Below, piece after piece: positions 1 to 64,000 of a stretch of DNA of 64,000 nucleotides. Origin of the DNA: Candidatus Woesearchaeota archaeon (GTDB taxonomy: Archaea; Nanoarchaeota; Nanoarchaeia; Woesearchaeales; JAGVZT01); contig JAFCGF010000002.1 in NCBI GenBank assembly GCA_017608295.1, positions 124,001 to 188,000 of the forward strand, in the 5' to 3' direction. The notes beneath the pieces were generated by a model. The model saw nothing but the letters and a program-made list of their open reading frames with translations. It searched no databases and had not been told where the DNA came from. Within the stretch, counting starts at the first letter, position 1. Every line of letters begins with the position of its first letter. The position numbers were made by a program, and so were the translations under genes.

Positions 1-629
1 AGGGTGGAATCTTCGCGATAGCCAACCTCCGCGGAGGAAGTGAGTTTGGAGAGGACTGGCATCGCGGCGGAATGCTAAAGAACAAGCAAAACGTTTTTGA
101 TGACTACATAGCTGCTGCCGAAACACTCATAGAGAATGGCTACACTTCAAGCGAGAACCTGGCCATCCAAGGGGGAAGTAATGGTGGTCTCTTGGTTGCT
201 GCTGTTGCAGTACAGAGACCTGAGCTTTTCAAGGCAGTCGACTGTGGAGTACCACTTTGCGACATGATACGCTACCATGAGATGGGTGAGTCAGCACAGT
301 ACTGGATTCCTGAATATGGCTCTTCGGAAGAGCCTGAGCAGTTTGAGTACCTCTTTGAATACAGCCCATACCATAATGTTGAGGAAGGAGTCGAATATCC
401 GGTGTTCTACATCGAAACAGGTGAGGACGGCAGAGTACATCCGGGCCATGCGCTCAAGTTCGCAGCGATGCTCCAAGATAAGGCAGCGAATCCTGAGGAC
501 ATCCTCTTCACCTTAAAGCGAGGCACGGGCCATGGCCACAGCAAGCCCATGGACATGGTGATTGGAGAACTTGTGGACAAATATGCTTTCTTCGCAAAGC
601 ATCTCGGCCTTGACTTAGAAACGGATTAG
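1..629 (+). CDS. Prolyl oligopeptidase family serine peptidase (S9), C-terminal part
   Basis: This is the 3' end of a gene entering from the left; the frame is open from base 3 with no start codon in the window. It encodes the catalytic alpha/beta-hydrolase domain. Visible are the NLRGGSEFG segment typical of prolyl endopeptidases, the nucleophile motif GGSNGG (Ser codon 177-179), a GEDGRVHP segment with the likely catalytic Asp, and a C-terminal GHGH with the likely catalytic His. The family cleaves short peptides after proline and usually has an N-terminal beta-propeller, which would lie outside the window. The gene converges with the glycosyltransferase on the other strand, overlapping it by four bases. 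Confidence 0.9.
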   Translation, partial: GGIFAIANLRGGSEFGEDWHRGGMLKNKQNVFDDYIAAAETLIENGYTSSENLAIQGGSNGGLLVAAVAVQRPELFKAVDCGVPLCDMIRYHEMGESAQYWIPEYGSSEEPEQFEYLFEYSPYHNVEEGVEYPVFYIETGEDGRVHPGHALKFAAMLQDKAANPEDILFTLKRGTGHGHSKPMDMVIGELVDKYAFFAKHLGLDLETD

Positions 630-1771
630 CTGAGCAGTCCCTTGTAGATCTGCTCAATCTGCTTCACGATAATCGGCCAGTCATAACGCTTTGCGAACTC
701 CTTTGCCTCTTTTTCTTTCTTCAGGCGGAGCTTCTTGTCCTGCAGAAGGTGCACGAGGCGGTCTGCTAGAGCAACCACATCTCCAGAATCAAAGAGGAAG
801 CCTCCTTTGCCCCCCCCAGTCGCTTCAGCGATAGGTGGAATGTTTGACGAGACATGCGCAGTTCCGCAGGCCATCGCCTCGACGGCAACCATACCAAAGC
901 CTTCAACTCTGCTCGGGAACGCAAATACCCAGCTCTGCTTCATCTCCTTGATAACATCATCATGCCTCTCAATGAATCCAAGGAATTTCACGTACTTCTC
1001 AAGGCCAAGCTCATGGACCAGCTTCTCAAGAACCTGCCGTTCCTTACCGGTCCCTATGATACGGCAAGTAGCATCAGGCACTTCCTTCACAACAATGGCC
1101 ATTGCCCGTATGAGTATATCCACTTGCTTGTAAGGTACCAATCTTGAGGCACAGCACACAGAGGGATGGGGAGTCTTCTTCGCTTTTATTGCGCTAAAGC
1201 TCTTGAGATTAATGCCATTGTGCACGACATCCACCTTGCCTCCATCAACGCCGCGGCTCTGGAGCTTTCCCCTTGTAAACGCGCTCACAGCGATGAATTT
1301 ATCCCAAGTGTTAGCGAGAACCATCCGCTCCCAGACCTCTCCAAAAGCCCCTGTCACAAGACCCTTGTACTTAATCCATTCCCCACCTACCCACACATCA
1401 TGGTAGGTCGCAACGCTCTTTGCCCAACGGTGCTTGGCAATAGTGTGTGCCGGAAGGTATGAAGTGAAATTATAGCCGTCCACGATCTCCGGCCTCTCAA
1501 GGCGCTTCCCAGCTTTGACTGCTTCCCGTGCGAATGAAAGCCGTGTACCAATCGAGCCGGAATGCGAATATTCATGCCTCCTGCCCACACGCTCGACGCA
1601 TATTCCCTCTATCTCCTCCTCGCGCACTCCCCCGCAGTATGAGGTAAGAACACTCACGTCATGCCGCCTGGCAAGCTCCTTAGCTACAGAGAAGCACCTG
1701 CTCTCTACACCCCCCTTGAGTTCTATATTGGCAGAACTGGGAAAATACTCCGAGAGAAGCAGGATTCTCAT
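626..1771 (-). CDS. Glycosyltransferase family 4 (GT-B fold)
   Basis: A 381-residue GT4 glycosyltransferase, normal length for the family. The N-terminal half carries a GGVESR donor/acceptor loop and the C-terminal half the usual EGFGMVAVEAMACGT segment, whose EX7E glutamates bind the nucleotide sugar. A longer reading starting at 1813 exists, but the ATG at 1771 gives the canonical N-terminus MRILLLSEYFP and avoids overlap with the upstream gene. It is the last gene of a three-gene operon after a DUF2304 membrane protein and a dolichyl-phosphate sugar synthase, so a role in lipid-linked glycan assembly is likely. Donor and acceptor cannot be read from sequence. Confidence 0.9.
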   Translation of the reverse strand: MRILLLSEYFPSSANIELKGGVESRCFSVAKELARRHDVSVLTSYCGGVREEEIEGICVERVGRRHEYSHSGSIGTRLSFAREAVKAGKRLERPEIVDGYNFTSYLPAHTIAKHRWAKSVATYHDVWVGGEWIKYKGLVTGAFGEVWERMVLANTWDKFIAVSAFTRGKLQSRGVDGGKVDVVHNGINLKSFSAIKAKKTPHPSVCCASRLVPYKQVDILIRAMAIVVKEVPDATCRIIGTGKERQVLEKLVHELGLEKYVKFLGFIERHDDVIKEMKQSWVFAFPSRVEGFGMVAVEAMACGTAHVSSNIPPIAEATGGGKGGFLFDSGDVVALADRLVHLLQDKKLRLKKEKEAKEFAKRYDWPIIVKQIEQIYKGLLS

Positions 1772-1775
1772 GGCT

Positions 1776-2126
1776 TCACTTCTCCTTATTTTCTGGGAGA
1801 TCCTTGAGCGCAAGCTCCCTCACTGTCTTAGTGACCTCGTGCTCAATCTGCTCGACCTTGATGTAGAGCCTGAATAAGAGGTAGAACATAAGCACTGTTG
1901 CACCATACAGCACCAGGTCAACGCCCCGGCCTATGCCAAATAATTCGGCAACCTGACTGCTGGTTTCAGGCCAGAAAATAAAGAATATCAAGGTGGCCCA
2001 GAGAGTAACCCAGAAGAGCATCTCTCCCCAGGTCAGTTTTCCTTCTTTAGCCCTGAGGAGGACTCTCGAAAGGGCGAAAATAGCGAACGCGCCGGCAAAG
2101 ATTTGGAGTAGATACATAGTATTCAC
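1776..2126 (-). CDS. DUF2304 small membrane protein
   Basis: A 116-residue protein with three predicted membrane segments (about residues 4-24, 33-50 and 70-92) and a charged coiled C-terminal tail. Length, layout and the central WPE after the second helix match the DUF2304 family, commonly encoded beside dolichol-phosphate sugar synthases in archaea. It overlaps the upstream GT2 gene by four bases (ATGA), indicating translational coupling. The inferred role is as membrane partner of the GT2 enzyme, which lacks its own membrane helices; this rests on gene context only. Confidence 0.8.
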   Translation of the reverse strand: MNTMYLLQIFAGAFAIFALSRVLLRAKEGKLTWGEMLFWVTLWATLIFFIFWPETSSQVAELFGIGRGVDLVLYGATVLMFYLLFRLYIKVEQIEHEVTKTVRELALKDLPENKEK

Positions 2127-2827
2127 CTCAGCAGTTTCTTGATAAACAATTTGAATAGGATATTAAAAGCGTTGAGGTTGCTTTGGCCTGTCGCCAGGGA
2201 ATAGTCTGTGTAAATTGCCTGTATAGGAATTTCCTTAAGCGTGAGTTTATTGCGCTTGACCTCATGGATAATCTCTGATGATACCTCCATACGGCTCGCC
2301 TCGAGCCGGAGTGTAGATGCTGCCTTCCGTGTGAACCCCCTGAGTCCGGATTGCGAGTCTGTAGCCCATGCCCCAAAGAGCAGAAACGTCGCCACATTGA
2401 GGCCAAGGTTTCCAAGTTTCCGGATAAGGGGCATACCTTTTGATTCAATCATCCGCGAGCCAATCACCACATCAGAGCCATTTTCAGCCAGGGCATGTGC
2501 AACCTTCTCGACATCCTCACATGCATGCTGGCCATCCGCGTCACAGGTGATGATGTACTCTGCCCCGAGGCGGAGAGCGGCTTCAATGCCTGTTCCAAGA
2601 GCTCCGCCAAGGCCCCTGTTAAGGATGTGCCTGACTGTTCTGGCGCCTGCCTGTCTTGCCACCTTAGCAGTAGCGTCACCACTGCCATCATCCACGACAA
2701 TAAGATTCTCGAATTGGGCATTTTTCAGGGCGCGGACTACCTCTCCGACAGTCTTCTCCTCATTGAAAGCAGGGATAACAATAAAGACGCTGTGTTTCCA
2801 AGTATCCTCTGGGCTAGCTGTTGTCAT
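2123..2827 (-). CDS. Dolichyl-phosphate sugar synthase-like glycosyltransferase family 2
   Basis: A 234-residue GT2 enzyme that probably moves a sugar from a nucleotide donor to dolichyl phosphate on the cytoplasmic face of the membrane. Motifs seen are VIPAFNEEKT near the N-terminus, VVDDGSGDAT, and the metal-binding DADGQH. There is no C-terminal membrane segment, unlike bacterial-type versions, and the adjacent DUF2304 protein may supply the anchor. It is the first gene of the operon. A TATA-like CTTTATTAAT lies upstream on the minus strand around 2853-2862. The sugar (mannose or glucose) cannot be decided. Confidence 0.87.
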   Translation of the reverse strand: MTTASPEDTWKHSVFIVIPAFNEEKTVGEVVRALKNAQFENLIVVDDGSGDATAKVARQAGARTVRHILNRGLGGALGTGIEAALRLGAEYIITCDADGQHACEDVEKVAHALAENGSDVVIGSRMIESKGMPLIRKLGNLGLNVATFLLFGAWATDSQSGLRGFTRKAASTLRLEASRMEVSSEIIHEVKRNKLTLKEIPIQAIYTDYSLATGQSNLNAFNILFKLFIKKLLR

Positions 2828-2922
2828 CGCGCTCAGCAGATTAAATCCAGATTGATTAATAAAGCTTTTTCAAGAAGACCAATTGCTCAGGAGGAAACAT
2901 AGTCTTCAGGAATCTCCCAAAT

Positions 2923-3318
2923 CTACTCTCTCAAAGGCATCAATCCCTTGGGGGTGAGGACATGAGGCTCATCATAATCAATGCCCTTTGTGCCCATGGC
3001 TGAATCGATGATGCCAAGGACATCATTGAAATGCATGTAGAAATTTGATATGGTTTCCTCGTAATAGCTGTCTTTAGGCTCCAGGTCAAAATAGTGTGCG
3101 CGAAGTTCTGATTCTAGCTTCACAAGGCGTGTCTGAAGGTCAGTCAGATGCCTCGGGATGATGCCAAACTCAACCACTGTAGGTGTGAAGGCCTCGGCAA
3201 GCCCTTCCATGGCTTGGTGTGCCCTTTCCAGGAGAGAATGAGTCTCAATTTCCTTCGGCTCGTTGCTGAGAATAGATTCCAGTTTATTGATATGATCCAA
3301 ACACATCTTATATGTCAT
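2923..3318 (-). CDS. Unrecognised helical protein, 131 aa
   Basis: I do not recognise this protein. It is 131 residues, acidic and almost wholly helical, with a leucine-spaced central region (about residues 60-80) that could form a coiled coil. No signal peptide, membrane segment, Cys cluster or catalytic motif is visible. It sits alone between the glycan operon and the RIO kinase on the same strand. The next gene starts more than 50 bases away, so it may have its own promoter. Confidence 0.6.
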   Translation of the reverse strand: MTYKMCLDHINKLESILSNEPKEIETHSLLERAHQAMEGLAEAFTPTVVEFGIIPRHLTDLQTRLVKLESELRAHYFDLEPKDSYYEETISNFYMHFNDVLGIIDSAMGTKGIDYDEPHVLTPKGLMPLRE

Positions 3319-3369
3319 CGTGAGTCCCCCTCAAAACCCCTATGTAGAGGCACTATAAAAAGTTTCCTA

Positions 3370-4089
3370 TCATCTCTTGGGCCAGGTACTCAACACGTCT
3401 TTCCGGACAGCTAATTTGTCGAGTTCAACCCCTTTCTTACTGAAAAATATGCAGAGGTTTTTGATATCACGCTCAAGCAATTCCAGGGCATTGGGGCTCT
3501 CGACTGGCGTCGCCTGGGAGAAGTCGATGAAGACTGGTGAGCCGTGATAATTAAGGATATTGAACTGCGAAAGGTCGCCGTGGACCAGGCCTCCGCTGAC
3601 AAGCGCCTTCAGCTGTGAGAAGGTATCCTTGAAGAAGCGCTCCAAATCCTCAGGAACCTCATCTTTCAGCTGCGGGGCAGGATTGTCTTCCCCAATCATT
3701 TCCATGACAAGCACATTGTTCTCAAAGGCATAAGGGGTCGGGACGCGGACTCCTGCCTCACGCGCCTTGAGAAGGTTCCGGTATTCCCTCTGCGTCCAGG
3801 CGAAGATGACCTTTCTGCGCTGCTTCTTTAGGGAAAGGAATCTTGGGTCGTAGCGGATATAGTCATATAGGTGATTGAAGTCACAGGTCTCAAGACGGTA
3901 AATCTTGATTACAAGGATTTCCTCATGCCTGAGGGAGAGAAAAACATTGGATTCTTTCCCGACAAACAAAGGGGTAAGGGAATAAGCATCGAAATTCAGC
4001 TTGGTTGAGAGCTTCATGATAGTCCTGACTGTGAAGTTATCAAAGACGTTCCCCATGACCTTGAATTTCTCTCTGGTAATCTTTCCCAT
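3370..4089 (-). CDS. RIO1-type serine/threonine kinase/ATPase
   Basis: A 239-residue RIO-family kinase, a group that acts in maturation of the small ribosomal subunit. The ATP-binding Lys is in VIKIYRLE (Lys62). The catalytic loop reads LVHGDLSQFN (His170 to Asn177) and the metal-binding Asp is in FIDFSQ (Asp189), with a Ser-Gln pair after it as in RIO1. The long stretch between the ATP-binding Lys and the catalytic loop (DYIRYDPRFL, WTQREYRNL) also matches RIO1. It is divergent from, and head to head with, the fibrillarin gene, so two ribosome-biogenesis genes share one intergenic region. Confidence 0.9.
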   Translation of the reverse strand: MGKITREKFKVMGNVFDNFTVRTIMKLSTKLNFDAYSLTPLFVGKESNVFLSLRHEEILVIKIYRLETCDFNHLYDYIRYDPRFLSLKKQRRKVIFAWTQREYRNLLKAREAGVRVPTPYAFENNVLVMEMIGEDNPAPQLKDEVPEDLERFFKDTFSQLKALVSGGLVHGDLSQFNILNYHGSPVFIDFSQATPVESPNALELLERDIKNLCIFFSKKGVELDKLAVRKDVLSTWPKR

Positions 4090-4171
4090 GATGCAACTGT
4101 GTCTAAGCCGCTCGCCTATATAGATTTTTCCGGGGAAAGCCTTTTTAACAGCACATCCTTCCTAGGGGGGA

Positions 4172-4879
4172 ATGGAAGCGAAGAATACCCAAAAAAGAAG
4201 GGGAAAGTTTGAGCAGCACACCTTTGCCGGAGTGTATTCCACGCAAAGGGGCAGGCGGACGTTCCTCTTCACGAGAAGCCTCGCGCCGGGAATGCAGGTG
4301 TATGGTGAGAAGATTGTCAGGCACTCAGGAAAGGAGTACAGGCAATGGGACCCGAAGAGGAGCAAACTGGCTGCTGCCATCCTTAATGGGTTAAACCAGC
4401 TAGGACTTGCAGAGGGGCAGTCAGCCCTGTACTTGGGAGCATCAAGTGGGACAACAGTCTCGCATGTGAGTGACATTCTCGGTTCAGGGGGAATGATATT
4501 TGCTGTGGAGAGCTCAGCGACCATGGCGCGGGAGCTGGTGTTTTTGGCTGATGAAAGGCCTAATATCTTCCCCATCCATGCCAACGCTAACCATCCTGAG
4601 AACTATCAGCATCGTGTTTTGCATGTCGATTTCATCTATCAGGACATCGCCCAGCGGAACCAGGTGGATATATTCCTGAAAAACGTGGCGATGTTCCTCA
4701 AGCCAAATGCGTTTTGCGTGCTGTGCGTAAAAGCGCGGAGCATAGATATTACCAAGCATCCCAAGGAGATATTCAAGCAGGCGAGGGCAGAGCTTGAGAA
4801 GGAACTGCTTGTCGTTGATGCCCGTGACCTCTCACCATTCCAGAAGGACCACATATTCTTCGTGTGCAAGAGAAAATGA
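4172..4879 (+). CDS. flpA: Fibrillarin-like rRNA/tRNA 2'-O-methyltransferase
   Basis: A 235-residue fibrillarin homologue, the methyltransferase subunit of box C/D ribonucleoproteins. Visible are the fibrillarin signature around YRQWDPKRSKLAAA, the SAM-binding LYLGASSGTTVSHVSD, and AVESSATMARELV. It works with Nop5/Nop56 and L7Ae on guide RNAs; the nop5 gene often next to flpA in archaea is not in this window. Its stop overlaps the ATG of the next gene, a small zinc ribbon. Confidence 0.95.
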   Translation: MEAKNTQKRRGKFEQHTFAGVYSTQRGRRTFLFTRSLAPGMQVYGEKIVRHSGKEYRQWDPKRSKLAAAILNGLNQLGLAEGQSALYLGASSGTTVSHVSDILGSGGMIFAVESSATMARELVFLADERPNIFPIHANANHPENYQHRVLHVDFIYQDIAQRNQVDIFLKNVAMFLKPNAFCVLCVKARSIDITKHPKEIFKQARAELEKELLVVDARDLSPFQKDHIFFVCKRK

Positions 4880-5055
4880 AACCGCGCGACCCTGAGATTC
4901 CGGACCCGTACAAGGAGATAATGGATAATCTTGACTTGCTGAGCCCTGTGAAGAAATGCCCAAAATGCGGACAGCTCACGCTCAAGTACAATCAGGATAA
5001 GGGAGAGCTCTACTGCACAAGCTGCGGCTTCAGGCGGAGCATGCCCAGGCAGTAG
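4876..5055 (+). CDS. Small zinc-ribbon protein, 59 aa
   Basis: A 59-residue protein carrying one zinc ribbon: CPKCGQ near the middle and CTSCGF near the C-terminus, separated by about 15 residues, a TFIIB/TFIIS-like spacing. An in-frame GTG or similar codon lies 12 bases upstream, but the ATG at 4876 overlaps the flpA stop as ATGA and is the likely start. The N-terminus is acidic and proline-rich and precedes a short helix. A nucleic-acid-binding role is likely but unproven. Confidence 0.75.
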   Translation: MKPRDPEIPDPYKEIMDNLDLLSPVKKCPKCGQLTLKYNQDKGELYCTSCGFRRSMPRQ

Positions 5056-5062
5056 GCAAAGA

Positions 5063-5103
5063 TTTATATAATTCCTCGACGATGATTTACTTTGAGGGAG
5101 GGG
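5063..5103 (+). promoter_or_regulatory. TATA box and ribosome binding site for the 54-aa zinc-ribbon gene
   Basis: TTTATATAA at 5063-5071 is a strong archaeal TATA element, giving an expected start of transcription near 5095. A purine-rich GAGGGAGGGG just before the ATG at 5109 resembles a Shine-Dalgarno site and favours that ATG over the in-frame one at 5082. Confidence 0.7.
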
Positions 5104-5108
5104 CCCAA

Positions 5109-5273
5109 ATGACAGACTATTACTGCAAGAAATGCAATTACCGCTTTACCTTGAAGCCGGGAAAGCAGCTGCCCAACAGATGCAGCTACTGTGATTCGAG
5201 AGAAACGTTCGAGAAGGTGAAGTCCGCCCAGGACATCATCAATGAAACCCTCTCAATGCCATCAAGGAAATGA
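5109..5273 (+). CDS. Small zinc-ribbon protein, 54 aa
   Basis: A 54-residue protein with a two-CxxC zinc ribbon: YYCKKCNYRF and NRCSYCDS. The reading frame extends upstream to 5082, but the TATA box at 5063 and the purine-rich site at 5094-5103 favour the ATG at 5109. The C-terminal helix (SAQDIINE) may be an interaction tail. The stop overlaps the start of the alkyltransferase gene, so the two are probably co-transcribed. The function is unknown; similar mini zinc ribbons are frequent in archaea. Confidence 0.72.
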   Translation: MTDYYCKKCNYRFTLKPGKQLPNRCSYCDSRETFEKVKSAQDIINETLSMPSRK

Positions 5274-5569
5274 ACTTTAGCCAGAGGGTCTGGCATCTTA
5301 CTTCTCAGATTCCTAAGGGAAAGCTCTCCACGTATGGCGAGATAGCACGCGCGCTCGGGACGAAAGCATATCGCGCCGTTGGAAACGCACTCAACAGGAA
5401 TCCCCACGCGCCAAGAGTGCCGTGCCACCGTGTCGTGAAGTCAAATGGTGAGGTTGGAGGCTTTGCCCCAGGTACCAGGAAAAAGATTGCGATGCTCCGC
5501 ACGGAAGGTATTGAAATCAAAGGCAGCAAAATTCTGGCGCTCAAGACATACCTCCATCACTTCGATTAG
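5270..5569 (+). CDS. ogt: O6-alkylguanine-DNA alkyltransferase (single-domain MGMT)
   Basis: A 99-residue protein consisting only of the C-terminal DNA-binding/active-site domain of methylated-DNA:cysteine methyltransferases. The acceptor Cys52 is kept in the invariant PCHRV motif, followed by NGEVGGF. The helix-turn-helix with the arginine finger region (AYRAVGNALNRNP) is also present. Because the active Cys is retained, a suicidal repair protein is more likely than a Cys-less ATL protein. The N-terminal ribonuclease-like domain of full-length Ogt is absent, which is common in short archaeal forms. Confidence 0.9.
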   Translation: MNFSQRVWHLTSQIPKGKLSTYGEIARALGTKAYRAVGNALNRNPHAPRVPCHRVVKSNGEVGGFAPGTRKKIAMLRTEGIEIKGSKILALKTYLHHFD

Positions 5570-5578
5570 CGCAAACAA

Positions 5579-5585
5579 TTTATAA
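5579..5585 (+). promoter_or_regulatory. TATA box for tRNA-Ser
   Basis: TTTATAA lies about 41 bases before the tRNA-Ser 5' end. Transcription would start near 5608 and leave a short leader for RNase P to remove. Confidence 0.5.
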
Positions 5586-5625
5586 CCTGCAATATCCCAC
5601 TACATCTAACATTAATTACGCTCAT

Positions 5626-5709
5626 GCCGCGATCGCATAATCTGGTATTGCGCTGGCCTTGAGAGCCTGTTTCCGAAAGGATATCCCGGTTCAAATCCGG
5701 GTCGCGGCG
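5626..5709 (+). tRNA. tRNA-Ser(TGA)
   Basis: An 84-base tRNA with a long variable arm. The acceptor GCCGCGA pairs with TCGCGGC; the T-arm is CCCGG-TTCAAAT-CCGGG. The anticodon loop CTTGAGA gives anticodon TGA, and the variable arm has a TCC/GGA stem, as expected of tRNA-Ser. The anticodon stem has one T-T mismatch. CCA is not encoded. The region just downstream holds an imperfect second copy of the tRNA 3' end. Confidence 0.85.
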
Positions 5710-5807
5710 TTTGTTTCGAAATAGGATTTGAACCTCCGGTTCATGCACAGAATCCTTCGGATTCTGGCACCTTTCGCTACGCTCAAGGATTCCGGGCGTC
5801 GGCGTTT
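5710..5807. repeat. Hairpin-bearing insert bounded by a duplicate of the tRNA-Ser 3' end
   Basis: Directly after tRNA-Ser are about 80 bases followed by CCGGGCGTCGGCGTTT (5792-5807), a near copy of the tRNA end CCGGGTCGCGGCGTTT (5697-5712). The insert holds a perfect 8-bp hairpin with a three-base loop (5748-5766) and a T-arm-like GGATTTGAACC (5724-5734). Read on the minus strand, the hairpin and following bases resemble the insert downstream of tRNA-Val. It looks like a small insertion at a tRNA end with target duplication. Confidence 0.5.
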
Positions 5808-5810
5808 AGC

Positions 5811-6347
5811 TTACTGTGGAGGCAATGCACCTGTGCATCTCCAGTTGATTTCGACGTTCCCAGTTTCATCGAACACGACGCAGGCAGGGTTACATATGTC
5901 GTTCGCATGCTCAGGATTCATCTCGAGGTCTATCCACCAGGTGCCGGTATCCTCATTGTGGAAGGCGTTCTCAGTCAATGTTCCTTTCTCAGTGCACTCG
6001 GTGCCCTCAGCAACAGCACGTGCCTGTTCCTCGCTCAGGGCAAGGTTATTGTTGACACACTTACTGTTCTTGCACACGCAATCCTCGGCATTGTATGCTG
6101 CCTGGGAGTCAAACATCATTGTGCAAAAATCTGGTTTGCTATATTGGTCTTCAAATTGCTTGTTAATGCAAGTATGCGGGTGACATTCTGAAGGAAGAGG
6201 AATGCAGTCAGCATCAACTTCACAGAAATCCAAGCTTTTGAAGACTTTTGAATGCCTTGGCCCATTGGTTTCGCTCGTACAGCCGCTCATGAGGAGGGCA
6301 GTGGCAACTGCGAGGACATACGCCGTGATAATTAACTTGTTTTCCAT
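5811..6347 (-). CDS. Cys-rich lipoprotein, 178 aa
   Basis: An exported protein of unknown function. The N-terminus has a hydrophobic signal segment ending in the lipobox LMSGC (about residues 19-23), so the mature protein should be lipid-anchored outside the membrane. The mature part has about ten cysteines in two clusters (CEVDADCIP, CHPHTC, then CVCKNSKC, CTEKG) and a later pair (CNPAC). The first cluster resembles the DADC segments of small extracellular disulfide domains. A TATA-like element on the minus strand lies within the 120-base gap to the Fic gene. Confidence 0.7.
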   Translation of the reverse strand: MENKLIITAYVLAVATALLMSGCTSETNGPRHSKVFKSLDFCEVDADCIPLPSECHPHTCINKQFEDQYSKPDFCTMMFDSQAAYNAEDCVCKNSKCVNNNLALSEEQARAVAEGTECTEKGTLTENAFHNEDTGTWWIDLEMNPEHANDICNPACVVFDETGNVEINWRCTGALPPQ

Positions 6348-6467
6348 GCATACAGCTTGGGAAAGGAACTATATAAACCAAGCGAAATGGGTCGGTCTGA
6401 ACCGACGCAATCAAAGTCATAAGAATACCTCCATATCGGGTTGTCCCAATCTAGGGCGATACCGATA

Positions 6468-7418
6468 TCATTTTTTTTTAATACTTTGCTTGTATTTTCC
6501 TATTTCTTCCCTAGTGCTATGCCATATGCCATTGATTTTTGTAGCTGGCAGCACACCTCTCCGTGCCAGCAAGCTCAGATACTCCTGGGAATGTGGTGTT
6601 TCTTCAGCAAGAACAGATAACGGCAGCAGTTCATTTTTCTTTGTAGTCCTTGTCAAGGCAGCTATGTATCGTATGAGGGATTCTTCTACTCTCAAAGCCA
6701 TAAAATCTACGAACACTTTCAGATTGCCAAAATGGGCCTTTTCCAGGCAATCAAAGTACTTTTTTCTGTCCCGGGACCTTATGGTGATTGGAGGATAGCC
6801 TTTACTCATCAGGATCAAATTGCATAACAGCCTTGCCACTCTTCCGTTTCCATCAACAAAAGGATGGATCCTGGCGAGCTCATGGTGCGCAAAGGCTGCT
6901 AATTCAATAGAGTTATACTTCTCTGGGTTAGTGTTCAGGGAATGGACCAGATTGCCCATCTCGCTCCCGACCTTGTAGGGAGGAGTCGGTTTCAACCGCG
7001 AGCCGACTATCCGGTTCTGGGATGTTTTGTATTTCCCAGCCCAGCGATTGGAGATTCCCTTCAAGGTAATCCTGTGCAATGTGAGGATGTCTGCTTCCTT
7101 GACTTCCTTTTTCTTCTTGAGGAAACCCTCGACCCAACCTATAGCTTCTTCCTGGTTGGTTATATCAAGATGCTCCCTGAGGGTCTTCCCACCTATGGTG
7201 ATGCCTTCTTTCAATACAAGCCTGGTTTCATTCAAGGTCAGGGTATTCCCCTCAATTGAAGTCGAGTTATACACGTATTCCAATAGAAAGTCATCTTTCA
7301 ATTTTTTCAGCTGCAGCTTATCCAAGGGCCTAAGTGAGTTGAGGGCACTTTTCCTTTCACTTATCCTCTTGTCTAGCCTCTGTGACAGCATCATGCCCTG
7401 AGTGAGGTCTTTCAACAT
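6468..7418 (-). CDS. Fic family protein (AMP transferase fold) with N-terminal inhibitory helix
   Basis: A 316-residue Fic protein. The active-site motif HPFVDGNGR (residues 185-193) is intact, so transfer of AMP or another nucleotide phosphate to a protein hydroxyl is expected. An N-terminal inhibitory motif STSIEGN (52-58) of the S/TxxxEGN type should hold the enzyme in check (class II Fic). The C-terminal 60 residues look like a winged helix (LSVLAEETPHSQEYLSLLARR), common in solitary Fic proteins. There is no partner antitoxin gene beside it. Targets are unknown. The A-rich, TATA-like promoter lies between 7419 and 7440. Confidence 0.9.
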   Translation of the reverse strand: MLKDLTQGMMLSQRLDKRISERKSALNSLRPLDKLQLKKLKDDFLLEYVYNSTSIEGNTLTLNETRLVLKEGITIGGKTLREHLDITNQEEAIGWVEGFLKKKKEVKEADILTLHRITLKGISNRWAGKYKTSQNRIVGSRLKPTPPYKVGSEMGNLVHSLNTNPEKYNSIELAAFAHHELARIHPFVDGNGRVARLLCNLILMSKGYPPITIRSRDRKKYFDCLEKAHFGNLKVFVDFMALRVEESLIRYIAALTRTTKKNELLPLSVLAEETPHSQEYLSLLARRGVLPATKINGIWHSTREEIGKYKQSIKKK

Positions 7419-7523
7419 TTATAAGAATATCGGTTAAGGGACTTTTCGCACTAATCCGATACTATGTATCACCAAATCACAGATAGAGTTCACAGGGGCG
7501 GCTCTTAACCCTGCGAGTTAAAA

Positions 7524-7610
7524 GCCTCAGATGGGAATTGAACCCACGACCTCTTGCTTTTTGCTGCAATTGCATACCAAGCAAGCGCGCTACCACTGCG
7601 CTACTGAGGC
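7524..7610 (-). tRNA. tRNA-Thr(GGT) with a 16-base intron
   Basis: On the minus strand the acceptor GCCTCAG pairs with CTGAGGC and the T-arm is GTGGG-TTCAATT-CCCAT. Read without an intron the anticodon stem does not close properly. Removing 16 bases (7559-7574) after anticodon position 37 gives a perfect CTTGC/GCAAG stem with loop TTGGTAA and anticodon GGT. That is the canonical archaeal intron site, to be cut by the splicing endonuclease. A TATA-like TTTAAG (7638-7643) lies about 30 bases upstream. CCA is not encoded. Confidence 0.85.
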
Positions 7611-7871
7611 AATGGAAGCAGAGAAGAAAGCTATCGCTTAAATGCTTTACGTTTTGTGAGAAGGAATGAAAAGAAAGAATGAGAAGAAACATGGAGAGGC
7701 TTGGTGAGGGGGGGAGTGAGATTGGCTGAGAAAACAAGCCGCTCTCCATGTTCTCTCAGACTTATGGGTGATTTTCATCACCACTATCAGTTATATTATT
7801 CTTCAACTATATAAATATTTCGTTTTTGACCATTATAGAGTGATAAATTAGTTACTTTTTTACCACAAAGA
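7611..7871. other. Intergenic region between tRNA-Thr(GGT) and the winged-helix gene
   Basis: About 260 bases without a convincing gene. It holds the tRNA-Thr promoter (7635-7644, read on the minus strand) and, at the right end, an AT-rich stretch leading to the TATA box at 7872. I see no repeat or RNA structure of note between them. Confidence 0.5.
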
Positions 7872-7880
7872 TTTATATAA
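7872..7880 (+). promoter_or_regulatory. TATA box, probably for a leaderless transcript
   Basis: TTTATATAA with transcription expected about 25 bases downstream, near 7903-7907. This coincides with the ATG at 7907 and suggests a leaderless mRNA for the winged-helix gene. Confidence 0.65.
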
Positions 7881-7906
7881 TTGGAAAAGCGAAGAGAGTG
7901 TGGGGA

Positions 7907-8395
7907 ATGACTGTGGCACGAAGAATTTCACACGACACGCCGCTCTTTGAGATGACTTTCCGCAAATATGAGCGGCCATACAGGCTGGGTCAGCGCGAAG
8001 CAGTGCGCAGAGTCTGCCTCTCTTTGGGGCTTCTCCAGCCAGGGGATTCAAGGGATGCTATTGTCGACATCCTCTATGTCCTGCTCACTGAGCGCAAGCG
8101 GCGGAGAGTAATTGGCGCGGAGGATCTCGCAAGGCGCGTCATCGGCCTGAGAAAACGGTTCAAAAAGCCAGTGTACGGTGTAGCAACTTCTAATATCAGG
8201 CGGCAATTGGCCAGGCTCAAGGAGATGCTCATAGTCGAAAAAATTGACACTGGCTATCGCCTCATAGAATGGATGACACTGGAAGAACTCTTCAAGGAGC
8301 GCATCCAGCCCTATCTTGTCGAGGAAAGCAGGAAGCGTATCAAGGAGTATCTCGTTCTCGTGGATGGGCATTTCGGGAAAAAGCCCAAAAAATAG
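7907..8395 (+). CDS. Putative winged-helix DNA-binding protein
   Basis: A 162-residue basic protein. The middle part (about residues 20-115) alternates short helices with RRQLARLKEM and a following IVEKIDTGYRLIEW strand pair, which looks like a winged helix with its wing. The C-terminus is helical and lysine-rich. I take the ATG at 7907 rather than the GTG at 7898 because the TATA box predicts transcription starting almost on it. It lies just upstream of the HemK/kinase fusion gene on the same strand and may be co-transcribed with it. A regulatory role is inferred from fold features only. Confidence 0.6.
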   Translation: MTVARRISHDTPLFEMTFRKYERPYRLGQREAVRRVCLSLGLLQPGDSRDAIVDILYVLLTERKRRRVIGAEDLARRVIGLRKRFKKPVYGVATSNIRRQLARLKEMLIVEKIDTGYRLIEWMTLEELFKERIQPYLVEESRKRIKEYLVLVDGHFGKKPKK

Positions 8396-8410
8396 AAAAA
8401 CCCGAGTCCA

Positions 8411-9595
8411 ATGCCTTCCCTTATGGACGTGTATGAGCCGAGAGATGATTCTTTTCTCCTGCAGAAGCTGATACAGGGAAGAGTCTGCGGGCGTGTGCTC
8501 GACATGGGATGCGGGAGCGGAGTCCTCACAGTTGAAGCGGCAAAGCACGCTGGATCTATTCTCGCTGCAGACATTAATCCTAATGCAGTTGAAGCGACGA
8601 AGCATGCAGCCATGAATCTCAAAAACGTTGAGATTATAGAGAGCAATCTGTTCTCGAATGTCAAGCCGCAGGCATTTGACATCATCCTCTTCAACCCACC
8701 TTATCTGCCTGACGACCCTGAAGTGAAAGACACAGCGCTGGATGGGGGCAAGAAGGGATATGAGCTCACACTGCGCTTCCTCAACGAAGCTATCCCTTTC
8801 CTCACTTCAGATGGCGAGATTCTACTGCTATTCAGCACACTCACGGGTAAAAAGCGCATAGAGCAGGAAGTCGCGCGACTCGCGCTTGTCATGCAAATCC
8901 TCGAGGAGAAAAAGCTCTTTTTCGAAAAACTCTATGTAGTGAGCATCAGGCGCTCTCCACTGAGGAAGCATCTCGAATCAAAATCTTACACAGAGATTGC
9001 GCTCGAAGCGCGGGGTAAAAGGGGGATTGTCTACAGCGCACTGAAAGGAAAAAAGAAAGTCGCTATCAAAGTGAGCAATCCAAAATCAGAAGCAATCAAC
9101 CGCATCGAGAACGAGGCGTTGTGGCTGAAGAAACTCAACGAACATCACATAGGGCCAAAGCTGTTCGAATTCCACCAGGCAGAGCCTGAGGTGCCTGCCT
9201 ACATCATCATGGAATTCGTCGAGGGAAAGCAGATTCTCGATTTTCTTGAGGATGAAAAGGTCAAGAAAGCTGACATCGAGAAGGTCATCAGAAGAGTGAT
9301 GAAACAGCTTCTCACTCTCGACGGGCTCCAGGTCAACAAGGAGGAGATGCACTGGCCCATCAAGCACATCATAATCCCACAGAACAACAGCCCAACTCTC
9401 ATTGATTTCGAGCGGTGCCGCAAGACAGAGCGCCCGAAGAACGTGACACAGTTCTGCCAGTTCCTGTCCTCAGAAAGGGTAAACAAGATTCTCGCGGACA
9501 AAGGTATCGCGTTGCCAAAGCAACTGCTGAGGGAAGCGTCAACAGCTTACGCTAAGGGTAATAAGGAAACTCTTCTCGAGATGTTCAACCTCTGA
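8411..9595 (+). CDS. HemK-type methyltransferase fused to a predicted Ser/Thr kinase
   Basis: A 394-residue two-domain protein. Residues 1-190 form a class I SAM methyltransferase of the HemK/Mtq2 group: LDMGCGSG (30-36) for SAM and NPPY (95-98) for the glutamine substrate. The known substrate of this group is the GGQ glutamine of the release factor. Residues 195-394 match a predicted archaeal Ser/Thr kinase family: VAIKV (Lys220), Glu234, HWPIKHIII as a reshaped catalytic loop, and LIDFERC (Asp332) as the metal-binding motif. A start at 8423 (MDVYEP) is equally plausible. The fusion suggests the kinase acts on, or with, translation termination. Confidence 0.85.
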   Translation: MPSLMDVYEPRDDSFLLQKLIQGRVCGRVLDMGCGSGVLTVEAAKHAGSILAADINPNAVEATKHAAMNLKNVEIIESNLFSNVKPQAFDIILFNPPYLPDDPEVKDTALDGGKKGYELTLRFLNEAIPFLTSDGEILLLFSTLTGKKRIEQEVARLALVMQILEEKKLFFEKLYVVSIRRSPLRKHLESKSYTEIALEARGKRGIVYSALKGKKKVAIKVSNPKSEAINRIENEALWLKKLNEHHIGPKLFEFHQAEPEVPAYIIMEFVEGKQILDFLEDEKVKKADIEKVIRRVMKQLLTLDGLQVNKEEMHWPIKHIIIPQNNSPTLIDFERCRKTERPKNVTQFCQFLSSERVNKILADKGIALPKQLLREASTAYAKGNKETLLEMFNL

Positions 9596-10901
9596 TAGAA
9601 TTGAGCAATTCGTCCCTCACGGACTCCATGTGCTCGCGCTCTCGTGCCTCGACATTCAGCCTCAGGAGAGGCTCAGTATTGGACTTGCGCACATTGAACC
9701 AGTGGTTCTTGTATTCTATACGCAGGCCGTCAAGGTGAGAGATGTTTGTCGCGGCGTTGTGCTGCTCTGCGAGCATTGCGATAATCCTGTCAGGGTCGTC
9801 TACAGTCGAGTTTATCTCGCCACTCTGGTGATATTTCCTGAGTGGCTTTACGACCTCGGACTTCTTCTTGTTCTTGAGCATGCTGAATATGTGCAATGAA
9901 GCAAGGAGTGAACTCTCGGTGAAATAATGGTCCCTGAAGTAGTAATGGCCTGACAGCTCACCGGCAAAGAGGGCGTTTTCATCCCGCATCTGGCGCTTGA
10001 TAAAGGCATGCCCCACCCTGCACATCACAGGAATGCCCTTGTGCTCGCGAATCAGCTCGGGAACTGCCCAGCTGCTCCTCAAATCGTACAGGACCTTTGA
10101 CCCTGGGTTCTGCTTGAGAAGCTTACTCGCAATCAGCCCTGTCGTAAAATCTGAAGGCACAATCTCGCCGCGCTCATCCACAAATCCAACCCTGTCTGCG
10201 TCGCCGTCGAATGCTATCCCCAAGTCAGCGTTCTCGTCAAGGACAGCATACTGCAGGTCACGCATATTCTCCTCTTTCAGCGGGTTAGCCTCATGATTGG
10301 GGAACGAGCCGTCAAGCTCAAAGTGGAGCGGAATAATATCAAGATTAGGAATCGCCTGCAGGTGCTGCGCCTCTAACACTCCCATGGCGTTCGCTGCATC
10401 AACGACAACCTTGAGCTTCGGCACCTTCACAGAACCCATCACATGCGAATTATACTCATCTGTGATTTCCTTTTTCCGGATAAGGCCGCGGAACGCCGCG
10501 CTCTTGAAATTCCCGCCCTCAGCCAGCCTGCGGATATCAGCCATCCCGTTGTCGCCGCCGATAGGGATTGCATGCTCGCGAGTGAGCTTGAAGCCGTTGT
10601 ACTGGCCTGGGTTATGCGATGCTGTGATCATGATGCCGGCAGGATTGTTATAATGTGCAACTGCGAAGTACAGCATAGGAGACGAACACATGCCAATATC
10701 CACCACATTAGCACCATGGTCAATGATACCGCGGCACAATCCCTCCTTCAGCTCCTCGGACGAGGTGCGCATGTCATTCCCGACAACCACTGTGTGTGCT
10801 TTTGTGAATTCAACATGGGCTCTGCCAATCCTATAGGCCAGCTCAGGGGTTATCTCATCTCCGACGATGCCTCGGATATCATATGCACGGAAAACTGTCA
10901 T
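9585..10901 (-). CDS. Phosphomannomutase/phosphoglucomutase
   Basis: A 438-residue alpha-D-phosphohexomutase converting hexose 6-phosphate to hexose 1-phosphate. The four family signatures are present: the N-terminal RAYDIRGI, the phosphoserine loop TASHNPG (Ser95), the metal loop DGDADR, and a C-terminal phosphate-binding RKSNTEP. It overlaps the upstream nucleotidyltransferase gene by four bases and converges with the HemK fusion. Together with the two nucleotidyltransferases it should make nucleotide-activated sugars, probably GDP-mannose or UDP-glucose, for the glycosyltransferases. Confidence 0.93.
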   Translation of the reverse strand: MTVFRAYDIRGIVGDEITPELAYRIGRAHVEFTKAHTVVVGNDMRTSSEELKEGLCRGIIDHGANVVDIGMCSSPMLYFAVAHYNNPAGIMITASHNPGQYNGFKLTREHAIPIGGDNGMADIRRLAEGGNFKSAAFRGLIRKKEITDEYNSHVMGSVKVPKLKVVVDAANAMGVLEAQHLQAIPNLDIIPLHFELDGSFPNHEANPLKEENMRDLQYAVLDENADLGIAFDGDADRVGFVDERGEIVPSDFTTGLIASKLLKQNPGSKVLYDLRSSWAVPELIREHKGIPVMCRVGHAFIKRQMRDENALFAGELSGHYYFRDHYFTESSLLASLHIFSMLKNKKKSEVVKPLRKYHQSGEINSTVDDPDRIIAMLAEQHNAATNISHLDGLRIEYKNHWFNVRKSNTEPLLRLNVEAREREHMESVRDELLNSIRG

Positions 10902-11629
10902 TTCTCACTTCCCCCTACGCCTTTCCATTCCTGCTTAACAGTCTCATAACTCTCCATCGTGCCAGTGTCAAACCACTGGCCTCTGCCCTTGAACGCAAAG
11001 AGCTTTCCCTCTGCGGCAAGCCTCGGAAAAATGTCGTATTCAAACATGATCTTCTCCTTGTCCGGCAGATATGAGAAAATCTCCGGACTGAACACATAAT
11101 AGCCTGAATTAATCCAATTGGAGGGCGCTTCCTCTTTATTAGGCTTTTCAACAAAACGGAGTATTCTGTTGCCGTCAAGCTCTGCTACCCCAAATCTGCT
11201 CGGGTCCTCGACTTCATTGAGCGCAATCGTGGCCACAGCACCATGTTGTTCCCTCATCTTATTGTGGAGCGCCATGAGCGCAGTGAGGTCAAAAGTTGAG
11301 AGGATATCTCCATTCAGCACGAGAAACGGCCTGTTCCTCTGCTCAAGCAAGGTAAGGAAACCTGCTGTGCCGAGAGGCTGATCTTCAACAATATATGATA
11401 CATCCATGCCGAAGCCAGAACCATCTCCAAAGTACTCTTTCACCTTATCAGCGAGATAATACAATGAGAAGACGACAGTATTCACATCATGCTTCTTCAG
11501 AATGTCAAGCACGTGCTCCACAAGGGGCTTGCCCTGCACAGGCAGCATCACCTTAGGAATCCTGTCAGTAAAGGGCTTCAACCGTGTGCCTAGCCCCCCT
11601 GCAAGAACCACTGCGAACTGGACATCCAT
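10898..11629 (-). CDS. Sugar-phosphate nucleotidyltransferase
   Basis: A 243-residue single-domain nucleotidyltransferase. The nucleotide-binding signature LAGGLGTRLKP and the following PKVMLPV are intact, and the metal-binding LNGDIL is present. It activates a sugar 1-phosphate with an NTP; mannose 1-phosphate guanylyltransferase or glucose 1-phosphate thymidylyl/uridylyltransferase are both possible. No C-terminal left-handed beta-helix is attached. It is the middle gene of a three-gene set with a second nucleotidyltransferase upstream and the mutase downstream. Confidence 0.9.
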   Translation of the reverse strand: MDVQFAVVLAGGLGTRLKPFTDRIPKVMLPVQGKPLVEHVLDILKKHDVNTVVFSLYYLADKVKEYFGDGSGFGMDVSYIVEDQPLGTAGFLTLLEQRNRPFLVLNGDILSTFDLTALMALHNKMREQHGAVATIALNEVEDPSRFGVAELDGNRILRFVEKPNKEEAPSNWINSGYYVFSPEIFSYLPDKEKIMFEYDIFPRLAAEGKLFAFKGRGQWFDTGTMESYETVKQEWKGVGGSEK

Positions 11630-11644
11630 GCGTCTCCCCTTCCT

Positions 11645-12505
11645 TTACTCGTTCCCGGCAGGCTTTTCCTCTGATGGACCCGCCCACTCTTTCTGCGCTT
11701 TCGCGTAATCTTTCTCGGTATCAATACCGAGCCAGCGCCCGCTGAAGGTATAGCCAATAAGCCTGTTCTCTCTTGCCAGCTTAGGAAATACATCATTCTC
11801 GAGCGTGGCAAAGCCGTCAGGGATGTATTCAAGAATCTCCGGCTCCATCACATACAGTCCGGCATTCACGAGATTGCTGGGTGCATGGTTCTTTGATGGC
11901 TTCTCAATAAAGGACACAATGTGGTTGCCTGTCATATTCGCGACACCGTATTTACTTGGGTCGGGAACAGTCTTCAAAGCGATGGTTGCGATGCTCCTGT
12001 GTTCGCTATGGAACACGAACATATCGAGAAGATTCAGTTCTTTCAGGTCGTCCACGTTTGAGACAAAGAAGCTGTTTGTGAGAAGGTGCTTAGCATGCTT
12101 TATCGGGCCTGCAGTCCCCAGAGGCTGCTTCTCCTCTATGTATGTGATGGTCACTCCTTGCTTTTTTCCGTCACCCAGTACCTCGCGGATATCCCCTATG
12201 TGGGAGCCTGCGGAGATGACAATCTGCTTGACATCATAGCGCTTAAAGAGTTCGATGGCGTGTTCGATGAGCGTCTTATCGCCAAGGGGAGCGAGGCATT
12301 TTGGGATGTCGCCGATGGATTTCTTGAGTGAAAAATCCTCTCCGCCTGCCAGGATGAGTGCTTTTGTCGGCCTTCTGTCACCCATCGATTTGAGCAGCAA
12401 TAGCTCGACAGCATGGCTGCGATTCTTTATCCGTGAGCCGTCAATTTTCTGGTCTATCCTCTTAAGCAGACCAGAGTCAAGTGTTAGAGTTACGCGTTCT
12501 TTCAT
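11645..12505 (-). CDS. Ribbon-helix-helix domain fused to a divergent sugar nucleotidyltransferase
   Basis: A 286-residue protein. Residues 1-45 form a MetJ/CopG-like ribbon-helix-helix (ERVTLTLDSGLLKRID, then a helix with RSHAVELLL), a DNA-binding dimerisation fold. The rest is a nucleotidyltransferase, but the usual GxGTR loop after LAGG is replaced by EDFSLKK, while PKCLAPLGDKTLIEHA is kept. The start chosen is the ATG at 12505; a longer frame begins at 12526. The C-terminal part parallels the neighbouring nucleotidyltransferase (NAGLYVMEPEIL against NSGYYVFSPEIF), so the two are paralogues. It may be a regulator or allosteric partner rather than an enzyme. Confidence 0.8.
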   Translation of the reverse strand: MKERVTLTLDSGLLKRIDQKIDGSRIKNRSHAVELLLLKSMGDRRPTKALILAGGEDFSLKKSIGDIPKCLAPLGDKTLIEHAIELFKRYDVKQIVISAGSHIGDIREVLGDGKKQGVTITYIEEKQPLGTAGPIKHAKHLLTNSFFVSNVDDLKELNLLDMFVFHSEHRSIATIALKTVPDPSKYGVANMTGNHIVSFIEKPSKNHAPSNLVNAGLYVMEPEILEYIPDGFATLENDVFPKLARENRLIGYTFSGRWLGIDTEKDYAKAQKEWAGPSEEKPAGNE

Positions 12506-12592
12506 GATAATCCCTAGCCAGGGCAATATCAGGTGCTATAAAAACCTTTTGTTTTGTATGACGAAGTATGAGTTTATATGCAGTTTCGAAAC

Positions 12593-13087
12593 CTAGCCAA
12601 ACACTCCCAGCTGCCAGAGCAATGCAAGGACTGTCGCGATAAACGCCAGGCCAATAACTATGCCAAGCCATGCAGGCGGCTTATTATGATGGCTAAGGGG
12701 TTTGTCAGGCAGGGGAAGCTCTTCTTTTTTTGGTATTACGTCCTTTGGTTTTGGAGGTTCCTCCTTCTTTTCTTCCTTCTTAGGTTCTTTCTTAGGCTTC
12801 TCCTTCTTGGGTTCTTTCACTGCCTTGGCCTTCTTTTCCTTCTTAGGCTTCTCTTTCTTCGGCTTCTTCTCCTTTTTTTTCTTCTCTTTCTTCGGAGATT
12901 TCTCCTCCATCACCATCTCATCTTTCTTTTCTTCTAAGGGAGGGAGGGACTGTTCAGCTTCTTTCTCGAAGAAGCTCTCGACAACTATCGGATCGTAGCC
13001 GTTCTCGACAAACTTCTGCTTAATCTGCTCATCATTGTAACCTTCTTTCCGGCGCTCTTTGATATATTCCTCAATTTCCTGTCGCAT
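12593..13087 (-). CDS. Lys/Glu/Pro-rich protein with C-terminal membrane anchor
   Basis: A 164-residue protein in three parts. Residues 1-45 are a small helical domain (RQEIEEYIKERR, then GYNDEQIKQKF and GYDPIVVESFF) resembling a UBA-like or SHOCT-like bundle. Residues 50-130 are a low-complexity stretch of K, E and P. One membrane helix (about 141-161) closes the protein, so it is probably tail-anchored with the charged part in the cytoplasm. The start chosen is the ATG at 13087. Similar K/E/P runs appear in the ribosomal protein tails at 21-23 kb. The function is unknown. Confidence 0.7.
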   Translation of the reverse strand: MRQEIEEYIKERRKEGYNDEQIKQKFVENGYDPIVVESFFEKEAEQSLPPLEEKKDEMVMEEKSPKKEKKKKEKKPKKEKPKKEKKAKAVKEPKKEKPKKEPKKEEKKEEPPKPKDVIPKKEELPLPDKPLSHHNKPPAWLGIVIGLAFIATVLALLWQLGVFG

Positions 13088-13159
13088 GATTATCACCGTT
13101 GATACTGACAATTAGATGATTCTACGAATTCAAGATATAAATATCTTATTGCTCAGGCC

Positions 13160-14131
13160 TCAGCCGCCCTGCTTAACCAGCTTCCTGACTGATTCTTTCC
13201 ACGTCTCGATATCCTCAGTCATCCCAAGGTTATGCGGGCCGAAATTGTTTGGCAGCATTTCAGCAGGGGTAGTTTTCCAGATTTCGTTCGAGAAAAGCGA
13301 GACAAGATAGACTTCGAGGTCTGGAGAGATCTCTACGAGGTATTGGCGCTGCCTATAGGGTACGTGCGGCATCCCGTCAGCGACGATGACCATGGCTTCG
13401 ACATCGACAGCACCGTCAGCATAGGCTGCCGCCTTGGCATTGCCCACCGCGCCAAGGGGATGGTAAGCCACATCTCCGACAAAAGCACCAGGGTATACTT
13501 CAGTATACTTCCCCTTTGTCGTGAGTGTTGCAGCTCCTGTTGGATGGTGCTCGTCTCTTGTGCCGTAGATGTCGTAGGCAAAGCGGTAAGCGCGCGCAGC
13601 CTTCTTTATCGCTTTCCTGATGTCAGCAGATACTGGTTTCTCATGGAGCTTGAAATCCTCGAAGTAGTAGTCCTTAAGGCGCGCGACTGCAAGTTCTGTA
13701 TTCCCCTCTTTCTCAGGACCTATGCCAAGGACAAACAGGTCGGGATTATAGCAGCCGTCTTTATTGAGGAAATAGCTCGCGAGCACATCCCTGCAGTTGC
13801 CGCAGGGCTGGGGGATGACTGTATCATGCACCATGATGCCCAGTGCAAAAATCTCATGAAGATTCTCTTTTCCTAGGGTCTGGAGCGCAGGAATAATCAC
13901 AGATTCCTCTCCGTGGAGTGCACAGGTCTTTCCATATTCGTGGTTGCCGCCTCCTATGAACAGCCCGCTTTGGGTTATGAATCCCTCCCTGACCTCATAC
14001 TTTGACTGGTCTGGGGTGCAGCGCACCTTGCGGATTTCCCTCTCCAGGGTGCGGATATGTTCGAGATAAGGCTCAAGGTCGTCGGGTAGTTCTGGGAAAA
14101 AACGTAATTCCTGCATAAGTTCCTCCTCCAT
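13160..14131 (-). CDS. Two-domain cytidine deaminase-like protein
   Basis: A 323-residue protein with the plan of the E. coli-type dimeric cytidine deaminase. The N-terminal domain has the zinc site: HGEE (His73, Glu75) and PCGNC (Cys110, Cys113). The C-terminal half still shows the deaminase skeleton (GAATLTTKGKY, MVIVADG, MLPNNFGP) but the HAE-like and PCxxC positions are lost, as in the inactive second domain of E. coli Cdd. Deamination of cytidine or a related base is expected; exact substrate uncertain. An alternative ATG lies at 14116. It is a single gene between aIF6 and the Lys-rich protein. Confidence 0.82.
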   Translation of the reverse strand: MEEELMQELRFFPELPDDLEPYLEHIRTLEREIRKVRCTPDQSKYEVREGFITQSGLFIGGGNHEYGKTCALHGEESVIIPALQTLGKENLHEIFALGIMVHDTVIPQPCGNCRDVLASYFLNKDGCYNPDLFVLGIGPEKEGNTELAVARLKDYYFEDFKLHEKPVSADIRKAIKKAARAYRFAYDIYGTRDEHHPTGAATLTTKGKYTEVYPGAFVGDVAYHPLGAVGNAKAAAYADGAVDVEAMVIVADGMPHVPYRQRQYLVEISPDLEVYLVSLFSNEIWKTTPAEMLPNNFGPHNLGMTEDIETWKESVRKLVKQGG

Positions 14132-14174
14132 AGGGGTAAGGGAACGAGGGTTACCTTATAAACATTTATTTTGT

Positions 14175-14837
14175 TCAACCAAAGAACGCGTTGTCGATAT
14201 TTGCTATCTCAACTCCGGAGGATGCATTGCCGACAATCATGCCATTTTTGTTGGCGAGGACCGCTGCCCTGAGATAAGGCATGCCCATATTTGCTGTGCC
14301 GTCAACGCACTCCACACCGAGAATGTTTTCTATGACTTCTCGCTCCTCATCAGTCGCATCAGGGTTTATGACACATATCTTACCATTATGCACTGCCAGC
14401 GCCCCTACATTATGCAGCCCACCAATCGTGCCCCTTACCACAGGGACTTTAAGAGCAGATTCAATCTGCTGGATAACCTCGTCGGGAAAATCAGGGCTCA
14501 GGATGCATCCCTTGTCGCTCACGAGGATATTGTTGCCAAGCGCAGTGAGTTCTGTCTCGATGACCACTGGCTTGATTTTAGCTTTCTTGAGCCTCTCCAA
14601 TTCAGAGTCGAATACAATCTCAGGTACGAGGAGGGCGTTCTTGTTGCCAACAGCAAACACACCAACGAGCTCTGTGCCGCAGAGCCGCATGATATGGACC
14701 TTCACCCCAAGAGCATCAGCTACTTTACTCACCTCCTTCTCAGGAAGAGGGTTCCCGAGGAGGCAGAGCTTCTCATTCGCGTAGCCGAATAGCCCCACAT
14801 TAGGATTTCCGAGGAAATCCGTACGATAGATACCCAT
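14175..14837 (-). CDS. eif6: Translation initiation factor aIF6
   Basis: A 220-residue aIF6/eIF6, the usual length. The protein shows the pseudo-fivefold pattern of repeated segments (VGLFGYANEK, VGVFAVGNKN, GNNILVSDKG, VGALAVHNGK, VAVLANKNG-like AAVLANKNG). The family binds the large ribosomal subunit and blocks premature joining to the small subunit. It is divergent from the RNase H-like gene and shares a promoter region at 14838-14930 with it. Confidence 0.95.
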   Translation of the reverse strand: MGIYRTDFLGNPNVGLFGYANEKLCLLGNPLPEKEVSKVADALGVKVHIMRLCGTELVGVFAVGNKNALLVPEIVFDSELERLKKAKIKPVVIETELTALGNNILVSDKGCILSPDFPDEVIQQIESALKVPVVRGTIGGLHNVGALAVHNGKICVINPDATDEEREVIENILGVECVDGTANMGMPYLRAAVLANKNGMIVGNASSGVEIANIDNAFFG

Positions 14838-14930
14838 CGCGCGGGGGTAACTACTGAAACCTTATAAAAGTTCGTCATCCAAGAATGCTCGCACAGATAT
14901 TTATAGCACAGAGAGAGTTCTTCCAACTGA

Positions 14931-15683
14931 ATGATTCGCAATAGCTTCATCTTTCTCGAGAGAGTCGGCGGCTTGACTGAGCAGCACCTCTGGTCTAATG
15001 GCATCACCACCTGGGATGACTTCCTCAACACGAAGAAAGCACCAGGCTTCGGTACTGTACGGAAGGGCTACTGCGACAGGCAGCTGCTCAAGGCAGACAA
15101 GAACCTGCTCGTGGGCAATGCCCCCTATTTTGCCAACATCCTTCCCGGAGGAGAGCACTGGCGCCTCTACGAACGCTTCAGAGAAGACGCGGTGTTCCTC
15201 GATATCGAGACCACAGGCTACCATGGCGACGTGACAGTTGTAGGGTTATATGACAGCAAAGACACGAAAATCATGGTCAAGGGTATAAACCTCAACGGCA
15301 AGACTTTGAAAGAAGAACTGCGCAACTACAAGCTCATTGTCACGTTCAACGGCTCTTCCTTCGACCTTCCAGTCTTAGAGAAATACTATCCTGGCTGCAT
15401 CCCCTACATTCCCCATATAGACTTACGCTTCGCATGCTCCCGTATTGGATTAACCGGAGGGCTGAAAGCAATAGAGCGAAGGCTCGGGATTGCACGGCCT
15501 GATGATCTGAATGAGGTGTCAGGGGAGGACGCTGTGCACCTCTGGCGCGCCTACAAGTCAACAGGAAATAAGGAATTCCTTGACAAGCTCATCGCGTATA
15601 ATGAAGAAGATATCATCAACCTCAGGCCCATCTCAGATATTGTGTATAAAAAGTTGAAAGAATACACTCTTTCTCAGAAGTAG
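14931..15683 (+). CDS. RNase H-like 3'-5' exonuclease (YprB family)
   Basis: A 250-residue protein with an RNase H-like DEDD nuclease domain at about residues 85-240: FLDIETTG (motif I), TFNGSSFDLPVL (motif II) and YNEEDIINL (motif III). The N-terminal 80 residues (SNGITTWDDFLN) resemble a helix-hairpin segment found in this family. It probably trims nucleic acid 3' ends. The 3' end overlaps the convergent DNA polymerase gene by about ten bases. A TATA-like TTTATAGC lies near 14899. Confidence 0.85.
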   Translation: MIRNSFIFLERVGGLTEQHLWSNGITTWDDFLNTKKAPGFGTVRKGYCDRQLLKADKNLLVGNAPYFANILPGGEHWRLYERFREDAVFLDIETTGYHGDVTVVGLYDSKDTKIMVKGINLNGKTLKEELRNYKLIVTFNGSSFDLPVLEKYYPGCIPYIPHIDLRFACSRIGLTGGLKAIERRLGIARPDDLNEVSGEDAVHLWRAYKSTGNKEFLDKLIAYNEEDIINLRPISDIVYKKLKEYTLSQK

Positions 15684-18136
15684 CCCCCGAGGGTGCTCTG
15701 GAAATGCTCATTGACGAGCTGTTCCTTTGTATAACCTAAGACTTCGAAAATCTTCTCCACAACTGGGATTATCTGATGGAAGATATAGTATTCAGCGTCG
15801 TAATCCTTTTGCTGGATTTCCTCGGGAAGGCGCGCCCGCTCGCTTATCTTTCCCTCACCCTCTGTGATAATATATTTCACCAGAGTTCCCGGACCGACGG
15901 GATAGCCCGTCTTTTCAAGGCGGATGCCTGCAGCAACATGAGGTCCTATTGACTGGTATTTGGTGAGCGGCTTCTGGAGCCGCGTCATCAGGATAACTTT
16001 TTCAATTGGAAGCTTATGCTCACGGACTTCTGCGATGGTCTTGCGCATGAACTCAAACGCTTTCTTTACGTCCTCTTCCCTCAGGATAATGTCTAAGATG
16101 GTCTCCTGCACTTCCTTGGCGATGTGCGCATAGTTCCTCTTCACGCTCTCAAAGCCCTTGATAATCATCTCCCCGTCTTCGCCGAGCAGGGCGTACTTCT
16201 TCTTGGCTCCGCTTGGCTGATCCCCGCCTTTAATAGAGACGAATATTCCCCTTGGGTAGAAACCCTCAAACTCAAGCTCCATCAGCCCGGGCAGCTTCTT
16301 ATTCACACTCTCAATGAACGTCTCCGCCTCTTCCCTGGATTTTTCTCCCAGTGAGAGGAAGACACTGTCAGTGTCCCCATACAACACTTTGAACCCGGCT
16401 GCCTCAGCGCGCTTAATCGCGTCGTGGATGTAATACCTGCCGTATGCTGTGATGCTCCTTGCCGCCTCGATGGAATACCAGCGGGCGACTGCGAAGCTGA
16501 GATAGCCGTACATTGAATTCGCGACTGTCTTCAGGGCGTACTGTCGCGCATAGAGTACTCGCTTTTCTGCTTTGGTGGTCTTGCTCAGGATTTCCTTGAT
16601 GCGGATTCTCCTGGTAATGAGATTTTCGATGACTCCTGAGATGAAGCCCTTCTCCTTCTGGCAGAACCAGGTCTTCGGGTCTTCAGGCACAACTGCCTTC
16701 TTGCAGCAGCCGCAATGCAGCGTCTCAGGAGAGATATTGTGGGCTGAGATGATGCTGGGATAAAGGGAGCGGAAATCGAACACGATGATGTCCTTATGGA
16801 GACCGGGCTCAGGCTTCACGACAAACGCCCCCTGGAATGTCTGCCTTCGGCGCCTCCCTATGGTGTCCCCATACGGACCCATAGGGACGACTCGCCCCTG
16901 GTTGAAGGCCTCGCGGATGAGATACCACTCAACGAGCTGCGAATAGGCCATCCTACTCACCACAGGTATGCTCTGGCCCACCACCTTAACCAGTTCCAGG
17001 AGATTGTCAAAGAGTTTTTCGTAGAGCTTGTAGGTAAGGATAGAATCCTGAAGGTTATACTCGCAGTAGGGTCCCAGCTTCTCAGGGGAACTGTCCCACA
17101 CATCTGCGAGCAGGCCGAGGTCAACCTTATCTTTCCGCTCCCCAAGCAGCTCGTCAGACACTGCATCAAGGCTATACTCACTCGTCTTCAAGACTGAGAA
17201 CATCGTCTTGCGTATGAACTTGAAGATATCAAGATGCACAATGCCGGTGAGCCTGCACACACTCTCTGCAGTGTGGCGCATCCGGATGTCTCCCTTGTCC
17301 AAGCCAAGGGGCAGCGGGACGCCAAGGTGCTCTGCGCGCTTTTTCATATAGGGAAGGTCAAAGCCGTCAGAGAAGTAACCCACAAGGATGTCCGGCTGCT
17401 GCTCTTCAATAACCTCTACGATGCGCTGGAGGAGCGCCTGTTCTGAATCGACGAATTCAATAGTCTTGTCCTTTGTCTTGAATTTGTTCCAGGTGATGAC
17501 TTTCTTGAAGCGGCTTCCGGCGAACGCCACCATGAGAATAGGGTATTTCTCCGGAAGGATTGCCTCGCCGTGCGGGCTGTAGGTCTCTATATCCAGGGCC
17601 AGGACTTTCAGGTCCTCATAGATGTCTGAGTCCTGAGGGGTGAGCTTATCTGCTGTGGTGCGGAAGACAGGAACTTTATAGGCTGAATCTATCTGCTCTG
17701 CCTCGACATCGATTCTTGAAAGTGGCGCGATGTTATGGTCAATGCAGAATCTCCTCACAAAAGGGATGTCTGCGTCAAATATCTCTTGTATGTGCTTATG
17801 TTCTTTGAGCTCGTCACGCAGATGCTTCACGTCAGCCGGGAGTGCAGTATACACTTTGAGAAGCTTCTCCTTCTTCACGTGGATTATCTTCTCTGCCTGC
17901 TCGACACGGGCAACTTTTACTATGCGATCACGCGTCTTGACGTGGAGTTTTTCAAGCTCAGCGGTGAGTGCGTCCCAGTTCTTGTCTTTTGGCAGAATGT
18001 AGAAATAGGCTTCGACCCCTTCTATTTGGACGCAGAGTTGTTTCTTGTCCGCTGTCCGGCCATAGAGTTCGATTACTGGCCTGCTGCTCAGGGTCTTATA
18101 CGTCGCGTGTATCGGATAAAAGGCGAAGGACGCCAT
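15674..18136 (-). CDS. polB: Family B DNA polymerase
   Basis: An 820-residue replicative-type polymerase, near the usual archaeal PolB length. The 3'-5' exonuclease motifs are LALDIET, GYFSDGFDLPY and YNLQDS. The polymerase motifs are DFRSLYPSII (A), KTVANSMYGY (B) and YGDTDSVF (C), all with catalytic residues in place. The extreme C-terminus QSTLGGYF fits a PCNA-interacting (PIP) box. Nothing suggests a split gene or intein. The gene stands alone, with the TraB-like gene 24 bases upstream on the same strand. Confidence 0.97.
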   Translation of the reverse strand: MASFAFYPIHATYKTLSSRPVIELYGRTADKKQLCVQIEGVEAYFYILPKDKNWDALTAELEKLHVKTRDRIVKVARVEQAEKIIHVKKEKLLKVYTALPADVKHLRDELKEHKHIQEIFDADIPFVRRFCIDHNIAPLSRIDVEAEQIDSAYKVPVFRTTADKLTPQDSDIYEDLKVLALDIETYSPHGEAILPEKYPILMVAFAGSRFKKVITWNKFKTKDKTIEFVDSEQALLQRIVEVIEEQQPDILVGYFSDGFDLPYMKKRAEHLGVPLPLGLDKGDIRMRHTAESVCRLTGIVHLDIFKFIRKTMFSVLKTSEYSLDAVSDELLGERKDKVDLGLLADVWDSSPEKLGPYCEYNLQDSILTYKLYEKLFDNLLELVKVVGQSIPVVSRMAYSQLVEWYLIREAFNQGRVVPMGPYGDTIGRRRRQTFQGAFVVKPEPGLHKDIIVFDFRSLYPSIISAHNISPETLHCGCCKKAVVPEDPKTWFCQKEKGFISGVIENLITRRIRIKEILSKTTKAEKRVLYARQYALKTVANSMYGYLSFAVARWYSIEAARSITAYGRYYIHDAIKRAEAAGFKVLYGDTDSVFLSLGEKSREEAETFIESVNKKLPGLMELEFEGFYPRGIFVSIKGGDQPSGAKKKYALLGEDGEMIIKGFESVKRNYAHIAKEVQETILDIILREEDVKKAFEFMRKTIAEVREHKLPIEKVILMTRLQKPLTKYQSIGPHVAAGIRLEKTGYPVGPGTLVKYIITEGEGKISERARLPEEIQQKDYDAEYYIFHQIIPVVEKIFEVLGYTKEQLVNEHFQSTLGGYF

Positions 18137-18160
18137 TTCAGAGAACCAAATAGGGGGGCG

Positions 18161-19057
18161 CTATTTAAAGACTTCGTGTGACAGCCTTGGATGCACTGTC
18201 TTTGTTATTTTGACTGGAAAATCATCTGCTCCAAACTCCAGAAGCACTTCATCACGGATGCTCTTAGAACGGAGTGATTTCATGCTTATGTAATACTTAT
18301 GCTGTGCATCAACAAGCTCATGCAAAGGCACGAAGGAATCAAAGTCCTTGAATGCGTCACGCGAGAAATGGAGATGGCCCCCCACATAAAGTATGCGTTC
18401 CTCCTGCAGGTTGTTCAGGGCAAGAGCAGAGTACTGGTTCCGTGCTGCGATGCCCTGTGGGGTGAGCAGATAGCGGGAATGGAGTATTGCTGCCTCTGCC
18501 TCGTCAGCAGGAAGGCGTTCCCTGAACAGTCTTGCCTCATTGTTGAGCCTCACGTCAATGTCCCAGGGGCACATGTTGAGGTACCGGTAGAATTTATAGA
18601 TATCTTCTGTCCTGGCCTTCTCGTGAGCTCCTGGTCCGCAGAGGGCGATAATCGCGTTCTCCAGGCCGTCTGCGAAATCCCTGTAGGATGGTTCTTGAAG
18701 CTGGCTGGTGAAGATATCATTTACCTCAAGCGGGGAAAAAGGCTGATGGTCTATGAAGTAGAGCGGAAGATTCTGCCTTGCTGCATGGATTATCGCGACA
18801 GTGCCTGCGTCATGACTAACTTCTGCGTAATCATCAGCGATTGGAGGCCTCTGGGTGATGGTCTCCTTGTGTATCTCCCTGAGTCTTGTCACCAGCCCTT
18901 GCGCCAGGGATTCAAGGCGGTCTTCTATTGCAATCGCCGTCGGCTGGAAATGGTTGAGTATTGTTAGCATCAGCTCAAGGTCATCTGCGTGGTGTGTCTC
19001 GCCAAGCATCAGTACAGTCTTCTCTCCTTCGGGAGCGATGAGCTTGCTCAGGTCCAT
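18161..19057 (-). CDS. TraB/ChaN-like protein
   Basis: A 298-residue protein from the ATG at 19057; the frame runs further upstream, but this start gives MDLSKLIAP and leaves the divergent promoter free. Key features are LMLGETHHADD near the N-terminus and GGHLH near residue 220, the GExH and GxxH pair of the TraB/EreA/ChaN group. These proteins are thought to be metal- or haem-linked hydrolases, and the biochemical role in archaea is unknown. There is no membrane helix in this version, unlike many archaeal TraB proteins. Confidence 0.65.
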   Translation of the reverse strand: MDLSKLIAPEGEKTVLMLGETHHADDLELMLTILNHFQPTAIAIEDRLESLAQGLVTRLREIHKETITQRPPIADDYAEVSHDAGTVAIIHAARQNLPLYFIDHQPFSPLEVNDIFTSQLQEPSYRDFADGLENAIIALCGPGAHEKARTEDIYKFYRYLNMCPWDIDVRLNNEARLFRERLPADEAEAAILHSRYLLTPQGIAARNQYSALALNNLQEERILYVGGHLHFSRDAFKDFDSFVPLHELVDAQHKYYISMKSLRSKSIRDEVLLEFGADDFPVKITKTVHPRLSHEVFK

Positions 19058-19102
19058 GCTGTAAGGTAATGCTATTCGCTTTATAAGCGCTTGGAGCAAA
19101 CC

Positions 19103-19110
19103 TATATAAA
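19103..19110 (+). promoter_or_regulatory. TATA box for dCMP deaminase gene
   Basis: TATATAAA lies about 33-40 bases upstream of the ATG at 19143, in the gap between divergent genes. Transcription should begin near 19132, giving a very short leader. Confidence 0.6.
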
Positions 19111-19142
19111 TTCCAGGAGTAGTGAAGACACAGGGAATTTCC

Positions 19143-19637
19143 ATGGAAGCTTCAGAAAAAGTTGAAACAATAAAGACAAAAGGTGCACCTAGGCCGGGGA
19201 TTGACGAATACTTCATCGAGATTGCTAAAGTGGTGGCGAAAAGAGCGACGTGCCCGCGGCTGAATGTGGGTGCCGTGCTTGTTCGTGATAAGATGATTAT
19301 CTCCACCGGCTACAACGGCTCTGCCAAGGGGCTGCCGCACTGTATTGATGAGGGCTGTAAGATGTACAAAGGGCATTGTGTTCGTGCTGTACACGCCGAA
19401 GCGAACGCTGTTGCGCAGGCTGCATATAATGGTGTGGAAACACATGACTCAACGCTCTACATCACCCACTTCCCCTGCCAGGCCTGCCTAAAAATCCTGA
19501 TAAACTCTGGTGTTACGCGCATTGTATACGCTGAGCGCTATGAGCACAAGGACTCAAAGCACGCAGAGGCAAACGCGATAACTCAGGAGTTCATAGACCA
19601 GTCTAACCTGACTGTTGAAAAAATAAAGAAAAAGTAA
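19143..19637 (+). CDS. dCMP deaminase / ComEB-type deaminase
   Basis: A 164-residue zinc deaminase. Zinc ligands and catalytic Glu are in HAEAN (residues 84-88) and PCQAC (111-115). The substrate-side motif GYNGSAKGLPHC and the extra Cys/His loop (CKMYKGHC) match dCMP deaminases, which produce dUMP for thymidylate synthesis. The ATG at 19143 is preferred to the in-frame start at 19122 because it follows the TATA box at the expected spacing. A second deaminase (cytidine type) lies 5 kb away. Confidence 0.9.
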   Translation: MEASEKVETIKTKGAPRPGIDEYFIEIAKVVAKRATCPRLNVGAVLVRDKMIISTGYNGSAKGLPHCIDEGCKMYKGHCVRAVHAEANAVAQAAYNGVETHDSTLYITHFPCQACLKILINSGVTRIVYAERYEHKDSKHAEANAITQEFIDQSNLTVEKIKKK

Positions 19638-19646
19638 AAAAAGAAA

Positions 19647-20519
19647 TTAAGAGCTTTTGATGTCCTCGTCACCTTCAGAAGGCTCAGGGCGCTCTGGGGC
19701 TTCGTATTCTGTGCCACAGTCACCTGAGCAGTCGCCGCAGCCTGTCTCCTCAGGGTTGAGCTCCATGATTTCCGCGTTTCCGCCGAGCATAGCCATCAAG
19801 GCTTCCATGTCCATCCCAGTCTGAGGAGGGAAGTACTTCTCAAGTGTGGAGTATATCTCCTCACTCTTAGCCTCAAGTTCGGTCTGTGTGGTGACTATGT
19901 CGCTCTCAGCATTCTCTTCCATCCACGTATCGAGCAGCCCCATCTGGTAGCGCTGCATCTCAACCTGCAGGATGTAGTTTTCCATGCCGCCTGACTGGAC
20001 CATCTGCATAAGCATCTGTCCTGCATAGCCTTCAACAGCAGCCGTAAGCTCTTCAGTGAGATCAAGGCCAATGGCATCAATAATCTTTTTTCCGCCCTCA
20101 ACAAGGTAGTCATTGAAGCCCTCGTAGAATGCAGTGAGCATGCCCGGCTCAGGGAGTTCCTCGCCCTCCTCAGGGATAGGCTCAAGAGCAGTGAGCTTTT
20201 CGGTAAGGTCAGCCTGGAATACCTCCATCTGGGGGAGAATCTCAGCAGCGAACATTTCCTGCACATCCGTATCAAACTTCTGGAGGACAGTGGCATATTG
20301 TGCCACGTGGGCAAGGTCTTCCACTTCCATATCAGTGATTTTCTCTGAGAGTTCCTCCCATCCCTCTGGAAGCGGGAGCTGGAAACTCTGCAGGAGGCTA
20401 GGGAGAATCTGAGTCAGTCCCGTCTCAACTTCTACCCTCTTGTACGGATCGGACTCAATCTCTTCCACATGGGCTTTCCATTTCTTCTCTGTCATACCCC
20501 AAATCTTTGTTTTTGCCAT
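19647..20519 (-). CDS. Unrecognised acidic protein, 290 aa
   Basis: I do not recognise this protein. It is 290 residues, strongly acidic and mostly helical. It has a short Cys cluster near the C-terminus (CGDCSGDCG, about residues 260-268) that could bind metal or form disulfides, then a tail of E, P and S. There is no signal peptide or membrane helix. It converges with the dCMP deaminase gene, nine bases apart. A TATA-like ACCTTTATATG lies upstream on the minus strand around 20592-20602. Confidence 0.65.
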   Translation of the reverse strand: MAKTKIWGMTEKKWKAHVEEIESDPYKRVEVETGLTQILPSLLQSFQLPLPEGWEELSEKITDMEVEDLAHVAQYATVLQKFDTDVQEMFAAEILPQMEVFQADLTEKLTALEPIPEEGEELPEPGMLTAFYEGFNDYLVEGGKKIIDAIGLDLTEELTAAVEGYAGQMLMQMVQSGGMENYILQVEMQRYQMGLLDTWMEENAESDIVTTQTELEAKSEEIYSTLEKYFPPQTGMDMEALMAMLGGNAEIMELNPEETGCGDCSGDCGTEYEAPERPEPSEGDEDIKSS

Positions 20520-20691
20520 AGTTATTCACCCTCCGGCGCATTCGTAGGTGTAATGAGTGTGCCGATTAAGTCCTCGGGAGTGGTAATTAACATATAAAGG
20601 TTTTGGTGAGATGTCAGGACGGGCAACCCGAGTCAACTTGAAAACAAACAGAGGGGGGCGTTTTCTTTGGGGGACATAAGCCCTTTTTATC

Positions 20692-20844
20692 TTAAATAAG
20701 CCTTTTCCAGACATTCCCGCATTGGTTACACTTGAAAGAATAGTATGTTAAAGTATTGTTCTTCTTCTCTTGATCTGTAATCTCAATGTCATCGCTCCCA
20801 CAATCACAACTAATCAATTCCCCATTTAGTTTCACTGTTGCCAT
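20692..20844 (-). CDS. Small zinc-ribbon protein, 50 aa
   Basis: A 50-residue gene. It starts at the CAT 20842-20844 and ends at the TTA 20692-20694. The product has a paired-cysteine motif CDCGSDD, then KCNQCGNVW about 23 residues later, a four-Cys zinc ribbon. The terminal CGNVWKR resembles zinc ribbons of transcription or ribosome-associated proteins. It is divergent from the ribosomal operon. Confidence 0.7.
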   Translation of the reverse strand: MATVKLNGELISCDCGSDDIEITDQEKKNNTLTYYSFKCNQCGNVWKRLI

Positions 20845-20891
20845 GTTAACATCACCAGAGCATTGTCCGAAATAAAAAGGTTGTTAAAATA

Positions 20892-20938
20892 TGTGCAAAA
20901 AGAAGGAATAAATGTGCAAAAGGCAATATCTGTGCAAA
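20892..20938. repeat. Three direct repeats TGTGCAAA upstream of the ribosomal operon
   Basis: TGTGCAAA occurs at 20892-20899, 20913-20920 and 20931-20938, spaced 21 and 18 bases apart, about two helical turns. The array ends about 20 bases before the TATA-like element of the eS19 operon, where an activator or repressor could bind. It could equally act on the divergent zinc-ribbon gene. Confidence 0.5.
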
Positions 20939-20954
20939 GCCCTCTCGACCTAAA

Positions 20955-21032
20955 CATATTTAAATGAGTCTTGAGTCCTTCCCTCCGGGTTTAGATCTTC
21001 TCTAGGAATTGCACATGACGTAAGTAGAGAAG
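20955..21032 (+). promoter_or_regulatory. Promoter and leader hairpin of the eS19 operon
   Basis: CATATTTAAAT at about 20955-20964 is a TATA element; transcription should start near 20990, giving a leader of about 115 bases. Early in that leader CTTCTCTA (20997-21004) is complementary to TAGAGAAG (21025-21032), a perfect 8-bp stem with a 20-base loop. Long structured leaders are uncommon in archaea and may allow feedback by a ribosomal protein. Confidence 0.5.
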
Positions 21033-21104
21033 TAAACGGTAAGGAAACAAGAAGAAGAAAATACATTCAAGAAACTCAGGAAAAAACAACAAAGGTATGA
21101 AACT

Positions 21105-21926
21105 ATGGCAAGCATATATGATGTTCAACCAAACGACCTCATCGAGAGGACAGCGGTCGAGCTGGCCAAGATGCCAGAGATCGCCCCTCCTGAATGGGCA
21201 CGATTCGTGAAGACCGGGCACTTCCGCCAGCGCCCTCCCATAAGGCAGGACTGGTGGTATATTCGCGCTGCAGCAGTGCTGCGCTCAGTGTACAAGCTGG
21301 GTCCAATCGGCGTATCAAAGCTCCGCACAAAGTACGGCGGAAAAAAGGACCGCGGGCACAAGCCTGAGCACACCTACAGGGCCGGCGGCAACATCCTCAG
21401 AAAGGTTCTCCAGCAGCTGGAAGCAGCCAAGCTCATCAAGCAGGGCGCAGTCGGCGTGCATAAGGGCAGAATCATCACCCCAAAAGGCATATCGCTCCTG
21501 GACAAGACCGCAACACAGATTCGCGGGCCGAAGAAGGAGAAAGAAAGGCGTGTCCTGAAGAAGAAAAAGCCCAAGGTCATTCCAAAGAAGGAAGAGCCAA
21601 GGGAAAAGCCGGCAAGAGAAGTCAGGCCAAAGAAGGACGCGAAGCCAAAGGCTGCAGTCAAGCCCAAAAAAGAGGCAGCTCCCAAGAAAGAATCTCCGGT
21701 AAAGAAAGAGCCTGAAGTAAAGGCTAAGAAGCCAGAGGCTAAGACTGAAGAGAAGCCAGTAAAGGAGGAAAAGGCTCCTGCGAAGAAAGAAGAAAAACCG
21801 GTAAAGGAAGAGAAGCCAGCCTCTCCAAAAGACCCTAAGGGAAAAAAAGTACCCACTGCTCATGAGCTCGCAGCAGAGAAAAAGGCTGAAGAGAAGCCAA
21901 AGAAAGCGGAGGAGAAGAAGGAGTGA
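21105..21926 (+). CDS. rps19e: Ribosomal protein eS19 with long Lys-rich C-terminal tail
   Basis: A 273-residue form of eS19. Residues 1-145 are the complete ribosomal domain (VQPNDLIE, PPEWARFVKTG, WWYIRAAAVLR, TYRAGGNILRKVLQQLE, GRIITPKG). The remaining 128 residues are a low-complexity tail of K, E, P and A that is absent from ordinary eS19 (about 150 residues). The tail ends with VPTAHELA (249-256) and a charged run; the same motif ends the tail of eL31 in this operon. The ATG at 21105 is the canonical start. It is the first gene of a cluster with PDCD5, eL39 and eL31. Confidence 0.95.
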   Translation: MASIYDVQPNDLIERTAVELAKMPEIAPPEWARFVKTGHFRQRPPIRQDWWYIRAAAVLRSVYKLGPIGVSKLRTKYGGKKDRGHKPEHTYRAGGNILRKVLQQLEAAKLIKQGAVGVHKGRIITPKGISLLDKTATQIRGPKKEKERRVLKKKKPKVIPKKEEPREKPAREVRPKKDAKPKAAVKPKKEAAPKKESPVKKEPEVKAKKPEAKTEEKPVKEEKAPAKKEEKPVKEEKPASPKDPKGKKVPTAHELAAEKKAEEKPKKAEEKKE

Positions 21927-21928
21927 AA

Positions 21929-22261
21929 ATGAGCAATCTCGACGAGCTGAAGGCAAAGCGGATGGCTGAGCTTCAGCAACAGCACCAGGGCCATGCACAG
22001 GCAGAGATGCAGCAGCAGGCTCAGCTTGAGCAGCAGATTGCACAGCTTGAGGCTGTTGTGAAGCGCCACATGACTCGGGAAGCCCTGGAGCGCTACGGCA
22101 CTCTCAAGGTCGCACATCCTGAAAAGGCCATGCAGGTCCTCGTTGTCTTGAGCCAGCTCATCCAGGGCGGTCGGCTCACCCAGGTGACTGATTCCCAGCT
22201 CAAGGAGATACTCGTTCAGCTTACACCCCAGAAGAGGGATATTAAAATAGTGAGGAAATGA
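21929..22261 (+). CDS. PDCD5/TFAR19 family DNA-binding protein
   Basis: A 110-residue helical protein of the PDCD5 family, found throughout archaea next to eS19. The core helices end in the family segment QLIQGGRLTQVTDSQLKEIL followed by ILVQLTPQKRDIKI-type residues. The N-terminal helix is rich in Gln and His (QQQHQGHAQAEMQQQ), more than usual. The start is placed at ATG 21929, six bases after the in-frame GTG 21923 that overlaps the eS19 stop. The role is uncertain; double-stranded DNA or ribosome binding have been proposed for the family. Confidence 0.93.
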   Translation: MSNLDELKAKRMAELQQQHQGHAQAEMQQQAQLEQQIAQLEAVVKRHMTREALERYGTLKVAHPEKAMQVLVVLSQLIQGGRLTQVTDSQLKEILVQLTPQKRDIKIVRK

Positions 22262-22263
22262 AT

Positions 22264-22437
22264 ATGGCACGATATAAGCACCTAAGCAGGAAACTTCGCC
22301 TAGCAAAAGCACATAAGCAAACGCGCTGGGCACCATTCTGGACAGTATTCAAGAAGTACGGCATGGGCCGCAGGCTCCATCCTGGCAGGCACACCGTACG
22401 GAAGCGCCACTGGCGCAGGACTAAGACAAAGGCATGA
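22264..22437 (+). CDS. rpl39e: Ribosomal protein eL39
   Basis: A 57-residue basic protein. The sequence shows the eL39 pattern: SRKLRLAKAHKQ, RWAPFWTVFK and the arginine-rich end RKRHWRRTK. In eL39 the protein lines the peptide exit tunnel of the large subunit. It starts three bases after the PDCD5 stop, and its own stop overlaps an upstream ATG of the eL31 frame. Confidence 0.93.
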   Translation: MARYKHLSRKLRLAKAHKQTRWAPFWTVFKKYGMGRRLHPGRHTVRKRHWRRTKTKA

Positions 22438-22442
22438 TTCCA

Positions 22443-23006
22443 ATGGCAAAAGACACCCAAGAGAGGACATACACTATTCCATTAAGGAAAGCTATTCTCA
22501 AAGTTCCCCGCTACAAGCGCGCGAAGCGCGCGATGAGCGAGATCCGCATCTTTCTCAAGAGGCACCTCAAAGTTGAGACTGTGAAGATAGGACAGCACCT
22601 TAACATTTACATGTGGCGCCACGGCATCAAGAACCCGCCGACAAAGGTCAAAGTGAATGCCATTGTTGACGAGGAAGGTGTTGGCTGGACTGAGCTCTTC
22701 GGCAAGCCTGTGCTGCCTCCTACTGAAGAAGAAATCAAGGAAGAAAAGAAGAAAGAGAAAGCAGAGGCGAAGAAGGAAGAAAAGGAGACAAAAAAGGAAG
22801 TAAAGAAAGCGCCTGCCAAGAAAAAGGGCGATGAGCCGAAGCTCGGCAGGAAAGCGCTTCAGAAGCAGCTCGAAGAGGACCTGAAGGCCAAGGAAGAGAA
22901 GGAGAAGAAAGCAGCAGCAAAGCCTGCCGCTTCTGCTAAAGGCCCAAAGAAAGACAAAGTGCCCTCTGCACATGAGCTTGCCAAGAAAAAGGAAGCGAAG
23001 AAGTAA
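22443..23006 (+). CDS. rpl31e: Ribosomal protein eL31 with long Lys-rich C-terminal tail
   Basis: A 187-residue form of eL31; the normal protein is about 90-100 residues. Residues 1-90 form the ribosomal domain (YTIPLRKAILKVPRYKRAKRA, GVGWTELFG). The following tail is rich in K, E and A and closes with VPSAHELA (173-180) and a Lys-rich end, as in eS19 upstream. The start is the ATG at 22443; another in-frame ATG at 22434 overlaps the eL39 stop. It is the last gene of the operon. A tRNA-Val promoter follows within ten bases of the stop. Confidence 0.95.
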   Translation: MAKDTQERTYTIPLRKAILKVPRYKRAKRAMSEIRIFLKRHLKVETVKIGQHLNIYMWRHGIKNPPTKVKVNAIVDEEGVGWTELFGKPVLPPTEEEIKEEKKKEKAEAKKEEKETKKEVKKAPAKKKGDEPKLGRKALQKQLEEDLKAKEEKEKKAAAKPAASAKGPKKDKVPSAHELAKKKEAKK

Positions 23007-23009
23007 TGG

Positions 23010-23015
23010 TTATAA
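23010..23015 (+). promoter_or_regulatory. TATA box for tRNA-Val
   Basis: TTATAA lies about 35 bases before the mature tRNA-Val, immediately after the eL31 stop codon. Confidence 0.5.
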
Positions 23016-23044
23016 CCTCTGGTGGGGACCCCGCTAGAGTATTC

Positions 23045-23117
23045 GGGCCCGTGGTCTAGTGGCTATGACGTTTCCTTGACGTGGAAAAGGTCGCCAGTTC
23101 AAATCTGGCCGGGCCCA
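23045..23117 (+). tRNA. tRNA-Val(GAC)
   Basis: A 73-base tRNA with perfect arms. The acceptor GGGCCCG pairs with CGGGCCC, the anticodon arm is TTTCC-TTGACGT-GGAAA with anticodon GAC, and the T-arm is GCCAG-TTCAAAT-CTGGC. The discriminator is A and CCA is not encoded. A second copy of the last 12 bases lies 68 bases downstream. Confidence 0.95.
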
Positions 23118-23185
23118 TTCGAACAAAGTGAGAATGGGGCTAGACGACCAGTAACGCGAAGCGTTACTGTGTATGGCCGGGCCCA
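23118..23185. repeat. Hairpin-bearing insert bounded by a duplicate of the tRNA-Val 3' end
   Basis: The tRNA end TGGCCGGGCCCA (23106-23117) recurs exactly at 23174-23185. The 56 bases between hold a perfect 9-bp hairpin with a GAA loop (23149-23169). The hairpin and flank (CCAG, stem, GAA, stem, CTGTGTATG, CCGG) resemble the minus-strand reading of the insert beside tRNA-Ser. Outside it, GAACAAAGT (23121-23129) and its complement ACTTTGTTC (23188-23196) form an inverted pair. Confidence 0.55.
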
Positions 23186-23241
23186 CTACTTTGTTCTCAG
23201 AGCTAACGCTAATCACGTTATTCTCCCACTAAAGGAAAACT

Positions 23242-23940
23242 TCAGTCTAGAGCTTCGTCAGCAGCGCTGATAAGATATCCAATCTCTGCGACGTATCCCT
23301 TAGCCAGCTCTTCCCAGACCTCGAGGACAGACCTCTCGCCGAGCTCATCTGCGAATTCGACCATTCCGAGATACATCAGGGCTTTTCCCCTCCGCTCATT
23401 AAGGTCTTCGAGAGTGGCTTCAATATTCTCTTCTGAAAGCTCCTCTGAGAACCCAATCAGGCTCTGCCTGACACTTGCCAGATATTCTGCTTCAGAAGTG
23501 CTCACAATGCTGTACGCGCCAGGAGCAATCTCGTCGTGGAACAGCTCTTCAAGGTCCTCTTTTCTCTCTCTCCAGTCTCCTTCAGGCTCCAAGAAGTCCA
23601 GTTCCAGGGCCTCTTCAGCAGCGCCAATAAGATATCTCAACTTTGCGACATGACCCTTTGCCAATTCTTCCAACACCTCGAGAATCGGCTTCTGGTCGAG
23701 TTCATCTGCAAATTCAATCATCCCGAGATACGCCAGGGCTCTATTCTTCCGCCCCTTAAGATCTCGAAGAATAGTCACTATTTCCCCTTCAGAACACTCA
23801 CCTGAGAATCCGAGCAGCCTCTGGCCGACTTCTGCCAGGTGTCTCGATTCAGAGCCGCTCACTATTCTATAAACGTCAGTGGCATTCTTGTTTTCAATCA
23901 GTTCTGCAAGGTCTGCTTTTCGTTCTCTCCATTCAGTCAT
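23242..23940 (-). CDS. Unrecognised helical protein with an internal duplication
   Basis: A 232-residue acidic helical protein made of two copies of one unit of about 115 residues. Both begin with WRERK, continue with a VYRIVS/AYSIVS segment, GFS and a helix with ATLEDL or TILRDL, then YLGM(I/V)EFADEL and VLE(V)LEELAKG. A third, more distant copy forms the next gene upstream. No catalytic motif, Cys cluster or export signal is visible. The gene overlaps its upstream paralogue by four bases. I cannot assign a function. Confidence 0.7.
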   Translation of the reverse strand: MTEWRERKADLAELIENKNATDVYRIVSGSESRHLAEVGQRLLGFSGECSEGEIVTILRDLKGRKNRALAYLGMIEFADELDQKPILEVLEELAKGHVAKLRYLIGAAEEALELDFLEPEGDWRERKEDLEELFHDEIAPGAYSIVSTSEAEYLASVRQSLIGFSEELSEENIEATLEDLNERRGKALMYLGMVEFADELGERSVLEVWEELAKGYVAEIGYLISAADEALD

Positions 23941-24332
23941 AGTCCATCACCTTTATAATCATCTATTCCGAGTTTGTCCTCGGCCATTTCAATAAGTATC
24001 TTGACATTATCCACATACGCCTCCGCAAGGTCTTCAAGACTACCCACGTACTGCTTGTGCATGTTTTCTGCATGGGTTCTTGGCTCCTTCTTCACTTTGG
24101 TCCTGTCTATGGTCTTGAGAAATCTCTTGACTTCCTTCTTCTTTCCCTTCAGCTCATCAAGGATATCAGAAATCTCTTCTTCAGTCATGTCAGGATTACT
24201 AATTGCCCTTGCGGTCTGCGGGATATACACAAAACCACTATTTGTGAGGAGTGTGCTGTACATCTGAGCACCTTCTTCGCCAAACATGTCGACCATTTTC
24301 TTCTTCTGTTCTCTCCAGTGTTGCCTTGGCAT
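23937..24332 (-). CDS. Paralogue of the duplicated helical protein, 131 aa
   Basis: A 131-residue helical protein that is a single-copy relative of the units in the neighbouring gene: WREQKKKMVDMFG at the start, MTEEEISDILDELKGKKK in the middle, and a closing helix with SLEDLAEAYVDN. Its stop overlaps the start of the downstream gene by four bases, so both are made together. A short TATA-like ATTTTTATAAA lies just upstream on the minus strand (24380-24390). Function unknown. Confidence 0.65.
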   Translation of the reverse strand: MPRQHWREQKKKMVDMFGEEGAQMYSTLLTNSGFVYIPQTARAISNPDMTEEEISDILDELKGKKKEVKRFLKTIDRTKVKKEPRTHAENMHKQYVGSLEDLAEAYVDNVKILIEMAEDKLGIDDYKGDGL

Positions 24333-24400
24333 AGGTACCTCCTCGTTGAGTACTTTAGAGTGGGGAATCTAGAACCATTTATAAAAATTTGGTTCGGCAG

Positions 24401-25846
24401 TCAGAAATCTTCATGGGTCGGAATCACAAAGGGAGTAACTGTCGTCTCCACACCATACACAGAGAGCAGGACACTCGCAGCCCTGCTGGACCGGGGATAG
24501 GCCAATCCTTTGTCGTCTGTCTTCTCAAGAATATAGGAGTACCATTCAATATTCTCTTCAAAGGTGCCAGGCAGGAGTGTGAGAACAGCAGCAGCAGGGT
24601 AGAATTCAGTGTTTCGTTCCCAGTTTTGCTCATTCATAGCGAGAAATGCCTCGTTAAAGCGGTCAGCGCGCTCATCGAAGCTCCCCTCGGCGTCCCTGAG
24701 GATAAGGGCTGCGACGTCAGCGTCGAAGCAGTCTCTCCTTCCCCTTGTGACGAGCTTCGCCTTCAGCTCGTAATGGCTCTGGACCAGCTCTTCAGGAGTA
24801 CCCTTGTCCTGGGAGAGGTTCGCTGCTATGAAGCACTTCTTGGCAGAATAGTTGCTATCGCTCGTCATCTCATCCAGCACAGACATAAAGCGTGCCACAT
24901 TGCTCCTAACTGTGCCGCCGAGATGCATCACCCTTGAAGATTCCCACCACGAATAGATGTTCTTCCCAAAATTGTGCTCTCTATGCAATAGGAGATAAGT
25001 CTCGACCAGCTCGTCTTTCCTCCTCGTGATAGCGCCGTCAAGGGCTGCAGTCGTGACAACGACATAGCATCTATGCCTGCCGCTCCACCCATTATCATTG
25101 AGATGATTATTCACAACAGGACAGCGAGGGGAAATCACATCGTCAAACTTCTCCTCGAGAAGTGCCATGTGGAAGGCATAGTCGTTCGTGTGGTCGCTTT
25201 TAACTTTCCAATTCCCCTGGGCAAGATGTACCCTATACTCAAGGTAGCGGTCACAGATGGTGTCAATTCTTTCCTGCGTACGTGCGATATCCTGTTCAAG
25301 CTCCCTGAGAGTCAGGTTTCCGACACGCTCAAGACGAGCCTCAAGGTGAGTAAGGAGCTGATTACCAGCTGGAAGGAGCTTCACATGCTCACCGTCATGC
25401 GTGGGAATGAAATCTTCAAAATCCGGAATCTCCTCGAGATTAGCTATCTTCTGCTCAAGGGATGCAGCCTTGTCGCGCTGTGTCTCATATTTTTTCTTCT
25501 CCTCATCCATGTATCCCCTATAATTACTAATGGCCTTGACACCAACAAGGGGCCTGTTATCCAGCATATTTGATTCACGCTGCAGAAGAGAATATTCAAG
25601 ATAGTGGCTGTCCCTGAGATTACGGGTCTCTTCGAGCTTTTTGTACAGCTCGGGAAGCCCCTCCTTATCCTGCCTGAACTCAAAAACAGCCCATGTTGGC
25701 AGAGCCTCAACATACTCGTTCGTGCGGAGAAACGCGACAATATCTTCATCTACATCAATTGGCCCATTTCCCTCTTCGATATCACTGAGTGCTGCCTTGA
25801 TATCGCTGAGTGCTGCATAGGCGTCAGCGCAGGTCAATTCCCCCAT
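24401..25846 (-). CDS. Unrecognised 481-aa cytoplasmic protein
   Basis: I do not recognise this protein. It is 481 residues, soluble and mainly helical, with a likely coiled-coil region at about residues 65-215 (LYKKLEETRNLRD, EKKKYETQRDKAASLEQKIANLEE, RELEQDIARTQERID). The C-terminal half is globular with scattered Cys and Trp but no motif I can name. It has an N-terminal repeat of AALSDI. The gene stands alone; a TATA-like stretch around 25865-25875 may drive it on the minus strand. Confidence 0.6.
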   Translation of the reverse strand: MGELTCADAYAALSDIKAALSDIEEGNGPIDVDEDIVAFLRTNEYVEALPTWAVFEFRQDKEGLPELYKKLEETRNLRDSHYLEYSLLQRESNMLDNRPLVGVKAISNYRGYMDEEKKKYETQRDKAASLEQKIANLEEIPDFEDFIPTHDGEHVKLLPAGNQLLTHLEARLERVGNLTLRELEQDIARTQERIDTICDRYLEYRVHLAQGNWKVKSDHTNDYAFHMALLEEKFDDVISPRCPVVNNHLNDNGWSGRHRCYVVVTTAALDGAITRRKDELVETYLLLHREHNFGKNIYSWWESSRVMHLGGTVRSNVARFMSVLDEMTSDSNYSAKKCFIAANLSQDKGTPEELVQSHYELKAKLVTRGRRDCFDADVAALILRDAEGSFDERADRFNEAFLAMNEQNWERNTEFYPAAAVLTLLPGTFEENIEWYSYILEKTDDKGLAYPRSSRAASVLLSVYGVETTVTPFVIPTHEDF

Positions 25847-25936
25847 CAGTGCGAAGGGGTGAGATACGATTTATAAGATATTCGGCGCGCTTCAGGAACA
25901 AAACCTTTAAGTAAGTGGTCTGCCCAATATATTGAC

Positions 25937-27007
25937 ATGCCAACGCGACTCGCGAAGAAACTTCACATCCATATAATCCTGCTCTTCATGCTGCTTTTTA
26001 TTCCTGCCACACTCATCGCAGAGCTGATGCACGCCCCAGGGATAGTCATCTTCATCTTAGCAGCGATTGCTATCATCCCACTTGCAGGGATTATGGGAAA
26101 GGCCACAGAAGAACTCGCGCTTCATGCGGGGCCTACTGTCGGTGGGCTACTCAATGCGACATTCGGAAATATGGCAGAGATTATCATTGCGATTATCGCA
26201 ATCCGCGAGGGATTGTTCGACATTGTAAAAGCGTCGCTCACCGGCTCGATTGTAGGCAATATCCTTCTCGTGTTGGGACTATCCATGGTACTTGGCGGCT
26301 CGAAGCATAAGCGCCAGGACTTTAATCCAAAGGCAGCAGGCATGAACTCGCTCATGCTTGTCCTTGCCTGTGTCGGCCTTCTCATGCCCGCGATGGTCGA
26401 GCACACTGTCAGCGATTTTGTGATGGAAGAGATAAGCCTCATAGTGGCAGGACTGCTCATCCTGGTCTATATCTCAGGGCTTATTTTCTCATTTGTTACG
26501 CACCGACACCTCTTCAACCCAGAAGGAGGGTCGCACGAGAAGCCGAACATGAGCGTCCGCTTTGCTGTGGGAATGCTCATCACTTCAACTATATTCATGG
26601 CACTCTCATCAGAAGCCCTTGTCAAGAGCGTAGAGCACGCCGCCCATGCCCTTGGCATGACAGACCTGTTCATTGGAGTGATTGTCGTGGCGATTATCGG
26701 CAACGCCGCGGAGCATTCAGGAGCTATTCTCATGGCGATGAAGAACAAGATGGACCTCTCATTCGGGATAGCTATTAATTCTAGCGCGCAGATTGCGCTC
26801 TTCGCAGCCCCTGCGCTCGTATTCATCAGCCTCTTCATGGGGAAGCCGATGAACCTCGTCTTCACCCAGATGGAAATACTCGCGGTCGTGCTGAGCGTGA
26901 TTGTGGTCTACATGGCATCTCTAGATGGAAGATGTGACTGGTTCGAAGGAGTGCAATTATTAGCAGTATACGCGATAATGGCAGTAGTGTTCTACTTCAT
27001 CCCTTAA
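25937..27007 (+). CDS. Ca2+/H+ (cation/proton) exchanger, CaCA family
   Basis: A 356-residue integral membrane protein with about 11 hydrophobic segments. The two inverted alpha repeats are visible: GNMAEIIIAIIAIREG in the first half and IGNAAEHSGAI in the second; their acidic residues bind the cation. An acidic-to-basic cytoplasmic loop sits between halves. This fits the CAX group that exports Ca2+ in exchange for protons. It ends four bases inside the convergent adenylate kinase gene. Confidence 0.9.
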   Translation: MPTRLAKKLHIHIILLFMLLFIPATLIAELMHAPGIVIFILAAIAIIPLAGIMGKATEELALHAGPTVGGLLNATFGNMAEIIIAIIAIREGLFDIVKASLTGSIVGNILLVLGLSMVLGGSKHKRQDFNPKAAGMNSLMLVLACVGLLMPAMVEHTVSDFVMEEISLIVAGLLILVYISGLIFSFVTHRHLFNPEGGSHEKPNMSVRFAVGMLITSTIFMALSSEALVKSVEHAAHALGMTDLFIGVIVVAIIGNAAEHSGAILMAMKNKMDLSFGIAINSSAQIALFAAPALVFISLFMGKPMNLVFTQMEILAVVLSVIVVYMASLDGRCDWFEGVQLLAVYAIMAVVFYFIP

Positions 27008-27636
27008 GCGTACTTTGAAAGGACGTCGATAATCCTCTTCTGAATATTTTCGATATCCCCGCTGCCGTCCACGCGGATAATTTTTCCCTGGCCCTCATAG
27101 TATTCCACCAGAGGAGAGGTCTGCTTGCGATACACCTCGAAGCGGTGGCGAATCACTTCAGGCTTGTCATCGTCCCGCAAATAAATCTCATTTCCGCACT
27201 TGTCACAGATGCCTTCGTCCTCAGGGGGATTGCTCAGGAGATTATACACCTCACCGCAGCCGCACATCCTCCTCGCACTAATCCTTTCGACAATCTCATC
27301 CTCATCAACATCAAGTTCCACAACCACAGTGATGTCTGAAACACTGTCGAGGAAAGTGGATTGTGGAATCGTGCGTGGATAGCCATCCAGCATGTATCCT
27401 CCCTGGCAATCCTGCCTTGAGATTCTCTCCTCCACAATCTTATTAGTAATCTCATCAGGCACAAGGTCGCCATCATCCATGATCTGGATTATGGACTTCC
27501 CCAGCTCAGTCTTTCGCTTCATATGGTCGCGGAAGATATCACCTGTTGAGATATGAGGTATCCCATAGTGAACGCTGAGCATCTTTGCCTGTGTTCCCTT
27601 ACCGGCTCCCGGCGGCCCTAATAAAATCAGTTTCAT
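27004..27636 (-). CDS. adk: Adenylate kinase with zinc-binding LID
   Basis: A 210-residue adenylate kinase (AMP + ATP to 2 ADP). The P-loop is GPPGAGKGTQ (7-16), the AMP site has STGDIFR, and LDGYPRT is present. The LID carries CGCG and, about 19 residues later, CDKCG, giving a four-Cys zinc site. This is the bacterial-type long form, not the short trimeric archaeal AdkA. A purine-poor gap of six bases separates it from the upstream hypothetical gene on the same strand. Confidence 0.96.
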   Translation of the reverse strand: MKLILLGPPGAGKGTQAKMLSVHYGIPHISTGDIFRDHMKRKTELGKSIIQIMDDGDLVPDEITNKIVEERISRQDCQGGYMLDGYPRTIPQSTFLDSVSDITVVVELDVDEDEIVERISARRMCGCGEVYNLLSNPPEDEGICDKCGNEIYLRDDDKPEVIRHRFEVYRKQTSPLVEYYEGQGKIIRVDGSGDIENIQKRIIDVLSKYA

Positions 27637-27642
27637 GTATAT

Positions 27643-28113
27643 TCACCCGAAATAAGCCAAATCTGTCCTTTCCTTCATTTCTTTCTGCCACACATTTTTC
27701 ATTTCATGAATAATGCCCTGCATCTCTTTCCTGATTGCAGGGAATTGGCTGAAGAATGAAGTTATGAATTTCGCGCAGATATCTTCGCTCCCGTTAATGA
27801 GTACCTCATCGGCAGACCTGTAGTGATATCTCAGACGCTTATAGAGGTCATATATCTTTTGCTTCGCTACTTCATTGAAAGCGTTTGCCTCGCGCATCTC
27901 TCCCAGCTTTGTGTCCGGCTGGAGGACGGTGTCAAGTATCTTGAAATAGCTGTCAAGCTCGTCGCGTATAGTCCTTACAATTTCCCTGAGGAAAAATTTC
28001 TCCGGGTCAATGAGTGAGATTTCGAAGGCGTCATCAATCTGGTTGAAGGGAGGGAGCTGGAATTTCTTCTTGAACTCTTTGTAGAGCTGCTTGGCAGTCT
28101 TCTCCTTAGCCAT
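27643..28113 (-). CDS. Unrecognised helical protein, 156 aa
   Basis: A 156-residue helical protein without a motif I can name. It has a basic N-terminus (KEKTAKQLYKEFKKKFQLPPF) and repeated aromatic-rich helices (YDLYKRLRYHYRSADEVL). There is no signal peptide. It lies between the phosphoglycerate mutase and adenylate kinase genes, all on the minus strand with short gaps, so it may share their transcript. Confidence 0.6.
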   Translation of the reverse strand: MAKEKTAKQLYKEFKKKFQLPPFNQIDDAFEISLIDPEKFFLREIVRTIRDELDSYFKILDTVLQPDTKLGEMREANAFNEVAKQKIYDLYKRLRYHYRSADEVLINGSEDICAKFITSFFSQFPAIRKEMQGIIHEMKNVWQKEMKERTDLAYFG

Positions 28114-28138
28114 AGTGACGGGAAGCTCTGGTGGTGTT

Positions 28139-29656
28139 TTAAATCTTTCTGAGAAGGCTTTCCGCAGTCATCTCTTTGGGCTGCTTCAGCCCCATGAGCT
28201 GGAGTATTGTCGGGGCGAGGTCAGCGAGTATGCCGCGCTTCCTCAATCCCACGTCCTGGAAACGGGACACAAAGATACACTGCACAGGATTTGTTGTGTG
28301 AGATGTCTTGGCTTCACCAAGCATATCCTCACAGTCTCCATGATCTGAGGTGACGAGGCAGGCCCCTCCAGCCTCAATGACGAGGCGAGCCACTCTGCCG
28401 ACAGCACCATCGACTGCCTCTACAGCTTTCACAGCTGCAGGTATATTTCCTGTATGGCCCACCATGTCAGGGCAGGGATAATTGATGAAGATGACATCAT
28501 ACTTCCTGCTGAGAATCCTCCTCTCAAACTCGTCTGTTATCTCTCTCGTCCGCATCTCAGGCTTGAGGTCGTAGGTCGGCACTTTTGGGCTAGGGATGAG
28601 CATACGGTCCTCGAGTGGAAATGGCTTCTCGACTTTACCGTTGAGGAAACTGGTAAGGTGCTTGAACTTCTCGGTCTCGGTGAGGCGCAACTGGCGCTTG
28701 CCATTCTTGCTGAGAACCTCTCCGAGAGTGTTCTTGATATGGAAAGGCGGAATCATATAATCAGTAAATTCATCATAATAGCGCGTCATCCCAAGGTATG
28801 CGATAGAAAGGCGCTTCACAGGAAAATGAGGGAAATTCGGCTCAATCAGGGCCTTGGTAATCTCGATAGCACGATCCTGGCGGTAGTTGAAAAACACGAG
28901 TGAGTCGCCGTCTTTTATCCCACCATATCCCTCAAGGGCAGCAGGGGGGATGAACTCATCGCCGATGCCCTTCTTATAGCACTCCCTGATATACGTGCCG
29001 ATGTCCTTGAAGCGTGGGACTTTCTTTTCATTCGGCCACACGAGCGCATCATATCCCTTCTGGACTCGCTGCCATCTCTGGTCACGGTCCATAATGTAAT
29101 AGCGGCCACTGATAGTCTGGATTGTGCCGAGCTTGAGCTTTGCGAGCTTCTGCTCGAGCGGTGCAAGGTATCTGGGGCTGGACCTGGGATGAGTGTCCCT
29201 GCCATCGCTGAAGAAATGTATCGCGACTTTTGTGAGCTTCTGCTTCTTCGCAAAATCAAGCAGTGCGTAGAGATGAGTGATGTAGGCGTGCACTCCCGCG
29301 TCCTGGACAAGGCCCATGATGTGAAAAGTAGAATCATGTTTTCTGCAATTCTCGGCCAGTGCAATGAGTGTCTTATGTGTGAAGAATTCACCTGATGTGA
29401 TGAGGGCATCTATTTTCTTGATTTCCTGGTGGACGAGGCGGCCTGCGCCAATATTGAGATGGCCTGCCTCTGATGTGCCGAGAAACCCCTTTGGAAAGCC
29501 AACCGCCTCGCCCGATGCGTCGAGCAGGCAGTGTGGATGCTTTGATAGGAGCTTATCATGGGCTGGTGTCCTTGCCTTGGCAACGGCATTTCCCTTGACT
29601 TCAGTACTGTAGCCCCAGCCATCTCTGATGATGAGAACAACAGGGCGAACAGACAT
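28139..29656 (-). CDS. gpmI: 2,3-bisphosphoglycerate-independent phosphoglycerate mutase
   Basis: A 505-residue iPGM of the long alkaline-phosphatase-superfamily type, interconverting 3- and 2-phosphoglycerate. The metal-binding Asp12 is in IRDGWG and the phosphoserine Ser62 is in GTSEAGH. The insertion domain with GRDTHP and the C-terminal TSDHGDCE metal site are present. The frame stays open upstream to 30010, but the ATG at 29656 gives the family N-terminus. The glycerate 2-kinase gene 1.6 kb away also makes 2-phosphoglycerate. Confidence 0.95.
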   Translation of the reverse strand: MSVRPVVLIIRDGWGYSTEVKGNAVAKARTPAHDKLLSKHPHCLLDASGEAVGFPKGFLGTSEAGHLNIGAGRLVHQEIKKIDALITSGEFFTHKTLIALAENCRKHDSTFHIMGLVQDAGVHAYITHLYALLDFAKKQKLTKVAIHFFSDGRDTHPRSSPRYLAPLEQKLAKLKLGTIQTISGRYYIMDRDQRWQRVQKGYDALVWPNEKKVPRFKDIGTYIRECYKKGIGDEFIPPAALEGYGGIKDGDSLVFFNYRQDRAIEITKALIEPNFPHFPVKRLSIAYLGMTRYYDEFTDYMIPPFHIKNTLGEVLSKNGKRQLRLTETEKFKHLTSFLNGKVEKPFPLEDRMLIPSPKVPTYDLKPEMRTREITDEFERRILSRKYDVIFINYPCPDMVGHTGNIPAAVKAVEAVDGAVGRVARLVIEAGGACLVTSDHGDCEDMLGEAKTSHTTNPVQCIFVSRFQDVGLRKRGILADLAPTILQLMGLKQPKEMTAESLLRKI

Positions 29657-29711
29657 TTTTGGGAAGGCAGCCATATTCTTGTTTGAGAATGGGCAGTATT
29701 TATGTGTTTGC

Positions 29712-30233
29712 TCAGCTGAGAACTCTGAGATCATTGACGGATTCACTGAGATAGCTCTCCTTGAATTCCTCTGTAAGGGCTGGCTTGTGCTTGATGTTAA
29801 GCATCCCCTCGGGAGTCCAATAATGCCTCCCATCGATATTGACATGCAACCGGTAATAGAGCAGCGTTGGCTTGGATTCATATAATGGGAATGACAGCCG
29901 TATGCCTCCGCTGTCGAGAACCTCCGGCTCCGCCTCGACAGTGGTTGAATAGCTGCTTTCCATTGGCCCAATTCCGCTCTTGATCCGTCCTGAATGGGAA
30001 TACTCGTCAAGGTGAAGTGTGAATTGAGTCGCTGAGGAGAAACTTTTTGGAGGGGTGATCTCCCACACCATCGCCAGCTTTGTCCGCGAGAAGCCTTCAG
30101 TGGGGGCAGCTACAAGCTCTATCTTTGGGGAGGAGAGACTACCAACGCAGCCTGCCAGGAGCAGAAGGATAGTAGCACACACTACATAGGCAGTCAGGCG
30201 CCTAGTCACAGGAATCACACCCCTGGTCTTCAA
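29712..30233 (-). CDS. Lipoprotein of unknown function, 173 aa
   Basis: An exported protein with a basic N-terminus, a hydrophobic segment and a lipobox LLAGC (about residues 25-29), so lipid-anchored. The rest is beta-rich with alternating hydrophobic residues (TKLAMVWEI, LLYYRLHVNID), like an immunoglobulin-like or fibronectin-like fold. The gene overlaps the 3' end of the upstream secreted-protein gene by 32 bases, so the two are translationally linked. I cannot assign a role. Confidence 0.65.
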   Translation of the reverse strand: MKTRGVIPVTRRLTAYVVCATILLLLAGCVGSLSSPKIELVAAPTEGFSRTKLAMVWEITPPKSFSSATQFTLHLDEYSHSGRIKSGIGPMESSYSTTVEAEPEVLDSGGIRLSFPLYESKPTLLYYRLHVNIDGRHYWTPEGMLNIKHKPALTEEFKESYLSESVNDLRVLS

Positions 30234-31200
30234 AATAACTCAATACTTGCGGTTCGGCTGTGAAAGTGAAGCCATCCCAGAGGTCCTGCACCTGATTGAC
30301 AATATTGATTCTCTCTATCGATGTCTTGACACTGTTGTAAGCCTGCGTCCTCACCTCGAGATTGGAGATGAACGTGATGATGTGCTCCTCACTGACCCCC
30401 TCCCACATGAGGCTAGTGACCTTTTGCTTGAGAAGCCTGAATTTGAACTTGGCCATGCGATTCACCTGATTGCCCAATGAGCTCAGGCAGCTTGCCTGCT
30501 CCATCTCGGGGCGGGCTTCACACTCCTTCTTTGCATTAAGCACTGTTGTGTCCAGCCCTATTGTCCTCTCCGCACAGGCAAGGATGGATGCATCGTCTCT
30601 CTCGTGGAGACAGGGCATGAGCTCATCATACTCAGTGATGCATTTACTGCGTTCAGCCCCGCTCAGGATACGGCACTCTTCAGGCACATCATTAGTGGGA
30701 ATCCCCACCCTATAAAGGCGGCAGCGCACACGTCCGTCAAGCGTGGGATAGTCTCCACAGGGAGAATCCGCATCGAGAAAATCCACAGTGGTGGTGAGCT
30801 CGCAGGTGGCGCGGTCAGAGAGGTAGTGCTCGCCAATGCACTGAGGGTCAGATATATGGATAGTCGACATGGGCTGGTCCACATCGAGCTCGAAAAGATA
30901 TTCTGTCTTGCCAGCCCACTCAAGAGCTATATCCTGGATAGGTCCTTTTGTGATTGCCCCCCACCAGAACTCCTCATCCAGTGAGGTGGTGAGGATATAT
31001 TGAAGATCTTTAGGGTCAGAAACCGTATTCGCATAGAACCTCACCCGCATGACATCATTGTTCATCCTGCACCAGCGGATAGTAATCTCACCGTTCTCAC
31101 ACGAGGGAGTATAGGCATCAACTTCAACAGGCAAGGAGAGTATGGCAACTAGTGCAAGGATAAGAATCAGGACTGCATGCAAGGGTGCTGACTTGTTCAT
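30202..31200 (-). CDS. Secreted Cys-rich protein, 332 aa
   Basis: A 332-residue protein with an N-terminal signal peptide (hydrophobic run about residues 8-24, ending VDA) and no lipobox. About sixteen cysteines are spread in pairs; the middle (about residues 140-250) has repeated segments such as CRILSGAERSKC, CLHERDDASILAC and CEARPEMEQASC, which resemble the Cys-pair repeats of the frameshifted lipoprotein at 45.8 kb. The last residues CDSCD may bind metal. The start is the ATG at 31200; a longer frame exists upstream. Function unknown. Confidence 0.65.
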   Translation of the reverse strand: MNKSAPLHAVLILILALVAILSLPVEVDAYTPSCENGEITIRWCRMNNDVMRVRFYANTVSDPKDLQYILTTSLDEEFWWGAITKGPIQDIALEWAGKTEYLFELDVDQPMSTIHISDPQCIGEHYLSDRATCELTTTVDFLDADSPCGDYPTLDGRVRCRLYRVGIPTNDVPEECRILSGAERSKCITEYDELMPCLHERDDASILACAERTIGLDTTVLNAKKECEARPEMEQASCLSSLGNQVNRMAKFKFRLLKQKVTSLMWEGVSEEHIITFISNLEVRTQAYNSVKTSIERINIVNQVQDLWDGFTFTAEPQVLSYFEDQGCDSCD

Positions 31201-31277
31201 CAATTCTATGTCCAGGCAAAGCAGGTTTTTAAACATTATGCAAAGATTAAAAGGGAAGAAGTACATGATGTATTGAG

Positions 31278-32438
31278 ATGCTTACCAAGAATAGTGACAC
31301 ATTACTATCCACTCCTGCTAGGAAGCAGGTTCTAGACATACTGGAGGCAGGGATTTCTGCATGCAAGGCTGAAGCAGTGGTACTGAAGCATGTCTCTCTT
31401 GAGGGGGACATTTTACGCATCAAGGACATGCACTATGCCCTCTCTGAATACAAACGGGTTGTGCTCATTGGCTTTGGAAAGATGTCTGGGGCAGTGGCAC
31501 AGGCCCTGGAACAGATTGTGCCGATTGAGCAGGGGATAGTCATTGACACTGAATCTGTCAATACAGGTTCTGTCAAGGTTCTTGTGGGCACTCATCCCTT
31601 TCCTTCAGTGGAGAATCTTGAGGCGACGAAGAAGATTATTGAGTTTGCGTATTCGCTGGGTGAGGGCGACTTTGTGCTCTGCATTGTATCAGGAGGTGGG
31701 AGTGCGCTGCTGTGCGCCCCAAGCATATCCTTCCCCACATATATTGAGCTGCTCAAGGAGCGTATCTTCTCAGGCATTGACATTCACAGCCTAAACGCCT
31801 GGAGAAAGGAACATTCCCTGGTCAAAGGCGGGCAATTGGCAAAGCTGATTGCACCTGCGAAGATTGTCAACCTTTATTTTTCCGATGTGATTGGTGATGA
31901 CATGGAGGTCATTGCCTCTGGCCCGACTTATATTGATGAGGCTGATAACCTATTACTGCTCAGCAACATGACAGCCATCAGCGCGATGATGGCAAAGGCA
32001 CGCCAGCTGAAACTGGAGCCGCACCTCCACACTGCCTCTTTGAAGGGAGAAGCCTCTGAGATTGGCGCCTATCTTGTTGAAACGTTCACCAAGGAAAAGG
32101 AAAATTGCCTCATCGCCGCAGGAGAATGTATTGTGACTGTCACTGGAAAAGGGACTGGTGGCAGGAATATGGAGTTATGCCTCGGCGCGCTTGAACGTAT
32201 TGGAAATCTCACCCTCGCGGCAATTGGCTCTGACGGAGTTGACGGGCCGACTGACGCTGCTGGAGCGATTGTCGATAAAGGCACGTTGAGGCGCGCAGAA
32301 AGTTCTGGGCTCAACATCAAGCATTGCCTCAGGAACAATGATAGTTACTCTTTCTTCAAGAAGACCGGAGACCTCATCATCACTGGAAAGACCGGGACGA
32401 ACGTGATGGATTTGGTTGTGGCTGTGAAAGACAGGTAA
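31278..32438 (+). CDS. Glycerate 2-kinase (MOFRL family)
   Basis: A 386-residue glycerate kinase of the GckA/MOFRL type, which makes 2-phosphoglycerate from glycerate and ATP. Family features are VVLIGFGKMSGAVAQALE, the glycine-rich CIVSGGGSALL, and VTGKGTGGRNMELCL with a C-terminal GSDGVDGPTDAAGA. The central region is a little shorter than in bacterial enzymes (about 420-450). It is divergent from the secreted-protein gene. The product feeds directly into lower glycolysis beside the phosphoglycerate mutase step. Confidence 0.92.
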   Translation: MLTKNSDTLLSTPARKQVLDILEAGISACKAEAVVLKHVSLEGDILRIKDMHYALSEYKRVVLIGFGKMSGAVAQALEQIVPIEQGIVIDTESVNTGSVKVLVGTHPFPSVENLEATKKIIEFAYSLGEGDFVLCIVSGGGSALLCAPSISFPTYIELLKERIFSGIDIHSLNAWRKEHSLVKGGQLAKLIAPAKIVNLYFSDVIGDDMEVIASGPTYIDEADNLLLLSNMTAISAMMAKARQLKLEPHLHTASLKGEASEIGAYLVETFTKEKENCLIAAGECIVTVTGKGTGGRNMELCLGALERIGNLTLAAIGSDGVDGPTDAAGAIVDKGTLRRAESSGLNIKHCLRNNDSYSFFKKTGDLIITGKTGTNVMDLVVAVKDR

Positions 32439-32443
32439 TGTAG

Positions 32444-33028
32444 CTAAGCCAACTCTTGCTTACGCTTCTTCATAAGCTGAGTATAGAACTCTTCAATCTC
32501 CTTATTGAACCATTCTCTTCCGTCTTCCACATTTTTAGCTTGGTCTCTTTCAATCTGAGCGTAGGTCTCTTTTGGGCTCATGCCCCTAATTTTCTGATAG
32601 AATGGAAACCCCTTTTCTGATGCTACCCACATAAAGTCAAAATTGTTGAAGATTCTTAGCACTGGCTCATCTGCAAAGGAATCGCCAAATGCCCAGTTAT
32701 CATGCTTGAGGATAAGCCTCTTGATTTCGTTGCTCTTATCTTGGGGATAATCCAATGTATTGAGGATATCTTCCGCTATTTTCGCGCCCTCTTCTGAATG
32801 CAGTTTTCTTATGTCAAGATTAAGTGGATTAGAGCCCTTCGGAACCCGTGAATAACCTACATCGTGTAGAATAACTACTGGAACCAGGATGTCGAAATCA
32901 ACTTCAGATTCATCAACAAATATAGGAACAGTCTCGAACAGCCACTTGACATGCCCTACATCACCATCTCTTCCTTTTTCATAGTAAGGAAGGGCTTTCT
33001 CAAGGATTACCTTGTATATCTCCTTCAT
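32444..33028 (-). CDS. HD-domain phosphohydrolase
   Basis: A 194-residue HD-superfamily protein, started at ATG 33028 (a longer frame to 33079 exists). The metal ligands are GHV near residue 26, the HD pair in VILHDVGY, and later His/Asp residues (LILKHDNW). The family hydrolyses phosphate esters of nucleotides or signalling molecules. It converges with the glycerate kinase gene. The next gene upstream is a P-loop kinase on the same strand. The substrate is not evident. Confidence 0.78.
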   Translation of the reverse strand: MKEIYKVILEKALPYYEKGRDGDVGHVKWLFETVPIFVDESEVDFDILVPVVILHDVGYSRVPKGSNPLNLDIRKLHSEEGAKIAEDILNTLDYPQDKSNEIKRLILKHDNWAFGDSFADEPVLRIFNNFDFMWVASEKGFPFYQKIRGMSPKETYAQIERDQAKNVEDGREWFNKEIEEFYTQLMKKRKQELA

Positions 33029-33091
33029 GAATACAGAACAGCTATAGGTGATATTAAAAGCCTCTGGGGTAATCGCCACTAAAAGGTATCC

Positions 33092-33604
33092 TCAGGGTAA
33101 ATGTGCGAGTACTTCTTCTGCAATCCTTTCTATAGGCTTGTGATCAATATCAATGACAAGCTCCCCAGGTAATTCAATTGACAAGGCTCTGTCATACAAT
33201 TCCTTGAGTTCCTTGTCCGGAATTACCATTGGACGCTGGCTGTTATTCTTAAGAATTGTTGGCCAACTCCCTTTCAGGAGAATCTGTGTGACCGGTATAC
33301 CCTGTTGAGCCCCTATTTTAATCACTTTTTGAATGTCAGTCGATTGGTCAGTAAATTTTTTGACCCAGGCATCTTCGGTTATCACGATATATCCAGCCCT
33401 AAGATAGTTCTTAAGACAGTAGAGATAATTGTCAAAGCTTAGGTTAAAATCACGCTCATCTCTCGGCTCATGTGCAGTCATAATCCATCTGAATTCGTCA
33501 ACAGTCAATAGGGCTTTCTTGCCGCTGATACGTTTGACTAGCTCTTTAGCTAATGACGTTTTACCTGATGCTGGGGGCCCCCGAATTATAATCAATTGAG
33601 ACAT
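33092..33604 (-). CDS. P-loop kinase-like ATPase (zeta toxin/APS kinase-like)
   Basis: A 170-residue single-domain P-loop protein. Walker A is GPPASGKTS (9-17) and a DEFRW segment follows at about residue 36. The Walker B-like strand is YIVITEDAW. The fold matches small-molecule kinases and zeta-toxin-like proteins grouped as AAA_33. The substrate is unknown. Its start lies about 40 bases from the first copy of the tRNA-Thr core repeat, so it is just outside the tandem elements. Confidence 0.75.
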   Translation of the reverse strand: MSQLIIIRGPPASGKTSLAKELVKRISGKKALLTVDEFRWIMTAHEPRDERDFNLSFDNYLYCLKNYLRAGYIVITEDAWVKKFTDQSTDIQKVIKIGAQQGIPVTQILLKGSWPTILKNNSQRPMVIPDKELKELYDRALSIELPGELVIDIDHKPIERIAEEVLAHLP

Positions 33605-33645
33605 GGCTTTATAGAATTCAAAAGTGCTTATAATTTCTTTGGAAA

Positions 33646-33752
33646 GCCTCCGGAGGAATTGAGCAATAAAATGTTCATAAGAAGGGTAATTAAAGATAAT
33701 TAATGAACAAATTTTATGTTTTTTCTAAAAAATAGTTAATTTTTATAAATCT
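33646..33752 (+). repeat. Core plus left arm, copy 1
   Basis: About 107 bases starting GCCTCCGGAGGAATT. By eye it aligns along its length with 34720-34827 with few mismatches and one or two short gaps; the last 25 bases (AATAGTTAATTTTTATAAA region) are nearly identical. It is AT-rich, with a run of T that could act as a transcription terminator or recombinase arm site. Confidence 0.75.
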
Positions 33753-33840
33753 GCAGGGCGCTTTTCTTCAAGCCAGCAATAGCAAGGATGCAGCCCAAGA
33801 AGAAACCCAACTATATCGGCTGAGCTATTTTGTGGGCCCT

Positions 33841-34206
33841 TCAACGAAAGCGAAACTGCGGGACGAATTTTCCCTGGCACGCGGGCTCACCAAACTGCCG
33901 TACTGAGGGCTCGCCAGGCTGCTCTACTACGTCCTCGCCTAATTCCAGTAGAATCTCTTGCTGAATCTTCTCGCGCCAGTAGATTGTGGAGCCAAGCATG
34001 GGGTAGAACGCAATCCTCAGGTCCTCGTGTCGCTGGAAGCACATCCACATCTCGTGTTTTGAGTCTATGGTGCGATGCAGGATGGCAGCTTCCCCTACAT
34101 GGATAATCTCCTTCCCGCTGAGCACAAGATAAATCCCTGTAGATTCGCACTCAAAGCCCTCGCCGAGCGGGACCGGTTTCTTGAATGTGTAGCCTGCGAT
34201 TTTCAT
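33841..34206 (-). CDS. GIY-YIG-like small protein
   Basis: A 121-residue protein. Residues 22-40 (STGIYLVL, then IIHVGEAA) follow the two-strand GIY-YIG pattern, with IHVG in place of the usual YIG, and a YWREKIQQEIL helix later could supply the catalytic Arg/Glu. If active it would be a metal-dependent endonuclease; the shortness and altered motif make this tentative. The last 25 residues have little regular pattern. It is cargo of element A, with a TATA-like TTTTAGGTG promoter region before 34206 on the minus strand. Confidence 0.5.
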   Translation of the reverse strand: MKIAGYTFKKPVPLGEGFECESTGIYLVLSGKEIIHVGEAAILHRTIDSKHEMWMCFQRHEDLRIAFYPMLGSTIYWREKIQQEILLELGEDVVEQPGEPSVRQFGEPACQGKFVPQFRFR

Positions 34207-34345
34207 GGTATCACCTAAAATATAGCCTATTTCCAGCCTTTATAAAGGCTCGGCGCACTTGGAATTGCACTCCTCAGCAGCTCTTCACTAGGTTTGGCTG
34301 TTCTGTGCCTTGGGTCGCAGGGACATCATGAGTCTTGCCTTCTAG

Positions 34346-34591
34346 TTGGGAGATACGCTCTTGCAGCAGCTGAAGCTCGGTCTCACATCCGGTCGCGGTC
34401 CCACAGGGATTGCCGCTGCTGCATTATATGTTTCCGCGCTTCTCCACGGCGAGAAGAGGACACAGCGAGAAGTGGCTGAGGTCGCTGGCGTCACCGAAGT
34501 GACAATCCGCAACCGCTACAAGGAGCTTCTTAAGGAACTGAACCTGGAGAATCGGTTAAAGAAAGCGCAAGAAAAAGCAGCAAGGAAATGA
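34346..34591 (+). pseudogene. Remnant of transcription initiation factor TFB (second cyclin repeat)
   Basis: The translation matches only the end of archaeal [17 protein letters not shown] and [23 protein letters not shown], the recognition helix region that contacts the BRE. A full TFB has about 300 residues with a zinc ribbon and two cyclin repeats; here only about 80 remain. The frame begins after a TAG (34343-34345) with TTG and no ATG, and the preceding DNA does not encode the missing part in any frame I checked. It was probably captured as a 3' fragment. Expression as a small dominant-negative protein is possible. Confidence 0.75.
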
Positions 34592-34634
34592 CTCGAGTTC
34601 CCTATGTGTCCCTCTCCCCAGGGGGCGTTTTTCA

Positions 34635-34719
34635 GGGGGCTTTGAACCCTCTGGTGGAAAACATGAAAAATGCGGAGAAGCGCTGAAACGCTCGAAATCG
34701 ATAACTAGAAGCCCAGAGA
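34635..34719 (+). repeat. Right arm, copy 1 (end of element A)
   Basis: About 85 bases closely matching 35988-36073. Both start with GGCTTTGAACCC, which itself resembles a degenerate tRNA T-arm, and end with TGATAACTAGAAGCCCAG-like sequence just before the core. The stretch before element A's left core does not match it. Confidence 0.75.
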
Positions 34720-34827
34720 GCCTCCGGAGAGATTTAGCACTAAAAGGTTCAGAAGAAGGGTAAATAGATGACAATTAATGAAGAAATTTTGTGTTTTTTC
34801 TCAAAAATAGTTAATTTTTATAAACCT
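34720..34827 (+). repeat. Core plus left arm, copy 2
   Basis: About 108 bases starting GCCTCCGGAGAGATTT, matching 33646-33752. It separates the two elements and lies just upstream of the promoter of the nucleotidyltransferase gene. Confidence 0.75.
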
Positions 34828-34840
34828 AGAGACAGAAAGA

Positions 34841-34849
34841 TTTATATAA
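34841..34849 (+). promoter_or_regulatory. TATA box for the nucleotidyltransferase/HEPN pair
   Basis: TTTATATAA with an expected transcription start near 34870. The ATG at 34883 follows closely and CCAGGAG just before it may serve as ribosome binding site. Confidence 0.65.
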
Positions 34850-34882
34850 CTTAGAGTTAGAGTAGTCTAACCAGGAGTTAGA

Positions 34883-35476
34883 ATGGAATTGAACAAGAAT
34901 GAGCAGAAAGCGCTGAAAAACATCTTCACAGACTACCTAACGGACTACAATGCCTACAACATGAAGGACAGGCTCAGAGTGAGCGATGTGGGAAGCCTAA
35001 AGCTGTTGAAGCGGTTGAAAGAAAAGAAGCTCCTCACTGCACGGAAGATGGGGAATGCCACTTTCTATAAGGCGAACCTTGAGAATGAGTATACCCTCAA
35101 GCTCCTAGAGCTACTGTTCCTCGACCACAGCCATCTTTCTAATTTTGTGAGGGGATGGATAGAAGATCTCAAGTCATTCAACAATGCCAAAGGCATTCTC
35201 CTGTTCGGCTCGATTCTGAAGAAAGAGAAAAGCGCCAACGACGTTGACGTCTGCTTTGTCTTGGAGAAGCACGAGGACTACAAGAAGGTGCAGAAGAGTG
35301 TAGAGCAGATGAACCAAAAGAGCAGGCAGGATATTCATCCCCTCTACCTGACAGAAGAGGATTTGAAAAATAAATTGCTAGAGAATGACAGCCCAATCAT
35401 CGAGATGGTGCGGTCGTGCGTGGTCGTCTTAGGGCAGGAGCTTTTCGTGAGGGTGCTGAAAGAGGTGCAGTCATGA
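34883..35476 (+). CDS. Winged-helix/minimal nucleotidyltransferase (MNT) protein
   Basis: A 197-residue protein. Residues 1-80 look like a winged helix (VGSLKLLKRLKEKKLLTARKMGNATFY). Residues 105-190 form a polymerase-beta-like nucleotidyltransferase: LLFGS followed about nine residues later by NDVDVCF, so Ser and the two Asp are in place. In MNT/HEPN systems the MNT partner transfers AMP to or otherwise silences the HEPN partner. Its stop overlaps the HEPN start as ATGA, so both are translated together. The winged helix could also regulate the operon. Confidence 0.83.
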   Translation: MELNKNEQKALKNIFTDYLTDYNAYNMKDRLRVSDVGSLKLLKRLKEKKLLTARKMGNATFYKANLENEYTLKLLELLFLDHSHLSNFVRGWIEDLKSFNNAKGILLFGSILKKEKSANDVDVCFVLEKHEDYKKVQKSVEQMNQKSRQDIHPLYLTEEDLKNKLLENDSPIIEMVRSCVVVLGQELFVRVLKEVQS

Positions 35477-35985
35477 GCAAGTCAAAAGCGAAGAAGCATA
35501 CAGAATGGTGCCTGAGGAAGGCGGAGACGGAACTGGCAAAGGAAGGAAAGCACAGAGGCCTTGTGCGGACTGAGCCTGACAGCGCTCTCGCTGCCAAACA
35601 CATCGAGAAGGCGGAGCATAACCTCCAGGTGTTCCTCGACAACAGGAAGCTCAAGCACTACGACTGGACCATCACCATGGGTTTCTATGTCATGTATGAT
35701 TGCTGCCTGGCCATCACTGCCCTCTTTGGATACGAGAGCCGCAACCAGAAGTGCACCCTCGCGCTCATCGAGAGCCTTATTGAGGACGGGGAGATTGATA
35801 AGGGCTATCTAAGATATCTTAAGGCGCTTGAGTCAGACGCTGAGGATGATGAAGGCCAGATCCTTCCGCTCAGGGAGAAATACCAGTACTCTCCGGTCAT
35901 GGAGATTGACAGGCAGAAGGTCAAGGAACTGCTCGGCCTGTGTCAGGACATGATTAAGGAAACCAAGGGAATAGTCCACAGCTAA
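35473..35985 (+). CDS. HEPN-domain protein, partner of the MNT
   Basis: A 170-residue helical protein of the HEPN type, with the typical central helices FYVMYDCCLAITALFGYES. In toxic HEPN RNases a motif R-X4-6-H follows this helix; here it reads SRNQKCT, with Gln where the His is usual, so ribonuclease activity is doubtful. The start is the ATG at 35473 overlapping the MNT stop. The N-terminal 60 residues are charged helices. The pair is the sole cargo of element B. Confidence 0.78.
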   Translation: MSKSKAKKHTEWCLRKAETELAKEGKHRGLVRTEPDSALAAKHIEKAEHNLQVFLDNRKLKHYDWTITMGFYVMYDCCLAITALFGYESRNQKCTLALIESLIEDGEIDKGYLRYLKALESDAEDDEGQILPLREKYQYSPVMEIDRQKVKELLGLCQDMIKETKGIVHS

Positions 35986-35987
35986 TA

Positions 35988-36073
35988 GGGAGGCTTTGAA
36001 CCCCCTGGCACAAAAATTGAAAAACGCGGAGACGCGCTGAAACGCTTGAAATTGATAACTAGAAGCCCAGCAA
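35988..36073 (+). repeat. Right arm, copy 2 (end of element B)
   Basis: About 86 bases matching 34635-34719 closely, ending at the 3' end of the tRNA-Thr gene. It starts directly after the HEPN stop codon. Confidence 0.75.
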
Positions 36074-36146
36074 GCCTCCGGAGGGATTTGAACCCCCGAC
36101 CTGCGGATTACAAGTCCGCCGCAATACCGGTCTATGCTACGGAGGC
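36074..36146 (-). tRNA. tRNA-Thr(TGT)
   Basis: A 73-base tRNA on the minus strand. The acceptor GCCTCCG pairs with CGGAGGC, the anticodon arm is GCGGA-CTTGTAA-TCCGC with anticodon TGT, and the T-arm is GGGGG-TTCAAAT-CCCTC. CCA is not encoded. A TATA-like CTATTTAAAAC lies at 36173-36183. Its 3' end supplies the core that recurs at 34720 and 33646, and the gene itself is intact. Confidence 0.95.
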
Positions 36147-36215
36147 GGTTGGACAAGAGGTGAAGAGATGTGTTTTAAATAGTTTATGCGCTTCTGTGAC
36201 ATGACATCACATTCT

Positions 36216-36446
36216 TCAGTCATTCACAAGATACTCAATAGTATCGCAAGAATCATCTGAAAGGGCATTCTTCGTCTCAGGCTTCGAACCATATCTTTCA
36301 CCAGTAATCACAGAGCCCATAATATAGAGGGTGCCATCAGAATGCTCAATACAGTCTCGCTCTCCCTCCATGACTTCTGAAAAGTGTTTTCGAGCCTGAG
36401 GGTCATCAAGTATCTTCTTGAGTGTTGGGGAAATCTTTCCTTTCAT
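36216..36446 (-). CDS. Small unrecognised protein, 76 aa
   Basis: A 76-residue protein; the ATG at 36446 is chosen over upstream in-frame codons because an A/T-rich promoter-like stretch (36460-36475) lies just before it. Basic N-terminus (KGKISPTLKKIL) and acidic C-terminus. No motif is recognised. It lies beside the tRNA-Thr promoter. Confidence 0.45.
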   Translation of the reverse strand: MKGKISPTLKKILDDPQARKHFSEVMEGERDCIEHSDGTLYIMGSVITGERYGSKPETKNALSDDSCDTIEYLVND

Positions 36447-36501
36447 AACTAAGGGGGTTGTGAAATTACTTAAAAAGCTAACTCTAAAAAAATGGATTAA
36501 C

Positions 36502-37083
36502 CTAAGTGTCAAGGGCATACTCTGGGCCGTAGAGTTGCCTGTCGTCGCCAAAGCTGTACAGCTCGAGGGTCTTCTTGAGCATCCCGTGGAAGAGATAGGC
36601 CTCCTTGAGCAGGGCGGCCCCTCGCCCTTGAATACTATTTTTGATGATGCGCTTCTCGTACAGCGGTTTGAAATTCCTCAGGATAGGGTGGTTTGCCCAC
36701 TTATCCTTGTAGTCAATCTCAATCCATGGGCGGATGATGATGTTCAGCTCCCCGGTCTGGCACTTGACTTTCTTGCCGTCCTTGACTATCTCAATGTTCT
36801 TGATGCCGAAGCCGAGGAAATTGACGTTCATGAAATTGCGGTAATAGCTGTTGCCGGCATCTTTCTGCATGCGCCACCATATCCAGATCTTTCGTATTGG
36901 ACCTGGGTCGTGCTCCTCTGCGTACATGGTTTCGTACTTGTCATCACCAGTCATGCTCTTCCAGCCATATTCCGTGACCCAATCATAAGAGGACATATAG
37001 AGGTATTTGAAATGAAAGACTCCCTTGTAAATCAGCGTCAGCTGATGGGGGTAGTCAAGCACCGGGTAAGTCTTCTTGCCCAT
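36502..37083 (-). CDS. Conserved-looking protein of unknown function, 193 aa
   Basis: A 193-residue basic, aromatic-rich protein (YKGVFHFKYLYMSS, KIWIWWRMQ, YYRNFMNVNF) of mixed alpha/beta composition. It has no signal peptide or obvious active site. The orderly alternation of hydrophobic and charged residues suggests a real folded domain. I recall no named family. It has a tRNA and the Hel308-like gene on either side and its own start with a short A/T-rich upstream region. Confidence 0.6.
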   Translation of the reverse strand: MGKKTYPVLDYPHQLTLIYKGVFHFKYLYMSSYDWVTEYGWKSMTGDDKYETMYAEEHDPGPIRKIWIWWRMQKDAGNSYYRNFMNVNFLGFGIKNIEIVKDGKKVKCQTGELNIIIRPWIEIDYKDKWANHPILRNFKPLYEKRIIKNSIQGRGAALLKEAYLFHGMLKKTLELYSFGDDRQLYGPEYALDT

Positions 37084-37124
37084 GATACAAGACGGGGGTG
37101 AGAGTGTATTTAAAAGTTTCGTGC

Positions 37125-38720
37125 TTAGAACTCCTTGAGCTGGGACTGCCGAATAAGGGGCTGTTCTTCTGCTGTGGGTTCCTGTTTGGATGCATCACCA
37201 ACTCCGAGCTGCTCCCTGACTGATGCTGCCAGCTTATTGCCTATAACAGCTTCAAGTGCTCCTGGCTTTGCCCTCTTCATATCAGCGAGTGTCTTGAAGC
37301 CTGCAAGATGGAGCTGGCGGCTTCTTACGCGGCCTATGCCCTTAAGCTGCAACACAGGAAGGAGCTCTTCCTTGACACCATACTTGAGCCGAACGCGAAG
37401 CTTCTGCAGCTGCGAGATGAGCTTCTTGAGCAACAACACCTTGCCAAGCTCGACAAGGGAATACACGAGCCAGTCCGCAGAGTTGAGCTTCATCTTCAAT
37501 TCTCCGGGGCGGATACGGTAGGTGTCAAAAAGGAAGTGCTCATCGCGCTCTTCAATCCATTCATGCAACACAGTCGCAGTTTTTACTGAGCTGAGGAAAT
37601 CCTCGTACTGGCTGTTGTACAGCGTGGGCTCATCAGTAAGCAGAAGCTCGTGCTTCTCGAGCAGGACATCCTGGATAAGCTCATACTCTTTTGTACGCAC
37701 ATTCAGCTTCGGCCTCATCTCCAATGTCGATGACACCAGGTGAAGGAATGAAAATGGCTCTGTGGGCTGTTTCATCGCCCTTCTCAGGCCAGTGATGAGC
37801 TGGTGCGCGGTCAAAGGGTCGAGGTAAAGCTGCGCCACTCGTAAACCCAATCGGGTGGCCTTGACTTTGACATCTTCAATCTCATCAGCCGAAATAAAAT
37901 CATCTGAGAGGCCTGTCGCGGTGATGAACTCCCAGCCCTGCAGGAGCTTAAGCATCTTGTCTATGATGGCAGCGAGCTTCTCCATGTCGCTGTACTGGTG
38001 GGCCCAGAATGTTCTGGAGAAAAAGTCGAGGATGCCTCTCCTCGAGCGGACAATATTGGTCGCGATAAGTGAAAGGAGATGAACACGGAGAACAGGCTCA
38101 ACAGCAAGCTTGGAGTAAATCTCTTCAGGCTCCCCCTGCACATAACGCTCAAGGAGCTCGTTGCGCTCATCAGGGGTAGCAGCGATAAGGATGGCCTCAC
38201 CGTGCTCGTCATTGAAGTCAGGCCTTCCGCTCCTGCCTGCATACTGCAAATACTCCAGGACAGGAATCCACCGCAGCCCGCGTCTGCCCTCATAGCGGCG
38301 CATGCTCTTCATGATTGTGCGATAGCTTGGCAAGTTCACACCGTATGCGAGAGTCGGAGTGCATGCGATGATGCGTATCGTTCCTTTTCTGAACTCGTCC
38401 TCGATGAGATCGCGCTGCTTCTGGGCAAGCCCTGCGTGATGGAAGACAATTCCTCTCTTCGCGCACTTCGCGAGGCGCTCACATTGCTTCGTCGGTCTTG
38501 ATAATGCCCTAAGAATCTTCTGGGAGAGAAGCTCGTGCTCAGGATTCCGGTTCTTGATTTTCTTCGCGATATCTTCTGCCGCCTTCTCAGCAGAGCGCTT
38601 GCTCATCATGAACACGAGGGCCTGCTTATCTCGCTCAATAGTGTCAAGAACGAGGTCTATCAAAGGCTCTCCAATATGCTGCTTCACCTTGAGCGGCTTG
38701 CCCTTGTGCTGATGAGACAT
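37125..38720 (-). CDS. Hel308-type helicase lacking the first RecA lobe
   Basis: A 531-residue protein that aligns with Hel308/Ski2-like helicases only from the second RecA lobe onward: LVFMMSKRSAEKAA, FHHAGL, TPTLAYGVNLP (motif V) and QYAGRSGRP (motif VI). Then follow the winged helix and ratchet regions and a helix-hairpin-helix (LKGIGRVRSRQLH). Walker A, the DExH box and the rest of lobe 1 are missing, and the upstream gene is unrelated. Alone it cannot bind and hydrolyse ATP normally, so a separate lobe-1 protein may exist. The C-terminal QSQLKEF is PIP-box-like. Confidence 0.85.
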   Translation of the reverse strand: MSHQHKGKPLKVKQHIGEPLIDLVLDTIERDKQALVFMMSKRSAEKAAEDIAKKIKNRNPEHELLSQKILRALSRPTKQCERLAKCAKRGIVFHHAGLAQKQRDLIEDEFRKGTIRIIACTPTLAYGVNLPSYRTIMKSMRRYEGRRGLRWIPVLEYLQYAGRSGRPDFNDEHGEAILIAATPDERNELLERYVQGEPEEIYSKLAVEPVLRVHLLSLIATNIVRSRRGILDFFSRTFWAHQYSDMEKLAAIIDKMLKLLQGWEFITATGLSDDFISADEIEDVKVKATRLGLRVAQLYLDPLTAHQLITGLRRAMKQPTEPFSFLHLVSSTLEMRPKLNVRTKEYELIQDVLLEKHELLLTDEPTLYNSQYEDFLSSVKTATVLHEWIEERDEHFLFDTYRIRPGELKMKLNSADWLVYSLVELGKVLLLKKLISQLQKLRVRLKYGVKEELLPVLQLKGIGRVRSRQLHLAGFKTLADMKRAKPGALEAVIGNKLAASVREQLGVGDASKQEPTAEEQPLIRQSQLKEF

Positions 38721-38776
38721 GAATCTCTCAAAAGAACAGCGTGTTTAAATGTGTTGCTTGATGGAGGTTTGCAATC

Positions 38777-39622
38777 TTAAATTCCAAATTGTCCCCAGTA
38801 ATTTACTATAAGACTTTTTTCTCCTGAATCAAGCTTGTTATAATCTTCATCTAGCATATCTACTTTAACAGTGTAATCTCCATCCTCATCGAACATACAC
38901 ATCAAAAGGCTAATCTCATCAGTCTTCTTCTCTCCTGAAGCAATTGAACCAATCCCAAAAAGGGGACTGTCTTCACACACAGCATTACCATCACTGTCTG
39001 ACACAATCACGTCAAAATTTGGTCGAATACTGACATCCCCCGTATTAGTCACAGTTATTCTGATATCACCAAGATTTGCCACAGATTCAACAACCCTATC
39101 GACAGTGATTGTCGCACTCTTTACTTTCTGTTTAGGTGGTTCAAGTACAGGCTCGGGTTCTTGTGTCTGTGCAGCTGTCGGAGCAGGTCCTGGTGATACT
39201 GTCTCGGTGGGCTGCACCACAACATCAGAACCTGAAGACTGTAAACCAACCATGGACATTCCAATGGCAATCAGGAATATGAAGAGGATAAACCTTAGCC
39301 ATCCAGACAGTTCTAGGTTAAGATTGTTCTTCAGCATATTGTTTGTCGGGGGAAGTATAAGCAAGGAACCAATAATCATGAGCAAGCCGCCAACGGCATT
39401 CTCTAGAGCGCCACCAAGACCCCCCAACAGGAAAAATACACCAAATATCCAAGCCAAGATACCGCTAATCGTAATCTTCTTAACCTCTTTAGGTGGTGCT
39501 ACTGGTTTCGCTGGTGCTTGGGCTTGAGCTGTTGGCTGTTGAGCCCCCGTACTCGACCCGCACTTTGGACAGAACTGTTCTCCTTCTTTGAACGCTTCAC
39601 CACATTTTTGACAGAATGGCAT
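38777..39622 (-). CDS. Zinc-ribbon membrane protein with extracellular CARDB-like domain
   Basis: A 281-residue protein. The N-terminus is a zinc ribbon (FCQKCG and FCPKCGSS), followed by a Pro/Ala/Gln-rich linker, three hydrophobic segments (about residues 55-75, 78-95 and 108-128), a P/T/E-rich linker, and a beta-rich domain (TITVDRVVESVANLGDIRITVTNTGD) like a CARDB or NEW3 immunoglobulin-like fold. The zinc ribbon is probably cytoplasmic and the beta domain outside. The start is the ATG at 39622. It is divergent from a small regulator gene. Confidence 0.72.
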   Translation of the reverse strand: MPFCQKCGEAFKEGEQFCPKCGSSTGAQQPTAQAQAPAKPVAPPKEVKKITISGILAWIFGVFFLLGGLGGALENAVGGLLMIIGSLLILPPTNNMLKNNLNLELSGWLRFILFIFLIAIGMSMVGLQSSGSDVVVQPTETVSPGPAPTAAQTQEPEPVLEPPKQKVKSATITVDRVVESVANLGDIRITVTNTGDVSIRPNFDVIVSDSDGNAVCEDSPLFGIGSIASGEKKTDEISLLMCMFDEDGDYTVKVDMLDEDYNKLDSGEKSLIVNYWGQFGI

Positions 39623-39706
39623 GAATTCACCTCTTACCTGCATGACATATGATTAGTAGATAATCGGTAATAATATCCTTATTAATGTTTCTATGGGATT
39701 TTAGTA

Positions 39707-39994
39707 ATGGACTGGAACCTCTACAGCTTTGTTGTGGGAAGCAAATATCGAAGAAAAGTGATGCTTAGCCTTGATGTTGAAAGGACTCCTTCTCAGATTG
39801 CTAGGAAGACTGGCATTAATACCTCGCATGTCAGCAAAGTACTGGGAGAACTAGAAGACAAGAAACTTGTGAAGTGTCTTGTGCCAAAGAAGAAGGTTGG
39901 CCGCGTGTATAAGATTTCGGGTCAGGGGAGATTCGTTTTCGACAAGCTCAAGAAATCCGAGAACGGAATCGAGGAAAAGAAAGCGAATAAGTAA
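39707..39994 (+). CDS. Winged-helix transcriptional regulator, 95 aa
   Basis: A 95-residue protein with an ArsR/MarR-like winged helix: RTPSQIARKTGINTSHVSKVL is the helix-turn-helix and GRVYKIS the wing. The C-terminus is charged. It is divergent from the zinc-ribbon membrane protein and could control it. It converges with the ATP synthase F gene, ending six bases away, which closes the ATP synthase operon early. Confidence 0.75.
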   Translation: MDWNLYSFVVGSKYRRKVMLSLDVERTPSQIARKTGINTSHVSKVLGELEDKKLVKCLVPKKKVGRVYKISGQGRFVFDKLKKSENGIEEKKANK

Positions 39995-39999
39995 GAAAT

Positions 40000-40311
40000 C
40001 TACTCCATCTCCCAGATGTCAACGCCCATCGCGGTCTTTATCGCTTCCCTAAGGTCATCATCTGCCTCTTTACCATCATGAAGAACAACCAGTACTGGCT
40101 GGACAGAGCGACGCAGCTGCTCCTGAAGTTTCCGGTTGAGGCTGTCAAAAGTCATGCCATCAGTCACAACGACTCCGGATTCCTTCCTGGTGAGCAGTGC
40201 ATTGAAAGTTTCCTCAGCAGAGACCTCCTCAGTGGCATACACTTCTTTAAGACCTGCGAGCTTGAATCCTATAAGAAATTCCCTTGATCCGATAACAACA
40301 ATCCCTGTCAT
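40000..40311 (-). CDS. atpF: A-type ATP synthase subunit F
   Basis: A 103-residue subunit F of the archaeal A1Ao ATP synthase, a small Rossmann-like protein on the central stalk. Family features are IVVIGSREFLIGFKLAG at the start, a GVVVTDG strand and the helical C-terminus LREAIKTAMGVDI. It is the last gene of the operon and starts directly after subunit C. A, B and D, which usually follow F, are absent here. Confidence 0.88.
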   Translation of the reverse strand: MTGIVVIGSREFLIGFKLAGLKEVYATEEVSAEETFNALLTRKESGVVVTDGMTFDSLNRKLQEQLRRSVQPVLVVLHDGKEADDDLREAIKTAMGVDIWEME

Positions 40312-41376
40312 TTAAGTCACCAGGTTATTTTGCACAAATTCTTCTTTCAGGCCGAGGTGGGCTGCCTTGCCGAGGAGCATGAGATTTTTCACTTCAACTT
40401 CTTTGGCAAAGAGGTAGCCGATAATCACGTCTGCGCTGAGGGGCTGGCGGTGGAGGAACCGCGTCGAGCGCTTCAGCTTGAACCTCTCAAGCTCTATCTC
40501 TATGGCTGTGAGGTTTGGCTTCTCTTCATCGAGGTGCTGAAACAGCTCACCATACTGGCTGCTCTTGATAAGCTGGATGACCAGGGGAAGTTCAGCACCC
40601 ACCATCTGCTCAAGCTCATCCCTGTCAAGATGCCCACCCGAAAATATGACTACTTTACGTATCTTGTCTGTCGGCAGATTCGCTGCCTTAAGCTTAAGGA
40701 TGGCCATGAGGTTGAGCAGGTCAATCTCGAGGAGAAGATAATCTTTTAGGACTTGGGCCTGCTGCGGCAGTGACTTCACTGTAGTGAGCATCCCCTTGTG
40801 GAGGAATTTGTCAAGCACAATCTCAATCAGGCTGAGGTTGCCTGTGCGCGCATGGTGCGATAGGGCCTTGGTGAACTCTTCGAAGGGGATAAAATCAAGC
40901 TGGCGCAGGACTTCCTCAACATTTGTCGATAAAAGAAGTTTCTCATATTCTTCCCTTGTGAAATGGACGGGAAAAATCATTTCCCATATCTTTTCTCGTT
41001 CCACCCCTGCGTTCACTCCGCGAAGAATAGTCTTGATGTCAAGCATGTCCTTTCTCAGGAGGTGCACTTCAAAGAGGATGTCAAGCTCTACAGGAGAGAT
41101 GCGGCACATCTTGCTATAGGTTTCCATAAGGTTCCAGTGGAGTACAATCTCAAGCAGGCGAAGGCCTTTATACTTCATGCCCAGTTTCTCGAGATCCTTA
41201 CGGTATTCTTGGTTCTCGTTAAGAAATTTCAGAAGTCCTGCGAGAGACACTTTCATGAGGCGTTGATACTCGGCAGGCTTGATGAGCTTGCCCTTCAATG
41301 CCATGACACGCGCATAAGTATAGGGATACGTCCCCAGCTTAAGTGCGCCCCGAGGACTCCGACGGACTCGCCTCAT
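40312..41376 (-). CDS. atpC: A-type ATP synthase subunit C
   Basis: A 354-residue subunit C, which forms the funnel linking the membrane rotor to the central stalk. The sequence has the TYPYTYARVMALKGKL start and a repeat of helical units (LLEIVLHWNL, EFTKALSHHA) with Arg-rich helices. Length is normal. It follows subunit E by five bases and is directly followed by subunit F. Confidence 0.88.
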   Translation of the reverse strand: MRRVRRSPRGALKLGTYPYTYARVMALKGKLIKPAEYQRLMKVSLAGLLKFLNENQEYRKDLEKLGMKYKGLRLLEIVLHWNLMETYSKMCRISPVELDILFEVHLLRKDMLDIKTILRGVNAGVEREKIWEMIFPVHFTREEYEKLLLSTNVEEVLRQLDFIPFEEFTKALSHHARTGNLSLIEIVLDKFLHKGMLTTVKSLPQQAQVLKDYLLLEIDLLNLMAILKLKAANLPTDKIRKVVIFSGGHLDRDELEQMVGAELPLVIQLIKSSQYGELFQHLDEEKPNLTAIEIELERFKLKRSTRFLHRQPLSADVIIGYLFAKEVEVKNLMLLGKAAHLGLKEEFVQNNLVT

Positions 41377-41381
41377 TCATA

Positions 41382-41930
41382 TCACTTCCCGAAGAGTTCA
41401 GCGGCAATTTCAAGGAGAAAATGCGTACGGATATGCTTCAGCATGGTTTCATAGGTGAAATCAAGCCGCTGGGAACCGTCACTTGTCTCGACAATCACGC
41501 CCCCTGCGATATCCATAGGGACAACGTTTATTCCTTCAAGCGAGGGGGCATCTCCCTTGCGGGCATATACAACGGATATGGGAAATCCCTTTACCATATG
41601 GTCAATAAGATGGGCGACATGCTCCCTGCGCGTTTTCACAGGAAGAGATGAGGCAGCCTCCATACAGGCCTCAAAGAAAGAATCCAGAAGCTCTCTTTTG
41701 CGAACCAGGAGCATTTTCCGGGCAGTGAATTCTGCTGAGGCAATCTCTCGGTTTTCAAGAGAGTGAAGGTTTGAGTCAAGTTCTTTCTTGAACTGCTCTT
41801 CCTCGGCCTGCACCTGCTGTTTCGCAGCTGCCACTATCTTAGATGCCTCTTTCCGGGCTTCAGCGAGGATACACTTAGCCTCCTGCTTAGCCTCTAGCTC
41901 TATTGTGCGCTTGACTTCTTCGAGTCCCAT
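41382..41930 (-). CDS. atpE: A-type ATP synthase subunit E
   Basis: A 182-residue subunit E of the peripheral stalk. The N-terminal half is a long charged helix (EAKQEAKCILAEARKEASKIV) that pairs with subunit H; the C-terminal half is globular with GGVIVETSDGSQRLDFTY, a family hallmark. It follows subunit K on the same strand. Confidence 0.88.
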   Translation of the reverse strand: MGLEEVKRTIELEAKQEAKCILAEARKEASKIVAAAKQQVQAEEEQFKKELDSNLHSLENREIASAEFTARKMLLVRKRELLDSFFEACMEAASSLPVKTRREHVAHLIDHMVKGFPISVVYARKGDAPSLEGINVVPMDIAGGVIVETSDGSQRLDFTYETMLKHIRTHFLLEIAAELFGK

Positions 41931-41960
41931 GGTTCTTTCTTGTTGGTTTCGTTATTGAGT

Positions 41961-42194
41961 CTAACCGGCTGCCATCTGAATAATCAGGATGGATATGACC
42001 ATGCCAAAGATGACAAGAGTTTCTGGGATGACTGTGAAGATAAGTCCCTTACCAAACATCTCCTCATTCTCGGCAATCGCTCCAACTGCAGCGGCGCCAA
42101 TCTGCTGCTCACCGATGCCTGAGCCAATAGCGCTCAATCCAACTGCAAGCCCCGCGCCGACTGCGATAAGCCCCGTGCCAATATCAATAGCCAT
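41961..42194 (-). CDS. atpK: A-type ATP synthase subunit K (rotor proteolipid)
   Basis: A 77-residue proteolipid with two membrane helices. The first helix holds GAGLAVGLSAIGSGIG and the second IPETLVIFG, with the ion-binding Glu. This single-hairpin length is the simple rotor form. The Gln and Ser/Thr pattern needed for sodium binding is not clear, so proton use is more likely. Confidence 0.9.
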   Translation of the reverse strand: MAIDIGTGLIAVGAGLAVGLSAIGSGIGEQQIGAAAVGAIAENEEMFGKGLIFTVIPETLVIFGMVISILIIQMAAG

Positions 42195-42207
42195 ATTGTT
42201 TCACCTC

Positions 42208-44172
42208 CTACATTTCTACTCCGAACGGACTGTATTCTTTGCCTCCACCCTGATAGAATTTGGTGAAGTATTCGACATAATGAAGCCTCAGGGAATGCAG
42301 GAACGGGCTGAGAATACCTAGCAGGACGTTGATAACGTGGAAAAGCACCAAGATGATGATGCCACCAATCCAGCCCAGTATGTTCCCTCCTGAAAATGAC
42401 TGTGATGCGAGCTGGTTCGCGACAATCGCGAGCAGCACCGAAGCGAGGCCGACTGCCATGAGCCTCGCATAGGATAATATATTGCTCAGGAGCGTCGGCA
42501 GCTCAATGAGGCCAATCATACCATCGCCCTTGAGGACGAGTGCCAGGCCCGCGATAGATAGTATCCACACAATTGTACTCGACGGCAGGAGGCCGGCCGC
42601 GAAGGTCCCGTAACCCCCTGAGAGCAGACCCATCTCCAGGACAAGCAGAAGCATGCCTGGCATGATAAGGAGCCAGCCAAACTTTTTCATGATTGCGTGC
42701 TTGAAACCGTGCATTCTCCATACATTTGAGAATCCTGTCAGGAATCCAAGAGTGAGATGGATAAACCCTATGAAAATGGATATCGCAAGGAGCGCGTCTG
42801 CATTCACACCACCAATGAGGATGTTCTTACCATCTGCGATATGCAGGAGGGAATGCTCTGCTCCTGTTCCAATGAAGCTTAGGTGCACTCTCGCAAAAAG
42901 AGGAGAGTAGAGTCCAATCTCAGCACCGAAGAACTCAGCGAAGACGGCTCCAAAGAAAATGGTACAGAGCGCGGCGTATCCAAGCGCCACTGGGGGAAGC
43001 ACACCCACAATGGGTTTCCCTTTTGTCGCCTTGTACGCAAGAATCGCGACAGCAAGCACAACAAGACCATAGCCAATGTCGCCAAGCATGAATCCGAAAA
43101 AAAGTGGGAAGGTGAGTGCGATAAGCATCGTGGGGTCAACCTCACCATACAGTGGAGAGGCAAACATATCCAAGAAATGCTTGAAGGGGCGAAAGAGCTT
43201 GGGAATGTTCTGCTTGACTGGAGCAGCCTCACGGGGAGTGACGCGTTTAGCCTCTATATGAATTGAATTATCTGTTGCCTTCTCAAGCCCCTTGATGAGG
43301 GTTTGCTCATCTTCTGTCGGAACCCAACCCTGGATAAAAAATGCCTTCTCAGTAGTGCCAAATTTCAAGGGGAGTTCTGCTTTCCTTCCTTCCATTCCAA
43401 GCCAGCAGTGCGCCTGCGTGAGGAAAGTGCCGTGCTTACTGAATAACTCCTTGAGGGATGCCTCAGCAGTCTTAAGATCCTGGCTCACACTGGTTTCAAT
43501 CGCAGGCTTGTCCGCAGGCTTATTGAGAAGCTTTCCCCTGAGCGCAGGAAGGGCGTTTTTCAGTGTAAGATTATCAAAAGGGATAAAATCAACCTCGTCG
43601 AGTGCCTTTCTCAGACCTTCCTGATCCTCGTCTTTTCCATATACAAGGATGGCATGATGGCCGTCTACATCTGCTGTGAATGCCTCTATGTCCTTAAAGC
43701 GCTCATTCAGCGTGTCGAGAACGCTAATGCGGATAAACCCGGCAAAACATGCACGCCCATGGTAGCTCTTTCCGGGTTTGTAATCGAGCGGGATGTTCTC
43801 TGCGACATGCAGATGCCTTCCAGTAGACAACGTATTCTGAACCCTCCGGCAATAATCCTTCTTCTTATAAGTGCTGTTAATCTCAGGCAGAATGGTATCC
43901 AGCTTCCCACTGAGTGCATCGAGTGTGAAGTCCGCTGGCTTGGACTCAGTAATGGAGCCCTGGTCTATCCTCGAAAGGACTGTGCTGAGATGAATCAGGT
44001 ACTTTGAGACGCTCTCGTGCCAGGGTAGCGGGCTCGCAATATCAACTGATGAGGATTTTACATGCTGGGCGACGTGGAGAAGCTTGAGTTCATAGAGCAT
44101 ATCGACAACAGTGGGCATCTGGCTCAGTGGTGCGGCAATGAGCACCTTTGACATGGATTCTGGCCGCATCAT
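42208..44172 (-). CDS. atpI: A-type ATP synthase subunit I (subunit a)
   Basis: A 654-residue subunit I. The N-terminal 330 residues are the cytoplasmic stalk-binding part; the C-terminal half has seven or eight membrane helices, including FFGFMLGDIGYG, LSYARLMAVGLAS (with the essential Arg) and LFHVINVLLGILSPFLHSLRLHYVEYF. It overlaps subunit H by four bases. Length is typical. Confidence 0.93.
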   Translation of the reverse strand: MMRPESMSKVLIAAPLSQMPTVVDMLYELKLLHVAQHVKSSSVDIASPLPWHESVSKYLIHLSTVLSRIDQGSITESKPADFTLDALSGKLDTILPEINSTYKKKDYCRRVQNTLSTGRHLHVAENIPLDYKPGKSYHGRACFAGFIRISVLDTLNERFKDIEAFTADVDGHHAILVYGKDEDQEGLRKALDEVDFIPFDNLTLKNALPALRGKLLNKPADKPAIETSVSQDLKTAEASLKELFSKHGTFLTQAHCWLGMEGRKAELPLKFGTTEKAFFIQGWVPTEDEQTLIKGLEKATDNSIHIEAKRVTPREAAPVKQNIPKLFRPFKHFLDMFASPLYGEVDPTMLIALTFPLFFGFMLGDIGYGLVVLAVAILAYKATKGKPIVGVLPPVALGYAALCTIFFGAVFAEFFGAEIGLYSPLFARVHLSFIGTGAEHSLLHIADGKNILIGGVNADALLAISIFIGFIHLTLGFLTGFSNVWRMHGFKHAIMKKFGWLLIMPGMLLLVLEMGLLSGGYGTFAAGLLPSSTIVWILSIAGLALVLKGDGMIGLIELPTLLSNILSYARLMAVGLASVLLAIVANQLASQSFSGGNILGWIGGIIILVLFHVINVLLGILSPFLHSLRLHYVEYFTKFYQGGGKEYSPFGVEM

Positions 44173-44540
44173 TGGACGCCACCCTTCTGAATCTGCTTCT
44201 CAAGCATATCCATCACCAGTGCAATAGCCTTCTTCCTTCTCGAAGACACTGTCTTTTCTAGTGCAGCGGTCTCACGGGAAGCCTTCTCGAAAATAGTCTC
44301 GCCCTTTTTTTGCAACTGCTTGCGCTTCTCATCCATGGTGGACTTGCGCAATTTCCTCAGGTGCTTTTCAGATTCCGTTTCCAGTGTGCGGGTTTCGGCT
44401 TTGGCTTTCTTGAGGATATTTTCTGTTTCCTTCTCTGCTTTCAGGATAATCTCTCTAGCCTTGTCTTCTGCCTGCAGCACTCCATCTAGAACCTGGCGAT
44501 TTATAGTGCCCCCTTTAGACGGCTTGGAGCCGGCGCTCAT
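44169..44540 (-). CDS. atpH: A-type ATP synthase subunit H
   Basis: A 123-residue coiled-coil protein (DKAREIILKAEKETENILKKAKAETRTLE) of the peripheral stalk, the partner of subunit E. The ATG at 44540 is used; a GTG one codon upstream is in frame. It opens the operon H-I-K-E-C-F. A TATA-like TTTAATAAATAG lies upstream on the minus strand near 44562-44573. Confidence 0.82.
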   Translation of the reverse strand: MSAGSKPSKGGTINRQVLDGVLQAEDKAREIILKAEKETENILKKAKAETRTLETESEKHLRKLRKSTMDEKRKQLQKKGETIFEKASRETAALEKTVSSRRKKAIALVMDMLEKQIQKGGVQ

Positions 44541-44697
44541 CACATATCACATAGAATCCCTATTTATTAAAGCTTTCTGCTGAAAGAACTCACTAAGGGA
44601 GACGTTCACATCAGCCAGCGCTTAAAACGAAAACTACATAAGGAAGTGTGAACAAAGTTATACGTGCAGGCAATTAAGCCTTCTCGAGGTGAGATGA

Positions 44698-45795
44698 ATG
44701 AAAAAGAGACTGCTAATCTGTTTCACTGTCATTATGGTATTAGGATTATTCCTTAGCGGCTGCGCTGAGAAGGAATGCAAGGTTGCCGAGGACTGCATGT
44801 CAAAGACATGCTTCAATGCCAAGTGCAAGGAAAACGCCTGCACGTATTCTCCGATAGCGGAGTGCTGCGGCAACGAGAGATGTGACCAGAGCGAATCCTA
44901 CGAGGGCTGTTCAGTGGACTGCCCAAACTGCGACGATAACAACGAATGTACCACTGACTCATTTGATTATCATACGCAGGAATGCGTGAATGGGGCAATT
45001 CCCGGTGTGGCCTGCTGCGGGAACGGTGTATGTGAGCTGAGCGAGGATTATGAAAGCTGCACGCGGGACTGCCCTAACTGCGATGACAATAACGATTGCA
45101 CCAGGGACTCATACGACCGCCACACACAGGAATGTGTGAATAAGGCCATCATCCCCTGCTGCGGCAACGGATTATGTGATGAAGGAGTAGAAACACGTAA
45201 TAACTGCGAAGCAGACTGCCCTGACTGCGATGACAGCAACAAGATGACTGCAGACAGCTTTGACTACGATAGCCAAGAGTGCGAATACGTGAAGTACTGT
45301 TTCTTCGAGGATTTTGAGGAGGGAACCCCTAGCTGGCTGGATCCAAGATGGATTATTGTAGACGGTGTGTTAACTATGGCTGAGGGTGTTGACCGCGCCA
45401 GCGCCGACTTTGGTAATCATCAATGGACAGACTACACTCTCAAATTAAAAATTAAACTTGAACAAGGAACATCAAATGTGTATGTAAGGGCAGGGCATGG
45501 AGACGGCGCCTATGGCTACGGCGTCACGATTTCTAAGAGTGCCCTAACTTTGTGGAAAGATATAGATGAAGGCATCACACTGGAGGGTATTAAGATCGAT
45601 TTGGATTCAAACCAGTTTAATGACATACAAATAGAGGTAAAAGGAAACAACATTAGGGTTTATGTTAATGGTAATCTAGAAATAGATTACACCGACACTG
45701 ATAATCCCCTCCTAGATGGACGTGCACGCATGGGGGTATATGACTTAGGAATATATCTCGATGACATCTCGGTGGAAGGGCTATGTGCCAAATAG
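44698..45795 (+). CDS. Lipoprotein with three Cys-rich repeats and a lectin-like domain
   Basis: A 365-residue exported protein. The signal segment ends in the lipobox FLSGC (about residues 18-22). Residues 60-190 hold repeats of about 45 residues built on CCGNGxC, a DCPNCDDNN-like segment and TQECVN, a disulfide-bonded pattern seen in archaeal and bacterial surface proteins. The last 165 residues form a beta-sandwich (FFEDFEEG, YTLKLKIKLEQGTSNVYVRAG, IRVYVNGNLEID, LDDISVEG) of the concanavalin/LamG-like kind, so sugar binding is plausible. GAGGTGA just before the ATG is a good ribosome binding site. Confidence 0.8.
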   Translation: MKKRLLICFTVIMVLGLFLSGCAEKECKVAEDCMSKTCFNAKCKENACTYSPIAECCGNERCDQSESYEGCSVDCPNCDDNNECTTDSFDYHTQECVNGAIPGVACCGNGVCELSEDYESCTRDCPNCDDNNDCTRDSYDRHTQECVNKAIIPCCGNGLCDEGVETRNNCEADCPDCDDSNKMTADSFDYDSQECEYVKYCFFEDFEEGTPSWLDPRWIIVDGVLTMAEGVDRASADFGNHQWTDYTLKLKIKLEQGTSNVYVRAGHGDGAYGYGVTISKSALTLWKDIDEGITLEGIKIDLDSNQFNDIQIEVKGNNIRVYVNGNLEIDYTDTDNPLLDGRARMGVYDLGIYLDDISVEGLCAK

Positions 45796-45819
45796 TGACG
45801 GGCCATAGAAGGAATTCAG

Positions 45820-46262
45820 ATGAAAACGAAAATATTGATTGGGATGCTGATAATTGGAATGTTGCTCAACGGCTGCATATTACAAACGCACAGGCTGGAG
45901 AGTGGAGGACCGCCACCAGGGGAAACAGCCCCAGGCGAATCTCCTCAAGCTGAGCCTGTTGACGAGTGTGAAGGGATAGCTGACAAGGCTGAAAGGGATA
46001 AGTGCTACTTAGGGGTTGCGCGGGATAGCGAGGGCGGCGACAGCAGCTTGTGTGCAAATATGGACACGTTTCAGGGGACAAGTGCTACCTCGACGCCGGA
46101 GTGAAGTCTGACGATATAAGCCTGTGCGACAAGATAACAGAAGATGCGCTAAAGCAAGTATGCTATGCCATTGTCACAGATGATTCCAGCCTATGTGAGA
46201 ACATAGCAGATGAGCCTATCAAGGCTGAATGCTACAGGCTGTGCGACGAGTGGTCGGGATAG
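45820..46262 (+). pseudogene. Cys-repeat lipoprotein with a frameshift
   Basis: The first frame (45820-46104) starts with a lipoprotein signal (lipobox LLNGC) and one repeat (CEGIADKAERDKCY, then SSLCANM) before running off at a TGA. A second frame shifted by -1 (readable from about 46050 to 46262) continues the same repeats (GDKCYLDAG, SLCDKI, VCYAIVTDDSSLC). Together they give one lipoprotein of about 147 residues with Cys-pair repeats, broken between about 46055 and 46080. A one-base deletion, a sequencing error or a translated frameshift would explain it. Confidence 0.7.
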
Positions 46263-46303
46263 ATTAGCAAAACTATTTAAATTTCTGTGCTGTGTTCGTG
46301 CCT

Positions 46304-46627
46304 ATGGAAAACATCCAGTTCGACGGCCTTAACAATCTCAATGCAGAGGAGCAGCGCATCGCCGAGAAGATTGCTTCACACCATTATCCCAAGATACAGC
46401 GGGCTTTGAAGAACATAACCAAGCTCGTGGTGCATGTGAAAACCCATAAGGCCCATGCCCCTGGGCAGGATGCGCCAAAGGCGAAAAAGTTCTCAGTGCA
46501 CGTGCATGTCCACGCTCCAACCAAGACAATCCGCTCATCGAGCGCCCATGATTGGCATCTGGAGAAGTCACTGCATAAGGCATTCAAGGATGTCCAGCGA
46601 GAGATTGAGCACGCCTTCAAGGATTGA
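46304..46627 (+). CDS. HPF/RaiA-like ribosome hibernation factor
   Basis: A 107-residue protein from the ATG at 46304. The N-terminus NIQFDGLNNLNAEEQ and the strands LVVHVKTHKAH and KFSVHVHVHAPTKTI, followed by a long basic helix (LEKSLHKAFKDVQREIEHAF), match the beta-alpha-beta-beta-beta-alpha fold of HPF/RaiA. Such factors bind the small-subunit decoding site and silence ribosomes in stress. The His-rich strands are unusual. The TATA-like ACTATTTAAATT is at 46271-46282. Confidence 0.7.
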   Translation: MENIQFDGLNNLNAEEQRIAEKIASHHYPKIQRALKNITKLVVHVKTHKAHAPGQDAPKAKKFSVHVHVHAPTKTIRSSSAHDWHLEKSLHKAFKDVQREIEHAFKD

Positions 46628-46686
46628 AACAGGCATTCATCTTCTTGTGGAATAGCCTTAATAACCATATTCTGACCCCCTGCAGC

Positions 46687-47373
46687 ATGCGAAAAGTCAT
46701 AGTACTGCCTGTCTGGCACCATACCTCAGAGATATTCAGGGAAGGAGAAGCACCTGACCTTTCCACTCTTCGTTGGAGGAAACATGATTCAATTCTCACA
46801 GACTATCTCATGAGCTCTTATGTCAAGGGATTACAGCACGAGGAAATCGACCGTGTGTACTGGGACAGCTATGATGGTTCCACTATGGGCGGACTGAGTA
46901 TTGACTATCTCCTCGAGAACGGCAGCACTACGATGAACCTCATCCTTGAACTGGAAGAGCATGGAGCAGTGTTCGAGCAGACCGAGGACCCAAAAATGGC
47001 ACAGGAAGCCCGGGACCTGGTCAAGTCATGGGAGCAGATAGGGCAGAATGTCAGGGGTCTCGGTGACATCGTAAGGGCGATATTGCCTGCTCTAAGAGCC
47101 AAACGGGAGTTCATGAAGATGATTGACACGCGGGACGAGTACGCTGCAGAGAGAATCAACGAGTCACTGGAGGAAGGAGAGACCGGGCTGCTCATCATGG
47201 GTTATCTGCATAATGTGCATGAGATGTTACCTGATATCGCTCCCGACATTGAGATTGTCACGCTGCCGCAGACCCCTGTGTACTTACAGAGATATGCTGA
47301 CCATGTGGATGACTATCTTAATTCCTATGGAAAGCGTGTAGATAAGGATATTGCGAAGTATCTCAAAGAGTGA
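46687..47373 (+). CDS. Unrecognised protein, 228 aa
   Basis: A 228-residue soluble protein. The N-terminus KVIVLPVWHHTSE and a later GLLIMGYLHNVHEML place two His-containing loops after beta strands, which recalls the metal-binding loops of the TraB/ChaN group, but the match is weak. Long helices fill the middle. The start is the ATG at 46687. It converges with the PfkB kinase gene, overlapping it by about ten bases. Confidence 0.55.
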   Translation: MRKVIVLPVWHHTSEIFREGEAPDLSTLRWRKHDSILTDYLMSSYVKGLQHEEIDRVYWDSYDGSTMGGLSIDYLLENGSTTMNLILELEEHGAVFEQTEDPKMAQEARDLVKSWEQIGQNVRGLGDIVRAILPALRAKREFMKMIDTRDEYAAERINESLEEGETGLLIMGYLHNVHEMLPDIAPDIEIVTLPQTPVYLQRYADHVDDYLNSYGKRVDKDIAKYLKE

Positions 47374-48343
47374 TAATCTTTCTTGGGTCGAGTCCTGAGG
47401 TAAGCTGTGCCCCTGATTGTGACACCACCATCGCTGAGCAGTATGACGCAAGCCTTCCTATGTCCTGCGGCTCATATCCTTGAGATAGCCCAAAGAGCGC
47501 TGCTCCGGCGTACATGTCACCTGCTCCAGTTGTGTCGACAGCTTTCACCTTGTGCGAAGGAATCTTGGATATGTTCCCTTTATAGGCTATGAGTGAACCC
47601 TTTGAGCCGAGCTTGACTGCTGCGAACGCGCATTGCTCGCCCAGCTCTTTGATTGCTTCTTTTGGGGATTTGCCTGTGAAAAGCTCAGCTTCCCTTTCAT
47701 TGGCGAAGATGATGTCCACCATTGGAAGGAGCTCGCGGAATGAGTCACCGTAGCGCTCCACGACAAACGGGTCAGCAACATCGAGAGAAACGGGAATGCG
47801 ATTCATCGAGCAGAGCTGCATCGCATGGATTGCCGCCTGCCTCTGGCTCTTGGTATCCCACAGATAGCCCTCAAGATGAAGATACCTTCCGCGGAGCAGC
47901 ATGTTGGGCGAAATATCATTTTCACTGAGGTTGCAGCTTGCCCCGAGGTGGGTGTTCATGGTCCTTTCTGCATCGGGAGTGACGAGCACATGGCATGAGC
48001 CGGTAAGCCCTGGATAGCGGACAAGGATTGGCTCGACTCCTTTCTCTTTCAGCTCCCGCTCGAAGACGTGGCCATTGTCGTCCTCGCCGATTGCACCGAT
48101 AAACGCTGCCGTGCCGCCGAGTGAGGCGACCCCGACCATACTGTTACAGCATGAGCCTCCAGGAAAGACATCCACATTGAGCTTATTCGAGGCGAGCCAG
48201 GCAGCGAGATGCCTCGCGTCCTTGTCCTCCAAAAGGCGCATCGTTCCCTTGGCCAGCCCAAGAGAAGATATGCTCTCCTCATTCACATCAGCGATTCTGT
48301 CAAGAAGTGGATTTCCTATGCCTACAACATCAAATTTATACAT
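47363..48343 (-). CDS. PfkB-family sugar/nucleoside kinase
   Basis: A 326-residue ribokinase-fold kinase, started at ATG 48343. The N-terminal GIGNPLLDRIADV and FPGGSCCNSMVGVASLGG signature, and the C-terminal TTGAGDMYAGAALFG with the catalytic Asp, are complete. The closest group by eye is adenosine-kinase-like PfkB proteins, but ribokinase or other substrates are possible. It is divergent from the DNA ligase gene and shares its upstream region. Confidence 0.88.
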   Translation of the reverse strand: MYKFDVVGIGNPLLDRIADVNEESISSLGLAKGTMRLLEDKDARHLAAWLASNKLNVDVFPGGSCCNSMVGVASLGGTAAFIGAIGEDDNGHVFERELKEKGVEPILVRYPGLTGSCHVLVTPDAERTMNTHLGASCNLSENDISPNMLLRGRYLHLEGYLWDTKSQRQAAIHAMQLCSMNRIPVSLDVADPFVVERYGDSFRELLPMVDIIFANEREAELFTGKSPKEAIKELGEQCAFAAVKLGSKGSLIAYKGNISKIPSHKVKAVDTTGAGDMYAGAALFGLSQGYEPQDIGRLASYCSAMVVSQSGAQLTSGLDPRKIITL

Positions 48344-48441
48344 GTGCCTCCCTCGACCAGAGAGATAGCACACGTCATTTAAAGGTTTGCGGTTTCAGAC
48401 GACCAAAACTATTTTATACGGAAGGGGATGCCTCCTGCTTG

Positions 48442-50403
48442 ATGAAATATTCTGAATTGGCAGCGCTGTATGATGTGCTGGAAGGGACGTCAAAACGACT
48501 TGAGATGACCTGGCACATCGCCAAATTTCTCGTGTGGGCAGAGGAGCAGAACCTCAAGCAGCTTGTATTATTGCTGCAGGGCCGCGTGTTCCCGCCATGG
48601 GACGAGCGCAAGGTTGGCGTCGCAGAAAAGATTGTGATGAAAGCGATGGCAAAGGCAACTCAATCAAGTATGGCAGCGATTGAGAAGGGCTGGGGCAAGA
48701 CTGGCGATCTAGGAAAGGTCGCTGAGGAATTCAGCAGTAATGAGACAAAGACTGATTTAAGCGCATGGGGAGGGGGCAGTGCTGAAGAGCTCACTGTCCA
48801 GCGAGTGTTCACAGACATGCAGCAGCTCGCAGAACTTGAAGGAAAGGGCAGCGTCGATGACAAGATTTCGATTATCACCGCACTTCTCACCTCAGCATCC
48901 GCCTCAGAAGCGAAATACATCACGCGTACTGCTTTAGAGCAGTTGCGCCTCGGTGTTGGCGAGGGGACTCTGCGTGACGCCATTGCCTGGGCATTCCTTC
49001 CAAAGGTCATGGGCATTCTTATCCCCTGTGGTTGTGGAAGCCTCATGCCGGCGATGTCTAAGTGCATCTCCTGCGGGGAGAAGCTCCCGAAGAAATTTCC
49101 CGATATTGTCAAGGCTGCGGAGCAGTTCGCACAGAAAAACAACCACACTATAATCTCAGGAGGAGAGCTCCTAACCGCACTGAAAGGAGAGAAAGAGCTT
49201 GAGGACAATGTGCTTGTCGTCGCTGAAAATGACACAGAAGCACGAGAGCTGTACAACGCCCTGATTGAGGTCGTACAGCACGCATATGACGTGACAAACG
49301 ATTTCGGCAAGGTGGCAAAGGATGCGAAGGTGAAGAGAATCGCAGGGCTGCTCGAGATGACACTTGAAGTGGGCATTCCAGTGAAGGTGATGCTCGCTAT
49401 CAAAGAGGATTCTATTGCTAAAGCATTAAAGCGAGTCGGCTCTCCTGCTGCTGCCGAATACAAGCTTGACGGATTCAGGATGCAGGTGCACAAGGACGGC
49501 GATTCTGTGAGGATTTTCACCCGCGGGCTCGAGGAAGTCACGATCCAATTTCCAGAGATTGTCGAGGTGGTAAACGAAAAGATTAGGGCTGAGAGTGTGA
49601 TGCTCGACTGTGAGGCAGTCGGATTTGACCCAAAGACAAAAAAGTATCTCGCGTTCCAGGGCGTGTCACAGCGGATACGCAGGAAGTACGGCATCGAGGA
49701 GATGTCAAAGGAATTTCCAGTCCAGCTGAATGTGTTCGACGTGCTGCTTCTTGATGGAAAGACTGTGCTGAAAGAGCCCTTTGAGGCGAGGAGGAAGCTC
49801 ATTGAAAGGATTGTGCCTATGAAAGGGACATATCTCAGGCTCACGCCGCAGATAGTAGGCGATTCTGAAGAGCGCTTCGCTGACTTCTTCAAGGAAGCGA
49901 TGCAGGCTGGCCATGAAGGCATCATGTTCAAGAGGCTGGATGCAGAGTACAAGCCCGGCGCCCGTGTAGGGCACATGGTCAAATACAAGGAAGTGATGGA
50001 AGGCCTCGACCTGGCCATTGTCAAGGCAGAGCGAGGAGAAGGAAAAAGAGCGGGATGGCTCACCTCATTCACCCTCGCGTGCAGGGGCCCTGACGGAAAA
50101 TTGCTTGAAATAGGTAAGGTAGGTACTGGACTGAAGGAAAAACGAGAGGAAGGCCTTTCATTCGAGGAGATGACTGAGCTGCTCACTCCACATATGGAGG
50201 ACAGCGGCAAGGTCGTTGACGTGAAGCCGAAAATCGTCGTTGAGGTCCATTATGAGGAAATCCAGAAGTCGCCGAACTATTCGAGCGGATACGCGCTGAG
50301 ATTCCCACGCATTATTCGCCTTAGGCAGGATAAGGGTATCAATGATATTTCTACTCTTGAACTGATTGAAACGTTCTACACACAGCAGCGCAATCGTAGC
50401 TGA
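48442..50403 (+). CDS. lig: ATP-dependent DNA ligase with a zinc-ribbon-like insert
   Basis: A 653-residue ligase, longer than the usual archaeal form of about 560-600. The adenylation Lys341 is in EYKLDGFRMQ, and the later motifs are LDCEAVGFD, GIMFKRLD and VKYKE. The N-terminal DNA-binding domain (residues 1-185) is interrupted at about 188-275 by a segment with CGCG (196-199) and CISCG (208-212), likely a zinc ribbon, and a charged helix before the domain resumes at VVQHAYDVTND. The start is the ATG at 48442; the frame extends 5' without meaning. It seals nicks in replication and repair. Confidence 0.95.
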   Translation: MKYSELAALYDVLEGTSKRLEMTWHIAKFLVWAEEQNLKQLVLLLQGRVFPPWDERKVGVAEKIVMKAMAKATQSSMAAIEKGWGKTGDLGKVAEEFSSNETKTDLSAWGGGSAEELTVQRVFTDMQQLAELEGKGSVDDKISIITALLTSASASEAKYITRTALEQLRLGVGEGTLRDAIAWAFLPKVMGILIPCGCGSLMPAMSKCISCGEKLPKKFPDIVKAAEQFAQKNNHTIISGGELLTALKGEKELEDNVLVVAENDTEARELYNALIEVVQHAYDVTNDFGKVAKDAKVKRIAGLLEMTLEVGIPVKVMLAIKEDSIAKALKRVGSPAAAEYKLDGFRMQVHKDGDSVRIFTRGLEEVTIQFPEIVEVVNEKIRAESVMLDCEAVGFDPKTKKYLAFQGVSQRIRRKYGIEEMSKEFPVQLNVFDVLLLDGKTVLKEPFEARRKLIERIVPMKGTYLRLTPQIVGDSEERFADFFKEAMQAGHEGIMFKRLDAEYKPGARVGHMVKYKEVMEGLDLAIVKAERGEGKRAGWLTSFTLACRGPDGKLLEIGKVGTGLKEKREEGLSFEEMTELLTPHMEDSGKVVDVKPKIVVEVHYEEIQKSPNYSSGYALRFPRIIRLRQDKGINDISTLELIETFYTQQRNRS

Positions 50404-50461
50404 AATTTCCTTCCAATAACTTTCTGTAACACTTATAAAATCAGCCAGAACCCCGTCTTTC

Positions 50462-53104
50462 ATGAAAAGAGCAGGGCTTGCCTCACTCATAGTTCTCGCA
50501 GCAGGCGCTCTGTACGGATGCGCTCCTGAAGCTCAACCCAGTGAACAGTCAGCGCTGGAGATGGAACTTGAAGACGTAATGGAAGAAGCAACTGAGACAC
50601 CTCTACCAAGCCCCACACCCGCAGCTACACCCACACCATTCCAGCCTCCGAGCTTTCTCACCGAAAAGGATGGAGAGTACTGCGTTGAGCTTGTGCCGCT
50701 CAAAGAGGATCTTTCACCCATTAAGTGGTGCATCTCGAATTATTTTGCCCAACCCAATCTTAATGAGACTATGATTAACCGGATTGTGCCAAACAGGACA
50801 TTCCACGTTGGCGGTGTGCATATCGACACCTCGACAGAGCCGAACCGAATCTATGTGGTCGATTCTGGAAACAATCGCATCCTCGGCTTTGAGGGGATTG
50901 AGATGTCTCCTGACAGGGAAGCTGACATTGTCATCGGCCAGCCGAGCGCATATGATAGCGGCACATGCAACAGAGACAATACAACATATGCTGATCCAGA
51001 CGCGGAGACTCTCTGCTTCCAGCCCTACCCAAACACCATCTCGACTCTGGAGAGCGGAAGGTCAACCCAGATGGCGACAGACAATGAAGGCAACCTCTAT
51101 CTCGTTGACCTCGCCAACAACCGCGTGCTCAAGTACATTGACCCTTTCGAGACAGATACCATCGCTGACGATGTGTGGGGACAAGATAATTTCACTGAAC
51201 GGGCATGTAACCAAGGTCATATTCGTCCCTCTGACTACACCCTCTGCACTGAATGGCCCCATGAATTCAGCAATTCCAGAGCGCAGGTCTTCACAGCAGG
51301 CGTGGAAGTGGACAGCGAAGGCAACCTCTGGGTTGCTGACACAGGCAACAACCGTGTGCTGCGCTTTCCAGCAGGAGAGAAACACGCTGACCTCGTCCTT
51401 GGCCAAGATTATTTTGGAAGCAAAAATGGCGATTGTCAGACTGCTGCACAAATGGAACGAGAATGGGTGGAAAAGAATGTAGATAAGTCCCAATGGGATG
51501 ACATTGAACATGTTCATTTTGCTTTTAACTTACCTATGGACGCGCTGTGCAAGCCCAATGCAGTGCGCATCCATCCTGAGACAGGCGCGCTCTATGTACT
51601 TGAGGGAGAGTTACCAGGGAGGGCAAGAGTACTTGTCTTCGAAGCGCCGTTTGAGACTGGCATGTCAGCGAGCTATGAACTAGGCGTGGGAAGCAAGGAT
51701 CATCCTAACTCAGGATTGTACTTCCCTCGCGGGATGGCACTTGACGCCACAGGACAGGGAGAGGTATGGGTAGCGGATGTGCACAACAGCAGGGTTGTTC
51801 TCCTCGACAGCGAGGGTATTGTGAAGATTATTGGCCCTCAGGATGAAATACCGCACTACAGTAATGGACGCACAGAATTCTCCTTCCCGGAAGGGGAGGA
51901 TGCTTTCGGCTTCCCAAATGGCGAGATATCCTTTGACAGCGAAGGTAACCTCTACATCCCTGAGGACTGGCAGACAAGCTATGTGGTGAGATTCCCTCTC
52001 GAGGAGCTGCTCATGGAGGACAGTGAACTCAAATCTGATGGTGTGCTGCTCTATAAGGGCTGGAACCAGGTCTCGGGACTGACACTCTACAACACCCACG
52101 GCTTATCCACCTCAGAAGGCCAGCTCATCGCAAGCGAAAGGTACCGCCTGCTTGTATGGGATGATTATCTCGAGAAGGAACCGGGCGCACATGCTGACAG
52201 GGTGATTGGCCAGGTCGACTTCGAGAGCTGGGGCTACAACGGCTTGCACGTCCTGGGTGCGCAGACACTGGACGACGAGGGGCGCATATGGATTGCTGAC
52301 AACCATACAATCCACGTCTTCCAGACACCATTCACAGGAAGCGGTCATACTGGAGATGAGGATGAGCCAGTAGCAGTCCTTGAGAGCAAGGAAAGCTTTT
52401 TCTGGGCTGATAGTGATGAGCCAGTCCAGTTTGAGCTTGGAGGAGTAGCATATGACGCTGATAACGACGCCCTCTATGTGGTGGACTGGCCGCGCAGCCG
52501 AGTGCTTCGCGTGTCCGACCCATTGGGAGAACACCCTGTCGTAAACATGGTGATTGGGCAAAGTGGGCATGCTGGTGAAGAGCGGGATTGGGCTACCTGC
52601 AACGCGGGCGAAGGAATGGAAAACCCCAGTGCCTACGGATTATGTAGTCCCAGATTTACAACGTTCGACAACTACGGAAACCTCTACATCATAGATGGCT
52701 CCTTTGAGCTGGGAGGCAATCGGCGCGTCCTCGAATTTGATGCAGACAAGCTTGTGCCTGACCCAGACAATCTATTCCCCCTACCTGAAGCTAATCGCGT
52801 GTTCGCAAAGCGAAATTTCGAGACGCGGAGCTGTACGGATTGGATGCCGTGCAATCCCACCTGGGTCGCGTTCGATTCCCTGAACCGGATGGTCATGACA
52901 TTCGACGGATATGGCAGCAAGCAGTACCAACGTGTCCTGCTCTATCTTAATCCCTTGGAAGACCAGGAACCCAGCTATACTGTCCCTTTGCCCTTTGCCC
53001 AGGCAGCTGTGGCGCAGTTCGACTCGCTCGATAACCTTGTGCTCCAGGACCACACCTGGAATCGTCTCCTTGTTATTGAGAATCCCTTCTCTACTAAAGA
53101 TTAG
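50462..53104 (+). CDS. Large NHL-repeat lipoprotein
   Basis: An 880-residue exported protein. It begins with a signal and the lipobox LYGC (about residues 17-20), then an E/T/P-rich linker. The rest is a chain of NHL-type beta-propeller repeats: NRIYVVDSGNNRILGF, GNLYLVDLANNRVLKY, GNLWVADTGNNRVLRF, GEVWVADVHNSRVVLL and others, enough for one or two propellers. Such domains bind partners or polymers at the cell surface. Several Cys in loops (CNRDN, CFQPY) may form disulfides. It starts a run of exported genes. Confidence 0.85.
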   Translation: MKRAGLASLIVLAAGALYGCAPEAQPSEQSALEMELEDVMEEATETPLPSPTPAATPTPFQPPSFLTEKDGEYCVELVPLKEDLSPIKWCISNYFAQPNLNETMINRIVPNRTFHVGGVHIDTSTEPNRIYVVDSGNNRILGFEGIEMSPDREADIVIGQPSAYDSGTCNRDNTTYADPDAETLCFQPYPNTISTLESGRSTQMATDNEGNLYLVDLANNRVLKYIDPFETDTIADDVWGQDNFTERACNQGHIRPSDYTLCTEWPHEFSNSRAQVFTAGVEVDSEGNLWVADTGNNRVLRFPAGEKHADLVLGQDYFGSKNGDCQTAAQMEREWVEKNVDKSQWDDIEHVHFAFNLPMDALCKPNAVRIHPETGALYVLEGELPGRARVLVFEAPFETGMSASYELGVGSKDHPNSGLYFPRGMALDATGQGEVWVADVHNSRVVLLDSEGIVKIIGPQDEIPHYSNGRTEFSFPEGEDAFGFPNGEISFDSEGNLYIPEDWQTSYVVRFPLEELLMEDSELKSDGVLLYKGWNQVSGLTLYNTHGLSTSEGQLIASERYRLLVWDDYLEKEPGAHADRVIGQVDFESWGYNGLHVLGAQTLDDEGRIWIADNHTIHVFQTPFTGSGHTGDEDEPVAVLESKESFFWADSDEPVQFELGGVAYDADNDALYVVDWPRSRVLRVSDPLGEHPVVNMVIGQSGHAGEERDWATCNAGEGMENPSAYGLCSPRFTTFDNYGNLYIIDGSFELGGNRRVLEFDADKLVPDPDNLFPLPEANRVFAKRNFETRSCTDWMPCNPTWVAFDSLNRMVMTFDGYGSKQYQRVLLYLNPLEDQEPSYTVPLPFAQAAVAQFDSLDNLVLQDHTWNRLLVIENPFSTKD

Positions 53105-53142
53105 AAAGATTAAAATAACCCACATCGGGATTAATAGTTTTG

Positions 53143-54528
53143 ATGGGGAGTTGGGTAAAGGCTGCTGCGGCGATAAGCCTTTCTGGGATTATGTTTCTCA
53201 GGGGGGACACTGCACAAATCCAGAGGCAATCACAGGAGATAATCAATACCCTCACCACATACATGGAGGCCTTCACTGGCGAGGAAGTGGAAGAGATTCC
53301 CTTCACGACAGACGTGCACTACTGCAGGGATAATCTCGACCTGCTTGAAAACTATTATCCTGAAATCGCTGAAGAGCTTATTGAGGAAGGAGAGCTGTGC
53401 GTTGAGGCACCAGCACCACCAGGAGCAATCATCAATAATGTGCCACATTATAATCAATGTGAATTCCAAAACACTAAAGGAGGAATCGAAGGCCTTTATG
53501 TTCCCTGTGCTTCTGGCTGCGGCCCGGCTGCAGTGAAGATGGCGCTAGAGTTCGCTGGAAAAAATGAGCAGGACATCTACAGTCTTTGGGATTTGCTGTG
53601 GACAGGTTCCATATCAGGGACCACTGACGAGAGTATCGAGCGAGTGCTCAGTGATGAGGGGGTCTTCGGCGGACAGTATATCAATCTTAAATGGGAAGCA
53701 CTACAGAAACATATCGAAAGGGGGGATACTATACTCTTCCACATCGCGTCCGATAGGGATACTACTCCTGCCTACGAGAACGAAAGGTATTGTGGAAGCC
53801 GCTGCCCGAAAGGAGGGCATCACGCCCTTATTGTAGGGATGAGTGATGATGAGCTGATTATCCATGACCCCTTCACCAGCATGAATGAGGAATTCCACGA
53901 GAATGGCGAGTACCTAGTGGTCTCGCGCGACACCCTGGAAGACAAGCTGTACGCGAGATGGAATCTCATGACTGTTGTCGTGCCCGATGGAAGCCATCCT
54001 GACGAGGTTGTCGAGACCCCTGACGGGGCGTACTTTGACTATTTTCCCACCGGCTGGCCCGAGCAGCTCGGCAAGGGCTTTGGAGAGCGGGTATGGTGGC
54101 AGGCAGGAACCTTTCACACAGGCACTGACTGGTTCGGCAGGCTCGGTGAAGATATCTATGCAATGGAGAGTGGTACTGTCGTCGGCCTTGGCTGCCTCAA
54201 ATGCGCTCAGGCAGAGACAGCAACCACGGGATACGGATTAACTGTTGCGCTGTATCATGGAGATATTGAGGGTGTCCCAATCTACTCAATGTATTCCCAT
54301 TTAGATGAGGCGCGGGTTGAATTCGGCGATGAAATCAAGGCAGGAGAAGTTATTGGAACGATGGGCAATACTGGCTTCTGCTACCCTCGGGACGCCTACC
54401 ACCTGCACATTTCTGTCTCCATAGATAATCCGTTCTACAGCCCCTGGAATGATTATAGTGATGAAGGCGAGTACAAGTGGATTGACCCAGGGCTGTTCCT
54501 TGGTAATGGATTACTTACTTCAAGATAG
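53143..54528 (+). CDS. Secreted C39-like cysteine peptidase fused to an M23 metallopeptidase
   Basis: A 461-residue exported protein with a signal-like N-terminus. Residues 65-285 form a C39-like papain fold: the Cys nucleophile is in ASGCGPAAVKM, the His in GGHHALIVG and the Asp in IHDPF. Residues 310-450 form an M23/LytM domain with zinc ligands HTGTD and HLHIS and the YSMYSHLD strand. M23 enzymes cut glycine or peptide bonds of bacterial peptidoglycan, so the target may be another cell. The ATG at 53143 follows a TTG in the same frame. The next gene is a C39-like paralogue. Confidence 0.85.
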   Translation: MGSWVKAAAAISLSGIMFLRGDTAQIQRQSQEIINTLTTYMEAFTGEEVEEIPFTTDVHYCRDNLDLLENYYPEIAEELIEEGELCVEAPAPPGAIINNVPHYNQCEFQNTKGGIEGLYVPCASGCGPAAVKMALEFAGKNEQDIYSLWDLLWTGSISGTTDESIERVLSDEGVFGGQYINLKWEALQKHIERGDTILFHIASDRDTTPAYENERYCGSRCPKGGHHALIVGMSDDELIIHDPFTSMNEEFHENGEYLVVSRDTLEDKLYARWNLMTVVVPDGSHPDEVVETPDGAYFDYFPTGWPEQLGKGFGERVWWQAGTFHTGTDWFGRLGEDIYAMESGTVVGLGCLKCAQAETATTGYGLTVALYHGDIEGVPIYSMYSHLDEARVEFGDEIKAGEVIGTMGNTGFCYPRDAYHLHISVSIDNPFYSPWNDYSDEGEYKWIDPGLFLGNGLLTSR

Positions 54529-54563
54529 TAACACTTATAAATCTGAGGGGAATTTTAAATTAT

Positions 54564-56276
54564 ATGAAACTAAAGAGAGTGATAGCTGGAGCTGCAGTGC
54601 TGGCTGGCTCGCTGTTGCTGAGCTCTTCAAACAGGGCGCTGCCCCCGCTAGTGCATAACGCCCCCCTGGAAGAGCAGGCTGTCGGTGTTGAGGTTCTTGA
54701 AGAGGAAGAAGAGATACTTATTCTCAGGATGGGAGACATTCCAGGTGCTGGAGGGCCCACAATTCCAATAATAGGGGACACCCCTGGCACAGATGGCTCA
54801 ATTAATGCTGAACTCATTCCAGAGGAATTGAAGGAGATTCTTGATTCTGATAGCCCTGATCATATGAACACCACACCCCCTCCTGATGTGATGTACTGCG
54901 GGGAGAATCTCACAGTTTATGAAGAATTATACCCTGAGGAGTTCGCCGTCGCAAGAGCGGCGCATTCCCCTTATGAAAGGCTTCGCTGCCTCCAGGGACC
55001 TGCTCCTGCTGGTGCAAGGATTCTTGATGTTCCATACTACAATCAGTGTGATTTCCCAGATTCTAAGAAGGGAGTGTGCGCCTCTGGCTGCGGCCCCACA
55101 GCAGTGAAGATGGTACTCGAATACATGGACCTTAGAGAGCAGGATATCGATTCACTATGGGAAGAGTTATGGACCGGTTACAGTGGGACTGAGCCCTCAA
55201 GGATTGCCTGGGCGCTGCTCAGCAGGAACATGTTGGGAGAGTGGCGCACTAAGATATCAAGAGAGGATATCGAAAAGCGCATTGACAACGGCTACCCCAT
55301 CATCATCCATTCCAAGCCTCTTGGAACAAAGGCGCCATATCAGGATGAGCGCTTCTGCGGTGAGAACTGCCGTACATCAGGGCATTATATGGTGATTATC
55401 GGCACGTATGAGGAGGGTGTAGTGATGCATGACCCTTATACAACCTTTCCGTGGGACACTGAGAATTTTAAAAAAGGAAAGAATATGCTCATCTCCTGGG
55501 AGGCGCTGGAAGAGCAGTTTACATGGACAGCCAACAACCTCTTTGTGCTTATTCCTGAAGAGGAGACTCTTACGAGGATGGAGGAACGGGAGAACACCCT
55601 TGAACGCTACACAGGGGAATTGACCTATTGCGGGGATTCAAGGGGATTCCTGGAAGCAGCCAATCTGGAGGAACTCTTAGCATCATCCGCTGTCACAGCC
55701 TTGGACAGGAGGGGGATATGTGTCTCAGGCCCTGCACCCGAGAATGCTATCATCTGGGACGTGCCATTCTATTCACAGAGCTACTTCGAGAACAAGGTCA
55801 TGCTGAATGGGTGCGGTGTTGTCACGTTGAAAATGGCGCTCGAGACCTTAGGCTATCAATGGGTGGATGTGAGCAGGCTCTACAAGGAAGTGGACACCAC
55901 CCCTTATGGCACCCCATTGGGAGGGATGATGCTTAGCGCATTCAACCGTGGAGTATATGGTGGCGTGACCGAGGACATGCCCTGGTCTGAGCTTAAAGAG
56001 CATGTGTCCAAGGGGCACCTCATCATCATGAACACGTATTCTGACTCCTATGGGATGGAGAAGTACTGCCTTGATAACTGTGCCAAGCGGATTGGGCATT
56101 ACCTGCTCATAGTAGGCATAGACTCTGAGGAGAAAGCAGTGATTGTGCAGGACTCCACTGCCGGCTCAATTTCTGAGCGGGGAAAGTATCTTGTGCTGAG
56201 CTGGGACACACTAGAGAACAACATCTATCCTGATGGGGACCGGGGGCAGCAGCTTATTTTTGTGTCGCCAGAGTGA
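54564..56276 (+). CDS. Secreted protein with two C39-like cysteine peptidase domains
   Basis: A 570-residue exported protein with an N-terminal signal. After an acidic linker come two copies of the C39-like module found in the preceding gene. The first has ASGCGPTAVKM, GHYMVIIG and MHDPY; the second has LNGCGVVTLKM, GHYLLIVG and VQDST. Each copy is preceded by the segment YCG(E/D) and GPAP with VPYYNQ or VPFYSQ. Both triads look complete. A TATA-like TTATAAAT at about 54536-54543 and the short leader give it its own promoter. No secretion system gene is near. Confidence 0.83.
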   Translation: MKLKRVIAGAAVLAGSLLLSSSNRALPPLVHNAPLEEQAVGVEVLEEEEEILILRMGDIPGAGGPTIPIIGDTPGTDGSINAELIPEELKEILDSDSPDHMNTTPPPDVMYCGENLTVYEELYPEEFAVARAAHSPYERLRCLQGPAPAGARILDVPYYNQCDFPDSKKGVCASGCGPTAVKMVLEYMDLREQDIDSLWEELWTGYSGTEPSRIAWALLSRNMLGEWRTKISREDIEKRIDNGYPIIIHSKPLGTKAPYQDERFCGENCRTSGHYMVIIGTYEEGVVMHDPYTTFPWDTENFKKGKNMLISWEALEEQFTWTANNLFVLIPEEETLTRMEERENTLERYTGELTYCGDSRGFLEAANLEELLASSAVTALDRRGICVSGPAPENAIIWDVPFYSQSYFENKVMLNGCGVVTLKMALETLGYQWVDVSRLYKEVDTTPYGTPLGGMMLSAFNRGVYGGVTEDMPWSELKEHVSKGHLIIMNTYSDSYGMEKYCLDNCAKRIGHYLLIVGIDSEEKAVIVQDSTAGSISERGKYLVLSWDTLENNIYPDGDRGQQLIFVSPE

Positions 56277-56336
56277 ACAGATTTTTGTATGGTTTGTGAA
56301 TCAGTATAGGTATTTCTATACACAAGACAGTAAGAT

Positions 56337-56344
56337 TTATATGT
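56337..56344 (+). promoter_or_regulatory. TATA box of a probable RNA gene
   Basis: TTTATATG within AAGATTTATATG, like the promoters elsewhere in the window. No protein-coding start lies within a fitting distance downstream except a 23-codon frame. Confidence 0.5.
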
Positions 56345-56349
56345 GTGGG

Positions 56350-56545
56350 GATGCGTCAGGTACGCATGGGGACTATCAAAGTAAAGAAGAGAGGCGTGGG
56401 AGTAAAATCCCATGCTACCTGAGCGCCCATTCCCAGGCTTAGAACACGATTTCTCGCACGATTCGCTCTGGTCGAGCTTTGGCAACGCCGAAACCAATGA
56501 TACAAGCACCTTTCTGCTTGAGTCGAGCATGCTGTCCAGGGATGA
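56350..56545 (+). ncRNA. Probable structured non-coding RNA
   Basis: About 195 bases with no plausible gene of useful length but clear pairing: ATGCGT/ACGCAT (56350-56366), GCGTGGGA/TCCCATGC (56394-56415), TTTGGC/GCCGAAA (56478-56493) and CAAGC/GCTTG (56503-56520). GTCGAGC occurs twice. A TATA box precedes it and the following gene has its own TATA box (about 56550). Signatures of SRP RNA, 5S rRNA or RNase P RNA were looked for and not seen. It may be a lineage-specific RNA. Confidence 0.45.
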
Positions 56546-56595
56546 TTAGAATTATATAGTGAATGGTAAATCTACCTGTAAGGGGAGTGATTTCA

Positions 56596-57180
56596 ATGAA
56601 GACAGGCAAACAAATTTTGAAGGGAGTGATGGTACTCGCGGCTACCGCGGGAGTTGGATACGCGCTTGCAGGTAGCGATGTCCAATCAACAACAACGGTT
56701 CCTCCGCATGAAGAGCGCGCTGCGTATCTTGTCGAGAATCTCAGGTCTGATTACGGACCGAACGTCAGATACAGTCCTTACTTCAAGTGGGCTGACATGA
56801 TAACCTACGACAATGCGCTCGTGTCTCCGCTGGCAAAGATATCCCTGCGCAGGGGATTCCACACGATGTGGCTCAAGGACAACGACGCCATCAACGACCT
56901 TGGGATAGACACAGTGCATGCTGCTATATGGGACCTCAAGGGCAGGCGAGAATGCATGCTCAGCATCGATGAGCTTCCAGGGCTCCAGGACACCATCGAG
57001 ACCCAGTACGAACTCACCACAGAGGCAATGTATCTCGCGCTCACCGAGGACAAGGACACCATGGAAGGCCTTATCGGCGAGGAAGAGTGGATTGTCATCA
57101 CAGATGCCTGCGAGGGCAAGTGGCGCCATCCTAACGACCGCGATTCCACTTCCCTTGAAGACAATCTCTTGGTTCCTTAG
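56596..57180 (+). CDS. Exported protein of unknown function, 194 aa
   Basis: A 194-residue protein with a short basic N-terminus and a hydrophobic segment (about residues 7-28, GVMVLAATAGVGYALAG), so exported or anchored. The remainder is mixed, with SLRRGFHTMWLKDNDAINDLGI and WIVITDACEGKW but no family I recognise. AAGGGGAGTGA before the ATG is a ribosome binding site, and the frame upstream to 56563 is unlikely to be used. The gene stands alone before a long A/T-rich gap. Confidence 0.65.
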   Translation: MKTGKQILKGVMVLAATAGVGYALAGSDVQSTTTVPPHEERAAYLVENLRSDYGPNVRYSPYFKWADMITYDNALVSPLAKISLRRGFHTMWLKDNDAINDLGIDTVHAAIWDLKGRRECMLSIDELPGLQDTIETQYELTTEAMYLALTEDKDTMEGLIGEEEWIVITDACEGKWRHPNDRDSTSLEDNLLVP

Positions 57181-57306
57181 GAGCCTATAATTTTTCTTTT
57201 TTACTTTATTGTCTGATGTAAAAGTAAAACTCACTGAAAGTAGTTAATTCTTTTAAGAATAATTTTCTCAAAAAATATTATTAAATGTAAAAATCCAAAT
57301 ATAGGT

Positions 57307-58191
57307 ATGAAAATCGACCAACTCATAAAGGAAAAGTTCGTGGTGATGATAGAACTTCACCCATTGCAGCACAAAAATCCGGAGAAGAAGCGGTGGAGCA
57401 TCATCGACAAGGCCTTCTACCTGAGGCCATATGCCGACATCGTCACAGTCACGGAAAGCACGAGTGGGCAATACTCGCATTCGACTCTCGAAACAGTGCA
57501 GCTGCTCAAGGAATACTCAGCTTTTCAGGTAGTCCCGCACCTCACGCTGCGACTCTACACCCCAAGGAACGTCAAGAGGCTCCTGAGGGAATGTCACGCC
57601 TCCGATATCAGGAGCCTCTTCGTCGTTCGCGGAGATGACTACGAGCATGAGGAAGGCTCATACAGGTACTCCTCTGAGATGATACAACACATAAGGGAGC
57701 TGAATCATGAGCTGTCGGTTGGGGCTGCGTGCAATCCCCATGCTCCAAAAGAGCAGGAGCTCAGGTCAATCAAAGCGAAGGCCGAGGCAGGGGCAACGTA
57801 CCTGATAAGCCAGCCAGTCTTTTCAGTTGAGGAATACCAAAAGTATGTGGCGTGGCTCCGTGAAAACGGCATCACACTACCGGTTATTCCGGGCATCATG
57901 CCACTGAAGAGCGCAAAGACAATAGAGTTCATCAACAAAAACATCAAGGAAATAAAAATACCCGAGGAGGTGAAAGAAATGCACATCAATTCAGCAAACA
58001 TAGAAGCAGTCTGCATCGCATTCAATCGACAGCTCATCAGGGCACTATGTAAGGCAGGCGCTCCGGGAGTGGACGTGTTCAGCCGCGGAGATGTGCGCCT
58101 CACCGAGCAGATCCTGGTTGATATAGAAGAGGAGAGCGCTGAGTCTGCCCTGGAAGAGGATGCAAGGGTTGCTCCGCTGTGGGAAGTCTAA
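57307..58191 (+). CDS. metF: Methylenetetrahydrofolate reductase family protein
   Basis: A 294-residue TIM-barrel protein of the MetF group: VMIELHP at the start, FVVRGDDY, VGAACNPHAP, KAGATYLISQPVF-like KAEAGATYLISQPVF, and VIPGIMPL. The known family reaction is FAD-dependent reduction of methylene-tetrahydrofolate to methyl-tetrahydrofolate. Archaeal members may use other C1 carriers. The C-terminal 20 residues are acidic. An A/T-rich gap of 125 bases precedes it, with TATA-like sequences. No folate or methionine gene is adjacent. Confidence 0.85.
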   Translation: MKIDQLIKEKFVVMIELHPLQHKNPEKKRWSIIDKAFYLRPYADIVTVTESTSGQYSHSTLETVQLLKEYSAFQVVPHLTLRLYTPRNVKRLLRECHASDIRSLFVVRGDDYEHEEGSYRYSSEMIQHIRELNHELSVGAACNPHAPKEQELRSIKAKAEAGATYLISQPVFSVEEYQKYVAWLRENGITLPVIPGIMPLKSAKTIEFINKNIKEIKIPEEVKEMHINSANIEAVCIAFNRQLIRALCKAGAPGVDVFSRGDVRLTEQILVDIEEESAESALEEDARVAPLWEV

Positions 58192-58194
58192 GAA

Positions 58195-59229
58195 TTACTT
58201 GATGGCGTCCCTGAGCCTGTCGAGGAAGGTGTTCCAGTCGGGAATCTTGACGCATACACCGACAGCGTGCTCATGGCCTCCGCCGTAGCCTTCAAGCCCA
58301 TTGAGGCATCTATGAACTATGGCGTTGAGGTCGTGGGTTGTCGTGCGCATAGAGCACTTCATCTCCCCACCTCGTGAGCGGCAGATTAAAACAACCTTAT
58401 CTGGATGCCTGTAGATAAGCTCATTCGAGAGCTCGGACGTGAAGCTTGTGCTCTTGTCACTATAGGTAAAGAGAAGAAGCTTATCATCAGTGACGCTCTG
58501 CTCGCCTGCCTCAAGCAAATCATCGTACTCTTTCCTGATGCGGGCGTATTTACGGTAGAGATACCTCCCGCGGGGCGTGGTCTGCTCCAGCACCTCATGC
58601 GGGGATTCCAGCCGTGTCAGAATCTTCACGCAGTTCATCGCCTCCGAGACTCTGCCTTTCACGACAAAAGATATCAGCCGCGCGAACTCGCCGATTGGAG
58701 ACTGGTATAACGCGTCCTGCGGTGTCGTGATGTCAGGAGAAAGCAAGTCAGGATGCTCCTTTGAGAATTCAGGAGCAAGGTCGGTGAGCTGCCAGTCCCC
58801 TACAATACCAGTCATCGCGAGCCAGGGGTGCTGCTGCGCGACCTTGTAGGCCCAGTAGGCAGTCGGGCTGCCATCCTCCGGGTCCTTCACTCTGGGATTG
58901 AAATAGCGGATGCTCTGCCTGATGTGCTCAGGGGGAGGGTGGTGGTCAAGCCACACAATAGGGGTCTTACAGTGGTCGAGGAAGCCGTGACTGATGTCAG
59001 GCTTGTCCAGCACAACCACAATGTCAGGGCTATGCTCCTTGACCTTCCGGATGTACATCTCAGGCAAAATCGGAGATGCCTTGACGATTACCCCAGTGCC
59101 CTTTCCAGCGTACTTGTATAGCTGGATAAAGGAGCAAATGCCATCAGGGTCGTCATCGAAGAGAAACAGAGGCCTGCCGCTCTCATCGAGGATTTTTCGA
59201 AACTTGTCTATCTGCTCCTGCGGAATCAT
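58195..59229 (-). CDS. DHH-family phosphoesterase
   Basis: A 344-residue DHH/DHHA1 protein, started at ATG 59229. Metal-binding motifs are FDDDPDG (about 24-30), VVVLDKPD and WLDHHPP, and the C-terminal DHHA1 part carries GYGGGHEHAVGV. The group includes RecJ-like nucleases, nanoRNases and cyclic-dinucleotide phosphodiesterases, and archaeal GAN-like forms. I cannot choose among these; the length fits a RecJ-like or nanoRNase type. It converges with metF and follows the phospholipase D-like gene. Confidence 0.88.
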   Translation of the reverse strand: MIPQEQIDKFRKILDESGRPLFLFDDDPDGICSFIQLYKYAGKGTGVIVKASPILPEMYIRKVKEHSPDIVVVLDKPDISHGFLDHCKTPIVWLDHHPPPEHIRQSIRYFNPRVKDPEDGSPTAYWAYKVAQQHPWLAMTGIVGDWQLTDLAPEFSKEHPDLLSPDITTPQDALYQSPIGEFARLISFVVKGRVSEAMNCVKILTRLESPHEVLEQTTPRGRYLYRKYARIRKEYDDLLEAGEQSVTDDKLLLFTYSDKSTSFTSELSNELIYRHPDKVVLICRSRGGEMKCSMRTTTHDLNAIVHRCLNGLEGYGGGHEHAVGVCVKIPDWNTFLDRLRDAIK

Positions 59230-59255
59230 TGCAGAAAAGAAGAAGGATAGCGTTT

Positions 59256-60215
59256 TTAAGGCTTTGGATTCGCCTCTTCCCACAGCAGAGCGAATTCATG
59301 GAGGAAGCGCTCTGCAAGAGCTACATCCCTCACGACAACCACGTTCTCCTCATTTTTTGCTATTGCGGACCACGAGGGGTTGAATGAGCCGGTGATAACA
59401 GTCTCGCCATCGATAATCCAGACCTTGTGATGCAGGAACCCCTTGCCAGACAGCATCCGCGTCCCTATATTCTGAAGCTCCAGCCTCGGCAGCTGGGAAT
59501 ACTTCATGTTCTGCCGCACATCAAACAGCACCCCAACAGACACGTTGCGGTGGTGGGCAAGTATCAACTCGGTCCCCAATGCACTATCAGTAAACGAGAA
59601 CGCCATCACACGGATGCTCTCCTCTGCCTCCTTCAGCTCGTGAACTATCGCGCTTCTGCAGTCGTCCTCCGGGCAAAAGAAGACATCTATGGAGCGCTTA
59701 CGCCCACTTGACCACACCTTTAGTTGGGCGTCCCCAGGCCATACTCCGTCCCAGAGCTCTTCGAACTCCTGTTTGTATTGTTTCGCGATGGAGGGGGAAT
59801 AAAGAAGAACGAGATTGTTGGAGTTCACGTGAGCACCGCGGAACGTGGGGTTCATGCTGCCAGTGATAACCCTCTTGCCGTCAATCACGCAGAATTTGTG
59901 ATGCATTAGCCCGGACGACACCCCAATGTGCGAGTAATCGTAGGGAGGCTCATCGTCAATCTCGTTTTTCCGGTCAAGCACGAGGCGTACTGCGATTCCT
60001 CGCGCTTCCAGGTTCTGCAATTCCGCTGTAATATTCTCATGCGACAAATCATAGAACGCGCAGTCCACACTGCGTTGCGCTACCTCGAATGAGTCGACAA
60101 GAAGGGCAACGCAGTCCTCGCGGGGGCAGAAGCGAACATCAGGAGGCAGATGAGAGCCAGAGCAGGATGCCAGCAGGAGGAGTACGCTCACCACGGCATA
60201 CTGCAAGATACGCAT
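59256..60215 (-). CDS. Lipid-anchored phospholipase D-like protein
   Basis: A 319-residue protein with two HKD motifs, HHKFCVIDG and HHKVWIIDG, each followed about seven residues later by TGSMN or TGSFN, the full PLD active site. The N-terminus is a signal with lipobox LLASC (about residues 15-19), so the enzyme is extracellular. Each half also has a CPREDC or CPEDDC segment, probably disulfide-bonded. Substrates could be phospholipids or nucleic acids (Nuc-like). It lies 26 bases upstream of the DHH gene on the same strand. Confidence 0.88.
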   Translation of the reverse strand: MRILQYAVVSVLLLLASCSGSHLPPDVRFCPREDCVALLVDSFEVAQRSVDCAFYDLSHENITAELQNLEARGIAVRLVLDRKNEIDDEPPYDYSHIGVSSGLMHHKFCVIDGKRVITGSMNPTFRGAHVNSNNLVLLYSPSIAKQYKQEFEELWDGVWPGDAQLKVWSSGRKRSIDVFFCPEDDCRSAIVHELKEAEESIRVMAFSFTDSALGTELILAHHRNVSVGVLFDVRQNMKYSQLPRLELQNIGTRMLSGKGFLHHKVWIIDGETVITGSFNPSWSAIAKNEENVVVVRDVALAERFLHEFALLWEEANPKP

Positions 60216-60341
60216 GTTGTTGATGCGAAAAGAGAGATTTAAGCGTGTATTGGGGTTTTATTCGGAAGAATCCATCTGGCGCTCGGAAAAAATATAAAGG
60301 GGGAAATACACGGATGGACAAGAGAGATGAGGTGAACATCA

Positions 60342-60659
60342 ATGGGAATCTTTTCAAGGAGAAATGCTAACATAAAGAAAGAAGTCATCGGGATGGAGAA
60401 AGACCTGCTTGGCATCAATGCAGGAACTCGGGGGAACCTAAGGAACATACTGGGGAAGCTTCGCCAGATTATCGGGTCGCTGCCGAACAATCACCCTGGC
60501 AAGCGGGATCTCCAAAACGCACAGAATTCTGTGGCAAACATAGCGAATCTCATGGAGCAGGTCGAGAGGGCAGCTAACAAGGGGGCGCTCAGCGGGCTCA
60601 TCGCAGACCATAAGAAAAAAGCTGTCAAATATCTCAACGACGCTGCAAAGCACCTCTGA
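60342..60659 (+). CDS. Small helical protein, 105 aa
   Basis: A 105-residue basic, wholly helical protein with no Cys, export signal or known motif. Regular spacing of hydrophobic residues (LRNILGKLRQIIGSL, VANIANLMEQVERAA) suggests a helical bundle. GAGGTGA 5 to 10 bases before the ATG is a good ribosome binding site, and AAAATATAAAGG near 60287-60298 a TATA element. It is just upstream of the pilin-like gene. Confidence 0.62.
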   Translation: MGIFSRRNANIKKEVIGMEKDLLGINAGTRGNLRNILGKLRQIIGSLPNNHPGKRDLQNAQNSVANIANLMEQVERAANKGALSGLIADHKKKAVKYLNDAAKHL

Positions 60660-60698
60660 GGAGAAAGCTTAATATTAGTGTATCGATACCACATAGCC

Positions 60699-61490
60699 AT
60701 GGCCCCAGCTAAGAGAGGTAAGAAGCATAAGAAGCGGCGCTCAGGGCAGGCAACAGAATTCATCCTGGTGGGGCTGGTCATCACTATCATTGTAGGGCTT
60801 GCAGTATTCTGGGGCTCCGAGATTATGAAGGTCAGGCTACGCTCAGCAGCAGTGACAGGAATGCCCTCTGAAGTGGCACCTATCAAATTCTTCGCTGAGG
60901 AATGCCTTCGGCAGACAGCCACACAGCAGGCATTTGCCCTCGGAAGGCAGGGCGGCTACCACACTCTGCCGGCTAAGACTTTCGCGGAGAAAGACTACTA
61001 CATCCCTTACTATTATGATGAAGGCGCAGAGCGCGTCCCTGGGGTAAATGACCTCGAGAGAGAGCTCAAGGCGGCAATCGAAGAGAACCTTGGGGAATGC
61101 CTTACATTCGGCACGTTCCTTGAGGAGGGATTTGTCGTGGCGATGGACGACCCAGAGGTCACTGTTGACATAGTGATGGACCGCTTCGTGGTAACTCTGG
61201 AAACCACTCTCCACGTCCAGCTCGGCACCAAAAGCTTCACCATCGAGACTGTCGATACAGTTTCTGACATCCGCTATGGGCATGTGCATGAGATTGCCGC
61301 GCAGTGTGTAGATAAGATTGTCGAGAACCCCGGCGGCTACGACTACACTTTCTTCCTCAACCAGGACGTCACTATCAGTGTGGTTCCCCTCAATGAGACT
61401 CACGATATCTATTCTATCGAAGACGCTGAATCTGTCAAGGACGAATACACGACATTCGCCTGGCTGTTCGCGATGAGGAGGGCTCCATGA
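60699..61490 (+). CDS. Pilin-like membrane protein with class III-type signal
   Basis: A 263-residue protein, started at ATG 60699. A very basic N-terminus (KRGKKHKKRRSG) is followed at once by QATEFILVGLVITIIVGLAVF. That is the layout of archaeal pilin and archaellin signals, where the peptidase cuts before Q and a conserved Glu follows; here the Glu is at +4, not the usual +5. The rest is a large extracellular domain with Cys and beta strands. The stop overlaps the next gene's ATG, so the two exported proteins are co-translated. A surface fibre or adhesin role is inferred. Confidence 0.68.
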   Translation: MAPAKRGKKHKKRRSGQATEFILVGLVITIIVGLAVFWGSEIMKVRLRSAAVTGMPSEVAPIKFFAEECLRQTATQQAFALGRQGGYHTLPAKTFAEKDYYIPYYYDEGAERVPGVNDLERELKAAIEENLGECLTFGTFLEEGFVVAMDDPEVTVDIVMDRFVVTLETTLHVQLGTKSFTIETVDTVSDIRYGHVHEIAAQCVDKIVENPGGYDYTFFLNQDVTISVVPLNETHDIYSIEDAESVKDEYTTFAWLFAMRRAP

Positions 61491-64000
61491 TGGCCAAGAA
61501 AACAATCTGGATTGGAGCGCTGCTTCTACTCATCGCGGTGATGAGCGCAACACTCATTGAGGGTCAGGTGCCGCCCGACGACCCCTGCGACCCGCCGCCG
61601 AGCAACAACTGCGAATGGTACGAAGACTTCAGCTACTATGCCTCTGGAGATAATTGCAGAAGAAGATGCACCTGGAACTGGAACAAGGCTCTCGCAGGAG
61701 ACACGTGTTCGATACGGGAAAAAGCCGGACAGCACTGGAGTTCCTTTCCTGGGAGTGTCACATCCCTCTCAGACACTAAAGTCGGCTGCCTCATCGACTT
61801 TTTTAGCACGAGCCAACTTCTCCAGCTCAACCCGCAACGCCTCGCAGACCATATCCACGAGATAAGCGACCTTGTCCTCTTCGCAGACAGCCCCTCGCTC
61901 AGCCAGAGGCTGAATGATGCTCTCATCCTCCGCTTCGGCTTCAAGGACGATTTCCAGTTCACCATCGGGGAAGATATTGAAGGTAGCATCTCCATGCAAG
62001 AAAATGGCGTTCTTGACCACAACGGCCAGCACGTCATCCTTGGCTCGCTGACAGAGCTCGACGGCATTGTGCTGTTGCAGTGGGAGAATGAAATAACTGA
62101 GGACATCACCTATGGCTTCAGGTTCATCCTGAACGACATCCCTATCGATGTCTCAGGAGATTTCATGCACATGAGAGCAGAGAATAATCAGCTCATCATC
62201 AGGAATAACATCGTTATCAATTTCCTCGACGGCAGCGGCAGCGTCGATTTTAACGATGGCAAGATTACTTTTGACGGTGTTTATATCACGCTGGAAGACC
62301 ATGAGTTCTACGGGACAGGAAAGTTCTCTGTAGATATCTATGACGCAGGAGGCGGTGTGCACCGGGCGCGGCTCGATGAGACTGTCCCCATCCGCATCAC
62401 CACTGAAGAAAGCTGGGTGTGCATCGATGATAAAGACAAATGCGCACGATCCTCTGAAGGGGCAGATAGGACTATCATGTGCCTCGACTGTCCTGACACC
62501 ACGCTCAACCAGCTTCATACTATGGTCGAAAACGGAGGAGTCGATGGCTTTGTTTTCTGGACAGAGGAATTGAATCACCTTGGAGAATCCACTCCTGCAG
62601 CTTCTGCGCGCGGAGAGATTATCACCAACTTCGCCAGGGGCGGACCCCTTGTCGATGGCCAGGATTCAGACATCCAATTTGACTTCCACAGCCTCGGCGA
62701 GATGGGGGATGATAATACCCCTTTAAATGACCTTGAATTCACCTATCTCGGCGAGGACGAACCCGAGGGGACGCTAGGAACCATCCAGAACGGAAGGAAT
62801 ACTCTTGAACTTACCGCTGAATATGACGGCTCCAGATATGATGGCATTCATGTCTATGGGAGTTCATATCGCATGGAACCTGTCGTCGTCACCACCTTCA
62901 GGACATTCAGCACACACACTGAATGGGATGGAGTAGAGGGCAGGCTGCTCATGGATAAGCTTCTCGATGAGTTCTATGAAGGTGGAATGTTGTTCTCAGA
63001 TGACATGAGGCAGCATCACCTTAGCAGGGGTACCACGTTCACTGTCCAACTGCCCTATGAGTTATGTGACCTATCCAGTGAAGATGGTTGCCATTCTATA
63101 GAGATTTCAGCAGAGGAGTATTATGCGCTCTACGACCACTGGAACTCAGAAGACCCCTCCTTTGTTGAACCAACCACACTCATCCATCAGGACACTTTCA
63201 GGTATGACCCAAACACTGGGGAGAACATCGCTGTGGAGAATCTTTACTATTCCGACGGCTGGGACATGACCCTCGAACAGCGCGCCATCGATAGAAGCGG
63301 CATCTTCGACATGTATCTCAATGTGAAGTTCCAGGAGCGCGCCTGGCAGGAGATAACTGAGGCGTGCAGCCAGTGCACAAGAGACACCGCGCTTCTGGAT
63401 GACCGCTGCGGCTCCTGTGACAACAGGGAGGGACAGGAACTGCTCGTGCACAACCGGCTTGAGTTCCTTAGGTCAGAGGTATTCATGGAGCAACAGATAC
63501 ACGAAGTGCACGGTCTTCTTGAATATCTAGAGAATCCCGAGCATGCAGGCCTTATTGACAATATCTTCCAAGCACCTGTCAGAAGGCTTTTCTTCGGCTG
63601 CGGGAATATTCTGAGCCATGATGACGCGACTGAATGCCTCTATGAACAGCTCCAGGAGCAGGAATATACTCTTGACGCACTCAATGAAATCGACCAACTC
63701 CAAGAGGAAGGGATGAGCCTCTCCGAGATTAAAGCCAGATATGAAACTGACCCTTCTATCCAAAGCGCTCTTGAGATACCAAGCATGCGGCTACGGCTAA
63801 GTGTCGAGATGTTCGGCGAAGCAATTACAGCTGGAGATCCTGTTGTTTACATCTATGGTCAGCCCTATGATATCTCCACTCCAGAGAACCAAATAACTGC
63901 CTATATGCTCCTCCAAGCACAGGCTGCCAGTGAATTCTCAGAGCAGGGTTTCTACTCACAGGCCCTTGAATACAACAAGCAGCTCCTTGACTTTGCCGGA
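61487..64000 (+). CDS. Giant secreted protein, N-terminal part
   Basis: An open frame of at least 838 codons running off the right edge without a stop. It starts with ATG at 61487 overlapping the upstream stop, then a signal peptide (ALLLLIAVMSA, about residues 11-21) and a Cys-rich segment (CDPPPSNNC, CRRRC). Later parts are beta-rich with repeated DG and GG turns, a Cys cluster near residue 640 (CSQCTR, CGSCD), and a helical stretch at the end (LYEQLQEQEYTLDALNEIDQLQEE). I recognise no named domain. It is probably a surface or S-layer-associated protein paired with the pilin-like gene. Confidence 0.8.
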   Translation, partial: MMAKKTIWIGALLLLIAVMSATLIEGQVPPDDPCDPPPSNNCEWYEDFSYYASGDNCRRRCTWNWNKALAGDTCSIREKAGQHWSSFPGSVTSLSDTKVGCLIDFFSTSQLLQLNPQRLADHIHEISDLVLFADSPSLSQRLNDALILRFGFKDDFQFTIGEDIEGSISMQENGVLDHNGQHVILGSLTELDGIVLLQWENEITEDITYGFRFILNDIPIDVSGDFMHMRAENNQLIIRNNIVINFLDGSGSVDFNDGKITFDGVYITLEDHEFYGTGKFSVDIYDAGGGVHRARLDETVPIRITTEESWVCIDDKDKCARSSEGADRTIMCLDCPDTTLNQLHTMVENGGVDGFVFWTEELNHLGESTPAASARGEIITNFARGGPLVDGQDSDIQFDFHSLGEMGDDNTPLNDLEFTYLGEDEPEGTLGTIQNGRNTLELTAEYDGSRYDGIHVYGSSYRMEPVVVTTFRTFSTHTEWDGVEGRLLMDKLLDEFYEGGMLFSDDMRQHHLSRGTTFTVQLPYELCDLSSEDGCHSIEISAEEYYALYDHWNSEDPSFVEPTTLIHQDTFRYDPNTGENIAVENLYYSDGWDMTLEQRAIDRSGIFDMYLNVKFQERAWQEITEACSQCTRDTALLDDRCGSCDNREGQELLVHNRLEFLRSEVFMEQQIHEVHGLLEYLENPEHAGLIDNIFQAPVRRLFFGCGNILSHDDATECLYEQLQEQEYTLDALNEIDQLQEEGMSLSEIKARYETDPSIQSALEIPSMRLRLSVEMFGEAITAGDPVVYIYGQPYDISTPENQITAYMLLQAQAASEFSEQGFYSQALEYNKQLLDFAG

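Follow-up and report, generated by a model that had tools for sequence, protein, structure and literature searches.

Within a 64,000-nt stretch of a Candidatus Woesearchaeota contig (hereafter the window), an intact tRNA-Thr(TGT) gene on the minus strand (36073..36146) stands at the end of a row of repeated segments. The overall order is core, right arm, cargo, left arm, core, right arm, cargo, left arm, and tRNA, giving two units of 1,074 bp (unit 1) and 1,354 bp (unit 2) that lie in tandem and in the same orientation. Both arms are common to the two units, which match each other only in the arms and cores; the cargo is unrelated. The cores are minus-strand copies of the tRNA 3′ end. Core 1 (33645..33656) repeats the final 12 nt of the tRNA at a distance, with 12/12 identity, core 2 (34719..34730) has 11/12 identity and a single mismatch when compared with the last 17 nt of the tRNA, and core 3 is the last 12 nt of the intact gene itself (36073-36084). 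As a control, only 25 of 20,000 random 12-mers from the window recurred on the same strand in the 3 kb downstream of them. The three copies of the tRNA-Thr 3′ end had been noticed in the original prediction; however, they are near-copies and not exact 16-mers, and each had been placed one base off, the correct starts being 33645, 34719, and 36073.

Elsewhere in the window, the tRNA-Val gene has an exact 12-nt repeat of its 3′ end 56 bp downstream, where the random expectation within 100 nt is 6/20,000. The spacer between gene and repeat shares nothing with the arms, and therefore the tRNA-Val repeat need not belong to the same system.

How well do the arms of the two units agree? The right arm, which is AT-rich and contains a TATA-like sequence, lies at 33658..33752 in unit 1 and at 34732..34827 in unit 2; with the core left out, 84 of 96 aligned columns are identical (11 mismatches, 1 gap). 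The left arms, at 34634..34716 and 35987..36070, agree in 73 of 84 columns on the same basis (10 mismatches, 1 gap). Local alignment scores of 127 for the right arms and 111 for the left arms compare with maxima of 31 and 32, respectively, in 1,000 dinucleotide shuffles each, and the arm identity is thus far from random. Among ungapped columns, mismatches between the units number 10/83 in the left arms and 11/95 in the right arms. The two arms have diverged by a similar amount, as expected if each unit was inherited whole; since this divergence is 12%, neither insertion need be recent. The inner end of the left arm resembles the T arm of a tRNA, in unit 2 that of tRNA-Thr, and this resemblance was reached by 8 of 2,000 shuffles in unit 1 and by none of 2,000 in unit 2. 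By plain count, the left arm holds two TGAAA repeats in unit 1 and three in unit 2.

The sequences outside the array are unrelated to the arms, because shuffles often reach their scores. To the left of core 1, the scores observed against the two left arms were reached by 233/300 and 26/300 shuffles; the sequence to the right of the tRNA did no better against the right arm of unit 1 (151/300), nor did that to the right of core 3 against the right arm of unit 2 (61/300). The anatomy originally proposed, which places two units of one orientation at a tRNA 3′ end, with fixed left and right arms, differing cargo, unrelated outer flanks, and no internal integrase, is therefore confirmed.

The cargo of unit 1 begins with an open reading frame on the minus strand (33841..34206) for a 121-aa protein of unknown fold. 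The protein is rare: a set of 5.8 billion proteins contained, apart from the protein itself, only three homologues. Its structure model (mean pLDDT 40.5) is too poor for use. It has no credible family in Pfam (E ≤ 1), PHROGs (E ≤ 0.01), or NCBIfam (E ≤ 0.1), and none of the four family members matches GIY-YIG (PF01541) in Pfam at E ≤ 1; the label "GIY-YIG-like" that it had been given finds no support in these profiles. Stray matches to Tospovirus NS-S (E 0.3), HigA (E 0.008), and purple acid phosphatase (E about 0.8) were set aside, being far under the cut-off or near chance. On the plus strand, 34346..34591 retains only the 3′ portion of a tfb (TFIIB) gene (PF00382, 3.1e-16). The remnant, recognised as such from the start, is the C-terminal part, corresponding to positions 248-309 of 312 in the TFB model NF001658, with in-frame stop codons immediately upstream. 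The TFB fragment and the non-coding filler suggest that unit 1 is partly decayed.

By its sequence, unit 2 is a compact operon, with its own putative promoter, that is tightly fitted between the arms. A promoter-like TATA box (34841-34849) and an operator-like inverted repeat, GTTAGA-GTAG-TCTAAC (34856-34871), precede a plus-strand gene encoding a winged helix-turn-helix (wHTH) domain and an MNT nucleotidyltransferase (34883..35476), in which the motif GS-X9-D-X-D is intact at residues 109-122. The start of the HEPN partner gene (PF05168; 35473..35985, plus strand) overlaps the MNT stop, and the left arm begins 1 nt past the HEPN stop codon. The MNT/HEPN assignment, made earlier by eye, is borne out by the overlapping genes with MNT upstream, the nucleotidyltransferase motif, and profile matches to PF18765/PF01909 (MNT) and PF05168 (HEPN), which lie near their cut-offs. 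The Rx4-6H RNase motif (pattern R.{4,6}H) is absent from the HEPN protein; several PF05168 members are described as having D in place of H (PMC3710099). No solved structure resembling either protein by sequence was found. The pair is predicted to be an autoregulated toxin-antitoxin-like module.

The MNT family is widespread: there are 71 other proteins, 68 of them with 52-66% identity, and the four that are named are all archaeal; no relatives were found in the viral_contigs, plasmids, or phages collections. In all four relatives with long enough N-termini, homology upstream of the gene starts at 34828-34836, just inside the right arm. The read-through starts of four homologues back-translate onto 34828-34882 with scores reached by 0, 2, 1, and 1 of 300 shuffles, which is modest support.

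What kind of element is this? Autonomous archaeal integrative elements encode their own tyrosine integrase, and these units do not: no recombinase was recognised within 33645-36073, nor among the 65 window proteins that were scanned (7 of 70 greedy ORFs fell outside the scan). The four genes or fragments inside the units match no transfer families. Like the cis-mobilizable elements (CIMEs) described in Streptococcus and other bacteria (PMC5704250), the units thus lack integration and transfer genes, keep attL- and attR-like flanks in the form of cores and conserved arms, and have accreted in tandem at the 3′ end of a gene. In that account, however, CIMEs are decayed bacterial ICEs or IMEs, whereas the units here are about 1 kb long, carry one small cargo module, and probably come from a DPANN archaeon. 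The ssrA islands of Dehalococcoides, as described in PMC3146451, also form a tandem array behind one RNA gene, with 20-bp 3′-end repeats, about 85 bp conserved around the repeats, and 15 islands without integration modules. These islands are bacterial, the cargo named for them is mainly reductive dehalogenase genes, and 16 sister islands have a module that includes a serine recombinase.

Additive flexible genomic islands of Methylopumilus, Actinomarinales, and Alteromonas (PMC10872708, PMC7771536, PMC4119200) are likewise described as cassettes at a tRNA, each with a direct repeat of the tRNA end, and such a repeat closes each unit here; in Methylopumilus they range upward from 330 bp and one CDS. 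They differ in being bacterial, and their descriptions mention repeats of the tRNA without fixed arms to either side of each cassette. In Thaumarchaeota, cryptic integrated elements (PMC6563490) are small, archaeal, and site-specifically recombined, with mention of arrays that re-use one site, but the smallest reported there is 2.6 kb with an integrase, while the present units lack one and are half as long. Tycheposons, as mentioned in PMC10872708 and PMC11389934, also integrate at tRNA genes with cargo, but PMC10872708 gives their size as 4-200 kbp, and the one that it describes has a tyrosine recombinase. Archaeal integron cassettes and CALINs (PMC9668308) are small cargo units in a row that depend on a recombinase from elsewhere; here, by contrast, the left arm has no attC-like fold and the target is a tRNA end. 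Integrase-less tandem elements at tRNA or tmRNA ends are known elsewhere (PMC3146451, PMC5704250, PMC10872708), and the arrangement, although correctly described in its anatomy, is of a better known kind than had been implied. The locus is likely to be a tandem set of integrase-less elements added to a tRNA 3′ end, a variant set apart by its small units, its pair of fixed arms, and a likely DPANN host.

The shared arms with unshared cargo, the unrelated outer flanks, the tRNA-end cores, and the intact tRNA-Thr together make it probable that a site-specific recombinase supplied in trans successively inserted two recombinase-less units at the tRNA-Thr 3′ end. Also in favour of this reading are the similar divergence of the two arms, the tight fit of the cargo between them, the widespread MNT family, the lack of a recombinase among the scanned proteins, and the repeat at tRNA-Val. 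Action in trans, which had been proposed at the outset, fits the locus, although we infer it. Once excised, a unit would form a small circle, its left arm, core, and right arm meeting in a single attachment site of roughly 195 bp. Such an arrangement can be seen at 34634-34827, where core 2 is flanked by the left arm of unit 1 and the right arm of unit 2. The enzyme would bind the arms and exchange strands within the 12-16-bp core; most probably it would be a tyrosine recombinase whose gene lies in a related full-length element or in a virus elsewhere. Each insertion would restore the tRNA 3′ end. Newcomers would be placed directly beside the tRNA, which by position makes unit 2 the younger. 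The MNT/HEPN module may help unit 2 to persist.

Alternatively, each unit may once have been larger, with its own integrase that was later deleted, so that arms and a little cargo remain and the unit is immobile or mobilizable only in cis. Integrase-less integrated elements of archaea are usually explained by decay of this kind (PMC8371274), as are CIMEs (PMC5704250), and the gene fragment in unit 1 agrees with it. It would nevertheless need two independent deletions that gave small units of near-equal size, with shared sequence ending at the same arm borders, and the operon of unit 2 is complete, with a putative promoter, 1 nt from the left arm. We consider this history possible but on the whole unlikely. 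Still less probable is a tandem duplication of one unit, perhaps through unequal crossing-over between cores, followed by a swap of the interior by homologous recombination through the arms, which would yield the second copy without a trans-acting recombinase. The head-to-tail array and the nearly equal divergence of both arms are compatible with duplication, but no shared interior is left between the units; moreover, a donor with the same arms and other cargo would be needed, which again implies a family of units.

Very improbable, in spite of the TATA-like right arm and T-arm-like left-arm end, is the idea that the arms serve as recurring signals for expression or RNA processing next to a tRNA, or belong to a transposon of the integron-like or inverted-repeat type, as only tRNA reaches the gathering score among Rfam families, left arm and core fold as DNA no better than shuffles in both units and on both strands (z 0.44, -0.54, 0.00, -0.80), the right arms do not share a fold (unit 1, z about -2; unit 2, z about +0.8), and none of nine inverted pairs listed joins the two ends of one unit, in keeping with the early dismissal of integrons and terminal inverted repeats. 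As RNA, the left arm of unit 2 gave one fold on the minus strand (z -2.23) that has no counterpart in unit 1 (z -0.25) and was discounted.

Insertion in trans predicts further copies of the arms with other cargo, and this central prediction is unproven. Exact patterns of the left arm had no matches in genome_contigs, a collection apparently without the host genome or close relatives, nor in two scans of viral_contigs. Right-arm patterns gave none in one viral_contigs scan and one in another; the latter was judged a chance match, lying inside a coding gene of a phage contig with 26% GC and no tRNA in the 11,760 bases examined. With blastn, 34600-34860 had no matches in phages; in plasmids it matched two Borreliella mayonii records over 48 nt of the right arm (83%, E 0.005), which was also taken as chance. 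A search of genome_contigs for helicase relatives gave 33 stretches that fit the peptide pattern, of which none was confirmed. Neither a related complete element nor an empty tRNA-Thr site nor an excised circle came to light in these data. An open-licence literature search found no paper that brought together DPANN archaea, Woesearchaeota, integrated mobile genetic elements, an integrase, and tRNA, which does not prove absence from print.

The genomes of DPANN archaea are reduced, and how genes are gained in this group is, to our knowledge, poorly known. More speculatively, and doubtful at this stage, the locus may represent a DPANN archaeal cassette system, in which units of about 1 kb with two fixed arms and a 12-bp tRNA 3′-end core are moved between tRNA genes by one trans-acting recombinase, are loaded with defence or toxin-antitoxin genes, and are captured at a tRNA in an integron-like manner, with an arm end that mimics the T arm. 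Such units would easily escape notice, since Islander and similar island finders depend on an integrase gene (PMC4383910); if they are common, their signature of left arm, tRNA-end core, and right arm would be searchable. If the reading of a recombinase in trans is true, the units would be unusually small helper-dependent cassettes for toxin-antitoxin-like genes, and if arm-defined units are common in DPANN archaea, they would be among the smallest recombinase-dependent carriers of cargo.

What has shaped the locus around tRNA-Thr(TGT)? The intact gene lies on the minus strand (36073-36146) and contains core 3, while two further copies of its 3' end, core 1 (33645-33656) and core 2 (34719-34730), lie in the same orientation and match its last 12 nt at 12 of 12 and 11 of 12 positions, respectively. 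The original prediction set the cores one base too late and described 16-base copies of the tRNA end that are in fact near-copies; the repeats themselves are present, and the remainder of that observation holds. On the plus strand, each unit runs from its core through an R arm and the cargo to an L arm: unit 1 opens with core 1, unit 2 with core 2, and core 3 follows the L arm of unit 2. The R and L arms are the right and left end sequences common to both units. The spacing from core start to core start is 1,074 bp for unit 1 and 1,354 bp for unit 2.

When aligned without the cores, the R arms of the two units are identical at 84 of 96 columns and the L arms at 73 of 84, with scores of 127 and 111; 1,000 dinucleotide shuffles reach at most 31 and 32. 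Mismatches in ungapped columns (11/95 in the R arms, 10/83 in the L arms) point to similar divergence on both sides. The GC content is 17-25% in the R arms and 49% in the L arms. The outer left flank of core 1 has no likeness to the L arms, nor the outer right flank of the tRNA gene to the R arms, and self-comparison found no further arm copies within the 64-kb window. The inner L-arm ends (34634-34655 and 35987-36008) resemble the T arm of tRNA-Thr(TGT), the core of the likeness being GGGTTCAAA; the scores were reached by 8 and 0 of 2,000 shuffles, respectively. At 34634-34827, L arm, core, and R arm are joined in the layout that would be expected for the joint of an excised circle. Cores derived from a tRNA end, an intact tRNA, arms on both sides, and unrelated cargo are the traces of site-specific insertion at a tRNA 3' end.

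The cargo of unit 2 consists of two overlapping genes. The first encodes a protein of 197 aa that carries the nucleotidyltransferase motif GS-X9-D-X-D and, at its N terminus, a stretch resembling a winged helix, for which profile matches are weak only; the protein matches the PADLOC candidate defence family PDC-M05A at 6.8e-14. The second encodes a 170-aa HEPN protein that lacks the Rx4-6H motif; a survey of HEPN proteins describes several PF05168 members with D in place of H (PMC3710099). According to the same survey, the nucleotidyltransferase partner (MNT) is the predicted antitoxin and nearly always lies upstream of HEPN; a toxin-antitoxin function is predicted for the unit 2 pair. A protein search with the nucleotidyltransferase gave 72 proteins including the query; 68 of them are 52-66% identical to it and three 32-34%. 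The four named sources among them are all archaeal (Nanoarchaeota twice, Woesearchaeota, and 'archaeon').

Where does the arm end and the cargo begin? A TATA-like box and an inverted repeat lie upstream of the nucleotidyltransferase gene. The only listed homologues longer than 206 aa (P0038, P0041, P0046, and P0058) have early starts that, when back-translated, align to 34828-34882, with 0, 2, 1, and 1 of 300 shuffles reaching their scores. This homology extends as far as the R arm's inner border, and the extra 7 residues of P0038 and 12 of P0046 do not align to the arm. This lends modest support to assigning the R arm to the unit and the promoter to the cargo.

Unit 1 carries the gene for a 121-aa protein that had been labelled GIY-YIG, a label that none of the profile libraries supports. 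A search of 5.8 billion proteins found three relatives besides itself (63-79% identity), and the AlphaFold model, built from a four-sequence input, is unusable (mean pLDDT 40.5). The TFB piece beside it corresponds to the last ~62 of 312 model positions and has stop codons just upstream; it is a gene fragment.

Which enzyme would have inserted the units? No recombinase is encoded inside them, so it must have come from elsewhere or been lost. Candidate sources in trans are a complete relative of these elements, a virus, and a host enzyme of the Xer type, the last being an option named for some islands (PMC4383910). The main rival is decay, in which once larger elements lost their recombinase; integrated elements without an integrase are usually explained in this way in archaea (PMC8371274). 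The completeness of the unit 2 operon and its tight fit between the arms favour insertion in trans over decay. Any assignment of the recombinase to a family is inferential: the Islander paper gives tyrosine integrases as the only ones known to target tRNA or tmRNA genes (PMC4383910), but a serine recombinase is encoded in ssrA islands of Dehalococcoides (PMC3146451).

A greedy selection of non-overlapping ORFs (70 aa or longer) gave 70 in the window; 63 of these were scanned with family profiles (eight with NCBIfam only), and two further ORFs were added. At thresholds from 0.1 to 1e-8, these contained no recombinase, transposase, or viral structural families, and a regular-expression search for tyrosine-recombinase motifs found nothing in any window ORF of at least 60 aa. 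Since several scanned proteins match no family, a very divergent recombinase may be among them. The window genes are archaeal housekeeping genes (fibrillarin, S19e, L31e, V-type ATPase, DNA polymerase B, and ATP-dependent ligase). Among the best 120 of 1,758 DNA polymerase B relatives, the closest three share 73-75%; the relatives with a named source rank lower (~48-52%) and come mostly from Woesearchaeota or Nanoarchaeota, although two carry a bacterial label. The host is thus probably a Woesearchaeota-like archaeon. The neighbouring Hel308-like helicase ORF (37125-38720, 531 aa) has Helicase_C, HTH_61, and domain 4; the first helicase domain gave no match, so that it looks N-terminally short. 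A protein-based scan of the genome collection found no relatives of this helicase. Separately, ORF 44698-45795 contains two adjoining ~225-bp stretches that are 69% identical (44863-45235).

Of the window's four tRNAs, two are accompanied by repeats of their 3' end. In tRNA-Val(GAC), the final 12 nt (23106-23117), TGGCCGGGCCCA, have an exact same-strand copy 56 bp downstream (23174-23185); 6 of 20,000 random 12-mers have such a copy within 100 nt. Its spacer has no likeness to the Thr arms. No 3'-end copies with up to two mismatches lie near tRNA-Ser or tRNA-Thr(GGT). A Fic/DOC-family gene (6468-7418) starts 104 bp downstream of tRNA-Thr(GGT), which has no nearby copy of its end. The only two perfect triloop hairpins in the window with stems of at least 8 bp (5748-5766 and 23149-23169) lie 37 and 31 bp beyond the ends of tRNA-Ser and tRNA-Val, respectively; short-loop hairpins (loops of 3-5 nt) total five, inside the range of 1-6 in ten block shuffles.

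The nearest known systems are cis-mobilizable elements (CIMEs), the Dehalococcoides ssrA islands, and additive islands with tRNA-end repeats. By its tested features, the array falls within the sequence definition of CIMEs (PMC5704250). Like the units here, 15 of the ssrA islands are described as lacking integration modules (PMC3146451). Additive islands with tRNA-end repeats are reported to be as small as 330 bp in Methylopumilus (PMC10872708), and those of Actinomarinales to include small cassettes targeted to tRNA (PMC7771536). In contrast to the units here, the thaumarchaeal 2.6-kb elements encode an integrase (PMC6563490). The arms are so far known from this locus only, the genome and viral collections having been searched with exact patterns. 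What is new is that two fixed arms are recognisable on both sides of two ~1-kb units, and that these carry single-module cargo in a likely DPANN host.
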